This document shows positions 1 to 64,000 of a stretch of DNA of 64,000 bases, one piece after another. The notes below the pieces were generated by a model. That model did not search any database. It was not told where the DNA came from and was given only the letters and a program-made list of their open reading frames with translations. This DNA comes from Bacteroidota bacterium. GTDB lineage: Bacteria > Bacteroidota > Ignavibacteria > OLB7. The stretch covers positions 195,273 through 259,272 of the forward strand of contig JAFDZV010000004.1 of the NCBI GenBank assembly GCA_018266795.1. Direction: 5' to 3'. The position numbers and the translations under genes were made by a program. Position 1 is the stretch's first letter; every line of letters begins with the position of its first letter.

Positions 1-1
1 C

Positions 2-634
2 GACGCAACGCAGCGCGAACTGCTGCTGACGATTCAGGAGGAGGCGGAGCGGCTGAATCGCTTCGTGGGCAATCTGTTGGATACGACGCGGCTGGAATCG
101 GGCGCGCTGAAGCTGAATCGCGAATGGGCCGAGATATCGGACGTGATCGGAACGGCGCTTGCGGGCACCGCGCGGCAGACGGCGGAACACCTGGTGCAAC
201 TGGAAATGGAGCCGGGACTGCCGATGATCCGCCTGGACTTCGTGATGATGGAGCAGGTGTTCGTGAACCTCCTGGAGAACGCGGCGAAGTACTCCCCTCC
301 GGGTTCGACAATTCGTGTGCGTGCGCGCAGGCGAGGGGATGTGGTGACGGTAACGATTCAGGACGAGGGGGGCGGCATTCCCGCCGGCGATCTGGAGCGA
401 GTCTTCGACAAGTTCTACCGGGTGGAGCGCGGCGACCGCCAGGCGGCCGGCACCGGCCTCGGGCTCTCCATCTGCCGCGGCATCATCGAGGAGCACGGCG
501 GGCGTATTCATGCCGTGAGTCCGGTTCCCGACGCAATCCGCGGCGGGAAGGATGCTCCCGGGAGCCTCTTCATCGTGGAATTCCCCATCGAACAGGAACC
601 CTCCGTGGATCGCATTCAGGGGGGAGCCGAATGA
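2..634 (+). CDS. kdpD: Sensor histidine kinase KdpD, C-terminal part (5' end outside window)
   Basis: The reading frame is open from the window edge to a TGA at 632-634, so only the last ~210 residues are present. The first residues are the tail of a dimerisation (HisKA) helix; the phospho-accepting histidine lies upstream of the window. The HATPase domain is complete: N box (NLLENAAKYSPPG), G1 box (DEGGGIP) and G2 box (GTGLGLSIC). The stop overlaps the start of the next gene (ATGA), which is translational coupling. The KdpD assignment rests on the KdpE-like partner downstream; the K+-sensing N-terminal part is not visible, so another OmpR-class kinase remains possible. Confidence 0.85.
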   Translation, partial: DATQRELLLTIQEEAERLNRFVGNLLDTTRLESGALKLNREWAEISDVIGTALAGTARQTAEHLVQLEMEPGLPMIRLDFVMMEQVFVNLLENAAKYSPPGSTIRVRARRRGDVVTVTIQDEGGGIPAGDLERVFDKFYRVERGDRQAAGTGLGLSICRGIIEEHGGRIHAVSPVPDAIRGGKDAPGSLFIVEFPIEQEPSVDRIQGGAE

Positions 635-1350
635 ACGAACAACCCCTTCGTGTCCTTGTCGTGGACGACGAGCCGCAGATCCGGCGTTTCCTTCGGGCCG
701 CGCTGGCCGGCCATTCCTATCGCGTAGTGGAGACCGGTACCGGCGCCGATGCGCTGGTGAAGGCCGCTACCGAACATCCGCACCTGGTTATTCTGGACCT
801 TGGGCTTCCCGATACGGACGGCATCGACGTGCTGCGCCGGCTGCGCGAATGGTCGTCCATGCCGGTGATCGTTCTATCGGTCCGGGGGCGCGAGGAGGAC
901 AAGATCAGGGCCCTGGACGAGGGAGCGGACGACTACGTTACCAAGCCGTTCAATATCGGCGAGCTTCTTGCCCGCGTCCGGGCCGCACTCCGGCATCACC
1001 TGCGAGCCCGGACCGAGGAGCCGGTGTATCGTGCCGGCGGCCTTACGGTTGATCTTGCCCGGCGTCTGGTGACGATGAACGGAGTTGAAGTAAAGCTTGC
1101 ACCGAAGGAATACGAACTGCTGCACCAACTGGTAGTACACGCCGGCAAGGTTCTCACGCATCAACACCTTCTGCGCGAGGTATGGGGGCCGATGTATGCC
1201 GGTGAGACCCACTATCTGCGTGTGCATATCGGCACTCTGCGCAAGAAGATCGAGCCCGACGTTGCCCGGCCGCGCTATATCACCACGGAGCCCGGGGTTG
1301 GGTATCGCATGGTGGAGGGGGAAGAATCGAGTTCCGAAGAAGCGAAATAG
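631..1350 (+). CDS. kdpE: Response regulator KdpE, OmpR/PhoB type
   Basis: A 239-residue two-domain regulator. The receiver domain (about 5-118) has the acidic pair D12/D13, phospho-acceptor D56 and K105 of the TKPF motif. The winged-helix DNA-binding domain (about 135-230) contains the KEYELL and GYR signatures of the OmpR family. The start is chosen at the ATG overlapping the kinase stop, directly before the conserved receiver beta-strand. In known systems KdpE activates the kdpFABC potassium pump under K+ limitation; no kdpFABC gene lies downstream, so any pump genes would have to be upstream of the window or elsewhere. Confidence 0.9.
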   Translation: MNEQPLRVLVVDDEPQIRRFLRAALAGHSYRVVETGTGADALVKAATEHPHLVILDLGLPDTDGIDVLRRLREWSSMPVIVLSVRGREEDKIRALDEGADDYVTKPFNIGELLARVRAALRHHLRARTEEPVYRAGGLTVDLARRLVTMNGVEVKLAPKEYELLHQLVVHAGKVLTHQHLLREVWGPMYAGETHYLRVHIGTLRKKIEPDVARPRYITTEPGVGYRMVEGEESSSEEAK

Positions 1351-1503
1351 GACCTTTGGCTCATGTGTAGATCATCTTCGGGTGATATATTCTCTCCGTC
1401 CCTGGAAAAAGAGCCCTGGTACGGCGGAGGTCCAAATCCCGCCACGAACAGTCGGAGCGTCTGACGCCTCCGCACGCCTGATTCTGCAAGTTGTTCTACG
1501 TCC

Positions 1504-2697
1504 ATGAAACGGAGACGGATTGTCATCCTTGGCACGAACGTTGCCGGGTATACTGCTGCCATTGAGCTTAGCAAGCTGGTTGCCGGGAGCCACGATGTGA
1601 TCGTGGTGGCGAACACGCACAGCTTCCTGTTCCTTCCGTCGCTGGCCGGATTTCCATTCGGTGGGTGCGACGAGGAGGATATCATGTTCGATGTGCGATC
1701 GGATTATGCGCGTCACTCGATCCGCTTCGTGGAGGCGGATATCACGCATCTGGATCTGGACGCACAGAAGATATTCACGCGCACAACCGATCCCATCGCC
1801 TACGACTACGTTCTGATAACCACCGGGGCGCTGGCGGACGGCGACTACATCCCGGGATTTCGCGAGCATGCACACACGCTCCTGGGGATCACGGCGGCGA
1901 TGCGGACGCGCGATGCGTGGCAGCCGTTCCTGAGCAGTTCAGGGCCCGTGGTTGTCTGCGTGGCGCAGGAGTCCGCATGCTACGGTGCCGCGTACGAATT
2001 CCTGTTCAATGTGCGGCGCAATCTGATGAAGCACGGTCTTTCCGGAGTCGTGCCGCTGACGTTCGTCACGGCCGAGCCGGCGCCGGCGCACTTCGGAATC
2101 GGCGGGTTCCACAATACGGAGAAGATGTGCCGGTGGATGCTGGAGCACTATCAGATCAACGCCAGTTTCAGCGTCTCCATCCGTGCGGTCGAGCCGGGGG
2201 CGGTTGTTCTTGGAACCGGTGAGCACCTGCGTTCCAGATTCACGATGATCATGCCGCGGTACGTCGGGGTGGATGCCGTGCGGAATACAGACGGGCTTGC
2301 GGGGGATCTGGGACTGATCGACGTCGACAGCCGCTATCGGCATCCGCATCATCACAATGTCTACGCTGCCGGCGCCGCGGTGAACATCCGGCCGCTGGCC
2401 TCCACCCCGGTGCCGTGCGGTGTTTCCAAGACCGGGTATCTCAGCGAGCGGATGGCGCATGTCGCGGCCCTGAATATCCGGGCGGACATCGAGGGCCTTT
2501 CACCGATCGATCACTCGCACGACGATCTGATTGCCATGTGCAGAATGGACAACGGAAGTCTGGACTTCGCAGGCTACGACGCCGGCATGTCGCATCCGCT
2601 CTGGTACGATTTCAGCATGCCGGGACCGGAGTCGCAGTGGGCCCTGAGCACGTTGTGGAAATATTTCCCCGTGAAGGAGAAGAGCGTCGCCGCGTGA
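1504..2697 (+). CDS. Sulfide:quinone oxidoreductase-like FAD protein
   Basis: A 397-residue flavoprotein of the disulfide-reductase fold. The N-terminal dinucleotide-binding loop is GTNVAG (10-15). It shares several SQR signatures: a cysteine in ACYGAAYEF (C159), the PLTFVTAEP segment (184-192) and a late segment TPVPCGVSKTGY (301-312). C159 and C346 (AMCRMDNG) align by eye with the two cysteines that hold the sulfur bridge in SQR; a counterpart of the third cysteine of the Acidithiobacillus enzyme is not evident, although C305 is close. SQRs are peripheral membrane enzymes that pass electrons from sulfide to quinone. The gene stands alone with no sulfur-oxidation neighbours. An NADH dehydrogenase-like role is the alternative. 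Confidence 0.75.
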   Translation: MKRRRIVILGTNVAGYTAAIELSKLVAGSHDVIVVANTHSFLFLPSLAGFPFGGCDEEDIMFDVRSDYARHSIRFVEADITHLDLDAQKIFTRTTDPIAYDYVLITTGALADGDYIPGFREHAHTLLGITAAMRTRDAWQPFLSSSGPVVVCVAQESACYGAAYEFLFNVRRNLMKHGLSGVVPLTFVTAEPAPAHFGIGGFHNTEKMCRWMLEHYQINASFSVSIRAVEPGAVVLGTGEHLRSRFTMIMPRYVGVDAVRNTDGLAGDLGLIDVDSRYRHPHHHNVYAAGAAVNIRPLASTPVPCGVSKTGYLSERMAHVAALNIRADIEGLSPIDHSHDDLIAMCRMDNGSLDFAGYDAGMSHPLWYDFSMPGPESQWALSTLWKYFPVKEKSVAA

Positions 2698-2743
2698 TGC
2701 TGCCGCGTCGCGCGGCGGCATGATCGCCGCCGGAGCGCGCCTG

Positions 2744-2810
2744 TGACGGTACGGTTGTCGTGACGGGGCGGCTGCCGTGACGGGGCGGCTGCCGTGACGG
2801 GGCGGCCGGA
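2744..2810. repeat. 17-bp tandem repeat, about 4 copies
   Basis: The unit TGACGGGGCGGCTGCCG occurs exactly at 2761-2777 and 2778-2794, with a partial third copy at 2795-2809 and a degenerate one at 2744-2760. It sits between two convergent genes. The period of 17 is not a multiple of three and no reading frame uses it. Confidence 0.85.
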
Positions 2811-2841
2811 CGAGTGGGCGCAGGTGCTCCGCTGCGAACAT

Positions 2842-2860
2842 CGTATCGTGGTACGATACG
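2842..2860. terminator. Hairpin between convergent genes
   Basis: Perfect 8-bp stem (CGTATCGT / ACGATACG) with a 3-nt loop between the ends of the SQR-like gene and the convergent aspartyl-protease-like gene. There is no T run on either side, so it may be only a weak terminator or a processing site. Confidence 0.4.
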
Positions 2861-2884
2861 TTCATGCCGGATACGGCGCGATCC

Positions 2885-3961
2885 TCACTGCGCCCGGCGC
2901 CCGGAAGAATCGGCAGGGCCCGGCTCGATCACCCCAAGCCTGTCGTGCCGGGCATCGAACACCAGCACATCGTTCCGGAAATACTCGTTCCCCACCCACC
3001 CCGGATAGACCTTCGCGAAGAGTCCGTCGGTGCAGGCCTTGATCCACCGCAGGAAGCTGCCCCCCTCCGGTTCGTCGGCGGTCGACGTCCAGATCGGAAG
3101 CATCGTGCGTTCGCGGCCAAGCATCTCTATCCTGATGCGGGGATTGCCTCGGAGCAGTTCCATCGGCCTGCCCCAGGCGCTGCCGGGGAAGGTGTCCACC
3201 CGGCCGCCGGCCTGGCGCCAGTCTTCCCACTGCCGCCGCGGCAGCAGGAGCGTGAACGCAGAGGCGCCGTTGTCGTACTTGATCAGCCGTTCCGATCCGT
3301 TGATGGTTATCGGAAGGTAGATCGGGAACTGATGAACCATCGCGCCGTTGATGTAGCGCACCCGTGCTCCCATCTCGCCTCGTAGCGTATCCGTTACTGC
3401 GATGCGCGAGTGTGCGAAATCCATCACCAGTATCCGGCCATCGATGAAGTCGTAGCCGAGGTTCCCGACCTTTGTCGCGTACATCGTGTCGTTCTCCTCC
3501 AGCGAATCCATCTGTATCTCGTCGTAGATCGGGATGTGGCGGGCAACGTACCGCGTGCGGCCGCCGTACCCGATGCTGATCGGGATGCCGGCCAGTCCCT
3601 CCGGCCTGCTCTGGTAGCGCAGCATGTGATCAAGCGTGCATCGGTGCTTCTTCAGATAGGCGAACCGCTGCGTGATATCCATGAGGTCCGTAACCGGCGT
3701 GCCGAGATCGAACTGCACGAAGAACGGTTTGGTGATGGTATCGATGCGGATCGGGAGGAACATCGCCGAGCGATCGGATGTCGAGTCCCGGATCCAGGTG
3801 ACCGGGATCCATTCGATTTCATCGGTGATTGCCTGCGGAACTATCGATGCGGAGAACGATTCGCGATACACCTCCTGCCGGCTGTAGTAGAACCATGTGC
3901 CTCCGTAGAACAGCAGTGCCGCGCCGGCGAGAACGGAGAGCCATATGAACGTGCGTTTCAT
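2885..3961 (-). CDS. Membrane-anchored protein with aspartyl-protease-like (clan AA) features
   Basis: A 358-residue protein starting at 3961 (MKRTFIWL); an in-frame ATG at 3997 is also possible. One hydrophobic segment follows the start, so the rest is probably periplasmic or extracytoplasmic. Two segments resemble the D-T/S-G loops of retropepsin-like proteases: FDLGTP (84-89) and YDNGAS (229-234); each is followed by hydrophobic strands. A GYDFIDGRILVMDF segment lies between them. Neither loop is the canonical DTG/DSG, so the protein could be a binding fold without catalysis. It is divergent from the tyrosinase gene and convergent with the SQR-like gene. Function is not known to me. Confidence 0.6.
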   Translation of the reverse strand: MKRTFIWLSVLAGAALLFYGGTWFYYSRQEVYRESFSASIVPQAITDEIEWIPVTWIRDSTSDRSAMFLPIRIDTITKPFFVQFDLGTPVTDLMDITQRFAYLKKHRCTLDHMLRYQSRPEGLAGIPISIGYGGRTRYVARHIPIYDEIQMDSLEENDTMYATKVGNLGYDFIDGRILVMDFAHSRIAVTDTLRGEMGARVRYINGAMVHQFPIYLPITINGSERLIKYDNGASAFTLLLPRRQWEDWRQAGGRVDTFPGSAWGRPMELLRGNPRIRIEMLGRERTMLPIWTSTADEPEGGSFLRWIKACTDGLFAKVYPGWVGNEYFRNDVLVFDARHDRLGVIEPGPADSSGRRAQ

Positions 3962-4244
3962 TGCGGCGTGAACGGTGCTGGAACCGGATTGTTGCACGGT
4001 CGCCTTGCGTTCGCCGTGGCGAATTCACGGCAGCGCCCGGCGAAGAAACGGTGCGAACATTCCGGGAGCCGCGTTCGCATGATGCCGCGTCGGGAACGTT
4101 GAGGGGTACATCTTCGTGTACTCGTGCGACGCCCGGATTCGGAGTAGTGTTGCAGGAACGATGGTCCGGTTCCCCCGCAAAGTTATCTGGTACTCACGTA
4201 TCGGTGGTCCATCACAACACATCGACCTGGAAGGAAGACCCCAC

Positions 4245-6992
4245 ATGAAACCAACCCGACTACTCGTACTTCTCATTGCGCTCTGCATTCTCGCGGGCGA
4301 CACGCTCGTTGTGCATGCGCAGTATCGCCGTCGCGATATCAGTACGCTCTCCGCTGCCGATCAGCTCGAACTGCGGCAGCTGATGATGGGCTGGATCAAT
4401 GCCGCCGTGGTAGCGCAGCATTACACGGCCGGCATCCATTGCTACAACGAATTCTTCCTGAGCTGGCATCGCGGGTATATCGGCCAGCTCGAGGCGTGGT
4501 TGATGACGCAGCCGAACGGGACCAAGTACGTCCCGCTGCCGAAGTGGGATCCGAACAATCCGGCCGGCATACCGAACGCCTTCTTCAACGGACTGGCCGG
4601 CTTCGGCAGCTCCGTGCTCACGGGCTATCCGCCGCTCGTGAACCAGAACATCTCGGGCTTCGGCAACTTCAACTTCGGACCGTTCATAGTGCCGGGAGTC
4701 TGCGCGGCCTATCCTGCCTCCACGCGTCCCGACCAGTGCACCGGCATTCCGTATCCGGCCACGGCGATCGACAACTTCGCGCTCGCGCTCGAGAACCAGC
4801 ACAACCCGGTGCATCCCGATGTCGGCGGCGTGATGTCCACGTTCGACTCTCCGGCCGCAGCGCTCTTCTTCCTCTGGCACGGTTACATCGACGATCACTA
4901 TCGCTACTATCAGTGCGTGTGCCAGAATGCGAAGGTGAAGGATCTCTACATGAAGGATAATCCCGCCGACATCGGCGGCGAACCGAACACTACGGAGCCG
5001 AGCGGCGTGATGTGGCAGAGCCCGGACATCTGGGTGCGCCAGAATGCCGACCCGTTCGTTGGTGGCAAGTACCAGCACGAGGATGACGTGAACCGCCATC
5101 AGAATCCGGAGTACAAGACCATCGGCCAGAATTATGTCTACGTGCGCATCAGGAACCTGGGCTGCCAGACGGTGAACGCCGGGGAGGTGAACCTGCGCGT
5201 CTATTGGAGCAAGGCATCCTCCGGTGTATGGACATGGCCGGGCGACTGGACCAATACTCCGCCGTTCACGCCGCCGCACGGCGACGAGATAACCCTGGCA
5301 CCAATCCCCGTGCCGACGCTTGCTCCGGGCGCGCAGTGGGTTGGACAGGTTGGATGGACGGTGCCGAATCCCGCCCTCTATCCAAGCGATCCGCACCATT
5401 TCTGCCTGCTTGCACGGCTGGAGTCCGCCGTGGATCCGATGACATACCCGGAGGGGAGCAGCGTCTATGCGAACACCCAGAACAACAACAACATCGCATG
5501 GCGCAATGTGATGGTGTACGATCTGGACCCGAACAACATCGTGGGTCCGGTCAAGAACTGGGACAAGTTCTTCTTCGCTCTGACCGATAAGCGCGCTACA
5601 GCGGGCAAGCTTCGTTTCGATCTCCCGAACAATCCCGCGCTTCGCTTCACGGTTGACCTTGGCCAGGAGCTGCACGATGCATGGGTTGCCGGCGGCCGCG
5701 TGGGCGACGGCGTGGACAATGCAGAGGGGACGCAGGTTGTGATTACCGGTCCCACGGCGACGCTGGAGAACATCAAGATGAAGCAGGGAGCGCTTTACAC
5801 GCCGGCTGTGCAGGCGAACCTGGAGAACAACAAGGCCGGCGGACTGCCGGATGTGAAGTACGGCGACGTGCTTTCCGTTGTGGTGACGCAGTACGAGACG
5901 ATACCCGCGCAGGCCGAGGGTGAAAACGACAAGGATATCATGATCGGAGGGCTCACCTACGATCTGCGGGCCGTGAAGCTGGACGCAACCAACGGCGATC
6001 CGTTGATCGGATCCGTATCGGTTGGACCAACTACCTGCCCGGAGGCTGCGGACGGTTCGATATCGCTGGTGATGAAGAATCCGGACGCCAACTATACGTA
6101 CTGGTGGAGCACCGGTGCCAGTACCCGTGATGTCACCGACCTTGCGGCCGGCACCTATACCGTCTACGTCCGCAACGATGCCGGTGTCGTGGAGACTCAG
6201 GACATTACGGTGAAGAGCAGCTCCTCGCTCGCCGTTGACATGGACGCCACCATCTCCAGTTGCGGTCGCAGCAACGGCGCGACGAGAGTGGGCGTTACCG
6301 GCGGCAAGGCTCCGTATACCTATCAGTGGTACAAGGATGGCGAAGTGCTCGGCGGGGAAACCGGAACGTCGGTGAAGAATGCCGCCGAGGGGAATTACTC
6401 CGTTGCGGTGACCGATGCCGCCGGCTGCTCGGTAACCGGCCGAATCCGCGTGAGCGACGAGATGGCAATGCTGAACCTCTTCGTGACGACGCACGACGCC
6501 TCCAGCGCCGATGCAGCGGATGGAAGCGCGGATGCCGAGGCCACCGGCATGATGCCTCCGTTCCAGTATCAGTGGAGCAACGGTTCCACGTCGCCGCGCA
6601 TCAGTGGTCTGGTGCCGGGCGTCTACACGGTTTCGGTGACCGATGCCTCCGGCTGCAGCGTAAGCCAGCAGGTTACCATCTCCTATCCGCAGCTCCAGAA
6701 TCAGGGAGTGGATCGCGAGAACGCGAATGCTCTCGGCAGCATTCTTCTGGTATCACCGAACCCCGCCACGGATCGTGCGGATGTTCGGTACGAACTGCGT
6801 AAGAGCGGCTCCGTGAAGATCGCTCTGTACGACGAAGTGGGCCGCCTGGTCGACGTTCTGTACGACGGGCAGCGCGAGGAGGGGGGCAACACGCTGAACG
6901 TGGATACGCGTTCCTATCCGAGCGGGCGTTATACAGTGCGTCTGCTGTTTGGAGGAACCTCCGCGTCCATGCCGCTCGTGATCGTGCGGTAG
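4245..6992 (+). CDS. Secreted tyrosinase-family copper protein with SprB repeats and T9SS sorting domain
   Basis: A 915-residue protein with a clear Sec signal peptide (cleavage after VVHA, about residue 25). A type 3 copper centre is visible: CuA has H65 and the FLSWHR motif with H74; CuB has the HNPVH pair (H186, H190) and FFLWHGYID with H212. Tyrosinases oxidise phenols to quinones. The middle is beta-rich; from about 600 there are Ig-like SprB-type repeats (PYTYQW, FQYQWSNGS, GVYTVSVTDASGCS), and the last ~75 residues are a type A T9SS C-terminal sorting domain (SPNPATDRADVRY). The start is chosen from the signal peptide and a GGAAG ribosome site 7-8 nt upstream. The enzyme is therefore expected on the cell surface. 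Confidence 0.88.
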   Translation: MKPTRLLVLLIALCILAGDTLVVHAQYRRRDISTLSAADQLELRQLMMGWINAAVVAQHYTAGIHCYNEFFLSWHRGYIGQLEAWLMTQPNGTKYVPLPKWDPNNPAGIPNAFFNGLAGFGSSVLTGYPPLVNQNISGFGNFNFGPFIVPGVCAAYPASTRPDQCTGIPYPATAIDNFALALENQHNPVHPDVGGVMSTFDSPAAALFFLWHGYIDDHYRYYQCVCQNAKVKDLYMKDNPADIGGEPNTTEPSGVMWQSPDIWVRQNADPFVGGKYQHEDDVNRHQNPEYKTIGQNYVYVRIRNLGCQTVNAGEVNLRVYWSKASSGVWTWPGDWTNTPPFTPPHGDEITLAPIPVPTLAPGAQWVGQVGWTVPNPALYPSDPHHFCLLARLESAVDPMTYPEGSSVYANTQNNNNIAWRNVMVYDLDPNNIVGPVKNWDKFFFALTDKRATAGKLRFDLPNNPALRFTVDLGQELHDAWVAGGRVGDGVDNAEGTQVVITGPTATLENIKMKQGALYTPAVQANLENNKAGGLPDVKYGDVLSVVVTQYETIPAQAEGENDKDIMIGGLTYDLRAVKLDATNGDPLIGSVSVGPTTCPEAADGSISLVMKNPDANYTYWWSTGASTRDVTDLAAGTYTVYVRNDAGVVETQDITVKSSSSLAVDMDATISSCGRSNGATRVGVTGGKAPYTYQWYKDGEVLGGETGTSVKNAAEGNYSVAVTDAAGCSVTGRIRVSDEMAMLNLFVTTHDASSADAADGSADAEATGMMPPFQYQWSNGSTSPRISGLVPGVYTVSVTDASGCSVSQQVTISYPQLQNQGVDRENANALGSILLVSPNPATDRADVRYELRKSGSVKIALYDEVGRLVDVLYDGQREEGGNTLNVDTRSYPSGRYTVRLLFGGTSASMPLVIVR

Positions 6993-7146
6993 GCCGTGGC
7001 GCCATGACGATGTAGTGCGCTTGGCCGGCGTTGCCGCTCATCGCACAGGGTGTTTGCGCACGAGCGGGCGTTCCTGCACAGGGACGCCCGCATCTGCGCA
7101 TCGTTGTTGCCGGGATCGTCGATCACACACTCCCTCCTCTCGATCC

Positions 7147-8583
7147 ATGATGCTGAAATACTTCCTGCCGTTCCTTCTCGCATCCGTGTTGCTTGCAGCC
7201 TGTGGTCACGATGAGCCTGCCGGCCCGCGTCCCATCGTAATTCCGCGCGCCGACGAGGCGATCGTCTACTCCAGGCATATCGAGCCGATCTTCAAGACAT
7301 CGTGCGGTGGCAGCGGATGCCATCTGGACGGTCAGGCCGGAGGGGCGATGCGTATGGACTCGTGGGATGCAGTGATGGCCGGCACGGACGACGGCGTTAC
7401 CGAAGTAGTTCCCTATTCCGCCCGCAAGAGCCATCTCTTCCAGCACATTGTGAGCGATACGTCGCTTGCGGCAACGGCACTTCCGCGCATGCCCACCGGG
7501 CGCGACTCCCTGCCGATGGATGAGGTGCTCGCGATCAAGCGATGGATAGACGAGGGGGCGAAGAGCGATCGGGGAGATGTTGCGCTTGCAGGTGTGGATC
7601 GCCGGCGCATCTTCATTGCGTCGCGTACCGAGAATCTGATTGCGGCGATCGACCAGCAGTCGCTCCGGGTTGCACGCTATCTCCCTGCATCGGCGGATGA
7701 CGGGAATGCTGCGCCGGCGGAACCGCTGGCTTCGTCCGACGGCGCACTGTACGTGACCCTCCCGGCAACCGGCACGGTGGCGCGCTACGATGCCCGCACC
7801 CTGACGCGCACCGCGCAGGTGCAGGTAGGAGCCGCACCGGCGCAGATCGCGGCGTCATCCAATGGCGGAACGCTCTACATTGCGCATTCCGATCCCGACG
7901 CGGAGACACAGTACGTAAGCGTGGTCGATGCGCGTTCGATGCGGATGACTGGAACGATCGACAGTGTTGGCCGGGCTCCGCACGGCCTGGTGCTCAGCCC
8001 CGACGGGCGGCAGCTCTACACCATCAATACGTTCGGTGATGATATCAGCGTGGTGGATCTGGCTACGGGGAAGGTGCTGAAGCGCATTCCCGTCTCGTAC
8101 AACAATCCGCTCGTGCCCGGCTTCATCGCTCGCTATCAGCCGTACTGTGGCCTGCTTGCGCCGGACGGCCACACGCTCTGGGTGACCTGTCGCAGAAGCG
8201 GCGAGGCTCGCGCCGTCGATCTCGATCTCGGCGCCGTCGTTGACAGCATCTTCGTGGGGGTGCAGCCGATGATGCCGGCGATCACGAAGGATGGCAGATA
8301 CCTCTGGGTGCCGAACGTCGTCACCAATTCGATCTCCGTGATCGACCTCGGAACCCGCCGTCTGCAGGCGACGATTCCCAATGTGACGCAGGGACCGAAT
8401 GCGGTTGCCTTCTCGCCGGATGGGAAAACGGCCTACGTCACGTGCGAAAGTCTGGATGAAGGGGCGCGTCATGGTGGCAGCGGTGGCGTGGGAGGGATGT
8501 ACGAGATCGACGTTGCGAACAGGGTAACCCTTGCGAAGATCGAGATTGCCGCAGGCTCCACCGGCATTGCGGTGACGCCGTGA
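7147..8583 (+). CDS. Lipoprotein with CX4CH cytochrome-type motif and YVTN beta-propeller
   Basis: A 478-residue lipoprotein; the lipobox LLAAC places the acylated cysteine at C19. Residues 53-59 read CGGSGCH, a C-x4-C-H variant of the c-type heme motif, inside a small cytochrome-like domain (about 38-140) that also contains a likely methionine ligand segment (LPRMPTG). The remainder is a YVTN-type beta-propeller with repeated segments such as SPDGRQLY, SVVDLATGK and SPDGKTAYV. It follows the tyrosinase on the same strand after 154 bp. An envelope redox or binding role is inferred. No Shine-Dalgarno is visible; the adjacent ATG at 7150 is equally possible. Confidence 0.8.
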   Translation: MMLKYFLPFLLASVLLAACGHDEPAGPRPIVIPRADEAIVYSRHIEPIFKTSCGGSGCHLDGQAGGAMRMDSWDAVMAGTDDGVTEVVPYSARKSHLFQHIVSDTSLAATALPRMPTGRDSLPMDEVLAIKRWIDEGAKSDRGDVALAGVDRRRIFIASRTENLIAAIDQQSLRVARYLPASADDGNAAPAEPLASSDGALYVTLPATGTVARYDARTLTRTAQVQVGAAPAQIAASSNGGTLYIAHSDPDAETQYVSVVDARSMRMTGTIDSVGRAPHGLVLSPDGRQLYTINTFGDDISVVDLATGKVLKRIPVSYNNPLVPGFIARYQPYCGLLAPDGHTLWVTCRRSGEARAVDLDLGAVVDSIFVGVQPMMPAITKDGRYLWVPNVVTNSISVIDLGTRRLQATIPNVTQGPNAVAFSPDGKTAYVTCESLDEGARHGGSGGVGGMYEIDVANRVTLAKIEIAAGSTGIAVTP

Positions 8584-8590
8584 ATGGCCG

Positions 8591-8660
8591 GTAGTCAGTA
8601 GTCAGTAGTCAGTAGTCAGTAGTCAGTAGTCAGTAGTCAGTAGTCAGTAGTCAGTAGTCA
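8591..8660. repeat. Heptanucleotide tandem repeat (GTAGTCA)10
   Basis: Ten perfect head-to-tail copies of GTAGTCA start 8 bp after the preceding stop, then decay into related sequence (GTTGTTG, GTAGTTG, GTCAGTGG) up to about 8705. The block separates the propeller lipoprotein from the mbtH-like gene. Copy number is likely to vary between strains by slippage. Confidence 0.97.
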
Positions 8661-8784
8661 GTTGTTGGTAGTTGTCAGTGGTCAAGTGGTAACCACTAAC
8701 GACTAACCGGCTCCGCACTATATTGCGCCGCCATCCGTGCGTGCCGCAATGCACGCGGCTCCTGTGAACACACACGATACAGTC

Positions 8785-9012
8785 ATGCCGGAACAATCGG
8801 ACAGCGTCATCTACCAGGTTATTGTAAACCATGAGGAGCAGTATTCCATCTGGCCGGCCGATCGCGAGATCCCGCCGGGGTGGAGGTCCGAGGGGAAGAC
8901 CGGCTCCAAGGCGGAATGTCTGAACCATATCAACGAGGTTTGGACGGATATGCGCCCGCTCAGCCTGCGGAAGAAGATGGAGGAGGAACGCAGACGTACC
9001 GAGGCGCAGTGA
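8785..9012 (+). CDS. MbtH-like protein
   Basis: A 75-residue protein matching the MbtH family over nearly its whole length: [10 protein letters not shown] (15-24), PPGW (30-33) and [10 protein letters not shown] (52-61), including the three family tryptophans W23, W33 and W53. MbtH proteins bind adenylation domains of non-ribosomal peptide synthetases and are needed for their folding or activity. No NRPS gene is present in this window. The start at 8785 gives the normal family length. It is followed after 2 nt by the B3/B4 gene, so the two are probably one operon. A TATATTGC element lies about 65 nt upstream. Confidence 0.92.
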
Positions 9013-9014
9013 GC

Positions 9015-9671
9015 ATGGGCCAGCCGATGGAAACGAATCAGCCGGCGCCGGCGATTGTGGCGATCGATCCGCATCCGCTGCTGCATGCAGCCATGTTCGT
9101 TGCGCACTTCGGCCTGCCGCTGGAACAGCTTCCCTCCCCCGCATGGCTGCAGGAGCTGCTGCATTCCAATGCGGATGCCCCGGTTTGCAGAACCGAGGAG
9201 GTTCGCCAGGGCGTTCGCTCGATGCTGCGTCATGCCGGCTACAAGCCAACGGGACGGGGAAAGCCGGCAGCGGAGTATCTGGTGCGTGCCGAGGAGGATG
9301 GGGTGCTTGCCTCGATCAATTCCGCAGTGGATGCATGCAACGTGGTATCGCTCCACAGCGGTCTTCCGATCAGCCTGGTCGATCTGGACCGTACCCGCGG
9401 GCCGCTCAGGATAGGCGTCGCACCGGAAGGCGTATCGTACATCTTCAACCTCTCCGGCCAGTCCATCGATCTCGGCGGGCTTCTCTGTCTGTTCGATGCG
9501 GAGGGGCCATGTGCCAACGCCGTGAAGGATTCGCAGCGCACGAAGACGAGCGGAGCCACAACGCGTGCGCTCTCCATCATCTGGGGAGTGTGCGGGTTCG
9601 AGGAACATACCGCGAGCGCGGAGCGCTGGTATCGTTTCATTGTGGAGAGGCTCGGCGGGGAGTGCCGGTAG
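9015..9671 (+). CDS. B3/B4 (PheT-type) domain protein
   Basis: A 218-residue protein whose central and C-terminal part matches the free-standing B3/B4 domain related to the editing region of the phenylalanyl-tRNA synthetase beta chain: VVSLHSGLPISLVDLD (113-128), FNLSGQSID, and LFDAEGPCANAVKDSQRTKT split around residues 165-180. No catalytic synthetase module is attached. Standalone members are widespread and mostly uncharacterised; binding or hydrolysis of aminoacyl-type substrates is the usual guess. It begins two bases after the mbtH-like stop codon, which suggests co-translation and perhaps a link with amino-acid adenylation, but that link is inference. Confidence 0.85.
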   Translation: MGQPMETNQPAPAIVAIDPHPLLHAAMFVAHFGLPLEQLPSPAWLQELLHSNADAPVCRTEEVRQGVRSMLRHAGYKPTGRGKPAAEYLVRAEEDGVLASINSAVDACNVVSLHSGLPISLVDLDRTRGPLRIGVAPEGVSYIFNLSGQSIDLGGLLCLFDAEGPCANAVKDSQRTKTSGATTRALSIIWGVCGFEEHTASAERWYRFIVERLGGECR

Positions 9672-10191
9672 GATGGAGTTGCGCCCGGGCGATTGACCGG
9701 AGCAGGTTATCCCGAGGAGCGAGGAATCCGGTCTGCCGTGAGGGCAACGCCGTCGTTGAGAGCCGTCAACCGCAGGCGGCGCCACCGCAGGTGCACTGCC
9801 GGCCGATGATAGAGTACGCGCCCGGACATCCATCACCGTGGAGTCCGGGCGTCCGCGTTTATGCGGCTTCGGGGCCGGAATCGAGGAGGTGCGAACTTTT
9901 TTTCGCAATCACCACCTTTGGTGTGATGCCTCGGAATCTATTGTGTCAAGTACGTAATGCGCAGTGGTATTCGGCTTACTCACTGAGCCGGACGCCGCGG
10001 CGTCCACATTACTCCGCCTCCGTTGCGATCCCCCGGTCCCAGCGCGAGGCTTATGCGCGTTGGCATACGGCTCTGTGCCGTGTTCGTGAGTTCCTGCATC
10101 ACGAAGCGGCCAACGTCTTCGCGCAGATTCCGAAATGGTGTAGTGTGGCGCCAAAGCAGCGCGGCAATTCCCGACTCATCCCTTTGCCGTT
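9672..10191. other. Intergenic, 520 bp, no gene seen
   Basis: No convincing coding frame. It holds one GC-rich hairpin (9819-9851), an imperfect hairpin near 9909-9926 (TCACCACC TTT GGTGTGA) and a T7 run at 9896-9902. The promoter of the following secreted-protein gene probably lies in the last 150 bp but no box is clear. Confidence 0.6.
9819..9851. terminator. Possible hairpin terminator after the mbtH operon
   Basis: Perfect 9-bp stem CGCCCGGAC / GTCCGGGCG with a 15-nt loop, 148 bp after the B3/B4 stop. There is no immediate T tract; the T7 run is 45 bp further on. Weak call. Confidence 0.35.
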
Positions 10192-11505
10192 ATGCATCCC
10201 GTGCGAACGCTACTCCATGCCGCTCTCCTCCTCTGTACAACAGCAGTGATGTTGTTCGGTTCCGCAACCGCCGTTGCGGCCGGCTCCGATCGCGGCGGCA
10301 CCGTCACCCGGATCGACTTCTCCGGAAGCGGCCGCATTCCGCTGCGCCCGGATCCCACCGTGGAGAAACCGTTCACGGAGATCCAGCCGCACTGGAAGGA
10401 AGGCCAGCCGATGCTTGCCGTGGCATACGTCAGCGGCACCATTCCCACGGTTGGTGTAACGCTCGACGTATCGAACCAGAATCTTCCTGCGAACACGGTT
10501 GTACGCGGCGTCGGGCCTGATGGGATCGACTTCCCGCCAACGCCGGTTGCGCCGAGCGTTGCGGGTACGCGTGCAGCGCTGGTCTACCCACCGCATTCCG
10601 CATCGCGCCCGTTTCAACCCGGCGCCATCTGTTCGTACGAGCCGTTTACCGTCAGCTGGGAAACGTCGATCGATGGCGGTGCCCATTGGAAGGCGCAGGC
10701 CGAATCCCGTTGCACGCTCTATATCACCCGCTCCTCACCCGTGCGCGAGGTGCCGGAGACGGGATATGCCTTCTTCGAGTCGTTGTTCGCGATATCGTGC
10801 CACAACGCAAGCGGCGCAACGTCGGACTCCGCCATCATCAAATGCATCTGGAGACCGTTCGCCGATCGGGATGTGCGATTGCTGTCCGGTGATACGCTTG
10901 CGTTCTACCGGCACAAGAACGCCGCGCCGGAAACCACAACTGGTGGATTGATCTTCACGAAAACGGGCATCTGCTTCGCATGGGCTCATCTGCTGATCGA
11001 CCTGCTGCGCGTGCAGGGCATCCAGCCGCACAACAGCTATGTGGTTCTCAGCACACCGGAGTCCACGCAGTACGGTCCAGTGGTCGGCATGCTGATTCGG
11101 AACTGCCAGTTCATGACGCCGTCCGGAACGCAGGAGTGCCCGGACTATCCATACGTTGCCGCGTTCGATCCGCATACCAATCTGGATCTGGTTGGTCCGG
11201 ATGTATTCAGCAGACCGGGCATTGCGGCGCAGGGGGAGCCGGATCCGGTGTCGCTGTTTCGCAATCATGTGCTCGTCTGCCTGGACGGCACCTACTACGA
11301 TCCCAGCTACGGCCGTACGTACGCCTCCATCGACGAATTCTACAATGTGATTGCAGGCTGGGTTGTGCTCGGGCGCGGGAACGAGGCGGCGATGAAGTTC
11401 GATCTGAACGGTGACGGAACGATCGATAACACCGATGTCACCGTGGGTCGTGTAAGCAACAATCCTCACCGCCTGGCATTGAACGTGACTCGCCAGGATT
11501 ATTGA
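10192..11505 (+). CDS. Secreted transglutaminase-like protein, paralog 1
   Basis: A 437-residue protein with a signal peptide (hydrophobic 8-28, cleavage near VAA). The C-terminal half carries a transglutaminase/cysteine-protease-like triad in the expected order: C261 in TGICFAWAHLLIDLL, H359 in FRNHVLV and D370 in TYYDPSYG. The N-terminal half (about 35-185) is beta-rich with no family I recognise. Near the end, 404-415 (DLNGDGTIDNTD) is a perfect EF-hand/dockerin-type calcium loop. It is about half identical by eye to the next gene. The substrate is unknown; peptide cross-linking or cleavage outside the cell are both possible. No Shine-Dalgarno is obvious before 10192. Confidence 0.75.
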   Translation: MHPVRTLLHAALLLCTTAVMLFGSATAVAAGSDRGGTVTRIDFSGSGRIPLRPDPTVEKPFTEIQPHWKEGQPMLAVAYVSGTIPTVGVTLDVSNQNLPANTVVRGVGPDGIDFPPTPVAPSVAGTRAALVYPPHSASRPFQPGAICSYEPFTVSWETSIDGGAHWKAQAESRCTLYITRSSPVREVPETGYAFFESLFAISCHNASGATSDSAIIKCIWRPFADRDVRLLSGDTLAFYRHKNAAPETTTGGLIFTKTGICFAWAHLLIDLLRVQGIQPHNSYVVLSTPESTQYGPVVGMLIRNCQFMTPSGTQECPDYPYVAAFDPHTNLDLVGPDVFSRPGIAAQGEPDPVSLFRNHVLVCLDGTYYDPSYGRTYASIDEFYNVIAGWVVLGRGNEAAMKFDLNGDGTIDNTDVTVGRVSNNPHRLALNVTRQDY

Positions 11506-11843
11506 TTCACGCTCTTCGGGGCTCTATCGTGTGATCGAATACTGCCGGCCCGCCGAATGCAGGCTGCAGGCCGGCCGTACGGCTCTTCGTTGCGCTGGCG
11601 TGATTCGCGATGCGGCTCATCGCCATCACGTCCGTTTGCAGGCCGCGCGCTCGCGCTGCAGGATCGCCGTCCCCGGCTTGGACTGCCTCATCCCCCAGCG
11701 CTGTATCTCCCGGCATTGCCTCCGCGTTTTACCTCGTAGTCTCCCGGTCGTAATGCACTGTGGCAATGCATGCCGCCGGCTCACATCCCTCAACGGAACG
11801 CGCACATTACGCGATCCCTCCGCGCACTCATCCCTGGAACATC
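11506..11843. other. Intergenic between paralogs, 338 bp
   Basis: No reading frame with the expected codon pattern and no clear promoter or terminator. Short palindromes rich in GGCC occur near 11546-11580. Nothing else seen. Confidence 0.5.
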
Positions 11844-13172
11844 ATGCGCACAGTTATTCGGCATACTGCACACCGTCCACCGATATCCGCATCGCTCTAT
11901 CTGCTTCTGCTGGTTGTTGCCGCGAGCGCCGTTCCGGCAACGGCCGGCAACGCGAACAACGATGCGGAGGTTGTGCGAATGGAATTCTCGGGGAGCGGTC
12001 GCATTCTACTGCGGTCCGATCCCACACCTGAGGCGCCTTTCTCGGAAATAGAACCAATCTGGCGTCGCGGGGGAAGGAATCTCTCGGTGGCATATGCAAG
12101 CGGAAGCGTGCCGGTGCTCAGCGTAACTATCGAGCTGCCGGCCGCGGCGGCGCAGCAGCCGATGATGGTGCGAGGCATCGGGCCGGACGATCTGAGTTTT
12201 CCGGCTGTTGCCGTGAAGCCTGAATTCAACGGAACCGTTGCAACGCTGCAGTATCCCGCACGGCAGGCGCTCCGCTCCTTCGAACCATCCATGGTCTGCA
12301 CGTACGAGCCGTTTACCGTGCAGTGGGAAACCTCCACGAATGGCGGTGCAACATGGACGTGCCGCGCCATCTCCCGCAACACTGTCTACGTAACGCTTGC
12401 ACGTCCGGTGGAGGAACAGCCCGAGGTTGGATATGCATGCATCGAGTCGCTTCTTGCCATCTCGTGCCGTGATGCCAATGGCGCCACAACGGAGACGGAA
12501 GTGATCGGCGACGTGTGGCAGGACTTCAAGGATCGTGTGGTTCAGACTGTATCGGGCGATACGCTTGCGTTCTATCGCCACAAGAGGGTGGACCCACAGG
12601 CCACAACCGCCGGGCTGCTCTTCACGAAGTCAGGCGTCTGTTATGCATGGGCGCACCTGCTGATCGATCTGTTGCGTGTGCACGGCATCACCCGGCACAA
12701 CTGCTACGTGCTACTCACGGCGCCTGCGGCAACGGCCTACGGACCGGTTGATGGGATGCTGATGAAGAACTGTCAGTTCGGAAATCCATCCGGGGCCGAC
12801 GTCTGTCCGGACTTCCCATATGTTGCGGCGTTCGATCCGCACCGCACGTTCGATCTCGTGGGGCCCGATGTCTACAGCCGGCCCGGCCTGCCCGCTCAGG
12901 GCGAACCCGATCCTGTTGCACTTTTCCGCGATCACAGCATCGTCTTCCTGGACGGTGTGTACTACGATCCCAGTTACGGCCGCACCTATTCCTCGCTCGA
13001 CGAGTTCTACAACTACATTGCCGGCTGGGTTGTGCGCAGCCAGGCGAATGAACTGGCTGTGAACTACGATCTCAATGGCGATGGGAAGATCGAAGATCGC
13101 ATGATGACGATTGCACGGGTGAGCAACGATGCACATCATCTTGCACTGAGCGTTACGCGCAGCGACTACTGA
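11844..13172 (+). CDS. Secreted transglutaminase-like protein, paralog 2
   Basis: A 442-residue tandem duplicate of the preceding gene. It has a signal peptide (hydrophobic 17-32) and the same triad: C266 in SGVCYAWAHLL, H364 in FRDHSIV and D375 in VYYDPSYG. The calcium loop is degenerate here (DLNGDGKIEDRM lacks the last acidic residue). Paired cysteines elsewhere (C152/C173, C310/C321) are shared with paralog 1 and suggest disulfides in an exported protein. The start is set by the signal peptide; longer in-frame starts add a proline/histidine-rich stretch unlike a leader. It is convergent with a LuxR-type regulator. Confidence 0.75.
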   Translation: MRTVIRHTAHRPPISASLYLLLLVVAASAVPATAGNANNDAEVVRMEFSGSGRILLRSDPTPEAPFSEIEPIWRRGGRNLSVAYASGSVPVLSVTIELPAAAAQQPMMVRGIGPDDLSFPAVAVKPEFNGTVATLQYPARQALRSFEPSMVCTYEPFTVQWETSTNGGATWTCRAISRNTVYVTLARPVEEQPEVGYACIESLLAISCRDANGATTETEVIGDVWQDFKDRVVQTVSGDTLAFYRHKRVDPQATTAGLLFTKSGVCYAWAHLLIDLLRVHGITRHNCYVLLTAPAATAYGPVDGMLMKNCQFGNPSGADVCPDFPYVAAFDPHRTFDLVGPDVYSRPGLPAQGEPDPVALFRDHSIVFLDGVYYDPSYGRTYSSLDEFYNYIAGWVVRSQANELAVNYDLNGDGKIEDRMMTIARVSNDAHHLALSVTRSDY

Positions 13173-13266
13173 TACGCTTCCATGGCCGCCCGCGGAAGCG
13201 AATGGCTCCACGCGCCGGCGAAAGCGCTGCGGGAGCGTTCGGTGCCTGCGGCAGCGGCCGCGGCAT

Positions 13267-14064
13267 CTACTCGTCCCCCTCGATCATCGGTGCGAAGTAA
13301 CGGGCGAAGAGCTCGGTGGCGCTTCGCGCGCCGGTTTTGCGATGGATCTTCTTCACATGCTTCTTGACGGTGTCGATGGAGATATAGAGGCGGCGCGCGA
13401 TCTCATCGTACTTGCGTCCGAAGACATGGAGCGTCAATACCTCCAGCTCACGACTGGTCATCCCGGTTTTCCGGGCGATCGCGTGAAGCACGTCGTGGAA
13501 CACACGCCCCACAGGACGGGCGGATGAATGACGTGCCACGAGATCGGTGAGCATGAAGGTGAGAAAGGTCTCCATGCCCTTCATCACCGAACGCGTCTCC
13601 TCGGACGTGAATCCCTTCTTGCGTTCGCGCAGCAGGGTGATCGTGCCGAGGTCGTCGCCCGCATGAAGGAAGTGGAACACCATCGGCTCATGGTAGTGGG
13701 CGTCGTCGAACGGCGGCCACGAGAGTATGTTGGGTCCGGGATGTGCATCCACATGGATATCACTCTGAGTGGCGCGCGACTTGCTTCCGCGACGCGGCGG
13801 AGTGTAGAGCCGGCAATTCAGATTTATTCTCACTGCAACCCGATCGACATCCGCGAAGAGCGCCGTCAACTCGTCCGTGAAGCGGCGGACCCACTCCATC
13901 GGGTCTCCGGTTAACGGAAGCGCGTTGAGGAAGCGGAGAAGTGAATCGGGAAGCAGCGTGATGGCATTCGGGTGACGGTCGCGATTCTGCGGTCCATGTG
14001 CATATGAACCGCTCGGATCGTCGTGTCCGTGCATGCCGGAGTTGTGCTTGCGATGACGCGGCAT
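13267..14064 (-). CDS. LuxR-type regulator, family member A
   Basis: A 265-residue protein. Residues 203-257 form a LuxR/GerE helix-turn-helix (SRELEVL, then YISIDTVKKHVKKIHRKTG). The first ~170 residues are not a receiver domain: there is no phospho-Asp pattern. They begin with a block, FLNALPLTGDPMEW (45-58) then DVDRVAVRINLNC (72-84), that recurs in two other regulators in this window at 46237-47142 and 47747-48625. A TITLLRER strand (141-148) followed by helices recalls GAF/PAS-type sensors, which is inference. It is convergent with the transglutaminase-like pair, which it might control. The start is uncertain within the His-rich N-terminus. Confidence 0.82.
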   Translation of the reverse strand: MPRHRKHNSGMHGHDDPSGSYAHGPQNRDRHPNAITLLPDSLLRFLNALPLTGDPMEWVRRFTDELTALFADVDRVAVRINLNCRLYTPPRRGSKSRATQSDIHVDAHPGPNILSWPPFDDAHYHEPMVFHFLHAGDDLGTITLLRERKKGFTSEETRSVMKGMETFLTFMLTDLVARHSSARPVGRVFHDVLHAIARKTGMTSRELEVLTLHVFGRKYDEIARRLYISIDTVKKHVKKIHRKTGARSATELFARYFAPMIEGDE

Positions 14065-14672
14065 AGAGTGGAACGCGTGAACAAACGCCGGAACCTCTCG
14101 AAGGTCCGATCAGATCACGGAATAGATGTAATAGCAGGCCGCGGATGCCAGCGGTGGCCAGTTCAATCGGTTGCTCACGGTGCCTTTATTGCAGGAGAGA
14201 CGGGGCCCGCATGTCACCCTTGGGGACTGCACATAATCAACGGACCACACTGATCAGAAGAGCTAGACTTCCGCTTGTTCGGGACCAGGAACCATTGCGC
14301 ATGAGGGATCGATGCGACACCCGTACCGGGCAAACAACTTCACATTTTCACCCCCTATCAAGAAAGTACCCTCACGGGTACTTTTTGGGCCGCGAGTTTC
14401 GAACAGTTCGTCAGTTCGTGTGTATGGTCGGGTAGTGGTGCAAGCCGCGGCGACGCCTGCATTGCATGCCGCGAGTGCAGTGTATACGGGGCATTGCGGC
14501 GTGCGGTGTGCCTGAGTGATTGCTGCCCGAATGCGTTGCGGGCACGGTGTTTGCGGCGCAGCGCAGGGCAAGCCGTTGGCAGCCGTGTTTGGATGCTCGG
14601 CGTGAATCACCGCCCGGCCCCGTGGCCGGCGTGCGTTCAGACGGTTCGGAACGCACGCGCCACAGCGGGTAT
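14065..14672. other. Intergenic, 608 bp, with one terminator
   Basis: Upstream region of regulator A and downstream region of the aminotransferase (both minus strand). It contains the hairpin at 14363-14386. No open frame has family-like features or a plausible start. Confidence 0.6.
14363..14386. terminator. Rho-independent terminator, possibly bidirectional
   Basis: 9-bp stem AAAGTACCC / GGGTACTTT, loop TCAC, continuing into TT on the plus strand (five T in all) and TTT then C on the minus strand. It probably ends minus-strand transcripts arriving from the aminotransferase gene 290 bp away. Confidence 0.6.
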
Positions 14673-15839
14673 CTAGCCGGCGCTCCTCATGGTGATTGCA
14701 CGGATGCCTGCACAGAGGCGCTCGATGTCGGCCGGCGTGTTGTATCCCTGAATGGATATTCTGATGAGGCTGCGGCCGTTGAACCAGGGGAACACCGGTA
14801 TCTCGACCAGGTGCTCGTTGAACAACCGTTCCTGAAGTGCGGCGGCGTCGATCTCGGCCGGGAGGAGGAATGAGCTCATCTGCGCGAACCAGGCATCGTC
14901 ATCCGGAGCAACGGGCACAAATCCGAATTCCTTCGAGAGCGCTTCGCGCGCATCGCGCACGAGCTCGTGACACCGGGCGCGCACGCTTTCCCACCGGTGC
15001 TCCTGCTGAAAGCGGATCGCCGCCGGCACAGAGAGCGCGGGGCTCAGATCGCGCGTCCCCCACATCTCGTGATGATCGATGAACGTAGAGCTTCCGGGAG
15101 CCACCGCCTCCCATCCCCAGCTGACTACCAGCGGTTCCAGCAGCGGCTGCAGTTCGCGGCGTGCATACAGAAACGCGGAGCCCTTCGGCGAGCAGAGCCA
15201 CTTGTGAAGATTGCCCGTGTAGAAGTCCGCGCCCAGCGCCTCCAGGTTCAGCGGGATCTGTCCCGGCGCGTGCGCTCCGTCGATGAGCGTGACGATGCCG
15301 CGCTCGCGGGCGAACTCGCAGATCTGGCGTACGGGGATCGTGAGCGCGGTTGGCGATGTAATATGGCTGATGAAGATCACACGCGTGGCGGGAGTCACCT
15401 GCGCGAAGAAGCCCTCCAGGAACTCCGCATGTGTGGTCACCGGGATCGGGACCTGTGCGGCACGGTAGGTGAAGCCGTTCTTGCCCGCCAGGAAGCGCCA
15501 CGTGCGGCTGCATGCGCCATACTCGTGATCGGTGGCAAGCACCTCGTCTCCGTGGCCGAGACGAAGCGAGCGCGCAACGATGTTCACGCCGATGGTTGCA
15601 TTGGTAACATGCACCGCATCGAGCGGGTCGCATCCGATGAATCGGGCAAGCTCTCCCTGCGCGTCGCGAAGCAGCTGCGGCAGACGGCGTGCGAAAAACT
15701 CCACGGGCTCACCCTCGAGCTCCCGCTGCCATCGGATGTTCTCCTCGAACACCGGGCGCGGGCAGGCGCCGAATGATCCGTGATTCAGGAACACCACGTC
15801 GGGGCGGAGCAGAAAGAACGAGCGAAGATCGTTGGACAT
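14673..15839 (-). CDS. Class V PLP aminotransferase, isopenicillin-N-epimerase-like
   Basis: A 388-residue fold-type I PLP enzyme. The N-terminal FLNHGSFGACP (17-27), LIDGAHAPGQ (185-194, with D188 for the pyridine nitrogen) and the lysine motif GNLHKWLCSPKG (209-220, Schiff-base K213) are the hallmarks of the CefD/isopenicillin-N epimerase-like branch. Members act as epimerases, C-S lyases or cysteine desulfurase-like enzymes; the substrate cannot be told from sequence. No beta-lactam genes are nearby. A TATTTTCG element ends 5 nt before the ATG, so the mRNA may be leaderless. It is monocistronic. Confidence 0.88.
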   Translation of the reverse strand: MSNDLRSFFLLRPDVVFLNHGSFGACPRPVFEENIRWQRELEGEPVEFFARRLPQLLRDAQGELARFIGCDPLDAVHVTNATIGVNIVARSLRLGHGDEVLATDHEYGACSRTWRFLAGKNGFTYRAAQVPIPVTTHAEFLEGFFAQVTPATRVIFISHITSPTALTIPVRQICEFARERGIVTLIDGAHAPGQIPLNLEALGADFYTGNLHKWLCSPKGSAFLYARRELQPLLEPLVVSWGWEAVAPGSSTFIDHHEMWGTRDLSPALSVPAAIRFQQEHRWESVRARCHELVRDAREALSKEFGFVPVAPDDDAWFAQMSSFLLPAEIDAAALQERLFNEHLVEIPVFPWFNGRSLIRISIQGYNTPADIERLCAGIRAITMRSAG

Positions 15840-15844
15840 GAAGG

Positions 15845-15852
15845 CGAAAATA
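15845..15852 (-). promoter_or_regulatory. Promoter-like TATTTTCG element directly before a start codon
   Basis: On the minus strand TATTTTCG lies 5 nt before the aminotransferase ATG. It resembles the -7 element (TAnnTTTG) of Bacteroidota promoters. A TTG lies 16 nt further upstream, slightly closer than the usual 19-21. Confidence 0.4.
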
Positions 15853-16001
15853 GGGAAGAGGGGGATAGCAACTAACGATCTGACAATGGGTTACCAATCG
15901 GCGGCGGCAGTTCATGGTGATGCTGCACACCCGGCCTGCCGCGCGGGCTCGCCGTGTCTCTGTCCGGAGGCAGCGTACATACGGCCGCCCGCAAATAATT
16001 T

Positions 16002-16031
16002 CGGCCCGGAGGACCTGTCTCCTCCGGGCCG
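16002..16031 (-). terminator. Rho-independent terminator of the M48 peptidase gene
   Basis: Perfect 12-bp GC-rich stem (CGGCCCGGAGGA / TCCTCCGGGCCG) with a 6-nt loop, 65 bp after the peptidase stop. On the minus strand it is followed by AAATTATTTG. Confidence 0.75.
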
Positions 16032-16095
16032 CTGGCTCCAGAATGTCAACGTTCGGAGTTGCCGGAATGCCGGCGCTCCTTCGGTGCATCTGGTA

Positions 16096-17154
16096 TTACT
16101 TGGAATCGTCGTTGCCGTTCGATGAGTTCCCGCCGCCGTTGAAGAAGGAACTGAACGCCTCCTTCGCCTTTGCACGTACGGAGTCCGCAGTCTCCATGGC
16201 ATTGCGCAACGTCTCGGCGAGCGGATCCTTGGAGGCGTTGAAGTCCTCGCGATAGTTGCGGGCTGCCTCGCGGAAGTTGTTCATGGGATCATCCTTCGCG
16301 TCGCCGTCCCGCCCCAGATAATCGCCGGCGAGGATCTTGCCGTAGGCGCCGCTGTCCACCCAGGTCTTGAGTTCGGTGAGGCGGAGCACCGGGAACGGAT
16401 GGCTCTGGCCGACAAGGTTCAGCAGCTTGTGCATGCTGTCCAGTACGCTCGGCGAGCCTTCGTAGTCCGCGGCCTGAAGGAAGAACTCGTTGATATCCAT
16501 CTCCGACGTACGCGGGCCGCCGGCGAGTTTCATCAGCACGTTGTAGTATACCTGCGGGTCCTGTACAACCAGAAGGCCGGCGCGATCGGCGCTCAGTTCG
16601 CTCTTGCGGTCCCACTCCTTCAACGCGATGATGACCGCGAGGATGGAGGCGCCGCCCAGTGGCACGCTGAAGGCGGCCACGGAGAATTTGATCAGGAGCT
16701 GCAGCAGTGTCTTGTAGAGCACGTGCCCGCTCATACAGTGTCCCAGCTCGTGGCCGATGATGGCGAGGATCTCGTCATCGGTCATCCCATCAACGATGGA
16801 GGAGTTGAGAACGATGAACGGCTTTTCCACGCCGATCGCACCTGCATTGAGGAAGGGGCTCTGCGAAACGTAGAGCTCCGGAACTTCCTGCATGTCCAGC
16901 AGATCGCACGCCTCGCGATGCAGTCGGTTGATCCGCGGGAACTGGTTGGCGGAAACGCGAACGGCGGAGGCGAGCGTTATCAGTCTGAGCGATCGTTCGG
17001 TGGTAATGCCGATAAGCTTCTGCAGCAAGGTATCCAGGCCGGGCACCTTGCGCACGGCCGTCAGTGCGGCGCGGTCCGCCGGGTGCTCCCATGCCTTCGA
17101 GCTGATGCCGGGGAACTTCGTCTTGATCCTCCGAATCGATGATGCATCATCCAT
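16096..17154 (-). CDS. M48 family zinc metallopeptidase
   Basis: A 352-residue protein with the zinc motif HELGH at 135-139 and the third ligand E186 in the SELSADRAG segment, as in HtpX/M48 enzymes. Unlike HtpX there is no pair of N-terminal membrane helices; one hydrophobic stretch (about 155-178) follows the motif and could associate with the membrane. The C-terminal ~60 residues are charged and end in a Gly/Asn/Ser-rich tail, probably disordered. M48B-like members without N-terminal helices are common and act in envelope protein turnover. It is monocistronic with its own terminator. Confidence 0.88.
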   Translation of the reverse strand: MDDASSIRRIKTKFPGISSKAWEHPADRAALTAVRKVPGLDTLLQKLIGITTERSLRLITLASAVRVSANQFPRINRLHREACDLLDMQEVPELYVSQSPFLNAGAIGVEKPFIVLNSSIVDGMTDDEILAIIGHELGHCMSGHVLYKTLLQLLIKFSVAAFSVPLGGASILAVIIALKEWDRKSELSADRAGLLVVQDPQVYYNVLMKLAGGPRTSEMDINEFFLQAADYEGSPSVLDSMHKLLNLVGQSHPFPVLRLTELKTWVDSGAYGKILAGDYLGRDGDAKDDPMNNFREAARNYREDFNASKDPLAETLRNAMETADSVRAKAKEAFSSFFNGGGNSSNGNDDSK

Positions 17155-17349
17155 ACGTGATCGTTCCTGTTAGTTGATTCGTATCGTGAAGCCCCCGCGC
17201 AGCATTCACGTAAGGGCACCGAGGTTGGATATCGTACGATAAGGCAAAAAGATTCACCCATCGCACCACAAAGTATCCGCCGGGAAGGAAATATCGGCCT
17301 CCACGGGTTCCGGCCCGGTTGCCACGAATCCGGCTGCTCCGAAACAGTA

Positions 17350-17379
17350 CGCGCCGCCCCGGGTTGCCGGGGCGGCGCG
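17350..17379 (-). terminator. Terminator of leuS
   Basis: Perfect 13-bp stem (CGCGCCGCCCCGG / CCGGGGCGGCGCG) with a 4-nt loop, 68 bp after the leuS stop. The minus-strand tail TACTGTTTC is only moderately T-rich. Confidence 0.7.
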
Positions 17380-17446
17380 CTTCGGGAGGAATGCACTCCC
17401 TGCATGAAATGGTGTTTGTGTTCGTGAGTGCGGATTCTCCGCCGGA

Positions 17447-20056
<2,610 letters not shown>

Positions 20057-20107
20057 ATGCCTATTGGTTTGTTCTTGGGCGCCCGCCGCTCTCAGGCAGG
20101 TGCATCG

Positions 20108-20371
20108 TCACGTATGCTGTTCCTTCGCGGCCTGGGCCGTAGCGCGCAGGCAGGCCGCCCGTTCGCCGGCCGTGTTCACCGGCATTCGCTCCCATCTGCC
20201 GCAGCGTTTCAGATCGGCAAAGAGTCCTGCACCGTCCTCATGGAAATGAAGAAGTGCGGATGACTTCCGGTAGAAGCATCCTGGGGTGCGTTCGGTTACC
20301 CCGGGGAGCTCCCGGACGGATTCCAGGAGATCGGCCAGCAGGTGGAGCGTGGCCTGGCTTGCATGTTTCAT
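20108..20371 (-). CDS. Small conserved-looking protein upstream of leuS
   Basis: An 87-residue protein starting at MKHASQ. The middle is ordered and distinctive: LPGVTERTPGCFYRK, then ALLHFHEDGAGLFADLK and a PVNTAGE segment. I recall similar small proteins with an FHEDPAGLFADV-type motif but cannot name a family or function. It is soluble, without a signal peptide. The gene lies 51 bp upstream of leuS on the same strand. A longer frame upstream exists but its residues look non-coding, so the internal ATG is preferred. Confidence 0.65.
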   Translation of the reverse strand: MKHASQATLHLLADLLESVRELPGVTERTPGCFYRKSSALLHFHEDGAGLFADLKRCGRWERMPVNTAGERAACLRATAQAAKEQHT

Positions 20372-20501
20372 GGGCCGTGCAACTTGTGGGCGCCTCGCGG
20401 AGCCGGCAGCGGGATCGGCGCTGTTCATCTGGCCGCTAAACAGCCGCGCCGCAGCGACATCTGGTCGGCTACGGCGCGGGAAGAATGATTCTGAGGGTTG
20501 G

Positions 20502-20822
20502 CTATTCTTCGCCGGGCGGCTTCTCCCAGATGGCATGGGCCGCGCGTAGCTGGGCGTCGGCATAGTTATGAAGGTCCAGTAGCAACGCACGCTGCTCGCG
20601 CGAACTGGCGTTCTTCAAACGACTATCGATATGGGTTGCCATCCGCTCCACCACGGGAACGTACGGTGCGCCCATTTCGATCTGACTGTCGATAAAGCCC
20701 TTCATGCTCAGGCTCCTGCCACGTTCCAGGCAGAGAAGCAGAATGCCGATTCCCTTCACAACCTGATGTTCGATCGCCCCGGAATCGAGCCGGGTTACGC
20801 GCTGTTCGTGTTGAGTATTCAT
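20502..20822 (-). CDS. Small hypothetical protein, helical
   Basis: A 106-residue soluble protein starting at MNTQHEQRV (20822). It is predicted mainly helical (KGIGILLLCLERGRSLS, then RLKNASSREQRALLLDLHNY) with no cysteine motif, signal or membrane segment of note. I do not recognise a family. It sits between the rpsU terminator and the leuS-linked small gene on the same strand. Coding status is supported by the helical regularity and frame position rather than by homology, so confidence is moderate. Confidence 0.5.
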   Translation of the reverse strand: MNTQHEQRVTRLDSGAIEHQVVKGIGILLLCLERGRSLSMKGFIDSQIEMGAPYVPVVERMATHIDSRLKNASSREQRALLLDLHNYADAQLRAAHAIWEKPPGEE

Positions 20823-20872
20823 TGCGCCGTCAGCCTGCAGAACAATGATGCCGTTCAAGGCTGGGGTATTGA

Positions 20873-20889
20873 AAAGCCCCCACAGGGGC
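20873..20889 (-). terminator. Short terminator hairpin
   Basis: On the minus strand GCCCC TGTG GGGGC is followed by TTTTC. It lies between rpsU and the hypothetical gene at 20502-20822 and probably backs up the hairpin at 21045-21081. Confidence 0.6.
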
Positions 20890-21044
20890 GGAATGAAGGT
20901 ACGAATCTTCGCCAGTCACTCCAAACGTACCGATTGCAGGCGAGGGCCCGGGATCTTGGGTTTTGGATCTTGGATCTTTGTGCCTTGTGATTGGCTAGGA
21001 AGCCCTAGGCTCGAAACCCCAAGGCCGAAGCCCCACAAACGAAA

Positions 21045-21081
21045 CGCCGGGGCTGCTCTCGAATACGAGGCAACTCCGGCG
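21045..21081 (-). terminator. Terminator of rpsU, possibly bidirectional
   Basis: Long stem with outer pairing CGCCGGAG / CCCCGGCG and inner pairing through CTCG TATT CGAG, 45 bp after the rpsU stop. The minus-strand tail is TTTCGTTTG; on the plus strand an AATTTTTC tract follows. Confidence 0.7.
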
Positions 21082-21125
21082 CATGCAATTTTTCAGTAGC
21101 CATGGCCGCTCGGGTGGCGGGCGGC

Positions 21126-21320
21126 TTACTGCATCTCCTTGGAGATCCGCTGCTGGCGACGTACCGCCTTGATCCGCGCCATACGGCTGGTAATCGACGG
21201 CTTCGTATAGAATGTACGACGCTTGAACTCCTTCAGAATCCCCGAGCGCTCATACTTCTTCTTGAAGCGGCGCAGTGCACGGTCGATCGACTCGCTCTCC
21301 TGGACGGTCACTCCGATCAC
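21126..21320 (-). CDS. rpsU: 30S ribosomal protein S21
   Basis: A 64-residue basic protein with the S21 pattern: VQESESIDRALRRFKKKYE at the N-terminus, then LKEFKRRTFYTKPS and a basic C-terminal helix. It binds the 16S rRNA near the anti-Shine-Dalgarno on the small subunit platform. The start codon is GTG (21318-21320), decided by a strong GGAGGTG site at 21329-21335. It is followed by a long terminator hairpin and preceded by the zinc-ribbon gene on the same strand. Confidence 0.96.
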   Translation of the reverse strand: MIGVTVQESESIDRALRRFKKKYERSGILKEFKRRTFYTKPSITSRMARIKAVRRQQRISKEMQ

Positions 21321-21328
21321 GTTATCTC

Positions 21329-21335
21329 ACCTCCA
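21329..21335 (-). promoter_or_regulatory. Strong ribosome binding site of rpsU
   Basis: GGAGGTG on the minus strand, 8 nt before a GTG start. It is the best Shine-Dalgarno match noted in the window and fixes the non-ATG start. Confidence 0.85.
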
Positions 21336-21385
21336 TGACGTTCGATAAGGTTTATCTATCTGTTTATTGTTGTCAGCTGCATGCG

Positions 21386-21778
21386 TTACGCAAGGTTCTC
21401 GATGAGACGCTTCTCACCGATCTTGCTGAATGCCACCACGATCGCCTGGCTGCCGCTGGAGGTCAGCTCCTTCGATACCACGGTGCCGATGTCATCCCAT
21501 GTCTTGTGATAGATGGCATCGCCGATCGTGTAGACGCTCTTCGGGGAATACGGAATGCAATCCTCGACCGAGACGTTGATCTCCTTGGTCGAACGGCGCT
21601 CCCCCTCGATCACCAGCATGTTGATCATCATGGTATGATGACACTTCCCACACTTCGCCCACCGCTTGCCCTCTTCCTGCCCAACCGCCTCACCAAGCAA
21701 CTCGAACTTCGTCGGCTTCACGCAGGTCTCACAAATGTTCGAGAGCGTGATGTATTTCGATTGTTTCGCTCGTGCCAT
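21386..21778 (-). CDS. Zinc-ribbon protein with CarD/PcrA-tail-like C-terminal domain
   Basis: A 130-residue protein. C16-x2-C19 and C43-x2-C46 form a probable zinc ribbon. The C-terminal half (about 78-130) follows the pattern Y-IGD-IYH-TWDDIGTV then IVVAFSKIGEKRLIENL, which resembles the small Tudor-like fold found in CarD-type RNA polymerase binders and at the end of PcrA/UvrD helicases. That suggests contact with RNA polymerase or nucleic acid, but this is inference. AGGAG lies 10 nt before the ATG. It is 65 bp upstream of rpsU on the same strand. Confidence 0.7.
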   Translation of the reverse strand: MARAKQSKYITLSNICETCVKPTKFELLGEAVGQEEGKRWAKCGKCHHTMMINMLVIEGERRSTKEINVSVEDCIPYSPKSVYTIGDAIYHKTWDDIGTVVSKELTSSGSQAIVVAFSKIGEKRLIENLA

Positions 21779-22086
21779 ACGGAAATGCTCCTCGATCTAC
21801 TCAGATGCTCACGGCCCTGATTTTGGCGCCGTTGGAACACAGGGATAAGAAACTTACGACTTCGTACCGGAATAACAATGTGTCGCCGTGTAAGGTCCCG
21901 TTCCTGCTCGGGAGGCCATGCCGGTCCGTATCTTGCGGCCCGCCTTCGGCACCCAAACGGGGACAAAATGCCCCATTCCGATGTCGGGTGAGGAACTGCC
22001 GGCGGAGGCCCGGTTTCGGTTGCGGGAAAACTTCCGGCCGGCCCGATATCGCAACCTTCCGCCGGGTTTGCCGAAGAACGAGCCCA
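21779..22086. other. Divergent intergenic region, 308 bp
   Basis: Separates the minus-strand zinc-ribbon gene from the plus-strand rsbU-like gene and must contain both promoters. I see no clear promoter boxes and no small gene. The CCGGCC-rich part near 22030-22060 could form weak hairpins. Confidence 0.5.
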
Positions 22087-24213
22087 ATGCAGAACGACAG
22101 CGAACAGATCGAGCGCGCCCCGCGGCGATGGACGCGGTTCAGCCGCCTGCTTACACAGGCGGTGCTGGCCGGGCTGTGGCTGGTGCTGCTCCTGTACGAT
22201 CTGTTCGCCCAGGTTTGGGATCGCCCGCCGGGCGATCAGGGATGGTTTCGCCTCCTGGCGCCGATCATTGCGCTGCTGCCGGCCATCATCCGTCTGCTGG
22301 CCATCGAACAGGTGGAGAACGAGCAGGTTGTCTACAAGACATTCCGCAACCTCGCGCTCGCCGTGCTTGCCACCGGCTCCGTGCTGATCATCCCGACGTT
22401 TGTCCTTACCGGCTACAGCAACGATCTGGTACCGGACGGGATCCTGACCTTCTTCGCCGGGCGCCTGGTGTGCCTGATCATGCTGATGGCGCTCCCGTGG
22501 CTGGTTGAGCCGCTTGTGCAGATATTCCGACATCGCGCCACCGGTGCAGGCTCGCGACTCCCCAGAATCTTCGTAATGGCGATGTACGTTGTGGCGGTAA
22601 TCGCGCAGCTGATTCCGCTGCAGGGGGGAGAGCAGGGGCTTGCGATGGAGGAGCCGCTCTTCGCGATGGGGAGTCTGGTTGCCCTGCTTGGGTTGATTCT
22701 GGCGACACGGGCCGGCTGGATCATCAACCTGCGGCGCGAGCAGAAGTGGAAGCTGGTGGGGTATGCAATGCTTGCAACGGCCGGGTCGTCCATGCTGCTG
22801 GCCGCGATCGAGCACTCCGGCGGCACGAGCGCCGCTCTGCTCTCCTTTTCACCCGGCCTGCTCAACTTCAGCTCCACACTCGGGCTGGCGCTGATCTTCA
22901 CATCCACCGTCATCTTCGCAAGCGCGATCCTCGCGCTTCCCACCGCGAGCGCAATCGACCGCCGCAATACGGAAGTCTCCTCGCTCGCCAACTTCGCACG
23001 CCTGCTCACGCAGTCGCTGGATACGGAGCATCTCGTGGACACGGCGATCTCCATCGCATGCGATGCAATCGGCGCGCGAACGGCGTGGATCGAGCTGCGC
23101 GAAGGGGATGCCATTCAAATCCGTCTTGGAAGGGAACCGCGTATTACCCTGCGTGTGGCCCGGCAGCTCATGACACAGTCCGTGGGGAAGGATCTGGTGA
23201 TCGCACAGGCCGTATCCCAGCGCCGGCGCGTGGAAGTGGTTGATCGTATCCGCGGCATCGTGCTCTACAAGGCGGAGGCCTCGGGCGAGCTGAAGTCCAT
23301 GGCCGCTGCGCCGCTGCAGCTCGGCGAGGATCTTCTGGGAACGCTCTACGTTGCGAAGGATCGTGTGAATGGTTTCGACCGGCGGAGCGTTGTGCTGATC
23401 AGTGCATTGGCCGATCAGATCGCGCTGGCCATCGAACAGTCGCGCTTGATTCAATCCTCCTTCGTGCGCGAACGCTTCGAACAGGAGATGCTGATTGCGC
23501 GCGATCTGCAGGAGCGCCTTCTGCCGAAGCAGATGCCGCTGAGCCCGTTCTATGAACTCTATGCCGAGTCGCTCCCTGCCAGCATCGTAGGAGGTGACTA
23601 TTTCGATGTGGTTGCCTTCAGCGACAACACCATCGGGCTGCTGGTTGCCGATGTCTCCGGAAAGGGGGCCAGTGCCGCGCTCTACATGGGGATGATCAAG
23701 GGGATCGTTCAGGCGCTTTCGGGGCAGTGCGCCTCGCCGAAGGAACTGCTTGCAAAGGCGAACGTGGCGCTGCACGGCAGCATCGACCAGCGCTGGTTCG
23801 CCACGATGTCGTGCGCCCAGATCATCGACGAGCATCGCACGCTGCGCGTTGTCCGGGCCGGGCACTGCCCAACGCTGGTGGTGCGGTCCGGTGTGGGGGC
23901 CTATCACCAGCCGCGCGGCCTTGGGTTGGCGATTGCACGCCCGGCGCTCTTCGACAGTAATCTCGAGATAGAGGAGATGGCGTTTTGTCCCGGGGATTAC
24001 GCTATCTTTTTCAGCGATGGACTCCCGGAGGCCCGTTCACCGGAAGGCGAGGAGCTGGGCTACGACCTGCTGATGGATGCCGTAACGGCGGCCGCAAAAC
24101 AGGGCGTGAACCCGAAGGAGATGCGCGAGGCGATCTTCGAACGGATCAACGCATTCACGCAGGGCGAGCCGCTGGCAGACGACAGCACGCTCATGATTCT
24201 TCGCTGGCGATAA
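22087..24213 (+). CDS. rsbU: RsbU-type PP2C phosphatase with membrane and GAF domains
   Basis: A 708-residue three-part protein. Residues ~15-285 hold about seven hydrophobic helices. A GAF-like domain follows (about 300-455). The C-terminal SpoIIE/RsbU-type phosphatase domain (about 480-708) shows ARDLQERLLP, the metal-binding GGDYFD, DVSGKG and the DGLPEA and DDSTLM motifs. RsbU enzymes dephosphorylate the STAS antagonist and so free a sigma factor or other target. The downstream STAS protein and kinase fit that circuit. The start at MQNDSEQ precedes the first helix; longer in-frame starts add low-quality sequence. The membrane part suggests that an envelope signal is sensed. Confidence 0.92.
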   Translation: MQNDSEQIERAPRRWTRFSRLLTQAVLAGLWLVLLLYDLFAQVWDRPPGDQGWFRLLAPIIALLPAIIRLLAIEQVENEQVVYKTFRNLALAVLATGSVLIIPTFVLTGYSNDLVPDGILTFFAGRLVCLIMLMALPWLVEPLVQIFRHRATGAGSRLPRIFVMAMYVVAVIAQLIPLQGGEQGLAMEEPLFAMGSLVALLGLILATRAGWIINLRREQKWKLVGYAMLATAGSSMLLAAIEHSGGTSAALLSFSPGLLNFSSTLGLALIFTSTVIFASAILALPTASAIDRRNTEVSSLANFARLLTQSLDTEHLVDTAISIACDAIGARTAWIELREGDAIQIRLGREPRITLRVARQLMTQSVGKDLVIAQAVSQRRRVEVVDRIRGIVLYKAEASGELKSMAAAPLQLGEDLLGTLYVAKDRVNGFDRRSVVLISALADQIALAIEQSRLIQSSFVRERFEQEMLIARDLQERLLPKQMPLSPFYELYAESLPASIVGGDYFDVVAFSDNTIGLLVADVSGKGASAALYMGMIKGIVQALSGQCASPKELLAKANVALHGSIDQRWFATMSCAQIIDEHRTLRVVRAGHCPTLVVRSGVGAYHQPRGLGLAIARPALFDSNLEIEEMAFCPGDYAIFFSDGLPEARSPEGEELGYDLLMDAVTAAAKQGVNPKEMREAIFERINAFTQGEPLADDSTLMILRWR

Positions 24214-24309
24214 TCGCACATCGTTCCGCGTTCCGTGCCATGGTATTGCCGCGCGCAACGGTTGGCCTGAGTCCCTCATGCTGATACTATTTAATCACGA
24301 TAGACAACG

Positions 24310-24669
24310 ATGAGTCAGTTTACGCTCTCCGTACGCGAAAGTCCTCCAGCGCGGGTGATCGATCTCACCGGCTATCTGGACGCGCACACCGCGCCGCAGC
24401 TCGAAGAGGCATTCCAGAGCCTGTTGAACGAACAGCAGTTCAACATCATCGTGAACTTCCGCGACCTTGCGTACATCTCCAGTGCGGGGCTTGGTGTGTT
24501 CATGGCGTTCGTGGAGGAAGTGCGCAGCAACTCCGGCGACATCAAGCTTGCCGAGATGTCGCCGAAGGTCTACAACGTATTCGATCTTCTCGGGTTCCCC
24601 ATGCTGTACGAGATCTACGACGACGAGCAGAAGGCTCGCGCAAAGTTCAGCAACGAGGGGAGCTGTTAG
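24310..24669 (+). CDS. rsbV: STAS-domain anti-sigma factor antagonist (RsbV-like)
   Basis: A 119-residue STAS protein of standard length. The phospho-acceptor region reads AYISSAGLGVF (S57/S58), in place of the common D-S-S/T-G-L. In partner switching the unphosphorylated form binds the kinase RsbW and releases its partner; RsbU restores the unphosphorylated form. It lies 96 bp after the phosphatase gene and 8 bp before the kinase gene. Confidence 0.93.
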   Translation: MSQFTLSVRESPPARVIDLTGYLDAHTAPQLEEAFQSLLNEQQFNIIVNFRDLAYISSAGLGVFMAFVEEVRSNSGDIKLAEMSPKVYNVFDLLGFPMLYEIYDDEQKARAKFSNEGSC

Positions 24670-24677
24670 TCGCAACG

Positions 24678-25115
24678 ATGCAGAGCGATTCAAAGTATAT
24701 CGTTCGCTTCAAGGAAGGCATCCTGAGCCGCACCGAGGAGCTTCATCGAATCCGCACGGTTGTGGAGGATGAGGCCGTGCGTTTCGGATTCGATCGCGAG
24801 ACGGCGTTCCGCATGGCGCTCGCGGTGGATGAGGCCTGCACCAACATCATCAAGCACTCCTACAGCGGCAACCCGCGCAAGAAGTTCGAGATGGAGATCG
24901 GCACCGGAAACGATCGGTTCGTGGTGGTGCTTACCGACTACGGACGCAGCTTCAACCCGAATTCACTCCCGAAGCTGGACATGAAGCGCTACTTCGAACT
25001 CTGCATGCGCGGCGGCCTGGGTGTGCACATCATCAAGCTGGTGATGGACGACGTTGCCTACCACATTACCGAGGCCCACGCCAACGAACTCCGGCTTGTA
25101 AAGTACCTGACGTAG
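24678..25115 (+). CDS. rsbW: RsbW-like serine kinase / anti-sigma factor
   Basis: A 145-residue GHKL ATPase of the anti-sigma kinase type. The N box DEACTNIIKHSY (51-62), the TDYGRSFNP segment (86-94) and the glycine-rich GGLGVHII (112-119) are all in order. It would phosphorylate the STAS protein and hold its output partner inactive. No sigma factor gene is adjacent, so the output target is encoded elsewhere or is not a sigma factor. The gene starts 8 bp after the antagonist stop codon. Confidence 0.93.
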   Translation: MQSDSKYIVRFKEGILSRTEELHRIRTVVEDEAVRFGFDRETAFRMALAVDEACTNIIKHSYSGNPRKKFEMEIGTGNDRFVVVLTDYGRSFNPNSLPKLDMKRYFELCMRGGLGVHIIKLVMDDVAYHITEAHANELRLVKYLT

Positions 25116-25294
25116 AAGCTCCGACATTTGGCGCTGCAGGGCCGGCAGGCTCTGCGAAGCGCATCCCGGTTCGGATCGGAACTGTAACCCACCGCATCGC
25201 CGCCCCTACAGTTTCAGCCGCGTCCCGATATCTCATCGAAGCGCCGCAGCCCCTCGCCGTTGCCGGTTCGTCGCAGCACCCCGGTTCTGCATTC

Positions 25295-26074
25295 TCAGAA
25301 TCGATATCCCAGTCCGAGCATGATGCCGACGTTGTCGAACGTGAAGCTGTTGTCGCGGACAACGTTGCTGGAGAAGAGGGAGTTGAGTGCAAACGCATAC
25401 GAAGCCTCACCCTGCATCTCCCAGTGCACGCCGATCCCATAGCGCACCCCTCCCGCGAAGCGGAGCGCCACCAGCGTGCGGAAGGGATCGTTGTTGTCGA
25501 AGCTTCCGATTGCCGGTGTCATAACGTTGTTGCTGTCAACACGATATCCCTCCAGGCGATTCTCGATTACTCCGAGCGCAATATCTGGGCCGCCGCTGAG
25601 GTAGACCGTCCGCAACCCCGGTCCGGCAAAGGCGTTGGTGTCCACATAGAGATTGCCCTGAAGGCCGATCTCGCCCTGCACGGCCTGTATGTCGAACCGG
25701 ACTGCCGGCCGGCTGCCGTCGGCGGCAAGGCGCACATCCGATGTCTGCATGGCGAGATCGCCCACGATTCCAAGCCTGGAAGTGAACGGGATCAGAACCT
25801 CCAGCCCGTACCGGCTGCCAAGGCCGGTACGGCCGAAGCTGCTGGAGATGGTGCCGGAGCCCGCGTACGAATCTCCGATGCGAACGCTCGGGAACTGCTG
25901 GCGGGCGGATGTGAGAACCACACCTCCCTTCACGCCGATCACCACCGAAAGCGGTGTGGATGAATCGTAGATGGTGTGCCGCTCCTGCGCCTGCAACGAG
26001 AGAGCCGATGCAACGGCGATGAGCGCGGCGAGCGGGAGGGCCGTGTAGATGGATCGAATGCTGCGACGCTTCAT
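25295..26074 (-). CDS. Outer-membrane beta-barrel protein
   Basis: A 259-residue protein with a signal peptide (cleavage after SLQAQ, about residue 30). The rest alternates polar and hydrophobic residues and ends in VGIMLGLGYRF, a terminal strand with C-terminal phenylalanine typical of OMPs assembled by BamA. Repeated strands (SRYGLEVLIPFTSRLGIVGDLAMQ, given in part; VRYGIGVHWEMQGEASYAF) support a barrel of 8-10 strands. AGGAAG lies 7 nt before the ATG at 26074. Probably co-transcribed with the lipoprotein 76 bp upstream. Function unknown. Confidence 0.75.
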   Translation of the reverse strand: MKRRSIRSIYTALPLAALIAVASALSLQAQERHTIYDSSTPLSVVIGVKGGVVLTSARQQFPSVRIGDSYAGSGTISSSFGRTGLGSRYGLEVLIPFTSRLGIVGDLAMQTSDVRLAADGSRPAVRFDIQAVQGEIGLQGNLYVDTNAFAGPGLRTVYLSGGPDIALGVIENRLEGYRVDSNNVMTPAIGSFDNNDPFRTLVALRFAGGVRYGIGVHWEMQGEASYAFALNSLFSSNVVRDNSFTFDNVGIMLGLGYRF

Positions 26075-26150
26075 CGTCACTTCCTGATTGATGTACATGG
26101 TCGATTCGCGATTGGCCCGGTTGAAACTCCGGCGTTGAATGTGCAGGCTG

Positions 26151-26828
26151 TCAGTATACCGATATCGGAACCGTGCGGCCGGAGCCGTCGTAGTCGCCGG
26201 TGTCATCCATCCGCAACTGGGCGGATGTCGTGTCGTCGCGCGTATAGAAGCGCCAGTACGATGCCGTGGTTGCATCCAGCCGGATGTTGGAGTGGGTGTT
26301 CCAGAAGAAGTACGGCGCGTGGCTCAACGTGGAGTCCAGGCTGTGCGGGATCAGGTAGTCGGTGACAACCTGATCGTCCTCCTCGTAGTTGGCGGTAAGC
26401 CGCAGCGCGTAGGGAGAGAAGTTCGCCACCAGCGGCGTGAAGATGGTGCGGCCGGCATCGGGACCGGAGCCGTGCAGGCTGTTGTCGATCACGTATTCAC
26501 CGTTGATCGCATACTGCACGCCCACGTCGATCGTTGTCTCCAGGCCGGCCTTGTGTCCGTAGCGGTCCAGCGGCGCAATCAGTCGCCATGCATGATGCAC
26601 CGGACCACGGTGCCCGATATCGTAGGTGCGAGTGGACTGTGCCGGAAGCGTATCCAGCACCTGGCCGTCGCGATAGAGCACAACAGGGGCCAGCAGTTTG
26701 TTCCTGAAGGTCACGTTCTGAAGAACCTCGTCGAACGTGACGACGTTGGACCCCTTCTCAACGCATCCGGCGATTGCGGCAGCAACTGCAAGCGGTGCGA
26801 GAAGAAGGAACAGCCGTGGGTATCGCAT
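26151..26828 (-). CDS. Lipoprotein of unknown function
   Basis: A 225-residue protein beginning MRYPRLFLLL with lipobox AIAGC (acylated C22). The mature part is beta-rich and contains a segment DTLPAQSTRTYDIG, then WRLIAPLDRYG and a C-terminal SYWRFYTRDDT. I recognise no family. A start 18 nt upstream (MTRPLNM) is also possible. It shares strand and close spacing with the barrel gene, so the two may form one envelope unit. Confidence 0.7.
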   Translation of the reverse strand: MRYPRLFLLLAPLAVAAAIAGCVEKGSNVVTFDEVLQNVTFRNKLLAPVVLYRDGQVLDTLPAQSTRTYDIGHRGPVHHAWRLIAPLDRYGHKAGLETTIDVGVQYAINGEYVIDNSLHGSGPDAGRTIFTPLVANFSPYALRLTANYEEDDQVVTDYLIPHSLDSTLSHAPYFFWNTHSNIRLDATTASYWRFYTRDDTTSAQLRMDDTGDYDGSGRTVPISVY

Positions 26829-26958
26829 GTTGAGCGGACGTGTCATTGATCGATTCCGGAAAATGTTCACCGTGAAACGGGAAACGAAGAGGAAGGTTTA
26901 GCCGGATACGCGAAGAAACTCACTACGCCTGCAGGGGCCGCGACGCTGCGCCGTCGCC

Positions 26959-28443
26959 TCAGGCTTCGTCCAGCTTCGCGCGGAGTATTTCGTTCACGAG
27001 CTTGGGGTTCGCCTTGCCGCGGGTAAGCTTCATCGTTTCGCCCACGAAGAATCCGAACAGGTTCGTCTTTCCGCCGCGATAGGCGTCCAGCTGCCGGGCG
27101 TTGGCGGCAAGCACCTGCTGAACCGCATCCTCGATGAAGCCGTTGTCGCTGATCTGCACGAACCCTTTCTCCGCGCTGATCTCCTCCGCGCTCCGGTCGG
27201 ACTCCAGCATTGCGCCGAAGATATCCTTGACGTTCTTGGAGGAGATGGCATCCGATGCGAACAGTTCCACCAGGCCGGCCAGCCTCTCCGGCCGGATTTC
27301 GAAGGCCGCGATCTCCATCTTGGATTCCGTGAGCACGCGCAGCACCTCGGTCATGATGATGTTGCTCACCAGTTTGAAGCGTTCGGTGCTCTTCTGCTTC
27401 AGCGCGCCTGCTGCCGCCTCGAAGTAATCGCCGAGGTCCCGGGTTTCGGTAAGCACGCCCGCATCGTAGGCGGGCAGGCCGTACTCTTCCACGAAGCGGC
27501 GCCTGCGTGCGATCGCCAGCTCCGGCAATGCAGCCTGTGCGGCCTGCATCATCTCATCGGTCACGATCACGGCCAGCAGATCCGGCTCCGGGAAATATCG
27601 ATAGTCGTGGGCGGACTCCTTGGAGCGCATCGTCCGTGTCGTGCGGCTTGCGGCATCCCACATGCGTGTCTGCTGCACCACCTGCCCGCCGGACTCCAAC
27701 AGCTCGATCTGCCTCGCTATCTCGTGCTCGATCGCCCGCTCAACATTCCTGAAGGAGTTCATGTTCTTCACCTCGGTGCGCGTGCCGAACTTCTCCGCGC
27801 CGCGCTTCCGTACGGAGATGTTCGCATCGCAACGCAGTGCCCCTTCCTCCATGTTGCCGGAACAGATGCCGAGGTACGTAACGATGCTCTTGATCTGCAT
27901 CAGATACAGATAGGCTTCGCGCGAGGAGTGGATGTCCGGCTCCGATACGATCTCGATCAGGCACGCGCCGGCGCGGTTCAGGTCCACGAGCGTGTTGTCG
28001 ATATCCAGATCGTGGATCATCTTGCCCGTATCCTCCTCCATGTGGATACGGTTGATCCGGATGCGCTTCACCTCGCCGTCCAAGTCGATCTCCACCCATC
28101 CATCGTGGCAGATGGGATCATCGTACTGCGATATCTGGTAGCCCTTGGGGAGATCGGGATAGAAGTAGTTCTTCCTGGAGAACCGGCTGCGAGGGCGTAT
28201 CCGGCAGTTGGTGGCCAGACCCATGCGCACCGTGTGCTCCACCAGAAGCCGGTTCACCGTCGGCAGCGTTCCGGGGTGACCCAGAACCACGGGATCCGTA
28301 TTGGTGTTGGGTGTGGGCCCGAACTCCGTTGCCGCCCGGCTGAATGCCTTGGCCTGCGTGAGCAGCTGAGCATGTACCTCGAGGCCTATTACCGGCTCGT
28401 AGGTTTCGAGAATCGCGCTATCGATGATCGACGTTTCAGACAT
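26959..28443 (-). CDS. gatB: Aspartyl/glutamyl-tRNA(Asn/Gln) amidotransferase subunit B
   Basis: A 494-residue GatB with the typical N-terminal YEPVIGLEVHAQL, the HPGTLPTVN and KNYFYPDLPKGYQISQYD segments, and the C-terminal YqeY-like tail ending in KANPKLVNEIL. With GatA and GatC it converts Glu-tRNA(Gln) and Asp-tRNA(Asn) to the amidated forms; those partners are not in the window. A GTG six bases upstream is an alternative start. A TATATTCG element lies 35 nt before the ATG. Confidence 0.97.
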   Translation of the reverse strand: MSETSIIDSAILETYEPVIGLEVHAQLLTQAKAFSRAATEFGPTPNTNTDPVVLGHPGTLPTVNRLLVEHTVRMGLATNCRIRPRSRFSRKNYFYPDLPKGYQISQYDDPICHDGWVEIDLDGEVKRIRINRIHMEEDTGKMIHDLDIDNTLVDLNRAGACLIEIVSEPDIHSSREAYLYLMQIKSIVTYLGICSGNMEEGALRCDANISVRKRGAEKFGTRTEVKNMNSFRNVERAIEHEIARQIELLESGGQVVQQTRMWDAASRTTRTMRSKESAHDYRYFPEPDLLAVIVTDEMMQAAQAALPELAIARRRRFVEEYGLPAYDAGVLTETRDLGDYFEAAAGALKQKSTERFKLVSNIIMTEVLRVLTESKMEIAAFEIRPERLAGLVELFASDAISSKNVKDIFGAMLESDRSAEEISAEKGFVQISDNGFIEDAVQQVLAANARQLDAYRGGKTNLFGFFVGETMKLTRGKANPKLVNEILRAKLDEA

Positions 28444-28477
28444 AATCACTGGGATGGATCGGAGTTCGTTCGCGCTG

Positions 28478-28485
28478 CGAATATA
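28478..28485 (-). promoter_or_regulatory. TATATTCG promoter-like element before gatB
   Basis: TATATTCG on the minus strand, 34 nt before the gatB ATG. The same octamer, or a one-base variant, recurs before several other genes in the window. No clear -33 TTG is visible. Confidence 0.35.
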
Positions 28486-28498
28486 GGAAGCGCGGTTG

Positions 28499-28506
28499 TA
28501 GGTTTG
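28499..28506 (+). promoter_or_regulatory. TAGGTTTG promoter-like element before the GNAT gene
   Basis: TAGGTTTG fits the Bacteroidota -7 consensus TAnnTTTG and lies 81 nt before the acetyltransferase start. The -33 position is not well matched. Confidence 0.3.
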
Positions 28507-28587
28507 CGGCCGGTAATGCCCCGATGGGCAAAACGTGGCTGCCTCCGCATGGAGCCACGAGTTCGTTTGCAGAAGTACCGGAAGTCA

Positions 28588-29028
28588 ATGAGCACGCATA
28601 CGTTCCAGATCGTTCGGCATGGGTCGCAGGAATACCGGGAAACCGTTGCCCTGCGCGACTCGGTTCTGCGCCGCCCGTTGGGCCTGCACTTCACGCCGGA
28701 GCAGCTGGCGGCCGAGAGCGGGGACATTCACCTGGCATGCTACGACGGGGATGCTCTCGTGGCCTGTCTGATTCTGACCCCCGTCGACGCGCGCACGGTG
28801 AAGATGCGCCAGGTGGCCGTGGCGCAGGAGCGGCAGGCGCAGGGAGTTGGGCGCGCTCTGGTGGAACGCTCCGAGCATGTTGCGCGCGAGCATGGTTTCG
28901 CCGAAGTGGTGCTGAATGCCCGCCTCAACGTTGTCCCCTTCTATGAGCGGCTTGGTTACGAATGCGTTGGCGGTGTCTTCGAGGAGGTGACGATTCCGCA
29001 TCGTGCGATGCGAAAGACGCTTGCCTGA
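28588..29028 (+). CDS. GNAT family N-acetyltransferase
   Basis: A 146-residue single-domain GNAT protein. The acetyl-CoA pyrophosphate-binding motif reads RQAQGVGRALVE (about 82-93), preceded by the beta-4 strand KMRQVAV, and followed by the AEVVLNARLNVVPFYERLGY segment (given in part, about 105-124) that ends in the usual FYERLGY. It resembles ElaA/YjcF-type small acetyltransferases. The substrate is unknown. The gene stands alone, divergent from gatB. Confidence 0.9.
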   Translation: MSTHTFQIVRHGSQEYRETVALRDSVLRRPLGLHFTPEQLAAESGDIHLACYDGDALVACLILTPVDARTVKMRQVAVAQERQAQGVGRALVERSEHVAREHGFAEVVLNARLNVVPFYERLGYECVGGVFEEVTIPHRAMRKTLA

Positions 29029-29084
29029 TTCCATCCTGCGAAAGCCGGCCCCTTGGCTGCAGTGGCCTGCAGTCTGTCCGGAGT

Positions 29085-29477
29085 TTACGATCGCGGTTGC
29101 GCGACGTACAGCCGGTCGCCGATCCATCGCAGGCCCCGCGCAACGGCTGCAATCGCGGAGAGGAGCGCCACGCCGATGGGCGTGCCGATCAGCACGGCGA
29201 GGAATGTCATGTCGCAGCGGCTCAGCTCGGGATGCGCCGCATGCTGGTGCGCGTTCATGATCAGGATGCCGGTTCCCTGAACGATCATCGCCATGATGCC
29301 TGTCCCGACGGAGAATCCCCATCGCCGCGCAAAGAAGAATCCTGCGAACAGCCCGGCGGCGATCGGATAGCAGAGAAAGACGATGAAGTCGCCGCCTGTA
29401 TGGAAGTATCGCATGCCCAGCCAGCAGGCAATGTAGAGAAAGGTGTGGATGGCCGTGATCCAGAGGCGCGTGCGCAT
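29085..29477 (-). CDS. Small integral membrane protein
   Basis: A 130-residue protein with four probable transmembrane helices (about 7-22, 28-48, 54-74, 92-113) joined by short loops; the third loop holds a histidine cluster (NAHQHAAHPE). No family is recognised. It overlaps nothing and lies 57 bp after the convergent acetyltransferase. A role cannot be assigned. Confidence 0.65.
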   Translation of the reverse strand: MRTRLWITAIHTFLYIACWLGMRYFHTGGDFIVFLCYPIAAGLFAGFFFARRWGFSVGTGIMAMIVQGTGILIMNAHQHAAHPELSRCDMTFLAVLIGTPIGVALLSAIAAVARGLRWIGDRLYVAQPRS

Positions 29478-29583
29478 GATGAGGGAGCAGGATGATCCGC
29501 AGCCGCGATGCCGTGTTGGGATGCACGCTTCCGGAACCGCCGCGTTACCGTGCGAAGCGCGGCCATCCCGTAATCCTGCCGCG

Positions 29584-30065
29584 CTACTCGAGAAGAAAAT
29601 TCTGCTCCTCTTCTTCCGCCAGTACTGCTTCCTGTCGCTGCGAAATGATTGCGATGATCCTGATCACGATGATGGCGGCGACGATGCCGGAAACGTTGCT
29701 CAACGTCTCAAAGACCAGCGGCAACAGGCTGGACCCGAACTGACGGGATTGAGGAAGGGAACGAAGAATCCCGCCTCGGCCCATGCCGGGGAGTAGTTCA
29801 GGTCCGGCACGCCGGTGTCCTGGAGATTCCTGTATGCATGAAAGAACCAGAGCAGGAAGGCGACAATGCAGATCAGTTGAACCGCTGTGCTGATCCGCGG
29901 AATCAATGCACTGCCGATGGACCCGAGAAGAATGTTGCGAATAATGAATGCCGTGCTCCCGAGTGAGATGAGACGGACGTCCGTTATCAGCTCAATCGCG
30001 ATGAAGAGCAGATTGGCATAGAGCGCGATTGTTGCGAAGCGCGCAAACCCCTGAATCGAGCGCAT
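29584..30065 (-). pseudogene. DUF4328-type membrane protein, frameshifted
   Basis: From the ATG at 30065 the frame encodes two or three membrane helices and then a segment typical of DUF4328: LLWFFHAYRNLQDTG, PDLNYSPAWAEAGFFVPFLNP. Just after that (about 29750) the frame runs into a premature stop, while a different frame continues with hydrophobic sequence ending in AIIVIRIIAIISQRQE, the expected C-terminal helix, down to 29584. One missing base after AATCCC would rejoin the frames. The region between also appears shorter than in intact members, so a small deletion is possible. A sequencing error is the alternative. Confidence 0.6.
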
Positions 30066-30385
30066 GGTGATTCGTGTCTGTGCGAACGAACGGGTTGATA
30101 TGCCGGGGGCAACTGGGATGATCGATGCAAAGGTACAACCGCCACGCCATCCGGACGCGGATTCGATACTCCGAAGAGCTGTGCTGTGCGTCCCCATGCC
30201 GGCGGTGCCGGGCGCCGGCAAACCATTGCATCCGGACAAAGTCGTATGCCGATGTTTGATCATTCCGCACTATTGTTGCATCCTGTGGTGTGGAACGGAA
30301 ATGGAGATCGTTCACGATGCATAACGAGACGTACACATCGCGCATGCGTTTTGGCGTACGCAGGTTCGGAGGTCCGTGGCTTCAC
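30066..30385. other. Divergent intergenic region, 320 bp
   Basis: Upstream region of both the broken DUF4328 gene and the MetA-like gene. A GGAGGT at 30368-30373 serves the latter. No other element is evident. Confidence 0.5.
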
Positions 30386-31168
30386 ATGCGCGTATCTGTG
30401 TTGGTGTTGATCGCGTGGCTTGGCGCGGTTGGTCCGGACGCCGCGCATGCACAGGACCCGCCGCTCGTATCCGATCGTCCCGGGCAGACGATGCTCCCCG
30501 CACTCGCCCCTGCCCACACGGCGCAGGTGGAGACGGGGATCGTTGCGGCCCGCCAGGCTACGTCCACAACCAGCACGCTCATTCTGCGTTATCCCACAAC
30601 GGTGCTCCGCGTCGGGTTGCTTCCCACATTCGAATTACGTGTCACCGGGGAGTTCCTGGATCAGACTGCTACGGTTGATTCCAGCGGATCGGAGACAACG
30701 CGCCGGGGCGTACACGGCATTGCCGTTGGATGCAAGAGCTTCATCGCGAAGGAGCGGGGCCCGCGCCCGGAGATGGCGATTGCGTTCATGCTTGCGCTTC
30801 CGATCGGCACGCAGGGATTGTATGCCAAGTACCCTGCGCCGTCCGTCACGTTCGCAATGAAGAAGGGGGTTGCCCCGGGTGCATGGATCTGCTACAACGT
30901 TGGCGGAAGCTGGAACGGCAACAACGCGATACCGGGCATCTCCTACTCCGCACATCTCAACGTGAGTCCGGAGCCGGGCCTGAACGCGTTCGCAGAGATC
31001 TACGGCAATGTCGATCCCACCTCGCATCCGTTGCACGGCATCGACGCGGGCCTCTCGCTCCTGACAACGCAGACGCTGCAGGCCGATCTCACGGCGGGCA
31101 TCAGGATCTCGCCGTTCGGCCCGGATTACTTCCTCGGCACCGGTCTGACATGGCGCTTTGCGGAATAG
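30386..31168 (+). CDS. Outer-membrane protein of the phenol-degradation MetA-like family
   Basis: A 260-residue protein with a signal peptide (MRVSVLVLIAWLGAVG, cleavage after AAHAQ). The mature start DRPGQT followed by VETGIVAARQ and LILRYPTTVLRVGL is the signature of the MetA-like/transporter barrels (PF13557 type). The chain ends in a strand LGTGLTWRFAE. The start at 30386 is supported by the signal peptide and a GGAGGT 12 nt upstream; in-frame starts at 30317 and 30290 would add a basic leader. Such proteins are predicted channels for small hydrophobic compounds; the substrate is unknown. Confidence 0.7.
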   Translation: MRVSVLVLIAWLGAVGPDAAHAQDPPLVSDRPGQTMLPALAPAHTAQVETGIVAARQATSTTSTLILRYPTTVLRVGLLPTFELRVTGEFLDQTATVDSSGSETTRRGVHGIAVGCKSFIAKERGPRPEMAIAFMLALPIGTQGLYAKYPAPSVTFAMKKGVAPGAWICYNVGGSWNGNNAIPGISYSAHLNVSPEPGLNAFAEIYGNVDPTSHPLHGIDAGLSLLTTQTLQADLTAGIRISPFGPDYFLGTGLTWRFAE

Positions 31169-31289
31169 AGAACCCGCGTGCGCAGGTGATGCGCCCCACC
31201 TCGTTGCTCCCGAGTTACCATCCGGATAGAACGGCTGCTCGAGTATACGGGCGCATCGCCTGCACATTCATGGGCCATGTCACCACCGG

Positions 31290-32267
31290 CTACTTGTTCA
31301 CTGCCGCCATGCTGGCATAGCGTTCGCCGGCCGCCGCTCCCTTGGGGAAGATCGCCTCCAGTTCCTCGTACTCGCCGGCCGTAAGGTGAACGTTCAGCGC
31401 CCCGAGGTTCTCCTCGAGCGTTCGAACCCGTTTGGTGCCGGGGATGGGAACGATGTTCTCATTGCGGCCCAGCAACCATGCGAGCGCAAGCTGCGCCGGC
31501 GTGCATCCCTTCGCCGATGCGATCGTCTTCACCGCCTCCACCAGTTGCAGATTGCGCGAGAAGTTCTCTCCCTGGAAACGCGGATTCGTCTTCCGGAAGT
31601 CCCCCTCCTCGAAGTCGTCCGGGCTGCTGATCTGCCCGGTAAGGAATCCGCGGCCCAGAGGACTGTAGGCAACGAGGCCGATGCCCAGTTCGCGGCATGC
31701 ATCGAGCACACCATCCTCCGGATCGCGTGTCCAGAGGCTGTACTCGCTTTGCAGTGCGGTGATCGGATGAACATCGTTGGCGGCACGAAGCGTCGCGGCC
31801 GAGACCTCGGAGAGTCCGATCGTCCGGACCTTCCCTTCACGAACCAGTTCGCTCATTGCCCCCACCGTCTCCTCGATCGGAGTGTTCGGGTCCAGGCGGT
31901 GCAGATAGTACAGGTCGATCGTCTCCACGCCGAGCCGCTTCAGACTTCCCTCGCACGACTTCCGGACATACTCCGGTCGTCCGTTGATGGTGCGGCCGCC
32001 CGGGAGCGATGGATCGCGGACGATGCCGAACTTGGTTGCCAGCACAACCGCATCGCGCCGCCCGCGCACGGCACGGCCAACCAGTTCCTCGTTCACATAT
32101 GGTCCGTACATATCCGCAGTATCCAGAAATGTCAGGCCAAGCTCGAGTGCTCTGTGGATTGTGGCCAGCGATTCGGTCTCGTTCGCTGTGCCGTAGAACT
32201 CGCTCATACCCATGCAGCCGAGGCCGATGGCCGATACGGTAAGGTCTCGCAGTGTTCGCTGTTGCAC
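31290..32267 (-). CDS. Aldo/keto reductase
   Basis: A 325-residue TIM-barrel NADPH-dependent oxidoreductase. The start is GTG at 32267, fixed by a GGAG site 6 nt upstream and the usual N-terminal [19 protein letters not shown]. The catalytic tetrad is recognisable: D and Y in [10 protein letters not shown] in LATKFG and H in YYLHRLD. The [12 protein letters not shown] and PIPGTKR segments are cofactor-binding. It is close to the YajO/AKR13-type enzymes acting on small aldehydes. Monocistronic. Confidence 0.93.
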
Positions 32268-32780
32268 GCAGAACTCCAATTGATAATGGGAAGGGATGTC
32301 CGTCGTTCCTGGGCCAACGCTCCTCTTCGAGAAGAGGGCGGCATGCCGCAATGCCCGGCAGCTTCCGTTCGTCATCTGCGAACAGATGAGACGGCTTCGC
32401 CGGCCGCTGTACAGTGTTGCCTCTGAAGGCATCGCGGATGGAGCGGGGAGACGAACGCGGCGATCAAATAGTGCGGCATGTGGCGGCACGTTGATGCCTG
32501 GGGAGGTGGAAAAAATCTTCGGAGCCGGAGCCATTCCCGGGAACCGAATCACATCGGGGGTCCCCAACGCGGTCTGCACACTGTATTGCAACGGTTGGGA
32601 GGGGCGGCGATAACGATTTCTTTACGGGCAAGTCGTATTTTTGCCGTTCGGTCCAGCGAGGCGGAGAGACATCCCGTGGCGCTGGCCAATCCCACCCAGA
32701 CGATCCGAACGGCGTTCTCCCACCGAACGGCTTCCGCTCCCTTCGTCGGCAGTATCATCCCGGGTGACAGGACGAACACC
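32268..32780. other. Divergent intergenic region, 513 bp
   Basis: Between the aldo/keto reductase and the RND export operon. It holds a promoter-like TATTTTTG at 32636-32643. No small gene or repeat was seen. Confidence 0.5.
32636..32643 (+). promoter_or_regulatory. TATTTTTG promoter-like element before the RND operon
   Basis: TATTTTTG fits the Bacteroidota -7 consensus. TTTC TTTA lies 12-19 nt upstream, a weak -33 match. It would give a 5' leader of about 130 nt. Confidence 0.35.
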
Positions 32781-33881
32781 ATGACTATACGCTCACGACG
32801 CTTTCTGATAGCGGGCATCGCTCTGGCAGTGCTCGCCGCTCTTGCTGTTCCAAAACTCATTACGCTGTTCGGAAGTGGTGCGTCTCGCACGTCCGGCGGA
32901 GGAGGCGGAGAGGGGGCACGCAAGGGAGCCGCGGGTCCGGTGATCGTTACAGCCTATGTTGTGCGTCCGTCCGATGCAGTGGATCGCGTCAGCATCACGG
33001 GAACGATCGCGCCGTCGGAGCAGGTGGACATTCAAAGCGAGATACCCGGCAAGATCGTCAGGATCTACTTCCGTGAGGGGAGCGTTGTAAGCCGGGGGAT
33101 GCTGCTGGTGAAGATCAACGACTCGGAGCTGCAGGCGCAGCTTCAGCGCGCCCAGGCGCACAAGGAGCTTGCGGACATGAAGGAGGCGCGCCAGCGAACG
33201 ATGCGCGAGAAGGATGCCGTGAGCCAGGCGGAGTACGACGAGGCGCTGAGCGACATGAAGAGCGCCGCCGCCGATATCGAACTGCTGAAGGCGCAGATCG
33301 CGAAGACGGAGATCCGTGCGCCGTTCTCCGGGACGATCGGCCTTCGAAGTGTGAGTGAGGGAAGCTACATCTCCCCAACTACCAGAATCGCCACGCTCAC
33401 CAACATGTCCCCCGCCAAGATCGACTTCTCCGTGCCGGAGCGGTATGCCCGGCTGGTGGGAACCGGAAGCACGATCAATTTCACGGTACAGGGGATCACG
33501 CGCACATTCACTGCCCACGTGTATGCCACCGAACCCCGGATCGATCAGCAGACGCGAACGCTGGACGTCCGGGCAACGTGCCCGAATCCGGGGAGCGAAC
33601 TGCGTGCAGGTGCATTTGCCGAAGTGAGCCTGGAGCTCAGTCGCCGTCCCGGCGCACTGATGATTCCGAGCGAGGCCGTTATCCCCGACGCCAACGGCGC
33701 GAAGGTGTTCGTTGCGAAGGATGGGGCGGCGCAGCCGCGGCCGATCAATCTCGGTCTGAGAACCGAACGGCAGGTTGAGGTTGTCAAGGGTCTCGCCGAT
33801 GGGGACACCGTTGTCGCCACAGGCATTCTTCAGGTACGGCCGGGATCGCGCCTGAAGATCTCCTCGATTCAGAAGCTCTGA
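32781..33881 (+). CDS. RND efflux periplasmic adaptor (HlyD/MFP family)
   Basis: A 366-residue membrane-fusion protein with one N-terminal anchor helix (8-30) and a Gly/Ser-rich linker. The lipoyl halves flank a short coiled coil: GTIAPSEQVDIQSEIPGKI before and AKTEIRAPFSGTIGLRSVSEG after (given in part). Beta-barrel and membrane-proximal domains follow. It would join the RND pump and the TolC-like channel encoded next. Spacing to the pump gene is 33 bp, so they form one operon. Confidence 0.92.
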   Translation: MTIRSRRFLIAGIALAVLAALAVPKLITLFGSGASRTSGGGGGEGARKGAAGPVIVTAYVVRPSDAVDRVSITGTIAPSEQVDIQSEIPGKIVRIYFREGSVVSRGMLLVKINDSELQAQLQRAQAHKELADMKEARQRTMREKDAVSQAEYDEALSDMKSAAADIELLKAQIAKTEIRAPFSGTIGLRSVSEGSYISPTTRIATLTNMSPAKIDFSVPERYARLVGTGSTINFTVQGITRTFTAHVYATEPRIDQQTRTLDVRATCPNPGSELRAGAFAEVSLELSRRPGALMIPSEAVIPDANGAKVFVAKDGAAQPRPINLGLRTERQVEVVKGLADGDTVVATGILQVRPGSRLKISSIQKL

Positions 33882-33914
33882 CGCACGCTCCTCACGAACC
33901 GGACCGGCTTTCCC

Positions 33915-36900
33915 ATGAGTCTCTCATCCCTCAGCATAAAACGCCCCGTTCTGGCGATCGTGATGTCGATCGTCATTGTGCTGTTCGGTGCGCTCGGATA
34001 CTCCACGCTCGGCGTTCGTGAATATCCGGCGGTCGATCCACCCATCATCACCGTAACCACACCATATGCCGGCGGCAGTGCCGACGTTATCGAGTCGCAG
34101 ATCACGGAGCCGCTGGAGGAGTCGATCAACGGTGTTGCCGGCATTCGCGCGCTTACCTCGGTGAGCCGTGAGGGACGCAGCGTCATCACCGTGGAGTTCA
34201 CGATCGACGTGGATCTGGAGACGGCTGCCAACGACGTGCGCGACCGTGTCTCCCGCGCGATCAAGAACCTGCCGGCAGACGCCGATCCGCCGGTGATTGC
34301 GAAGTCCGACGCCGATCAGAACCCCATTCTCTTTCTCACCGTCCAGAGCAACAAGCGCAGCCAGCTCGAAGTGAACGCCATCGCCAACGACGTGTTCAAG
34401 GAACGTCTGCAGAACGTGCCGGGCGTGAGCGAGGTAACGGTTTTCGGAGAGAAGAAGTACGCAATCCGTGTCTGGCTGGATCCGGACAGGCTGGCGGCGT
34501 ATCAGCTTACGGCGCTGGACGTTCGCAATGCGCTGCGCAACGAGAACGTGGATCTCCCTGCCGGAAAGATCGAGGGAGGGAAGACCGAGTTGACGTTGAA
34601 CACGCTTGGCCGCCTTGCCGATACGAACGCGTTCAACGAGCTGATTCTGAAGATGGTGGATGGCCGGGCGGTGAAGCTGCACGATGTTGGCCACGCCGAG
34701 CTTGCGCCGGAAAACCTGAACACCATCCTCAAGCGCGACGGCGTTCCGATGATCGGTGTAGGCGTGTTTCCGCAGCCGGGCGCCAATGCCGTTGCGATCT
34801 CCGAGGAAGTATACCGCCGTATCGAGCAGATCAGGAAGGACATCCCTCCCGATATCGTTGTTGGCACCGTCTACGATACCACAACGGGGATCAAGCGTTC
34901 CATCAGCGAGGTGCTGGAGACGATCGCCATCGCGTTCGTGCTGGTGGTGCTGATCATCTTCGCCTTCCTGAGAAACTGGCGTACTACGCTCATCCCGGTT
35001 CTGGCCATTCCGGTATCGCTGGTCGGAACGTTCTTCATCATGTATCTGCTCGGGTTCTCGATCAACATCCTTACGCTGCTCGGCATCGTGCTCTCCATCG
35101 GTCTGGTGGTGGACGACGCCATCGTTGTGCTGGAGAATATCTATTCGAAGATCGAGCAGGGAATGCGTCCCTACGAGGCGGGTCTGGTTGGTGCGAAGGA
35201 GATTTTCTTCGCCGTGGTCTCCACCACGGTGGCGCTGGTGGCCGTGTTCATGCCGGTGATCTTCCTGCAGGGGCTCACCGGACGTCTGTTCCGCGAGTTC
35301 GGCATCGTGATCGCGGGCTCGGTTGCCATTTCCGCATTCGTGGCGCTTACGCTCACACCGATGCTGAGCACACGGTTGATCAAGCATCAGGCGCACGGCC
35401 GGTTCTACGTCGCGACCGAGGGCTTCTTCGTTGCGCTCGCCAACGGCTACCGGAACTCGCTCGCAACCTTCATGCGCCGTCGGTGGCTGGCGCCGGTGAT
35501 CATGGTGCTTTCGCTCGGATTGATCTACGTGGTTGGCAGCTCGCTGCAGTCCGAACTGGCACCGCTGGAGGATCGAAGCCGTCTGCGTGTCAGCTCCACG
35601 GCGCCGGAGGGGGCCACGTTCGAGTTCATGGATCGGTACATGGATGAGATCGGCAAGCTGATCGGTGACTCCGTTCGCGAGAACGACGGCGTTGTCACCA
35701 TCGTGGCGCCCGGCTCCGGCACCATCAATTCCGGCATCGTGATCCTTCCGCTGAAGGATGCGGACAAGCGCAGGCGTACGCAGCAGCAGATTGCCGATGC
35801 GCTTACCAGGCAGGTGGCCGTGCTGAGCGGTGCGCGCTCCTTCGTAACGCAGGAGCCCACGATCGGCGACAAGCGCTCCGGACTTCCCGTACAGTACGTG
35901 CTGCGCGCGCCGGATATCGAGAAGCTTGCGGCAGTGCTGCCGAAATTCATCGAGCAGGCGCAGAAGGACTCCATGTTCTCCTCGGTGGATTTCAATCTGA
36001 AGTTCAACCGCCCCGAGATCAACGTGAAGATCGACCGCGACCGGGCGCGCAGCCTTGGCGTTTCGGTGATCGACATCGCACAGACGCTGCAGCTTGCCTT
36101 CAGCGATCAACGCCTGGGTTACTTCGTGATGGAGGGAAAGCAATACCAGGTGCTGGGTTCGTTCGCGAAGGAGTATCGGGGCTCGCCGCGCGACCTGCTC
36201 TCGGTGAAGGTGCGTGCGCAGAACGGTGACCTGATTCCTCTGGACAATGTCGTTACGTTGACCGAGCAGAGTTCGCCGCCGCAGTTGTTCCGGTACAACC
36301 GCTCCGTTTCGGCAACGGTCTCGGCCGGCCTCGCACCGGGGCGCACCATCGGCGACGGCATCGTCGAGATGGATGCGATAGCCGCGCGCACGCTGGATCC
36401 CAGCATGACGACCGCGCTTTCCGGACCGGCGCGCGACTACGCGGAGAGTTCCTCCAGCATCCTGTTCGCGTTCCTCTTCGCGCTCGTTCTGATCTATCTG
36501 GTGCTGGCCGGCCAGTTCGAGAGCTTCCGCGATCCGTTCATCATTCTGCTCACGGTGCCGCTGGCCCTTGCCGGTGCGCTCCTCTCGCTCTGGTATTTCA
36601 ATCAGACGCTGAACATCTTCAGCCAGATAGGCATCATCATGCTGATCGGTCTGGTTACCAAGAACGGTATCCTCATCGTGGAGTTCGCCAACCAGCGCAA
36701 GGAGGCGGGGTTGCCGCTGCAGGAGGCCATCGTGGATGCCGCAGCCTCACGGTTCCGTCCGATTCTGATGACGAGCCTTGCCACGATCCTCGGCACGCTG
36801 CCGATCGCGCTCGCGCTCGGTGCCGGTGCGGGAAGCCGCGTCTCGATGGGCATTGCCGTTATCGGCGGATTGCTCTTCTCCGGCGGGCTTACGCTGTACG

Positions 36901-37028
36901 TAATCCCGGCCATCTATTCGTATCTCTCGCGTGAACTGGTTGCACATGAGGGGGAGGTGCCTGCTGGGGAGCCGCATGCCGAGACGATCGATGCACATGC
37001 CTATTCAAGCCACGATGTTGAAGCATAG
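33915..37028 (+). CDS. RND multidrug efflux pump permease (AcrB/HAE1 type)
   Basis: A 1037-residue inner-membrane proton antiporter with 12 expected helices in two repeats and two large periplasmic domains. Characteristic segments include SIKRPVLAIVMSIVIVLFG at the N-terminus, LGIVLSIGLVVDDAIVVLEN in helix 4 (charged D pair of the proton relay, given in part) and IGLVTKNGILIVEFAN in helix 10. Length and order are normal for the hydrophobe/amphiphile exporters. The last codons overlap the start of the TolC-like gene. Confidence 0.96.
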   Translation: MSLSSLSIKRPVLAIVMSIVIVLFGALGYSTLGVREYPAVDPPIITVTTPYAGGSADVIESQITEPLEESINGVAGIRALTSVSREGRSVITVEFTIDVDLETAANDVRDRVSRAIKNLPADADPPVIAKSDADQNPILFLTVQSNKRSQLEVNAIANDVFKERLQNVPGVSEVTVFGEKKYAIRVWLDPDRLAAYQLTALDVRNALRNENVDLPAGKIEGGKTELTLNTLGRLADTNAFNELILKMVDGRAVKLHDVGHAELAPENLNTILKRDGVPMIGVGVFPQPGANAVAISEEVYRRIEQIRKDIPPDIVVGTVYDTTTGIKRSISEVLETIAIAFVLVVLIIFAFLRNWRTTLIPVLAIPVSLVGTFFIMYLLGFSINILTLLGIVLSIGLVVDDAIVVLENIYSKIEQGMRPYEAGLVGAKEIFFAVVSTTVALVAVFMPVIFLQGLTGRLFREFGIVIAGSVAISAFVALTLTPMLSTRLIKHQAHGRFYVATEGFFVALANGYRNSLATFMRRRWLAPVIMVLSLGLIYVVGSSLQSELAPLEDRSRLRVSSTAPEGATFEFMDRYMDEIGKLIGDSVRENDGVVTIVAPGSGTINSGIVILPLKDADKRRRTQQQIADALTRQVAVLSGARSFVTQEPTIGDKRSGLPVQYVLRAPDIEKLAAVLPKFIEQAQKDSMFSSVDFNLKFNRPEINVKIDRDRARSLGVSVIDIAQTLQLAFSDQRLGYFVMEGKQYQVLGSFAKEYRGSPRDLLSVKVRAQNGDLIPLDNVVTLTEQSSPPQLFRYNRSVSATVSAGLAPGRTIGDGIVEMDAIAARTLDPSMTTALSGPARDYAESSSSILFAFLFALVLIYLVLAGQFESFRDPFIILLTVPLALAGALLSLWYFNQTLNIFSQIGIIMLIGLVTKNGILIVEFANQRKEAGLPLQEAIVDAAASRFRPILMTSLATILGTLPIALALGAGAGSRVSMGIAVIGGLLFSGGLTLYVIPAIYSYLSRELVAHEGEVPAGEPHAETIDAHAYSSHDVEA

Positions 37029-38331
37029 TCCGAAGCATATCTCACTGGCCGTTGCGGGCGTGTTCCTGGCAACCTCCGGCGTTGCGGCCCAGCCGCTGCT
37101 GACGCTGGACGAAGCGGTTCGCATTGCCATGGAGCAGAACCGAACCATCCAGCTTTCGCGCAACGATGCCGCGATCGGCAGCAACAACGCCACCGCCGGC
37201 AACGCGGGATTTCTTCCCAAGCTGGATCTGGCCGCGGGCATCGTGGGGGCCATCTCGAACACACACCAGCGCCTTTCGAACGGCGACGTCACCGAACGCA
37301 CGGGAGCATCCTCCAGCACCGCGACGGCCGGGCTTACGGCAAGCTGGACCGTGTTCGACGGGTTCCGGATGTTCAACCGGAACGATCAGCTCGACATGCA
37401 GCGCGACCTTGCCTCGCTCGGCTACGCCTACACCAGGGAACAGGTGCATGCTGCCGTTGTTGCTGCCTACTTCGACGTGGTTGCCCAGCAGCGTGCGCTG
37501 GAGGTGCTGAGTGAGGGGCTGAAGCTCTCCGAGGATCGCGTGCGACTGGCGCAGACAAGGTACGAGGCCGGCAACAGCGCGAAGCAGGATCTGCTGCAGG
37601 CACGCGTGGATCTGAACGCCGATCGCTCCGCGCAGATGCGGCAGGAAGCGGACCTGGCAAACGCGCGCACGCAGCTCAACGTGGTTCTGGCGCGGCCGGT
37701 CGGAACGGAATTCAGCGTGGCCGATACCATCCCGCTGGCGCCGGCGCTGGATTATGCGGAACTCGAGCGCAAGGCGATTGACGAGAACCTGTTGCTTTCT
37801 CAGTTGCGGCTTCGGATCGAACTGGCCCGTGTGGATCGCCGTCTCGTGGATGCCGCGCGCTACCCGAAGCTGGCTGTGAGCCTTGGGTACAACTTTCAGC
37901 AGGCGGACAATCAGGCCAGTCTGATCGCGAGCAACAGAACGGTCGGTCCGAGCTACGGCGTTGCCCTCTCGATGAATCTGTTCGACGGGTTCAATACGAA
38001 TCGCGATGCCGAGAACGCCGATGTTGAGATAGCCTCCAGCCGGATCGCCTATGCCGATGCCGAAGCAAAGCTGAAGGGGGATCTGACGGTTGCGTATGCC
38101 AGCTATCGGAACCGAATGAACGTGGTGACATTGGAGCGCGAGAACCTTGCGATCGCACGGGAGAATCTGGATCTGACGCTGGTGCGGTTCAATGCAGGCG
38201 CGATCATCCCGCTGCAACTGCGGGAGGCGCAGACGGCGTATGTTGCCGCCGGCGGCAGATTGCTTACCGCCGAATACGAGGCCAAGATCGCCGAGACCAA
38301 CCTCCTCGAGTTGAGCGGAGCATTCCGATAG
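37015..38331 (+). CDS. TolC-family outer-membrane efflux protein of the RND system
   Basis: A 438-residue OMF protein with a signal peptide (hydrophobic 10-24, cleavage after GVAAQ). Two OEP repeats are present: a first beginning LTLDEAVRIAMEQNRTI and a second with long helices and the paired strands SYGVALSMNLFDGFN. The start is placed at 37015, which overlaps the pump's 3' end by 14 bp and gives a normal signal peptide; ATGs at 36991 and 36997 are alternatives. It forms the outer-membrane duct for the RND pump. Confidence 0.9.
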   Translation: MLKHSPKHISLAVAGVFLATSGVAAQPLLTLDEAVRIAMEQNRTIQLSRNDAAIGSNNATAGNAGFLPKLDLAAGIVGAISNTHQRLSNGDVTERTGASSSTATAGLTASWTVFDGFRMFNRNDQLDMQRDLASLGYAYTREQVHAAVVAAYFDVVAQQRALEVLSEGLKLSEDRVRLAQTRYEAGNSAKQDLLQARVDLNADRSAQMRQEADLANARTQLNVVLARPVGTEFSVADTIPLAPALDYAELERKAIDENLLLSQLRLRIELARVDRRLVDAARYPKLAVSLGYNFQQADNQASLIASNRTVGPSYGVALSMNLFDGFNTNRDAENADVEIASSRIAYADAEAKLKGDLTVAYASYRNRMNVVTLERENLAIARENLDLTLVRFNAGAIIPLQLREAQTAYVAAGGRLLTAEYEAKIAETNLLELSGAFR

Positions 38332-38596
38332 ATGCGTCCGTGAATGCAACCCCGGGGTGCCCCGGATTGTCATTGCCATGGCTCCGCCGTGCCGCGCGAT
38401 CCGGTTGTCGATCCACGACGCGAGGAGCCGGCGTTCGTTTCAACGGCCCGGCGGGAGATTCGATGGCTCTTCGGCAATCGCATCGGTAGCTTCCCACCGT
38501 GCCTGTTGTCGCAAGATGTTGCCGGCGGGAACGCACTCCATCGATGGCGCTCCAACATCGGAAGGCATTCCGCGGAACAGATTTCTTCCAACGGAG

Positions 38597-40006
38597 ATGG
38601 CTGTGAGACAACGACGTGACAGGCGATTCGGGCGGCGCAACTCCGGCGCATGCATCGCAACGGTTCTGGCGGTTGCAGCCTGCGCAAGCATGAGCGCACA
38701 GGACACCGTGCGGATCACCCTGCAGGATGCCCTTTCGATGGCCGGCTCGCGCAACATCGATCTCATCCGTGCGGACTACGCGCTTCGCTCCGCGCAGGCG
38801 CGCATCGAAACAGCGCAGGGTGCATTCCAACCCACGCTCACCTTCTCCGGCGGACCCGGCGCACGCTATCAGTTCGGTACAACGCCCGGCCTCTCCGGCG
38901 ACCAGAACCACGCATCCGAAACGTTCTCGCTGGGGCTCTCCTCCACTTACGCACTCTACTCCGGCAATGCCGATCGTGCCGCGCTGGCGCAGGCGGAGCA
39001 GCTCGCGCGGGCAAGTGACGTAACGATCGGCCGGACTGGACAGACCACGCTTTTCGCCATCGTCTCCGCCTACTATCAGGTGGCGACGGCGCGCGAGCTG
39101 ATCGGCGTTGCGCGCGAAAACCTGGACGCGGAGCGGCACCAGCTCGAGCAGGTGCATGCCTTCACCGACGCCCAGACCAAGCCGATCTCCGATCTCTACG
39201 CGCAGCAGGCAACCGTTGCGGCGGCGGAGTCGCAGTTGATTGGAGCGCAGCGCGACTTCGAAGTTGCGAAGCTTGCGGTGGTCCAGTTGCTGCGGCTTGC
39301 CCCGATGGCCAACTACGACTTCCCCGCCCCGGAGGCGCAGCCACAGCCGGATCTCCTGCAGGCGAACGATTCCACGCTCGTGGAGCGCGCGATCTCGCAG
39401 CGCCCGGATATCGCTGCGGAGCGGGCTCGTATCGATGCGGCGCGTGAGGAGATTCGCGTGGCGGAGGCCGGCAACGCGCCCACGGTTGGCGTGAGTGCAT
39501 CGTTCGGCTCCAACTTCAACTCCAGCGATGCAAGCTCCACCTTCGGCTCGCAGTTGTTTTCGCAGAACCCGAGCGCCGGACTTGGCATTACGCTTTCGGT
39601 GCCGCTGTTCGATCGGGATCGCACCAAGGCCGCAACGGAGCTGGCGCGGATCGATTATCAGAACGAGTTGCTGACGATGTCCGATCTGCGGCTTCAGACG
39701 TCGCTGGCCGTGCGCCAGGCGCGTCTGGATGTGGCTGCGGCGCAGGCGCAGCTCGAGGCGACAACGCGGCAGCTGGAGTCATCGCGGCTGGCGGTGGACG
39801 TGGAGCAGGCCCGGTACAGTTCCGGCATCTCCACGTTGACGGAGCTGTCGCTGGCGCGTGCCCGATACGTTGCCGCGGAGGGGCAGGAGGTACAGGCCCG
39901 CAACACCGTGGAGATTCGCCGCGCATCTCTTCTTCTCGCGATCGGCACGCTTACCATTCCGCGCGCGCAGCCGGCGCCGCCCACTCCGGAAGAGATTGGG
40001 CAATGA
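38597..40006 (+). CDS. TolC-family outer-membrane efflux protein of the MacAB system
   Basis: A 469-residue OMF protein with a basic n-region and hydrophobic core (21-35) ending in SMSAQ. OEP repeats start at VRITLQDALSMAGSRN and include ISQRPDIAAERARIDAA, typical of the NodT/TolC branch. The ATG at 38597 directly abuts its GGAG; a GTG at 38603 has better spacing (6 nt) and may be the true start. It lies 265 bp after the RND-linked OMF gene, and 99 bp before the MacA-like gene that it probably serves. Confidence 0.88.
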   Translation: MAVRQRRDRRFGRRNSGACIATVLAVAACASMSAQDTVRITLQDALSMAGSRNIDLIRADYALRSAQARIETAQGAFQPTLTFSGGPGARYQFGTTPGLSGDQNHASETFSLGLSSTYALYSGNADRAALAQAEQLARASDVTIGRTGQTTLFAIVSAYYQVATARELIGVARENLDAERHQLEQVHAFTDAQTKPISDLYAQQATVAAAESQLIGAQRDFEVAKLAVVQLLRLAPMANYDFPAPEAQPQPDLLQANDSTLVERAISQRPDIAAERARIDAAREEIRVAEAGNAPTVGVSASFGSNFNSSDASSTFGSQLFSQNPSAGLGITLSVPLFDRDRTKAATELARIDYQNELLTMSDLRLQTSLAVRQARLDVAAAQAQLEATTRQLESSRLAVDVEQARYSSGISTLTELSLARARYVAAEGQEVQARNTVEIRRASLLLAIGTLTIPRAQPAPPTPEEIGQ

Positions 40007-40105
40007 GCGTCCGGGCAAGGGCATGCACGAATATCCGGTTCGTGCAGTGCAGGCAGGAGAGTTGTCGAGCAATTGGTTGTTCCGCGAAGATTTATCGAGA
40101 GCGAC

Positions 40106-41485
40106 ATGAAGCGTAAATGGATCATCATTTCGATCGTGGTTGTTGCGGCAGCGGCAGCAGTATTCTTCCTGTTGCGCGGCGGCGGCGGCGGTGCGCAGAA
40201 GTATCAGACGGCACTGGTTGAACGTGGCGATCTGGAAGCAACGGTTACCAGCACGGGAACGATCACCGCCGTGGGCACCGTGGAGGTTGGCACACAGGTA
40301 TCCGGTACGATCGAGTCGCTGCTGGTGGATTTCAACGACAAGGTGCACAAGGGGCAACTGCTGGCGAAGCTGGATACGCGTGTGCTGCAGGCCTCCGTGG
40401 ACGATGCGAACGCCAATCTCGACAAGGCCCAGGCGCAGCTTGCGCAGGCGCTCGATCAGTACAACAGGAACAAGCCGCTCTACGAGAAGAAGTTCATCTC
40501 CGCCATCGAGTTCAACCAGTATCAGAACAATCTGGATGCCGCACGCGCCTCGGTGACATCGGCCAAGGTTGCGCTCTCACGTGCCCGCACCAATCTCGGG
40601 TACGCGGAGATCCGTGCCCCAACGGACGGCACCATCATCGAACGTGCGGTGGAGAGCGGGCAGACCGTGGCGGCGAGCCTTTCTGCGCCTACGATTTTCC
40701 GAATCGCCCGCGACCTGGATCACATGCAGATCGAAGCGAGCGTGGACGAGAGCGACATCGGCCAGATCGCCAACGGGCAGACGGTACACTTCACGGTGCA
40801 GAGCCAGCCGGATCGCACGTTCAGCGGAACGGTGTGGCAGATCAGGCTTCAGCCGACCACCGTGCAGAACGTGGTGAACTATACCGTGGTGATCAACGCC
40901 GAGAACACAGAGGGCCTTCTGCTTCCCGGCATGACCGCAACAGTGAACTTCGAGGTGAACAAAGTGACCAATGTGCTGACGGTGCCGAATGCGGCGCTTC
41001 GGTTCCAGCCGCCTCCCGAGGTGCTGGACGAACTCCGGAAGAAGGCACAGGAACGGGGCGATTCCTCGATGTTCGGAGCCAGCGGCGGCAGCAAGGGGAG
41101 CGGGCGGAGAGATTCCACCCGCGGCGGATCGCGCGGCGGCAACACGACACCGGCGGGTGGCAATACGACGTCGGCGGGTAGTGCCCCAACCGGCACAGGG
41201 GGAGCGAAGGGAGGAGTGAAGTCCGGGCGTTCACGCCTCTGGACGGTTGACTCCGCCGGCAATCTGAAGATGATCTCCGTTCGCACCGGCCTTACCGATG
41301 GCCAGCGGACGGAGGTATCCGGGGCGAATGTCCGCGAGGGGATGGCAGTGGTTACCAATGTCGCGGCTGCGAACAGTGCCTCGCGCACCGGCACCAGCGC
41401 GCTTCCGTTCGGCTCGCCCGCCGGAGGCCGTGGCCCAACGGGCGGCGGAGGCGGCGGACGAAGCGGCGGCCGTGGAGGATTCTGA
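40106..41485 (+). CDS. macA: MacA-like periplasmic adaptor
   Basis: A 459-residue membrane-fusion protein. An anchor helix (5-23) is followed by lipoyl halves (TSTGTITAVGTVEVGTQVSG and LGYAEIRAPTDGTIIERAVESG, each in part), a coiled coil and a beta-barrel domain with DLDHMQIEASVDESDIG typical of MacA. An unusual Gly/Ser/Thr/Arg-rich insertion (about 320-375) interrupts the membrane-proximal domain before the final GRSRLWTVDSAGN part, and the C-terminus is again glycine-rich. The stop is contiguous with the ATPase start. Confidence 0.9.
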   Translation: MKRKWIIISIVVVAAAAAVFFLLRGGGGGAQKYQTALVERGDLEATVTSTGTITAVGTVEVGTQVSGTIESLLVDFNDKVHKGQLLAKLDTRVLQASVDDANANLDKAQAQLAQALDQYNRNKPLYEKKFISAIEFNQYQNNLDAARASVTSAKVALSRARTNLGYAEIRAPTDGTIIERAVESGQTVAASLSAPTIFRIARDLDHMQIEASVDESDIGQIANGQTVHFTVQSQPDRTFSGTVWQIRLQPTTVQNVVNYTVVINAENTEGLLLPGMTATVNFEVNKVTNVLTVPNAALRFQPPPEVLDELRKKAQERGDSSMFGASGGSKGSGRRDSTRGGSRGGNTTPAGGNTTSAGSAPTGTGGAKGGVKSGRSRLWTVDSAGNLKMISVRTGLTDGQRTEVSGANVREGMAVVTNVAAANSASRTGTSALPFGSPAGGRGPTGGGGGGRSGGRGGF

Positions 41486-42283
41486 GTGGCATCTGAAGAA
41501 ACGATATCGAACAGCGAGGCCGCCGGGGCACCGGTGATCGAGACCCGAAATCTCGAGAAGGTGTATTCCAACGGCGAAGTGGAGGTGCGCGCCCTTCGCG
41601 GTGTGGATCTACGGATCGATCGCGGAGAGTTCGTCGCCATCATGGGAGCGTCCGGCTCCGGCAAGTCCACATTGATGAACATCCTCGGTTGCCTGGATCT
41701 GCCGACCGGAGGTGAGTATCTGCTGGATGGCGTTCGGGTCAACACCCTCAACAAGAACGAGCTCGCCGACATCCGGAACGCGAAGATCGGGTTCATCTTT
41801 CAGGGCTTCAATCTCCTGGCCCGTACTTCAGCGTTGGAGAATGTGGAACTGCCGCTGCTGTACAATCGCACGCGCGGCAACGTCGACACTTCGAAACTGG
41901 CGCACGCGGCCCTGGAACGCGTTGGCCTCGGCGAGCGTGTGGATCACGTGCCAAGCCAGCTTTCCGGAGGGCAGCAGCAGCGCGTGGCCATCGCCCGGGC
42001 ACTGGTCAACAGCCCGTCGCTCATTCTGGCCGATGAGCCGACAGGCAATCTGGACAGCCGCACCAGTGTGGACGTGATGTCGCTCTTCCGCGAACTGAAC
42101 GATCAGGGAATTACGATCGTGCTGGTTACGCACGAGCCGGATATCGCCGACTTCACCAAACGCATCGTGGACGTACGCGACGGAATGATCCGGCGTGATG
42201 TCATGGTTGCCAACCGGCGCGATCCGCAGGTCACACTGCGCGAACTGGATCGCGAGCTGGCCGGTGAGGAAGACGGGCACTGA
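41486..42283 (+). CDS. MacB-type ABC transporter ATPase
   Basis: A 265-residue ATP-binding subunit with Walker A GASGSGKS (54-61), Q loop FIFQGFNLL, signature LSGGQQQR (159-166) and Walker [10 protein letters not shown] (179-187). The sequence is of the LolD/MacB group that powers export without transmembrane substrate passage. The start codon is GTG immediately after the macA stop, which indicates translational coupling. In E. coli MacB this domain is fused to the permease; here they are separate genes. Confidence 0.95.
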
Positions 42284-42411
42284 CGCAGGCGGTTCCGCTG
42301 CTGCTGTTCGGTGCATGGAGAGCGGTTCGCCGGGCGCACGGTGCCTGATGCCGGAGCTCCCGGCCGATTGAATGAAGGGGCAACAACGCTGAACTGCAAG
42401 GAGGGCTGGGG

Positions 42412-43629
42412 ATGAAATGGAGCAACATTCTGAAGGTGGCTCTGAATTCGATACTACGGCATCGAATGCGGAGTGTGCTGACGATGCTCGGCATCATCAT
42501 CGGCGTTGGGGCGGTGATCATCATGGTCTCCATCGGCCAGGGTGTGCAGAAGCAGGTGGAGAGCCAGATAGCCGGCCTTGGTTCGAATGTGCTGATGATC
42601 TTCCCGTCCGCCACCAACCAGGGTGGTGTGAGCCAGGCCGCGGGATCGCGCGATGTGCTCACGCTGGACGACGTCGACAAGATCAAGCGGGATGCCACGC
42701 TTACGGCAAACGTCTCCCCGATCGTTCGTGCATCGGCGCAGACCATAGGCGGCATCGGCAACTGGAGCACCACGATTCAGGGTGTCTACGCCTCCTACCT
42801 CGACATTCGCGACTGGCAGCTTGCCACCGGAGAGTTCTTCACCGATCGCGATCTGAGTGTGCGCGCCAAGGTCTGTGTGATCGGCAAGACGGTTGCGGAC
42901 AATCTGTTCCCGGGGACGGACCCGGTGGGAGAGCAGCTTCGCATTCGCTCCGTTCCGTTCAAGATCGTCGGCGTTCTCACCGAGAAGGGGCAGGGGGCGA
43001 ACGGCCAGGATCAGGATGACATCGTTCTGGCTCCGGCAACCACGGTTCTCGACCGTCTGAGCGGGCGTCGCTTCATCCAGCAGATCGTCACCAGCTCCAT
43101 CTCCGCGGATCAGATGCAGGCGGCGCAGGTGGAGCTGACAACGCTGTTGCGCGAAGCACATCATATCCGGCCCGGAGATGACGATGACTTCATGATCCGC
43201 AGCCAGACGGAGATAGCCGATGCGGCCGCATCCACAACGCAGGTGCTCACGATGTTCCTCGCCTCGATCGCCGGCGTCTCGCTGGTGGTTGGCGGGATCG
43301 GCATCATGAACATCATGCTGGTGTCGGTAACCGAACGCACGCGCGAGATCGGCATCCGCATGGCGATCGGCGCGCGGTCCAGCGATGTGCTGATTCAGTT
43401 CCTCGTGGAGTCCGTTGTGCTGAGCGTCTTCGGCGGCATCATGGGGATCGTTCTGGGGCTTGGGGGAGCCGAACTGATCTCGCTGGTCGGCAACATGGCC
43501 ACGGCGCTCAATCCTCCGGTGATTATCGCGGCCTTCATCTTCTCCGCCGCCATCGGCATCTTCTTCGGATTCTATCCCGCACGCAAGGCGGCGGCGTTGA
43601 AGCCGATCGATGCGCTCCGGTACGAGTAG
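42412..43629 (+). CDS. macB: MacB/FtsX-type ABC transporter permease
   Basis: A 405-residue permease: one N-terminal helix (about 21-43), a large periplasmic MacB_PCD domain (about 45-275) and three C-terminal helices in the FtsX domain with GIGIMNIMLVSVTERTREIG (first part of the signature) and FGFYPARKAAALKPIDALRYE at the end. It acts with the ATPase and the MacA adaptor as a mechanotransmission exporter of peptides, heme-like compounds or drugs. It lies 128 bp after the ATPase gene and the operon ends at the strong terminator at 43818. Confidence 0.95.
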   Translation: MKWSNILKVALNSILRHRMRSVLTMLGIIIGVGAVIIMVSIGQGVQKQVESQIAGLGSNVLMIFPSATNQGGVSQAAGSRDVLTLDDVDKIKRDATLTANVSPIVRASAQTIGGIGNWSTTIQGVYASYLDIRDWQLATGEFFTDRDLSVRAKVCVIGKTVADNLFPGTDPVGEQLRIRSVPFKIVGVLTEKGQGANGQDQDDIVLAPATTVLDRLSGRRFIQQIVTSSISADQMQAAQVELTTLLREAHHIRPGDDDDFMIRSQTEIADAAASTTQVLTMFLASIAGVSLVVGGIGIMNIMLVSVTERTREIGIRMAIGARSSDVLIQFLVESVVLSVFGGIMGIVLGLGGAELISLVGNMATALNPPVIIAAFIFSAAIGIFFGFYPARKAAALKPIDALRYE

Positions 43630-43684
43630 GCGGAGATGTCGAGGGCGCGTGGTGTACTGTTACTGTAATCATGAGAAGCAGTGT

Positions 43685-43770
43685 TGTCATCCTGAACGAG
43701 CGGAGCGAGTGAAGGATCTCATGGTCGCCGGCTCATCGAGATTCTTCGCCTTCGGCTCAGGATAGGTCCC
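43685..43770. repeat. Dispersed interrupted palindrome
   Basis: The left arm TCATCCTGAACGAGCGGAGC, with AAGGATCTCAT after it, mirrors the right arm GAGATTCTTCGCCTTCGGCT then CAGGAT. This resembles repeats of the TCATCCTGAGCGNAGCGAAGGATCT type seen in many bacterial genomes downstream of genes. Only this copy occurs in the window. Confidence 0.65.
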
Positions 43771-43817
43771 CGGCTCCGCACAGCACTGTCACAGTGCACA
43801 CGTTGCAATCCAAATCG

Positions 43818-43842
43818 GGGCGGCCTCATGGCCGCCCTTTTT
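43818..43842 (+). terminator. Strong Rho-independent terminator of the export operon
   Basis: Perfect 8-bp stem GGGCGGCC / GGCCGCCC, loop TCAT, then TTTTT. It lies 188 bp after the permease stop. Confidence 0.9.
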
Positions 43843-44678
43843 CGTCCTCTTTACTTCCTCCACTGCGCTCTCCCTGTCACGGCGGAATTACACCTTTGTG
43901 TACTGGCGCTCCCGCCGCTCGTGGCCCCAAATTGCCGCCGCTTCGTTCAACACCCATCCACCCGTCATCGCCTCGAGCGGCGCCGCAGGCCGCAGCGCGG
44001 CGTGCGCGGGCCAGTGACATCGACCAGGGACAGGATGCGGCATGCTTCCCATGCGCCGCATGCGGGGCCGGTCCGTTTCAACCGTGGCAGGCAACGGGCC
44101 GGCCCCCTCCTCTGGAATGCCTGCAGTCCGTTGGTGTTGCTGGTTGAGATTGGCGTGTGGCCGCTGCGCACCGGGCCTGCGTGAACAGCCTCAGCCGATT
44201 ATGCCGCGAGGGTCACGCGGGCAATCGACGCCGGGCCGCGGCGCATTCTCTCTCGGCGTTTCGGCCCGGCGGTACGATTGTATTACGCCCGCTCCAGTGC
44301 ATCGATATGCAAACGAGGGGCATTGGGCCGATGAAGCATGAGGCGGTTCAACCTCCGGGCCGTTCTCCCTCGCGGGCGCATGCCGGCCCCAGGTGGTGAC
44401 GGCCGGCATGCCCCGTTGTATCCGGTGTCCGTGGCGATGGGGCGCACTCATTATACGTGTGCTGCAGACCGTGCACCGTTGAATACGAGCCGGAGTGATA
44501 CCGTAACACACACAATGCATAGGTCCGTTGCAAGCCATTCCGGTCTGTGCAGCGTAATGTCCAGCGAAATTCTCATGGGGCCACCAGGCCGGGAAGAATT
44601 GATCGACGGCACATGATCACAATCGTTGGCCTTTATGTGAGGGAAGTTATTACCCGATAACCATTTTGGAGGATCTTC

Positions 44679-45566
44679 ATGAAACGTATCCTGATTGCGG
44701 TAGTCTGCTTGTGCGCATTGACGCATGTCGCATGCGATCAGAATGGTGGTGGTACGGCAAGCCCGGAATCGCCTCATGGTGTGAACGGCAAAGGTGGGGG
44801 GGAGTTGTTGGACTTCAGTGCAACGATTTACGTAACGGATGCAGGCACCATGCATAATGATGGCATGGCGTATCTGTTAAGTACATTCCCGTTCGAGAGC
44901 ACATTCTCGAGCAACACCAAGAAAGCCGATGCAATGCTCGCGGATATCTGCGGCTACTTTCAACGTGTCGACGGTTGGGATTCCACAGAATTCCACACCA
45001 CCTATCTGAGGGATTCCATTGCAGCTATGTTCAATAGCAACTATCTTGCCGATCCACTCGCGTGGTGGGATCGCGTGCGGAACTCGAATCCGCTTCCAAA
45101 GGTTGCTTCCGCTGCAGACCTTGCATTTGTCGATAGTGTTCGCCAGATCTTTGGTAGCAATTATTCCAACATGACGAAGGCGCAGATCTGTGATCGCATT
45201 GCGTCCAGAGTGGATGCACTGATATTGCAGTACAATGCGGCAACGTGGCAGGTGCCGGCAGGCGGTGAATTGGCAGGCGGCCTGCTGTATCTCATGAAAG
45301 GTTCAACAAGCTATTGGAAGAGCCGGGATACGATGATAGCGGTTGGCAATCCTAACCCCGATGGAATTCAATACGGCATTGCTGCTGATTGCCTCGGGTA
45401 TATAACCGGATGGCTGTCAGCTGCTTGGGATGACTTCAATAGCTCAACGGGAATCAGGCCCGAAGGGCAGCGGCGAAGAATAGGCCAGGGGGTTATTTGG
45501 GGGCTCTCAGCGAGCGCCGCAGTATTCTTTGTTCACGCTCAACAGCTTGGTATAGACTACCACTGA
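44679..45566 (+). CDS. Lipoprotein of unknown function
   Basis: A 295-residue protein starting MKRILIAVVCLCAL with lipobox THVAC (acylated C19) and a Gly/Ser/Pro linker up to ~45. The rest is soluble, rich in aromatic residues and aspartate, with ADICGYFQRVDGWD and LADPLAWWDRVRN segments and a hydrophobic, small-residue tail (VIWGLSASAAVFFVHAQ). No family is recognised. A textbook GGAGG lies 7 nt before the ATG. Base composition is visibly less GC-rich than the flanking genes, and the next small membrane-protein gene shares this, which hints at transfer. The two may act together. Confidence 0.75.
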   Translation: MKRILIAVVCLCALTHVACDQNGGGTASPESPHGVNGKGGGELLDFSATIYVTDAGTMHNDGMAYLLSTFPFESTFSSNTKKADAMLADICGYFQRVDGWDSTEFHTTYLRDSIAAMFNSNYLADPLAWWDRVRNSNPLPKVASAADLAFVDSVRQIFGSNYSNMTKAQICDRIASRVDALILQYNAATWQVPAGGELAGGLLYLMKGSTSYWKSRDTMIAVGNPNPDGIQYGIAADCLGYITGWLSAAWDDFNSSTGIRPEGQRRRIGQGVIWGLSASAAVFFVHAQQLGIDYH

Positions 45567-45650
45567 ACGAGTCGCGACTTGATGGGGCAGGAAGCTGCGG
45601 CCTGCCCCATGGTCTCGTTGCTTTTGATTATCAATACCGCCAGGGATTAC

Positions 45651-46022
45651 ATGAATGCCATAACCATGAAGACCGTGCCCGCACTACGTAACGATATCCT
45701 ATGTACTTTGGTCGTTGCCATCTGTGGCATCGTCAACACAATTGCGGGCTATAACTCGGCTTCGTTCAACATCGGCCTGTTCTTTGGATTGTCGAGTTGG
45801 TTCCTTGTGAGATTTTTCTATCTCCGTCTTGTTGAAAAGAAGTCACCGGCAACAGATATCTATCCGGCGATCATGGGAACGGTGATTCCGGTTCTGACCA
45901 TCGGGATGATTCTCCTTGTTCGCGCGGGAGTGCTCGATTTCTGTTTCGCAATGTTCCTGAGCATCGCCTTTTACAATGGACTCTATCTCACCATGAGTAA
46001 TAAGTCTGTAGTTGATCAGTAA
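45651..46022 (+). CDS. Small membrane protein
   Basis: A 123-residue protein with four probable membrane helices (about 15-33, 38-56, 68-89, 95-113) and few charged residues. The start at 45651 has AGGG 6 nt upstream; a second ATG at 45666 would also serve. It lies 84 bp after the unrecognised lipoprotein on the same strand and shares its lower GC. No family is recognised. Confidence 0.6.
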   Translation: MNAITMKTVPALRNDILCTLVVAICGIVNTIAGYNSASFNIGLFFGLSSWFLVRFFYLRLVEKKSPATDIYPAIMGTVIPVLTIGMILLVRAGVLDFCFAMFLSIAFYNGLYLTMSNKSVVDQ

Positions 46023-46236
46023 CAAGCCGCCGTATCCCTCCAGTGTAGACAAAAGACACAAACGTCAGTGCTTGTTGAATTGACCGAAGGTACACCATGA
46101 CCGCAAACCGTTTCTGCAGCGACGCCATTCTCTTCGTTGCATTCATGCCTGGCCATGCGGCGAGCGCAATGGCTGCGGCCGTGAGGTTGTACAGGTGCTC
46201 CGCTGCGGATCGGTGCAGATCGAGGTGATGGGCATC

Positions 46237-47142
46237 ATGGGAACAGCTGGAGGAAAACGGAGGAAGACATCGCCACCATCCCGCGGGAAGGAGGGGGGTA
46301 CTGCGCGGTCACGTTCGAGACAGAATGCCGGTGCGGCGGCCGTTGTCGTTACTGAGCCGGAGGTGCAGACCGAACCGGCGGAGCCGTTGATCCCGCCGCA
46401 TGTTGCCCGCTTTCTGGCCTCGATCCCGATGACGCCGGATCCGGTGGAGTGGATTCTCGGCTTCCGCGCCGCGCTTCAGGAACTACTGGGGGATGTGGAC
46501 CGGATTGCGATGGAGGTGGATACGTATTGCCGGCTTGATGATATCCCTGTAGGGGCGGTATGGTTCCGGTTGCATCTGGATCATGCCGCTCATAGCGGCG
46601 GCGCCGGAATCATGATCACCCTGAGATCGAGCGACGAGCAAGAACATCATGCGCACTTGCTCATGCGGCTTCAACAGGCCGGGCACGACATCAGTTTGTA
46701 TCGGGCACCCATTGGGACAGACTATGCATTCAGGAATGCAGGGCATCTTGCCTCGATACTGCTGTTCAGAGAACGGCATCGGCCGGCGATAACCGCAGAG
46801 ACCCAGGCCGCGTTGGAGGCGCTGCGCCCGTTCATCGTATACGCCTGCTCCAGCCTCGTTGCGCGTCTCATGGTGGCACGACCGGCAAAGTACCTTGGCT
46901 CACGGATGTTGCTCCGCATAATCAACGACTATGGTCTCAGCGAGGGTGAGGAGCACGTGGTCGCGTTGAAGGCGTTTGGCCTGACGAATGCCGCAATTGC
47001 CGGCCGCCTCTATATCACATCACATGCCGTGAAGAAACGTCTGGAGAGCGTCCGGCGGAAGACCGGTGCGGCGAGCATCTTCGAGCTCTTCATGCGGTAT
47101 GCGCCGAAGGAAGGGGATGGGGAGGGAAGTGATGCGGTATGA
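46237..47142 (+). CDS. LuxR-type regulator, family member B
   Basis: A 301-residue protein. A basic Ser/Gly-rich leader (1-35) and a Pro/Glu linker precede the shared block FLASIPMTPDPVEWILGF and GDVDRIAMEVDTYC, matching members A and C. The middle has ILLFRERHRPAI followed by helices. The C-terminal ~55 residues are a LuxR/GerE helix-turn-helix (LTNAAIAGRLYITSHAVKKR, in part), with the usual glutamate-threonine region replaced by EGEEHVVALKAF. No receiver domain. The start at 46237 is preferred because GAGG sits 11 nt upstream; 46228 is possible. Confidence 0.8.
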   Translation: MGTAGGKRRKTSPPSRGKEGGTARSRSRQNAGAAAVVVTEPEVQTEPAEPLIPPHVARFLASIPMTPDPVEWILGFRAALQELLGDVDRIAMEVDTYCRLDDIPVGAVWFRLHLDHAAHSGGAGIMITLRSSDEQEHHAHLLMRLQQAGHDISLYRAPIGTDYAFRNAGHLASILLFRERHRPAITAETQAALEALRPFIVYACSSLVARLMVARPAKYLGSRMLLRIINDYGLSEGEEHVVALKAFGLTNAAIAGRLYITSHAVKKRLESVRRKTGAASIFELFMRYAPKEGDGEGSDAV

Positions 47143-47746
47143 GTGATGAGTTATGAGGGAGCCCCGACACTGATCATTGGAGGCACCCGGCATGCCCGTG
47201 CCCATGTTGGCACTTGATCACATGCGTGCCGGGCAGGACACCGGGCTCTCCGGCCGGAGCAGGGGGGAGGTACGAAGGGCGAAACGGACGGGAAACCGGC
47301 GGCAGGAGCCGGGGCGATCGGCACCGCAAACTATTCGGTGGCCTGCAACGTTATGGTGGGATGCAGGTCCATATTGGGCTGCCCTCAGACCGGACCGGGC
47401 CACAACGGATTGATAACTCTTCACACCCGGAAAGTTTGGTTGGAGTGGCCGATCTTCGTAACATTGACGGCGTTTGGCGCCATTCGACTCTTGCGGCTTC
47501 GTATGGCACCCGGCCGGAACTTCCCTGGCAGCTTCGGAACAGTACTCTCACACGTTTGCCGTTCCCTCGGCAGTTGTTCCGTAGTTGCTGGCCGTCGCGC
47601 ATAGCTCTCCCCACCTGCACATTCTGAATACCGTGCGGGCACCCGCGTCTGCGGCGCGCGTGCCATGATACTTGCATGCGCCACTAACACCAGTGGCGGG
47701 CGTCGCCATTGGCGTGGCCCGTTCCGTCCATGAGGTAAAGAGTTCT

Positions 47747-48625
47747 ATGCCACGAATCATTCGAAAGACTGCCGAAGGCGATATCGCCGAACTTCCGGAG
47801 CGTCCCGCAGCCGTGCGCATGAATCCCGGCCTGTCCGGTGCATCATCCGGCGCGCCGCTACTGCCCGATCATGTGGTGGAGTTCCTCAACGCTCTGCCGA
47901 TGACCGGCAACACCGTGGACTGGATCAACGGATTCCGCGAGGCACTTCGAAAGCTGCTTGGAGATGTGGACAGGGTTGCGATCCGGGTGAACGCGAATTG
48001 CAATCTCTCCAACCCCCAGGAATACAGGCCGACCCATGAGGTTGCCCAACTTGTGTCGAACGCGAAGAAGGGGGACGAGCTGACCACGCTTACCTCGTAT
48101 GCGATGGCTGGCGAAACCCCTGCCCAGACATTCATCGCGGAGTTATGCTCCGCGGGACATACGCTGAATGAGTACCACCCGCCCTTGTGCCATGACTATT
48201 ACTACGGCGGTACAGCATATATCGGGACCATACTCCTCTTCCGGGAGCGCGTGAAGACTCCGATCTCCGAGCGAACCATCGAGGCAATGGCCATGCTCGA
48301 GCCCTTCATCATCTTTACGTTTTCGGATGTCATTACGCGACACTTCTACGAGCGGCCGATTGATCGAGTGTTCGGCGAGATTCTCAGGGAGGTTGCCCGC
48401 GAGTCCAATCTTTCAACACAGGACATACGAATCCTGACCTTGATGCTGATGGGCCTCTCCTACAAGCAGGTGGCGGACCGGATGGAACTCTCGATCGACA
48501 CCATTCGCAAGCATACGAAACGCATCTACCGGAAGACCCGGACCGGAAGTCTTCCGGAACTCTTCGCCAAGTACTTCACGCCGCGCATCGGCATCGAGGG
48601 GCTGGGCGAGGACGACAGCCTGTAG
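47747..48625 (+). CDS. LuxR-type regulator, family member C
   Basis: A 292-residue protein with the same plan as A and B: FLNALPMTGNTVDWINGF and GDVDRVAIRVNANC near residues 47-85, then GTILLFRERVKTPIS in the middle, and a LuxR helix-turn-helix at the C-terminus (SYKQVADRMELSIDTIRKH, then RIYRKTRTGS). Over the N-terminal block it is closer to A than to B. It starts at MPRIIRKT with GAGG 11 nt upstream, 604 bp after member B on the same strand. The ligand or partner of the N-terminal domain is unknown. Confidence 0.82.
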   Translation: MPRIIRKTAEGDIAELPERPAAVRMNPGLSGASSGAPLLPDHVVEFLNALPMTGNTVDWINGFREALRKLLGDVDRVAIRVNANCNLSNPQEYRPTHEVAQLVSNAKKGDELTTLTSYAMAGETPAQTFIAELCSAGHTLNEYHPPLCHDYYYGGTAYIGTILLFRERVKTPISERTIEAMAMLEPFIIFTFSDVITRHFYERPIDRVFGEILREVARESNLSTQDIRILTLMLMGLSYKQVADRMELSIDTIRKHTKRIYRKTRTGSLPELFAKYFTPRIGIEGLGEDDSL

Positions 48626-49278
48626 AGCCCTGGTGCAGTTGCGGCAACCACGGCTCCGCAGTGCGGACGTGACATCCCAACGACTCATTCATAATTTCTG
48701 CGGTGTTGACAGGTGTGCCTATCACACAACCGGGGGCCGCGCCGTTCGTGCACGTTTTGGCGCGTGCAGTGAATGCGCCGGCCCCATCGATGCTCGGCAC
48801 AGGGCGGCCCCGTGAGTCCCGGGCATCGGCCACGTTAACTCTACGCAATGTTGCCTCGCGAGTACGGCCATTTGCCATGAACGGGGACATTGAGGCAACA
48901 CGGTACACAAACATGTACTGTTCCCCCGGTACATCGAACGCGTATGTTTGATGGCCGTGTTATATCCGTACGTACAACGCCGGCCTTCCTGACCCCTGAC
49001 ACCCTTGCGGCGTGTCGGAAGTCTGTCCTGGTAGCGGATATGGTTTGAACGAGTGGTACTGCGGGCCGTTGCGTCTAGCCACGGTGCCGTTGCATGGGCC
49101 CCGCACCATCTATGATGGTGCCCATGCCGGTCACAATGCTGATACATCCCTAGGGCGTGCGTCCAGAGCCACGTCTTCAACCAGCAGGCACGATTCGCCG
49201 CCATATCCCTGTTTCGGACAACCGCGGTGGATCGTTGTCTCCAATCCCAGAACAACTCGAATCCAGAGAGAGAATCGT
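48626..49278. other. Intergenic, 653 bp
   Basis: No credible gene, terminator or repeat found on either strand. The stretch is compositionally mixed and lacks the strong GC third-position bias of neighbouring genes. The promoter of the cysteine-rich protein gene should be at the right end. Confidence 0.5.
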
Positions 49279-49890
49279 ATGCGATGTCATCTTACCACTA
49301 CACTGTTCTGCCTGCTGTTCGCGATTACCGCCGCGCAGTCGCAGAACACATCAGCAACTCACCCGAACGATCCCGATGCCAAGTTGATCGGCAGGTATTC
49401 GGTGCATGTCGAGACTCCACATATCTCATCGGAAAAGCAGCCCACAGTATCAACGGATCACGATCTATCGCTGGTGATTGCTGTGTTCCGTGTTGGAATC
49501 CGAACGGACGTCTACGTGAACGTTGACTCCATCACATTCACAAAGGACGATGGCTGGGACAACATGAGCACGAGGGAGATCTTCGACCTGATTGGCCAGG
49601 TCGCGGTCTCGGAGTCGTTGCAGAAGGGGCTTCTGAATTGCGTTGCAAGCTGCCTGCTTGCGCAGCCGCTCACGCGCGTGATCGTTCCGGCCTGCGTGCA
49701 TCGCGACGGCAAGGGGATCGAGACCCACTTCACGGCCTGCGACGAGACGAGCATCTGCATTCGCGAGTACATCGTCTGCTGCCCGGTGGGGGCATTGTTC
49801 CCCACGATTCAGATGACGCTCTGCAGCATCGTGAACGGCATTGCCGGCGGATGCAACGCCGACGGCACCGGGTGCGAGAGCACCTGCTAG
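49279..49890 (+). CDS. Cysteine-rich secreted protein
   Basis: A 203-residue protein with a signal peptide (MRCHLTTTLFCLLFAITAAQ, cleavage after SQ). The N-terminal half of the mature chain is beta-rich; the C-terminal ~85 residues contain 11 cysteines, including an adjacent pair (IVCCPVG) and a C-x6-C-x4-C end (GGCNADGTGCESTC). Such density suggests disulfides outside the cytoplasm. The sequence DGWDNMSTREIFDLIGQVA precedes the cysteine region. No family is recognised. The gene lies between the LuxR pair and an outer-membrane protein gene, all on the plus strand. Confidence 0.7.
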   Translation: MRCHLTTTLFCLLFAITAAQSQNTSATHPNDPDAKLIGRYSVHVETPHISSEKQPTVSTDHDLSLVIAVFRVGIRTDVYVNVDSITFTKDDGWDNMSTREIFDLIGQVAVSESLQKGLLNCVASCLLAQPLTRVIVPACVHRDGKGIETHFTACDETSICIREYIVCCPVGALFPTIQMTLCSIVNGIAGGCNADGTGCESTC

Positions 49891-50249
49891 CGTGCCGTCC
49901 GCACGCTTGAGTGGAAAGCATGGCCCCAATGCTGCGGCGCCGGAGCCGGGCCGCAGCCTCTACATTCTTCAGGACGGCGCAAGGAAATGGCTCGCCGTGC
50001 CGTTATCGACCATGTGCGCCGATAACGGTGCGGCGTTGCGTTCCGTTTAAACGTGCGTCGTGGAGAAGATCAACGTTCCTTCGCGAGATGAGCCCCGCAG
50101 GATGGTGGTGCATGCTTCTGCTTTCATTCCCTACATTCCGCCTGCTCCGTGCTTCAGACACAATGAAGACGAGCCACGTTCATGGCGCTGCCTCAACGGC
50201 CGCGCACCGCGCGCAACGTTCTCGTTCCGGCCCGTCCCGTTGGAGCCAG
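49891..50249. other. Intergenic, 359 bp
   Basis: Between the cysteine-rich protein and the outer-membrane protein. The frame of the latter is open through most of this stretch, so its start could be earlier (for example 50163), but the residues there are unlike a leader. No other element seen. Confidence 0.5.
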
Positions 50250-51233
50250 ATGATCCCGGTCAGCCTGCCATATTGGTTCTGCATGGCTCTGCTCTTTTTC
50301 GGCATCGCCGTCTGCAACCATGCCACGGCACAGCTAATCGGTACCGGCGCATCGATGCCGATGCCGAGCGGCCCGATGATGCCGAGCGGGCCGCCATCGA
50401 TGCCGCCGCAGTCCGTGCAGATGTTCAATCCCAACACCTACTCCATCAATGTCGCCTTCTCACAGGGGCTCTCCAGCAACTGGGGATATGGCGATCAGAA
50501 CTATCTGGCCATTCGCTTCGCGGCGCAGATCTACGACCAGCGCGCACCGGAGTTCGTGAAGCTGCGGAGCAGCCTGCAGTTCGCTCTCGGAGCAACCTAC
50601 TCGGACAACGGCGCGTCCGGCGACGGTACCGGCACATCCGGCGATGCGATTCGCGTGGGGGACAACAACTTCTTTGCCGAGGAGGTGGTGCTCTATCCGC
50701 TCGGGTGGATGGTTGATCCCTACATCGCCGGGAGCCTGCAGACGCCGGTGACGGAATCCTTTGCCGTGGACTATGTCACCAAGGCTCTGGTGCGCCGTGC
50801 GAGCCTGTGGGACCCGGTGACGGCACAGTACGGTACCGGATTCAACTACACGCTCACGCAGCCCTCCGGCATGCTGAACATGCGGGTGGGTCTGGGGCGG
50901 CGCATCACGCGCGCGCACTTCAACACGCAGCTTACCGACGACTGGAAGACACCTACGGTGGTGGAGACCTACAAGGAGGAGTCAGGGGTGGACTTCAATG
51001 CGATGGCGATGTTCCGTTCCGATTCCACCATCAGCTACACCGGACGGCTTGCGTTGTTCGGAACGTTCGAGGACCTGAGCGTATGGACCGTCACGTGGAA
51101 CAACACGACGGAGTTCAAACTCTGGAAATCGCTCGGGCTGATCTGGAAGGTGGACATCATTCACGATATCCGCCAGACCAGGCGCACGCAGTTCATGCAC
51201 ACGATCATGCTTGGCATGATTCAGAACTTCTAG
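50250..51233 (+). CDS. DUF3078-like outer-membrane protein
   Basis: A 327-residue protein with a signal peptide (hydrophobic 9-22, cleavage after ATAQ), a Met/Pro/Ser-rich linker, and then a barrel-like chain. NVAFSQGLSSNWGYGDQNYL and the alternating strands that follow resemble DUF3078 proteins of Bacteroidota. The C-terminus ends HTIMLGMIQNF, a typical OMP terminal strand. The start at 50250 has GGAG 4 nt upstream and gives a clean signal peptide; the upstream ATG at 50163 is an alternative. An inverted-repeat element begins at its stop codon. Confidence 0.65.
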   Translation: MIPVSLPYWFCMALLFFGIAVCNHATAQLIGTGASMPMPSGPMMPSGPPSMPPQSVQMFNPNTYSINVAFSQGLSSNWGYGDQNYLAIRFAAQIYDQRAPEFVKLRSSLQFALGATYSDNGASGDGTGTSGDAIRVGDNNFFAEEVVLYPLGWMVDPYIAGSLQTPVTESFAVDYVTKALVRRASLWDPVTAQYGTGFNYTLTQPSGMLNMRVGLGRRITRAHFNTQLTDDWKTPTVVETYKEESGVDFNAMAMFRSDSTISYTGRLALFGTFEDLSVWTVTWNNTTEFKLWKSLGLIWKVDIIHDIRQTRRTQFMHTIMLGMIQNF

Positions 51234-51389
51234 GGGTTCCTAACAGAACGGTCCCGAATGTTAACAACGGCTGTTGGATACCATGAGCCTGGTTCTTTGT
51301 ACGCTCGCCTGCGGCTCGCTTTGGTTCTTGGTCAGTTGCGAGAATACGTCGAGTAGAAGAAGACAACACTCTGTTGTGTTAGGAACTCC
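51233..51389. repeat. Inverted-repeat element, copy 1 (157 bp)
   Basis: Bounded by GGGGTTCCTAACA and TGTTAGGAACTCC (12 of 13 paired). An internal block, GGTTCTTTGTACGCTCGCCT then GCGGCTCGC, is almost identical to one in copy 2 at 54816-54969 on the opposite strand. The element begins at the last base of the preceding stop codon. Confidence 0.7.
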
Positions 51390-51416
51390 AAGAGAGCCTG
51401 ACAAAAGGCCGATGCT

Positions 51417-51872
51417 CTACCCGTTTCCGGAACGCCGTTCGAGTGCCCGCACCTTTTCCAGACGATGTACATGCCGTTCCAGTCCGGAGAACCGGGTGGC
51501 CAGGAACAGATCCACCAGCACCTTTGCAAGTTCCAGTCCGATCACGCGCGGGCCAAGGCAGAGCACGTTGGCGTCGTCATCGTACACGCATTGACGCGCG
51601 CTGAAGGCGTCGTGTGCAAGCGCGGCGCGGATGCCGGGTATCTTGTTCGCTGCGATGGAGGCGCCGACGCCGCTGCCGCAGAGCAGAATGCCTCGCTCCG
51701 CGCCGTTGCTCTTCAGCGCTTCGGCAACGGCTGCGGCCATGTCCGGATAGTCGCTCGGGGCATCGTTGTAGGCGCCGAGGTCGATCGGCTCGTGGCCGCG
51801 TTCGGACAGCCATGCGCAGAGCAGCCCCTTCATTGCGTAGCCGGCGTGGTCCGCCGCAATGGCAATAATCAT
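51417..51872 (-). CDS. rpiB: Ribose-5-phosphate isomerase B / LacAB family
   Basis: A 151-residue sugar-phosphate isomerase. The N-terminal AADHAGYAMK (6-15), DYPDMA and GILLCGSGVGASIAANK (61-77) with catalytic-base C65 are conserved. However, where E. coli RpiB has Q-H-N-D before TNVL, this protein has Y-D-D-D before ANVL, so the histidine thought to open the sugar ring is replaced by D98. The enzyme might use another residue or act on another sugar. GGAG lies 9 nt before the start at 51872. It follows the small gene at 51934-52209. Confidence 0.9.
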   Translation of the reverse strand: MIIAIAADHAGYAMKGLLCAWLSERGHEPIDLGAYNDAPSDYPDMAAAVAEALKSNGAERGILLCGSGVGASIAANKIPGIRAALAHDAFSARQCVYDDDANVLCLGPRVIGLELAKVLVDLFLATRFSGLERHVHRLEKVRALERRSGNG

Positions 51873-51933
51873 CGACGAATGCTCCAGGATCTCTTGAAGG
51901 CGAACATGTTGTTTCCGTGGGGATGCGCATCGT

Positions 51934-52209
51934 TCAACGCAGCAGATGATGCCGAAGGTCGTGCAGCACACTTTTCAATGCACTGGCGCTGACAAGCGTC
52001 TCACCATAGCGGGCATGCCGGATCTTGAAGATCGCGCTGCGCCCGCCTCGTGCGTCGTACGGCTCGATGGAAAGCTGGCCATATCCCATGTCGTAATGCT
52101 CGCCGCGTCCATCGAGATAGGCGCGTAACTCCTCGATCTCCGGAAGTGCGAGTTCACTGGAGAGCATCGCCCAGAGCACATCATCGGTCTTCTTTGGTTT
52201 CTCCGGCAT
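51934..52209 (-). CDS. Small hypothetical protein
   Basis: A 91-residue soluble protein beginning MPEKPKKTDDVLW. It has a helical first half (LSSELALPEIEELRAYL) and a strand-rich second half (GQLSIEPYD, AIFKIRHARYGETL). No motif or family is recognised. A TATATTCG element ends 4 nt before the ATG, so the transcript may be leaderless. It is probably co-transcribed with rpiB, 61 bp downstream. Confidence 0.65.
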   Translation of the reverse strand: MPEKPKKTDDVLWAMLSSELALPEIEELRAYLDGRGEHYDMGYGQLSIEPYDARGGRSAIFKIRHARYGETLVSASALKSVLHDLRHHLLR

Positions 52210-52213
52210 CCGG

Positions 52214-52221
52214 CGAATATA
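52214..52221 (-). promoter_or_regulatory. TATATTCG element 4 nt before a start codon
   Basis: On the minus strand TATATTCG CCGG ATG. If it is a -7 promoter element, transcription would start at or within a few bases of the ATG. Confidence 0.4.
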
Positions 52222-52230
52222 CAGCGGCGT

Positions 52231-54582
52231 TCAGAATGGTCCCGAGAGCTTGAGCACAGCGCCGAAGTTGCCTGCCCCGATCGGCCCGATGCCCCAGCGT
52301 CCTTCCAGTTTGAGGTAGAACACATTGCTGATGAAGGTGGGGATGTGGCTGATACCCGCACCGAGTTCCGTATACCAGATCCCATGTGTTGATGCGTAGC
52401 CGACCGGGTTCGCATTCTCGAAGATCCCTGCCGCACCCGATACCGAGAACTCGATGCCGCGCCCGTCGATCGTCGGAAGGTCCAGAGCGCGCCAGATGAT
52501 ATCGGAGAGCGTCTGCTCGCCGGCGAGCGCCAGATATCGCGTGCCGCCGTACACGCCGGTTGGTGCGGAGTAGAAGGAGGAGAACGAGCCGATGGGGCCG
52601 TTGGAGGTCGCCATACGGAACTGATATTCAACCGGGAGATTGGTGCTTCCGCTGCCGGCATCAACGTTGATGTTGAGCAGCATCGGTGTGTAACCGGTTG
52701 GAATTGTCGGAATGGCGATGCGAAGTGAACCATGAGCGAGACGGAAGGCCGTTCCGGTTTCCGTCCGTTCGCCGTAGATGCCGGCCGCCGAGAATCCGAA
52801 CTCCCAGGCCGGGTTCGACGTGATCGTGATCGCATCCTCGCGCTCTCCCAACCCGAGAGTGATCGTCGCCGTTCGATAGCTTCCGTCTGCAATCTCCGGG
52901 TTGGGCCGGAACGCCTGGTTGGAGAAGATGGAGCGGTTGGTGGCAACCGGCAGCGTGAAGTGCCGCGCCATTTCCACCCCCGCTCCCAGCCGCATCCCGC
53001 CGGACTCCGCATCCAGGCCGCCGCTGAAGCCGTCGCTGCGGTAGTAGTCGAAGTAGTCGCGATGAAAGAGTGCGGCAACAATCGTGTTGATGATGCGTGG
53101 GTAGCCGCGATCGTATGCGCTCGTGGCGATCGTGGAGAAGAGCGATCCTCTGAGATGAATGGTCGGCATTTCGTCGCCGCTCAGCAACCGCAGCGTTCCG
53201 CTGAGCGTGCCAACCGGCCTCTGAAGCCCGAAGCTGTAGGCCGCGGTTGCCTTTGCGGCGAGCGGACCGACAGAGGCGCTTCCGTTGAGCCCGAGCGTGA
53301 TGCTGCCGGCCCGGTTGAAATCGATATGGGGCCCGTCGAACGATGCGCTGGCGGCCTCGCGCTCGCCGAAGTCGTTCGGGGTTGCAGCCACGGTGCTGTC
53401 GATCAGGTGATAGGTCTCCTTCTCCTGCGGCGTCAACTCGCTCAGATCGTTCCCCTCCCAGAACTCCGGCCGTGCGGAGTCCGCGGCCGGCTCCGCGGTG
53501 ACGATGCGCTGGTCGGCATAGACCGAATCGGGAATCGGCGCATTCACCTGCAGCTCGGTGAAGATGCTGGTTGCGGTGATGGATGCGCCAACTTCCGCGA
53601 ACCCTTTCACCAGTTCCACCTTGCCGCGGCCGCTGATGTTCAGATAGGTCGGCTGCCAGATATCATCCTTCACCCGATCGAACTTCTGTTCCAGTCGCAG
53701 GTCGCTGACGAAGGGAATGGCAGTTGTTCCGGACGGCCGGAGATCCACCGCAATCAGGTTGTAGTTCTGTGCAACGATCGTCATCGTTCCCTCGAATGCC
53801 GGGAACAGACGCGTAGCAGCCTTCACGCCGATCACGTACACGATGTCGTTGTTGAGCTGTTTGCGATCGAGCAGGGTGAATTGATAGCGTGAGAGGGTGG
53901 AGGGATTCAACGGCGACGGTACGCTGACGTTCAGCAGTTGGAGATCGTCGTCGTAGAAGCTGACGAAGTCGCCGATTGCCAGCAGGTTGCTCTGCGCGGG
54001 AATGTTGCGCGTCTGGCGCCGTTGAATAACAACCAGGCGCGGCCCCTTGTCGCTGTAGTAAGCGCGGGAGAACGTTTCGAGAATTGCGTGGCGATCTTCG
54101 TCCTTGATCTTGCCGAATGCATTGCCGTCGATATCGAACGCCATCTTCGAATAGAGCAGCCCCTGGACGGTCTTCGCCCTGCGTCTGTTTTCGTCCCGAC
54201 GTTCAATGGTGCGCTGGATGATTTGATCGGCGCTGAGACCGGCGTTCACTTCCACGCCCTGCATCCTGATCGCTGATGCGTGCAGCCGCACGGCGATCGG
54301 CGCCATGCCCTGAACCGCGTTGACGGAGATCGTGGTGTCGGTGTAGCCGATCGATGAGACCGTGAGTTGCTGGCGGCCGGCGGCCAGCGGGATGCGGAAC
54401 CGTCCGGAGCCCGACGTGTAGGTGCGTGCGTTGCGCTGTTCGAGGCGAACCACCGCGCCGCCGATCGGCGAGCCGGTTGCCGCGTCCGTCACGGAGCCTT
54501 CGGCCGCGATCGTGCCCTGTGCATGCGCAGACGCAAGGCTGGCAAGGAGCAGGGCAAGTGCGATCGGTAGGAGGCGCTGCAT
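52231..54582 (-). CDS. DUF5686-type outer-membrane protein with carboxypeptidase-regulatory-like domain
   Basis: A 783-residue protein. Signal peptide MQRLLPIALALLLASLAS is cleaved after AHAQ. Residues ~25-110 form a CarboxypepD_reg-like beta-sandwich (GSVTDAATGSPIGGAVVRL in part, then SIGYTDTTISV), usual at the N-terminus of TonB-linked and DUF5686 proteins. The rest, with SADQIIQRTIERRDENRR and a long C-terminal barrel ending FGAVLKLSGPF, matches DUF5686. No TonB plug domain is evident. The start is set by the signal peptide. Function in the family is unknown; an envelope or nutrient-handling role is inferred. Confidence 0.82.
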   Translation of the reverse strand: MQRLLPIALALLLASLASAHAQGTIAAEGSVTDAATGSPIGGAVVRLEQRNARTYTSGSGRFRIPLAAGRQQLTVSSIGYTDTTISVNAVQGMAPIAVRLHASAIRMQGVEVNAGLSADQIIQRTIERRDENRRRAKTVQGLLYSKMAFDIDGNAFGKIKDEDRHAILETFSRAYYSDKGPRLVVIQRRQTRNIPAQSNLLAIGDFVSFYDDDLQLLNVSVPSPLNPSTLSRYQFTLLDRKQLNNDIVYVIGVKAATRLFPAFEGTMTIVAQNYNLIAVDLRPSGTTAIPFVSDLRLEQKFDRVKDDIWQPTYLNISGRGKVELVKGFAEVGASITATSIFTELQVNAPIPDSVYADQRIVTAEPAADSARPEFWEGNDLSELTPQEKETYHLIDSTVAATPNDFGEREAASASFDGPHIDFNRAGSITLGLNGSASVGPLAAKATAAYSFGLQRPVGTLSGTLRLLSGDEMPTIHLRGSLFSTIATSAYDRGYPRIINTIVAALFHRDYFDYYRSDGFSGGLDAESGGMRLGAGVEMARHFTLPVATNRSIFSNQAFRPNPEIADGSYRTATITLGLGEREDAITITSNPAWEFGFSAAGIYGERTETGTAFRLAHGSLRIAIPTIPTGYTPMLLNINVDAGSGSTNLPVEYQFRMATSNGPIGSFSSFYSAPTGVYGGTRYLALAGEQTLSDIIWRALDLPTIDGRGIEFSVSGAAGIFENANPVGYASTHGIWYTELGAGISHIPTFISNVFYLKLEGRWGIGPIGAGNFGAVLKLSGPF

Positions 54583-54968
54583 GGTTCGTTCCAATTGTTG
54601 TGTTCGGCCTTGCCGGTATTCCGAGGGCGCGGCATGATACGATCGATTCGCGTATGGAGGAACGACGACGCGGCCGTTGAAATGAAACGCGCTTCTCGGT
54701 TCTTGCCCAACAACGAACGCGGCCCGCGCACATGATGTGGGGGCCGCCTTCCTGCCGAGGTTCGTATCAGCCGGCATCGTTGCCGTTTGATGCGCTCGTA
54801 TGAAGCGTGTGCATCGGAGTTCCTGACCAGACAGAATATTGTCTCTATCACTCGACTCTCCATAGCAACCGACCGAGCACTACGGCGAGCCGCAGGCGAG
54901 CGAACAAAGAACCACACCTCGGTTGTGAACGGCGTCCGATAACGTGATCAGCCTTTAATCGGGAACTT
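54583..54968. other. Intergenic, 386 bp, mostly repeat element
   Basis: The right 150 bp are inverted-repeat copy 2 (54816-54969). The left part should carry the promoter of the DUF5686 gene; no box is clear. No gene seen. Confidence 0.6.
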
Positions 54969-54969
54969 C
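54816..54969. repeat. Inverted-repeat element, copy 2 (154 bp)
   Basis: Bounded by GGAGTTCCTGA and the mirror GGGAACTTC. It carries the block GCGAGCCGCAGGCGAGCGAA then CAAAGAACC, the reverse complement of the core of copy 1. On the minus strand it starts immediately at the TAG stop of the E1 gene, as copy 1 does for its own upstream gene. Confidence 0.7.
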
Positions 54970-57098
54970 TAGAAGCGCATCGTCTTTTCGATGCTTGCCG
55001 CAATGCTCCCGGCTGTGGGCACAACGGACTCCATCAGTCCGGGGTTGTACGGGATCGGGCAGTCCGCCGTGGCGAGCCGTTCGATGGGGGCATCGAGCCA
55101 GGTGAACGCATCCTGTGTGATCGTTGCAGCGATCTCCGCGCCGAAGCCGCACGTCCAGTTGTCCTCGTGCACCACGATGCAGCGATTGGTCTTGCGAACG
55201 GAGCGGAGCACGGCCTCGCGGTCCCACGGCACAACGGTGCGCAGGTCAAGCACCTCCACGCTTGCACTCGTCATCGAAGCGGCATCGAGGGCGCGATGTA
55301 CGGTTTCGCCCCATGTCACGATTGTGATGTCGGTTCCCTCCTTCACCACATTCGCAACGCCGAAGGGGACCATGAAGTCCTCGCCGGGGTAGGGGCGCCG
55401 TCCCTCCTTGGTATCGAGGAGGCCCCGGTGTTCGAAGAAGAACGTTGGATCGTTGCCGCGCAGTGCCGTGCGAAGCAGGCCCACGGCATCGGCGGCATTC
55501 GAGGGATACGCGATGCGCCAGCCGATGAGGTGTGCGTAGATGGCCTCACCGGAGACGGAATGCCATGGGTCGCCGGTCTTCTTGCCGAATCCAACCGGGA
55601 TGCGCACCACCATCGGCGCGGCGAACGTTCCCGCGGTACGCCAGCGCATGGTGCCGCAGTCGTTGATCTGTTCGTGTGCAGGATCGGCATACTTACGGAA
55701 CTGGATCTCCGGCACCGGCACCAGGCCCGCCATCGCCATGCCAACGGAGCGCCCGATGATCCCCTCTTCGCTCAGCGAGGTATCGAACACGCGTGCCTCG
55801 CCGAAGCGGCTCTGCATGTCGATGGTTGCACCGTGCACGCCTCCCTTCAGGCCAACATCCTCGCCGAAGACAAGCATGCGATCGTTGCGCGCGAGCTCCT
55901 CGTTCAAAGTCTGCCGCACGGCATCCACCAGATTCATGCGCGGGCCGCTCTGCTTCGGTTCGTGCGATCCCCGGAGTGTTGCTGCAACAGCCTCCTCGCC
56001 GATCTCCGGCATCGTCCCACCAACACGCTGCGGGCTGCCGGCCTCGTAGAAGACATTGTCGCGTGTATGAACGGGATCCGGATGTGCTGCTGCAAGCGCG
56101 CGCTCCGCGGCTGCCTCCACCTCGGCGTCGGCCTCCGCCTCGAGAGCCGTCCATTCCTCTGCGGTGAGGATCTGCTGCGCGATCATGAAGTCGCGCACCT
56201 TCGGCAGCGGATCGTCAGCGCGCTCACGCTCCAAAAGGTCTGCCGGCTTGTACGCCTGCGTGTCCACGAACGAATGGCCGCTCAGCCGAGGCACGTTGAG
56301 ATGCAACAGCACCGGCCCCTCGCCGGAACGAACGCGCGCAACGGCATCGTTGATGAGGGCGGATGTGGTAACCGGCTCGGTGCCGCTGCCGCTCACGATG
56401 TGGAGGTTCTTGAAGGATGCCAGATTCTCCGCGATGCTCGCGCCCGGAGTTTGAAATCTGCTGGGTACGGAGATGCCGTACCCGTTGTCCTCGATGAAGA
56501 AGAGGAAGGGGAGCTTCCCCGTTGTGACGATGTTCAGCGCGGCCCAGAAGCCGTTCGTTGCACACGATCCATCGCCGCCGAGCGCCGCGGCAATTGCACC
56601 GTTCCATTCGTTCTGCCGGAGTACCTCCGTCCGGTAGCGGATAGCCTGTGCCCATCCGGACGCAGGCGTGTACTGCGCTCCAACGTCGCCGCTGGTTGGA
56701 AGCACTGTGGCGCCGCCGCGCGATGGAAGGTTGTGTACAACGCCGATGTCACGTCCCTCGGAGACGCCGCCGGAACGTCCCATCGTGCTGCGAAGCGCTT
56801 CCTCCGGCGTAAGTCCCTGCGTGAGCACGAACGGGCGCGAACGATAATAGAGTGCTGCGGCATCGCGCGGATGCTGCATGGCGAGGCCGAGAAGGATCTG
56901 CGCCAGGTCGTGGCCGCGTGAAGAGAACTGATAGGTGACGAAACCACCCGGCACCAGACGTTGCTCCTCGGTCCGGTCCAGCGCGCGCGAGACCAGCATC
57001 AGCCGCGCAACGCGTCGCCAGTTCACACCGCCGGTCTCCGCCGAAGCGATCGTGTTGTTCATCTCCTTTTCAGGATTCGCTGTCTTGTTCTTCGCCAT
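54969..57098 (-). CDS. 2-oxoacid dehydrogenase E1, fused alpha and beta subunits
   Basis: A 709-residue thiamine-diphosphate enzyme. The alpha part (about 25-360) carries the ThDP motif GDGSCATNGFW and, about 20 residues on, EDNGYGIS. The beta part (about 390-709) begins MNLVDAVRQTLNEEL and shows FGEDVG, the SEEGIIG segment and a transketolase C-terminal domain. It belongs to the branched-chain 2-oxoacid (2-oxoisovalerate) or acetoin-type E1 group; E2 and E3 are not nearby. The start MAKNKTANPE is the first ATG giving sensible N-terminal sequence. A TATCTTTG element lies about 60 nt upstream. Confidence 0.92.
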   Translation of the reverse strand: MAKNKTANPEKEMNNTIASAETGGVNWRRVARLMLVSRALDRTEEQRLVPGGFVTYQFSSRGHDLAQILLGLAMQHPRDAAALYYRSRPFVLTQGLTPEEALRSTMGRSGGVSEGRDIGVVHNLPSRGGATVLPTSGDVGAQYTPASGWAQAIRYRTEVLRQNEWNGAIAAALGGDGSCATNGFWAALNIVTTGKLPFLFFIEDNGYGISVPSRFQTPGASIAENLASFKNLHIVSGSGTEPVTTSALINDAVARVRSGEGPVLLHLNVPRLSGHSFVDTQAYKPADLLERERADDPLPKVRDFMIAQQILTAEEWTALEAEADAEVEAAAERALAAAHPDPVHTRDNVFYEAGSPQRVGGTMPEIGEEAVAATLRGSHEPKQSGPRMNLVDAVRQTLNEELARNDRMLVFGEDVGLKGGVHGATIDMQSRFGEARVFDTSLSEEGIIGRSVGMAMAGLVPVPEIQFRKYADPAHEQINDCGTMRWRTAGTFAAPMVVRIPVGFGKKTGDPWHSVSGEAIYAHLIGWRIAYPSNAADAVGLLRTALRGNDPTFFFEHRGLLDTKEGRRPYPGEDFMVPFGVANVVKEGTDITIVTWGETVHRALDAASMTSASVEVLDLRTVVPWDREAVLRSVRKTNRCIVVHEDNWTCGFGAEIAATITQDAFTWLDAPIERLATADCPIPYNPGLMESVVPTAGSIAASIEKTMRF

Positions 57099-57157
57099 GT
57101 GATCTATTGAAACGGGGATGTTGAATAGCCGTGCGGAATGTATCGTACTGAAGAGAG

Positions 57158-57165
57158 CAAAGATA
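57158..57165 (-). promoter_or_regulatory. TATCTTTG promoter-like element before the E1 gene
   Basis: TATCTTTG on the minus strand, identical to the -7 element proposed for marR, 59 nt before the E1 start. No -33 TTG is seen. Confidence 0.35.
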
Positions 57166-57356
57166 GGGATTTGCCGCACGTCGAGGGCCCGTGCGATGTG
57201 CGGGAGCGATGGCGGTGAAGAGGTCTGCAGGGTGGCGGGAGTTGCCGATGGTGGTGTTCCGGTATGATGCCGTTCACGACGATTGTGCCCGGGCGGAGTT
57301 CGCCGGCGGGGGCTGTGTTCGCATGGAAGCGGCTCCCGCCGGCTGATCCCTCCACA

Positions 57357-57857
57357 TCATGCCGCGCGTGCGGCCGCGATGCGGCGGCCGGTTGGCCCAA
57401 TCCGTCGCGCGATCAACCCGTCGATCGATACCGGGCCGCTTCCTCTGATCATGATGACCAGTGCGATGGCAACGAAGAGGATGTGATACTCGAAGCCTTC
57501 TCCCTTGAGTTGACCGCTCCAGTTCATGAAGAAGCCCATGTTGATGTGCGTTGTCATCACGGCGACTCCCATTACGCATGCCGTGCCGAATGCCGCTATG
57601 CGGCCCAGGAAGCCCCCGATCAGCGCCAGGCCTCCGAAGAATTCCGCGATGATTGCGAGCCATCCGAAGAACGTGGGAATGCCGAGCGAAGCGAAGTAGG
57701 CCAGTGTCCCATCGGGACCGTAGCCGCCGAACGCGCCGAGGAGTTTCTGGGCCCCGTGCGGAAGGATGACGATGCCGATAGCCAGGCGAAGGATGAGCAG
57801 GATAATGTCATCCCGTGTGGCGAACAGCCTGGTTCCAAGTGCCGATGCGTTGTTCAT
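57357..57857 (-). CDS. DoxX family membrane protein
   Basis: A 166-residue protein with four membrane helices. Family features include ILRLAIGIVILPHGAQKLL in the first helix, GIPTFFGWLAIIAEFFGGLAL in part in the second, and later GGFLGRIAAFGTA and EYHILFVAIALVIMI. AGGAG lies 8 nt before the ATG at 57857. DoxX/DoxD-like proteins are implicated in thiol and redox stress defence or quinone chemistry. A TTGACCAGTCAA palindrome lies 55 bp upstream and is shared with marR, so the gene is probably MarR-controlled. Confidence 0.9.
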   Translation of the reverse strand: MNNASALGTRLFATRDDIILLILRLAIGIVILPHGAQKLLGAFGGYGPDGTLAYFASLGIPTFFGWLAIIAEFFGGLALIGGFLGRIAAFGTACVMGVAVMTTHINMGFFMNWSGQLKGEGFEYHILFVAIALVIMIRGSGPVSIDGLIARRIGPTGRRIAAARAA

Positions 57858-57911
57858 GTGCTGTCTCCTGTTGATCGTTACTCCCGGTGGAGTTGTTTGT
57901 TTGATTGTATG

Positions 57912-57923
57912 TTGACCAGTCAA
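57912..57923. promoter_or_regulatory. MarR-type operator upstream of doxX
   Basis: Perfect 12-bp palindrome-type site TTGACCAGTCAA (arms TTGAC / GTCAA, spacer CA). The reverse complement, TTGACTGGTCAA, is exactly the site upstream of marR at 58468-58479. Confidence 0.75.
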
Positions 57924-57964
57924 ATATTCGGGCGAGCATTGCTCTTCCGTTTGATGATCGGTGC

Positions 57965-58444
57965 TTAGACGGTACAGGCGCCGCGCACTGTGTCCAGGGA
58001 GCGAATGAACCCGTCGAGCTGTTCCGGGCTCAGTCCCGCGAGCACAGCCAGATCGGCGCTGTTCATCGGGTGATCGAGTGCGTCCACCAGGCGCAGCCCC
58101 TCCTCGGTAATGGCGCAGAGTACCTGCCGCCGGTCCGTGCTCTGGCGCGTCCGTCTCACCAGATTCTTTTTCTCGAGCCGGTCCAGCATTCGGGTAACTC
58201 CCGGTGCTTCCTCGATCATGCGCTCGCCGATCTCCATTGTTGGAAGTGCGCCGCCGGCTCCTCTGAGGATTCGCAGCACGTTGTACTGCTGAAGCGTGAT
58301 GCCATGAGGATCAACCACATTGGAGAGGTAGCGGCGGAGAACGTCCGTCGTGCGCAGGAGTGCAACGATCGCCTCCTGCTCCCGGTTGGCGAATGGGCGC
58401 GACTGTTTGATCTCCTGCTGTACGGCGCTTGCTTTGTTCTTCAT
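57965..58444 (-). CDS. MarR family transcriptional regulator
   Basis: A 159-residue winged-helix repressor. GITLQQYNVLRIL begins the DNA-binding domain; the recognition helix region is GERMIEEAPGVTRMLDRLEK, followed by the wing RRTRQSTDRRQVLCAITEEG (each in part). One cysteine in the wing region and one at the C-terminus (GACTV) might respond to oxidants. Regulation is likely autogenous: a TTGACCAGTCAA palindrome overlaps the -33 position and a TATCTTTG -7 element ends 4 nt before the ATG. The doxX gene, 107 bp downstream on the same strand, carries the same operator. Confidence 0.93.
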   Translation of the reverse strand: MKNKASAVQQEIKQSRPFANREQEAIVALLRTTDVLRRYLSNVVDPHGITLQQYNVLRILRGAGGALPTMEIGERMIEEAPGVTRMLDRLEKKNLVRRTRQSTDRRQVLCAITEEGLRLVDALDHPMNSADLAVLAGLSPEQLDGFIRSLDTVRGACTV

Positions 58445-58448
58445 GGAT

Positions 58449-58479
58449 CAAAGATAGCACAGAATGGTTGACTGGTCAA
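58449..58479 (-). promoter_or_regulatory. marR promoter of Bacteroidota type with overlapping operator
   Basis: On the minus strand TTG (58479-58477), 20 nt, then TATCTTTG (58456-58449), which fits TTG-N19-21-TAnnTTTG. The TTG is the first part of the palindrome at 58468-58479, so a bound MarR dimer would block the -33 element. The -7 element ends 4 nt before the ATG. Confidence 0.65.
58468..58479. promoter_or_regulatory. MarR-type operator upstream of marR
   Basis: TTGACTGGTCAA on the plus strand, arms TTGAC / GTCAA with spacer TG, 24 bp from the marR start. Identical to the doxX site in the opposite orientation. Confidence 0.75.
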
Positions 58480-58607
58480 GTAATTGTTCTGCGGAGTTTT
58501 TAGGCTCCTTCGAAGCGGCGGAGTCTGAAAAAATGGAGGAATCGCACGGCTCGATATAGCCGTTATTCCTAATGAAATCTTGATTCCCATTCGCCGGGCA
58601 AAGCGGG

Positions 58608-58615
58608 TATATTCG
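58608..58615 (+). promoter_or_regulatory. TATATTCG promoter-like element, possible nrdJ promoter
   Basis: TATATTCG on the plus strand, 452 nt before the nrdJ start. If it is used, the mRNA would have an unusually long 5' leader. Confidence 0.35.
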
Positions 58616-58649
58616 CCCCGCTGAACTCCTCGACGCTGAATGTTCGATT

Positions 58650-58741
58650 CGGCGTCCGCATGCCGCAAAGTATCACTCTGGAATAATCTTACTGCTGTTA
58701 TGGCACATTGCTGTGCACACACGCTCTTTGGGCGGACGCCG
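58650..58741 (+). other. Long-range inverted repeat in the nrdJ leader
   Basis: CGGCGTCCGC (58650-58659) pairs perfectly with GCGGACGCCG (58732-58741). Just inside, GCAAAG and CTTTG can extend the helix across an internal loop. This looks like the closing stem of a folded RNA domain of ~90 nt. Confidence 0.55.
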
Positions 58742-58800
58742 TCTATGCAGTGCAGGCAGCGGTTCCGTTCCAGTGGTGATTGAGGTCAGCGGCAAAAACG

Positions 58801-58832
58801 ATAGAGCCCTCATAATATAGAGCCCTCATAAT
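58801..58832. repeat. 16-bp direct repeat in the nrdJ leader
   Basis: ATAGAGCCCTCATAAT occurs twice head to tail. It separates the two folded parts of the leader. Confidence 0.9.
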
Positions 58833-58890
58833 AAGGTCAGCCAACCCAGCCGGAATACGAACGCCGGATTGAGACACTCCGCGAGCGTAA

Positions 58891-58929
58891 CGAGAAGTGC
58901 TCGATGCACCTGGCACTGAGCTCTTCTCG
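58891..58929 (+). other. Hairpin in the nrdJ leader
   Basis: CGAGAAG (58891-58897) pairs with CTTCTCG (58923-58929), and AGTGC with GCACT inside it, giving a two-part stem. Confidence 0.5.
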
Positions 58930-59067
58930 ATGCGGTCCCCGGTTCCCTCGTCCTCTGTGTGATCGTCTGCCGGACTAGCACAACAGCCCTCTCATGCATG
59001 CCGAGCCTGCGCCGGCTAATGGTTGCCGCAGGGAGGCAGCACGCAATCCCGTTAGGAGAACCGCTCC

Positions 59068-62000
59068 ATGAAGATTAACCGCCGCTTTACGAAGACAGGC
59101 CAGAACGTGTATGACATGTTCGACTACACGTACCGTTCCTCCGTTCTCCGGAACCCCGATGGATCGGTTGTCTTCGAGATGCGCAACATCGAAGTTCCTT
59201 CGGCGTGGTCGCAGGTGGCCACCGACATCCTTGCGCAGAAGTACTTCCGCAAGGCCGGCGTTCCCCAGATTGATGAGAAGGGGCAGCCTGTAACGGACGA
59301 GAACGGCAAACCGGTACTCGGTCCGGAGACCAGCGTGCGCCAGGTTGTTCATCGTCTCGCCGGGTGCTGGGCTCAGTGGGGCAAGGATCACGGCTACTTC
59401 GACGGCGACGAGGATGCTGCGGCGTTCTACGATGAGAACGCATTCATGCTTCTGAAGCAGATGGCCGCTCCCAACTCGCCGCAGTGGTTCAATACCGGCC
59501 TGGCCTTTGCCTACAACATTACCGGCCCTGCGCAGGGGCACTACTATGTCGATCCGGTAACCGGCAAGCTCCATCGCTCCGCCGATGCCTACACGCATCC
59601 CCAGCCTCATGCATGCTTCATTCAGTCGGTCAATGACGATCTGGTGAACGAGGGGGGGATCTTCGATCTGGTGACGCGGGAGGCGCGCATCTTCAAGTAC
59701 GGCAGCGGCACCGGCTCCAATTTCTCCGCGCTGAGAGCAGGCGGCGAGCCTCTATCCGGCGGCGGTGTATCCTCCGGTCTGATGTCGTTCCTCAAAGTGG
59801 CCGATCGCGCTGCCGGCGCCGTCAAGTCCGGTGGCACCACGCGCCGCGCCGCCAAGATGGTGATCCTCAACGCCGATCATCCGGACATCGAAACGTTCAT
59901 CGATTGGAAGGTGATCGAGGAGCAGAAGGTTGCTGCTCTGGTTGCCGGCTCCAAGGTCTGCAATCTCTTCCTCAACGAGATCATGCACGTTGCGGCCTCC
60001 GAGGGGCCGGACTATACTCAGCCGGGAACAACGCTGCACTCGCTTGTGCAGCGCGCGTTGAATCGCGGCGTGCCGATGAACTATATCATTCGTGCACTGG
60101 CGCTGGTGGAGCAGGGGTACGATGAGTTTGATTTCGATACCTACGATACGCACTACGAGGGCGATGCCTACGTGACAGTATCCGGGCAGAACTCGAACAA
60201 CACGGTTCGCGTCACCAACGACTTCATGCATGCCATCGAGAACGATGGAAAGTGGGATCTGATTCGCCGTACTGACGGGAAGGTGGCACGCACGATGCGT
60301 GCACGCTACCTCTGGGACAAGATCAACATGGCCGCATGGGGGAGCGCCGATCCGGGGCTGCAGTTCCATACCACGATCAACGAGTGGCATACCTGCCCGG
60401 CCGACGGTGAGATCAACGCCAGCAATCCATGTTCGGAGTACATGTTCCTCGATGACACGGCATGTAATCTGGCAAGCATCAACCTGGCGCATTTCTACGA
60501 CGCCGAGACGCGTACGTTCGACACCGAGTCCTTCAAGCATGCGTGCCATATCTGGACCGTGGTGCTGGAGATCTCCGTGCTGATGGCGCAGTTTCCGTCG
60601 CAGCTGATTGCGCAGAAGAGCTACGACTTTCGCACACTCGGTCTGGGATACGCCAACCTGGGCACGGTGCTCATGATGGCCGGCATCCCGTACGATTCCG
60701 ATGAGGGGCGTACCTGGGCCGCGGCGATAACTGCAATCATGACCGGTGAGGCCTACGCAACATCGGCGGAGCTGGCCGCGGAGCTGGACCCGTTCCCCGC
60801 ATACGATCGGAATGCGGCGAGCATGCTGCGCGTGATTGCGAACCATCGGCGTGCGGCCTACAACGCACCTGCCGGTGAATACGAGGGGCTGACGATTCCT
60901 CCGGTGGGGATCGAGCACGAGATCTGCCCCGAAAACATTTCGGCGGCAGCGCGTGAATGCTGGGATCGTGCGCTGGAGCTGGGCACGAAGTACGGCTATC
61001 GCAATGCACAGGTAACCGTGCTGGCGCCAACCGGTACGATAGGTCTGGTCATGGACTGCGATACAACGGGCATCGAACCGGACTTCGCCATCGTGAAGTT
61101 CAAGAAGCTCGCAGGAGGTGGATACTTCAAGATCGTGAACCAGTCCGTGCCCAAGGCTCTTCATGCGCTGGGGTACTCCGATGCGGAGATCATCGAGATC
61201 GAGCGCTACATCAAGGGGCATGGCACGCTGGTGGGATGCCCGGTGATCAACAGCGCCGGCCTGAAGGAGCGCGGCTTCACGCAGGAGAAGATCGATGCGA
61301 TCGAGACGCAGTTGGATGGCGTGTTCGATATCAAGTTCGCGTTCAACAAGTGGACGCTGGGGGAGGAGTTCCTGCGTGGCCTCGGGATTACCGAGGAGCA
61401 GATGAACGATCCGATGTTCGATCTCCTTACGGCGTTCGGATTCACGGCGCAGCAGATCGAGGAGGCGAACCGGTACGTCTGCGGCACGATGACGATCGAG
61501 GGAGCGCCGGGCCTGAAGGAGGAACACCTGCCCGTGTTCGATTGCGCGAACAAGTGCGGCAAGTACGGTCAGCGCTACATCGACTACATGGGGCACGTGC
61601 GGATGATGGCCGCCGCGCAGCCGTTCATCTCCGGCGCCATTTCCAAGACGATCAACATGCCGGGCCATGCAACGGTTGGCGAAGTGGCGCGTGTGTACAC
61701 GGAGTCGTGGAAGCTGATGCTGAAGGCGATCGCGCTCTACCGCGACGGATCCAAGCTGTCGCAGCCGCTCAATTCAACCAGCGGCACGGATCTGGTGGAG
61801 GAGGTTCGCATCAGCGATCTGGTGGGCGACGAGGATGATTGGAACGAGAACATCGGCCCCGCGCAGGTGCATGAGCGCATTGTGGAGAAGGTCTATCATC
61901 GCACGGAGCGGCGCCGTCTGCCCAAGCGCCGTCACGGCTTCGTTCGCGAAGCTACCGTTGGCGGGCACAAGGTGTTTCTGCGCACGGGAGAGTACGAGGA

Positions 62001-62589
62001 TGGGACACTGGGTGAGATCTTCATCGACATGTACAAGGAGGGGGCGAGCTTCAAGGGGCTGATGAACTGCTTCGCTGTGCTTGCCTCCAAGGCGCTGCAG
62101 TACGGTATGCCGCTCGAGAAGATGGTGGACACGTTTACCTTCACCCGCTTCGAGCCGGCCGGGCCTGTGTTCGGGCACGAAGCAATCAAGAACGCAACGT
62201 CCATCATCGACTACGTATTCCGCGCAATCGGTTACGAGTACCTTGGACGCGAGGACTTCATCCATGTGAAGGCCGTTGATGAATCGAACGCGACGGAGTC
62301 GCGTAACGGCGCCGGCGAAGCCCGTTCCGGCGGCGAATCGCATGTCAACGGCAACGGAAAGCTGAAGCTCTCTCCCGGTCAGGAACTTTACACAAAACAG
62401 TCGCGAGCGGTGGACACCACCGTTGCGCCTCCTGTGCGCCCGCTTGGTGAGAATCAGAAGAAGGTGATGACCGCCAAGGCTCAGGGGTATACCGGGGAAC
62501 AGTGCGGCAACTGCGGATCGATGCGCGTGAAGCAGAACGGTGCGTGCCATGTCTGCGAGGACTGCGGCACCACGAGCGGTTGCTCGTGA
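59068..62589 (+). CDS. nrdJ: Vitamin B12-dependent (class II) ribonucleotide reductase
   Basis: A 1173-residue adenosylcobalamin-dependent enzyme that makes deoxyribonucleotides. Active-site features are C183 in PHACFIQSV (one of the redox cysteines), the thiyl-radical region NPCSEYMF (C455) and CNLASINLA shortly after. The family's long C-terminal extension is present (DFIHVKAVDES and beyond), ending in a cysteine-rich tail CGNCGS, CHVCEDCG, which probably binds zinc or shuttles reducing equivalents. AGGAG lies 10 nt before the ATG. No class I nrdAB genes or NrdR-like boxes are visible. It follows an unusually long leader and is monocistronic. Confidence 0.96.
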   Translation: MKINRRFTKTGQNVYDMFDYTYRSSVLRNPDGSVVFEMRNIEVPSAWSQVATDILAQKYFRKAGVPQIDEKGQPVTDENGKPVLGPETSVRQVVHRLAGCWAQWGKDHGYFDGDEDAAAFYDENAFMLLKQMAAPNSPQWFNTGLAFAYNITGPAQGHYYVDPVTGKLHRSADAYTHPQPHACFIQSVNDDLVNEGGIFDLVTREARIFKYGSGTGSNFSALRAGGEPLSGGGVSSGLMSFLKVADRAAGAVKSGGTTRRAAKMVILNADHPDIETFIDWKVIEEQKVAALVAGSKVCNLFLNEIMHVAASEGPDYTQPGTTLHSLVQRALNRGVPMNYIIRALALVEQGYDEFDFDTYDTHYEGDAYVTVSGQNSNNTVRVTNDFMHAIENDGKWDLIRRTDGKVARTMRARYLWDKINMAAWGSADPGLQFHTTINEWHTCPADGEINASNPCSEYMFLDDTACNLASINLAHFYDAETRTFDTESFKHACHIWTVVLEISVLMAQFPSQLIAQKSYDFRTLGLGYANLGTVLMMAGIPYDSDEGRTWAAAITAIMTGEAYATSAELAAELDPFPAYDRNAASMLRVIANHRRAAYNAPAGEYEGLTIPPVGIEHEICPENISAAARECWDRALELGTKYGYRNAQVTVLAPTGTIGLVMDCDTTGIEPDFAIVKFKKLAGGGYFKIVNQSVPKALHALGYSDAEIIEIERYIKGHGTLVGCPVINSAGLKERGFTQEKIDAIETQLDGVFDIKFAFNKWTLGEEFLRGLGITEEQMNDPMFDLLTAFGFTAQQIEEANRYVCGTMTIEGAPGLKEEHLPVFDCANKCGKYGQRYIDYMGHVRMMAAAQPFISGAISKTINMPGHATVGEVARVYTESWKLMLKAIALYRDGSKLSQPLNSTSGTDLVEEVRISDLVGDEDDWNENIGPAQVHERIVEKVYHRTERRRLPKRRHGFVREATVGGHKVFLRTGEYEDGTLGEIFIDMYKEGASFKGLMNCFAVLASKALQYGMPLEKMVDTFTFTRFEPAGPVFGHEAIKNATSIIDYVFRAIGYEYLGREDFIHVKAVDESNATESRNGAGEARSGGESHVNGNGKLKLSPGQELYTKQSRAVDTTVAPPVRPLGENQKKVMTAKAQGYTGEQCGNCGSMRVKQNGACHVCEDCGTTSGCS

Positions 62590-62994
62590 ACGGTTGCCTG
62601 TGAGCATCGGATCGATGAGCGCTCACGGAACGAATTGCTCCTAATGGCATGACCGACGCATGCCGGCAACATGCAACGGGGAGGCGAAGAAATTCGCTTC
62701 CCCGTTGTCGTAACACACATATCGAATCGTGCGAATGTCGCCATTCCTGTGATGCAAATTCGGTTTCCCGTGTCAGGATAGTACGAGCCATCTTCTACCG
62801 CATGCCGTGTATCGCACAACCGTATGGTTGGGAATTACAACGGAGGCGCTCACAGCTTCCTTGTTGCATCGGTTCCAACGGCGTCAGCAGCAGTCGTTCC
62901 CATCCGTGTGATGATTCGGAATCGCGGTGTGTTACGTAGATACAGGATCGTGCTTTCAAGAAAACTCAACCTATAACAAACCACGGAAGACAAC
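62590..62994. other. Intergenic, 405 bp, with nrdJ terminator
   Basis: Holds the terminator at 62675-62706 and, further right, the promoter region of the repeat lipoprotein gene. No gene seen. Confidence 0.6.
62675..62706 (+). terminator. Terminator hairpin of nrdJ
   Basis: 14-bp stem AACGGGGAGGCGAA / TTCGCTTCCCCGTT with one G-T pair and a GAAA tetraloop, 85 bp after the nrdJ stop. There is no T run, so it may also stabilise the 3' end. Confidence 0.65.
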
Positions 62995-63522
62995 ATGAAC
63001 AATGCCTTTCGTCCCGTGGCAATCATTGCTGCGTTTCTACTCACCTTCTTTATGATCGGTTGCAACGGGCTCCTGGACCCGACCGGTCTACTTGGAGGAG
63101 GGGGTGGTGGAAATTCCGGCGGTGGTGCCAAGGACAGTCTGAACAATGGAGGCCATCACGGCGGTCCGCAGGACAGCCTGGGTGGTCATCATGGAGGCCC
63201 GCAGGATAGCCTGGGCGGTCATCATGGCGGTCCGAACGACAGCCTGGGTGGTCATCACGGCGGTCCGAACGACAGCCTGGGTGGTCGCGATGGCGGCCCG
63301 AACGGTGGTCCGCTCGACAGCCTGGGTGGCCATCATGGAGGCCCGCTCGACAGTCTCGGTGGTCATCACGGTGGCCCCCCCGATAGCCTGGGCGGTCATC
63401 GTGGCGGCCCGGGCGGTGGTGGTCCAAACGGCGGCGGCCCGAACGGCGGCGGCCCGCATGGTCCGAATGACAGCCTTGGCCATCATGGAGGCCCGCTCGA
63501 CTCTCTCAAGCATCATGGCTGA
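62995..63522 (+). CDS. Lipoprotein of His/Gly-rich 11-residue repeats
   Basis: A 175-residue lipoprotein: signal MNNAFRPVAIIAAFLLTFF with lipobox MIGC (acylated C23), a glycine linker, then from ~46 to the end near-perfect repeats of the unit DSLGGHHGGPx (x = Q, N, L or P), about nine copies with a Gly/Pro/Asn-rich spacer near 138-155. At least 14 histidines occur, mostly as HH pairs. Binding of Ni, Cu or Zn in the envelope is the natural guess, but structural roles are possible. It lies downstream of nrdJ with its own leader. No homologous domain is recognised. Confidence 0.85.
   Translation: MNNAFRPVAIIAAFLLTFFMIGCNGLLDPTGLLGGGGGGNSGGGAKDSLNNGGHHGGPQDSLGGHHGGPQDSLGGHHGGPNDSLGGHHGGPNDSLGGRDGGPNGGPLDSLGGHHGGPLDSLGGHHGGPPDSLGGHRGGPGGGGPNGGGPNGGGPHGPNDSLGHHGGPLDSLKHHG
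63148..63516. repeat. 33-bp-period coding tandem repeat
   Basis: The DNA encoding the His/Gly repeats has a 33-bp period with a core GACAGCCTGGGTGGTCATCA and closely related copies. Identity between copies extends to silent positions, which points to recent duplication. Confidence 0.9.
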
Positions 63523-64000
63523 GAACGGTTAACGTCTATTGCCTTCCGATGGCAGCGTACCAGACGTCGGCGCTGCCTTCGGGGGTCTCAATCGCAGACA
63601 CAATGCCGGCATTACCGGGTTTCCCGTGGCGGTGATGCCGGCATTTCTATATCCTGACATCACGGTTGCCGACCGTGACATTGTTTCCCCACGTGCGCAG
63701 GCATGCGGTGGTTTCAATTACCATTCCGGGCGTACGTATTCCCTCCGCCTCACAGGGGCCTGGCTCGGCGCCGGTCCGGTTCGTTCGGGTTTCCAACCTG
63801 CTCGACGGGCTGCCACAGCCGGGATCGCCGATCCCGGCGGAGCCGTGATTTCGGATGTTGAGACATCCGGTGAACGTGCCTCCCCATTCGCCGATGCGCA
63901 GTGAATGCTCATCGATGCGCCGGGCCCGGGCGCGAAGCCGCGTCATTCATCCGCAGGCTGCCGACCTTCGGTTCCGTTCTGCGGCCATGTGACACGGACA
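63523..64000. other. Right-end intergenic region, 478 bp
   Basis: Contains the hairpin at 63602-63646. Beyond it no gene or RNA is evident up to the window edge; frames here lack starts and family-like residues. Confidence 0.5.
63602..63646 (+). terminator. Terminator after the repeat lipoprotein gene
   Basis: 11-bp arms AATGCCGGCAT / ATGCCGGCATT enclose a second small stem (CCGGG TTT CCCG). The right arm is followed by TCTAT. It lies 80 bp after the stop. Confidence 0.65.

Follow-up and report, generated by a model that had tools for sequence, protein, structure and literature searches.

The window, by which we mean the whole stretch of 64,000 nucleotides that was analyzed, contains three members (regulators A, B and C; Table 1) of a lineage-specific family that are probably one-component GAF-LuxR activators, most of which would drive the adjacent gene for an exported protein. 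This reading is built on computational results: sequence homology, a predicted fold, linkage of the genes, sites that recur and the spacing of promoter boxes. Regulator C fits the model fully: it comes with a predicted operator, a -7 box and an exported partner.

Table 1. Coordinates in the window of the three regulators and of associated features.
Feature	Position	Strand	Remarks
Regulator A, paralogue	13267..14064	minus	265-aa ORF, open throughout
Dyad AAAGTACCC-N4-GGGTACTTT	14363..14384	minus	perfect 9-bp inverted repeat, ~300 bp upstream of A, unique in genome
Regulator B, paralogue	46237..47142	plus	301-aa ORF, open throughout
Regulator C	47747..48625	plus	292-aa ORF, open throughout
C, disordered N-terminus		plus	
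C, predicted GAF-fold domain	47855-48406	plus	
C, LuxR/GerE HTH	48407-48622	plus	
Operator-like dyad GTACA-CAAACA-TGTAC	48903..48918	plus	putative operator; recurs in genome
Candidate -7 box TATGTTTG	48943..48950	plus	37 bp after start of conserved 16-bp site
Partner of C, exported Cys-rich protein	49279..49890	plus	203 aa, signal peptide, 13 Cys

An earlier, sequence-only reading had described an N-terminal pattern shared by A, B and C, and we found this pattern to be real: it reads FLNALPLTGDPMEW in A, FLASIPMTPDPVEW in B and FLNALPMTGNTVDW in C, and is followed by DVDRVA (A and C) or DVDRIA (B) and then by a cysteine. A strand block (LLRER in A, LLFRER in B and C) precedes the LuxR helix-turn-helix (HTH). 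Pairwise BLASTP comparisons of the three proteins gave E-values of 1e-36 to 1e-55 over ~250 residues, with 32-36% identity, which indicates homology rather than chance resemblance; the homology of the three extends over their full length. All three do have the cysteine that had been called conserved, but only about 15 of the 22 family members overall share it. When A, B and C were compared with Pfam and NCBIfam, the GerE-type HTH alone was recognized. It scored 40.2 bits in A and 37.1 in C, above the Pfam cut-off of 23.5, as expected of the LuxR/GerE HTH superfamily; in B it fell below the cut-off (19.7), yet the homology of B to A and C covers the whole protein. The reported absence of a receiver domain held up as well, as no receiver profile matched A, B, C or any of 21 members. 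The family does not match the NarL/FixJ response regulators, as the N-terminal region lacks a receiver and has a predicted GAF fold instead.

In none of the 21 members did the ~180 N-terminal residues match a Pfam profile significantly, and the Pfam GAF profile failed to match any of them at E-values up to 10. An AlphaFold model built on a shallow alignment (the 21 sequences) reached a pLDDT of 80 for C and 83 for the N-domain alone, and the predicted N-domain has the helix-strand order of a GAF domain. Its best match among solved structures (VIA) was the GAF domain of 4mcw (Z 9.1, rmsd 4.6, 132 residues aligned); that of 3ci6 also matched (Z 8.1, rmsd 3.4, 123 aligned). The structural matches listed were almost all of GAF type (4mcw, PDE6, PDE2A, 3ci6, phytochromes, KdpD, CodY and VqsR), and Foldseek alone returned the same top matches for the N-domain with weak E-values. 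A PDB sequence search with the N-domain, the HTH module and the partner protein yielded nothing convincing. We conclude from the predicted model that the N-terminal region is a new sequence family of the known GAF sensor fold. Structure prediction for a GAF or PAS fold, proposed in the sequence-only reading, thus came out in favor of GAF and of a sensor-type N-terminus, and against that reading's notion of an undescribed domain, even though the region has no Pfam profile.

The family is larger than the window suggests. A search of its own genome (5.97 Mb, 71 contigs) returned about ten family genes, of which the window holds three; in the search output A appears as two rows. Fragments at the end of contig C30 and the start of C15 are probably one gene, because each matches a different part of the same sister-genome gene. 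Seven further members were found in a genome of the same genus and one and three in two genomes of another genus of the taxonomic family, and we saw 22 members in all. The three paralogs originally noted are therefore homologous as claimed, but belong to a larger set. No regulator was found in a third genus of the taxonomic family, and the N-terminal profile matched none of 394 other genomes of the phylum. Among ~386 genomes of the class outside the family, it found one clear member, in genome G449, which is 7% contaminated; this lone member (34% identity to C) reflects either transfer or contamination. It lies at L134 8134-8901, with the gene for an 837-aa exported protein 80 bp after it. With the full-length profile, the matches listed outside the own genome across the phylum reached the HTH region alone, PHROGs gave an HTH match alone, and viral contigs yielded no relative. 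In a scan of genome contigs, the best longer match (L063) proved to be an ordinary response regulator, the rest being HTH-only. A range of one taxonomic family plus one outlier genome bears out the suggestion of a lineage-specific family, and our literature search found no paper on this combination.

Ten of the 22 members carry an extra ~160 N-terminal residues in the alignment, and an eleventh is truncated by a contig end. The carriers include L042, L043, L044, L050, L053, L054, L057, L058 and L059; A, B and C are without this module. It matches Pfam HTH_23/28/29/32/33 and, in 10 of 10 carriers, the IS630 transposase model NF033545 (best E-value 2.4e-14). In the member shown, the match covers positions 2-112 of 299, the N-terminal DNA-binding half; no DDE catalytic domain was found, and the HTH part leads directly into the GAF-LuxR region. 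The partner gene described below is present next to all 10 module-bearing members.

A survey of neighboring genes revealed that 15 of the 22 regulators are directly followed, on the same strand, by a gene for a member of one exported-protein family; C is among the 15, whereas A and B are not. These partner proteins have a signal peptide and ~170-230 aa, usually with 10-16 cysteines and an end like GCESTCP; four members contain only 2-3 cysteines. No member gave a significant Pfam or NCBIfam match or contained a type IX secretion system (T9SS) C-terminal sorting domain. We located the partner genes by running a profile against all stop-to-stop frames, many of them having been overlooked by automatic gene calling. 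Across the four regulator-bearing genomes the profile gave 16 strong matches, of which 15 adjoin a regulator and the remaining one is at the end of a contig; it gave none in the genome of the taxonomic family that lacks regulators. Seven of the 22 regulators have no partner gene (L046, L052, L047, L055, A, B and the G449 member); L047 and L055 adjoin homologous exported proteins of ~600 aa (QRWEDVFGG/QWQSTFGGS). In L045, L054 and L058, the partner is followed by a third gene, whose small product has a T9SS sorting domain. The surroundings of the orthologous cassettes L042/L053 and L044/L054 are syntenic in two genomes, which argues against recent spread as mobile units. In the wider class, one weak, partial partner relative, likewise Cys-rich, was seen in a different taxonomic family, at the start of G610 contig 41 (L205 1-525; E 1.4e-5); an exported protein comes next, and the contig start leaves no view of the preceding gene. 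Two further matches there were marginal and partial (E ~9e-4).

The gaps between regulator and partner genes, which measure 128-751 bp, contain a recurring motif. Over all 15 gaps it scored 245.9 bits, a value inflated by orthologous pairs; dinucleotide shuffles reached 190.0 +/- 3.9. When each orthologous group was represented by a single sequence, it scored 141.8, as compared with 127.2 +/- 7.2 (maximum 150.3) for other intergenic regions. Motif strength by itself is thus modestly above the control and not decisive, and the argument for operators is carried by three other observations: the spacing of the -7 box, the confinement of CAAAAGTGTANTTG and the recurrence of the C-type site. The consensus of the Bacteroidota-type -7 box is TAnnTTTG (PMC9723704, PMC7366714); a match to at least five of its six letters, which played no part in finding the motif, was present 36-37 bp past the motif start at most of 12 sites. 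The form CAAAAGTGTANTTG occurs five times in two whole genomes, G000 (that of the window) and G001 (the sister genome), each time in a regulator-partner gap, while the reversed-pattern control gave none; in the window, it has one two-mismatch match, at 43885, in line with chance expectation. Several sites are inverted repeats, such as CTACAC-AAAA-GTGTAG and the C site. The sites of L054 and of the C25 (L044) group are poor matches to the motif, and a strict dyad-plus-box scan of regulator flanks returned one match, not of the family type. A second site, CTACACAAATGTGTAG, is common to L045 and L051, downstream of the partner gene and with a -7 box. The second dyad of L045 lies at ~1997-2015, before the third gene (for the small T9SS-sorted protein), and that of L051 is at the orthologous position.

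Could these sites belong to another factor, such as a global regulator or alternative sigma factor, with regulator and partner merely co-inherited neighbors? The sites do lie outside the regulator gene, regulator binding to them is our own inference, and the paralog-only motif is of modest strength. On the other hand, which variant of the site is present depends on the orthologous group to which the adjoining regulator belongs, and the CAAAAGTGTANTTG form is found nowhere else in two whole genomes, whereas a global factor would have one widespread type. We therefore regard this explanation as unlikely.

With at most one mismatch allowed, G000 has seven copies of the C-type site, CACAAACATGTACTGT, and G001 has two, as compared with none for the control. 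Both G001 sites sit in the gap of C's orthologue. The six other G000 sites lie between called genes, and at least five of the six precede genes for exported proteins or sigma factors; the gene calls around these sites are rough. A full -7 box follows at 36-37 bp in three of them and a box one base shorter in one. Downstream on the same strand, the first site has the gene for a T9SS protein of 1219 aa; the second has genes for a 218-aa protein and for an FG-GAP/UnbV protein of 660 aa; the third, for an ECF-like sigma factor and for a probable lipoprotein of 228 aa; the fourth, for an FG-GAP protein of 507 aa whose T9SS sorting domain is weak; and the fifth, for another ECF-like sigma factor and for a T9SS protein of 573 aa. 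The sixth site (at C10) has no clear near target. The T9SS sorting domains, together with the -7 box, suggest that the genome is of Bacteroidota or a close relative of that phylum. In the window itself, C and its partner are separated by 653 bp, and the proposed promoter would leave a leader of ~320 bases.

For C and most paralogs, the conserved downstream gene and the promoter-placed, operator-like sites support the claim of the sequence-only reading that these regulators would control exported or surface proteins. Taken regulator by regulator, the claim is supported for C, unproven for B and weakened for A. A and the adjacent transglutaminase-like pair run toward each other, their stop codons 95 bp apart, and the profile match of the one neighbor tested (E 0.0012) did not reach the cut-off; A has no partner gene, and no family-type site was found at its neighbors. 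The perfect repeat upstream of A could serve either as an operator or as a terminator. Regulator B, which is on a long branch, precedes C by 605 bp; neither a partner gene nor a family-type site was found for it, and it may be degenerating or acting elsewhere. Upstream of B, positions 44679-46022 contain lipoprotein-like and membrane-protein ORFs and have a lower GC content (0.575).

From these data we infer DNA binding, dimerization, a sensed signal, and activation rather than repression. In the proposed mechanism, the GAF-fold domain would sense a cytoplasmic signal, and the C-terminal LuxR-type HTH, probably as a dimer, would bind the roughly dyad site. The bound site would be centered ~31 bp upstream of the -7 box (~-43 from the transcription start), beside the -33 region, and the bound regulator would activate the promoter of the following gene, that for the exported, mostly Cys-rich protein. 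Such a site position is that of an activator, although repression is also possible. Each orthologous pair has its own version of the site, such that the regulators look insulated from one another. The C regulon would comprise about seven promoters, mostly before genes for exported proteins, those of the T9SS included, and for ECF-like sigma factors. Half of the family members bring a further N-terminal DNA-binding module, related to the DNA-binding half of IS630 transposases.

PlcR-PapR is a regulator-plus-exported-peptide pair and a model for a self-signaling cassette. By analogy, each regulator could sense its own exported partner, or part of that protein, as the signal. The one-to-one adjacency of regulator and partner, the several parallel cassettes per genome and the faster divergence of the partner (39% identity between C's partner and its orthologous counterpart, 56% between the regulators) are consistent with this idea. 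However, the partner is an exported, mostly Cys-rich protein of ~190 aa rather than a short peptide, and the GAF domain is cytoplasmic. Moreover, regulator and partner distances correlate over all 15 pairs, which include orthologous ones (r 0.36, p 0.008), whereas the correlation is absent when non-orthologous pairs are compared (r -0.07); the distances thus give no sign that the proteins co-evolved other than through common descent. We consider self-signaling improbable, and give the same low weight to an extended version in which several insulated, co-diverged cassettes, about half with the IS630 DNA-binding module, form parallel private channels through feedback by the exported protein. Least probable are quorum-sensing receptors of the LuxR type, with acyl-homoserine lactones or similar small, diffusible molecules as their signals: TraR, QscR, SdiA and RhlR were among the Foldseek matches to full-length C, and the autoinducer-binding domain is GAF-like, but the Autoind_bind profile matched none of the 21 members and the N-domain alone structurally favors ordinary GAF domains.

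The GAF-LuxR activator reading turns an uncharacterized paralogous family into a testable regulatory system, with the sensor type, predicted operators, promoters and targets named, and its matched sets of paralogous regulators and sites lend themselves to studying how duplicated regulators diverge in DNA-binding specificity. Among known systems, EpsA (TIGR03020), the XrtB/PEP-CTERM regulator, is weakly similar around the last sensor helix and HTH, with scores (31.5, 16.3 and 16.8 bits) well below the cut-off of 170. IS630 family transposases share the N-terminal ~110-residue DNA-binding half with the module carriers; here, in contrast, the catalytic part is missing and the module is fused to a GAF-LuxR protein, a possible case of bacterial transposase domestication as a transcription factor. 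Known GAF domains (PDE, phytochrome, KdpD and the HD-GYP protein 4mcw) resemble the sensor in predicted fold and topology but not detectably in sequence, the family having its own conserved YHPP and AYLGTIxLWRER. Autoinducer-binding LuxR proteins (TraR, SdiA and QscR) likewise place a GAF-like sensor before a GerE HTH and match in overall structure, but the family described here does not match their Autoind_bind profile. The one-component 'LuxR solos' of the LuxR/FixJ (GerE) type also combine a sensor and a C-terminal GerE HTH in one protein, with no receiver. Unlike these, the present family has a sensor without a Pfam or NCBIfam model, a second, transposase-related DNA-binding module in half of its members, and a dedicated exported partner gene.
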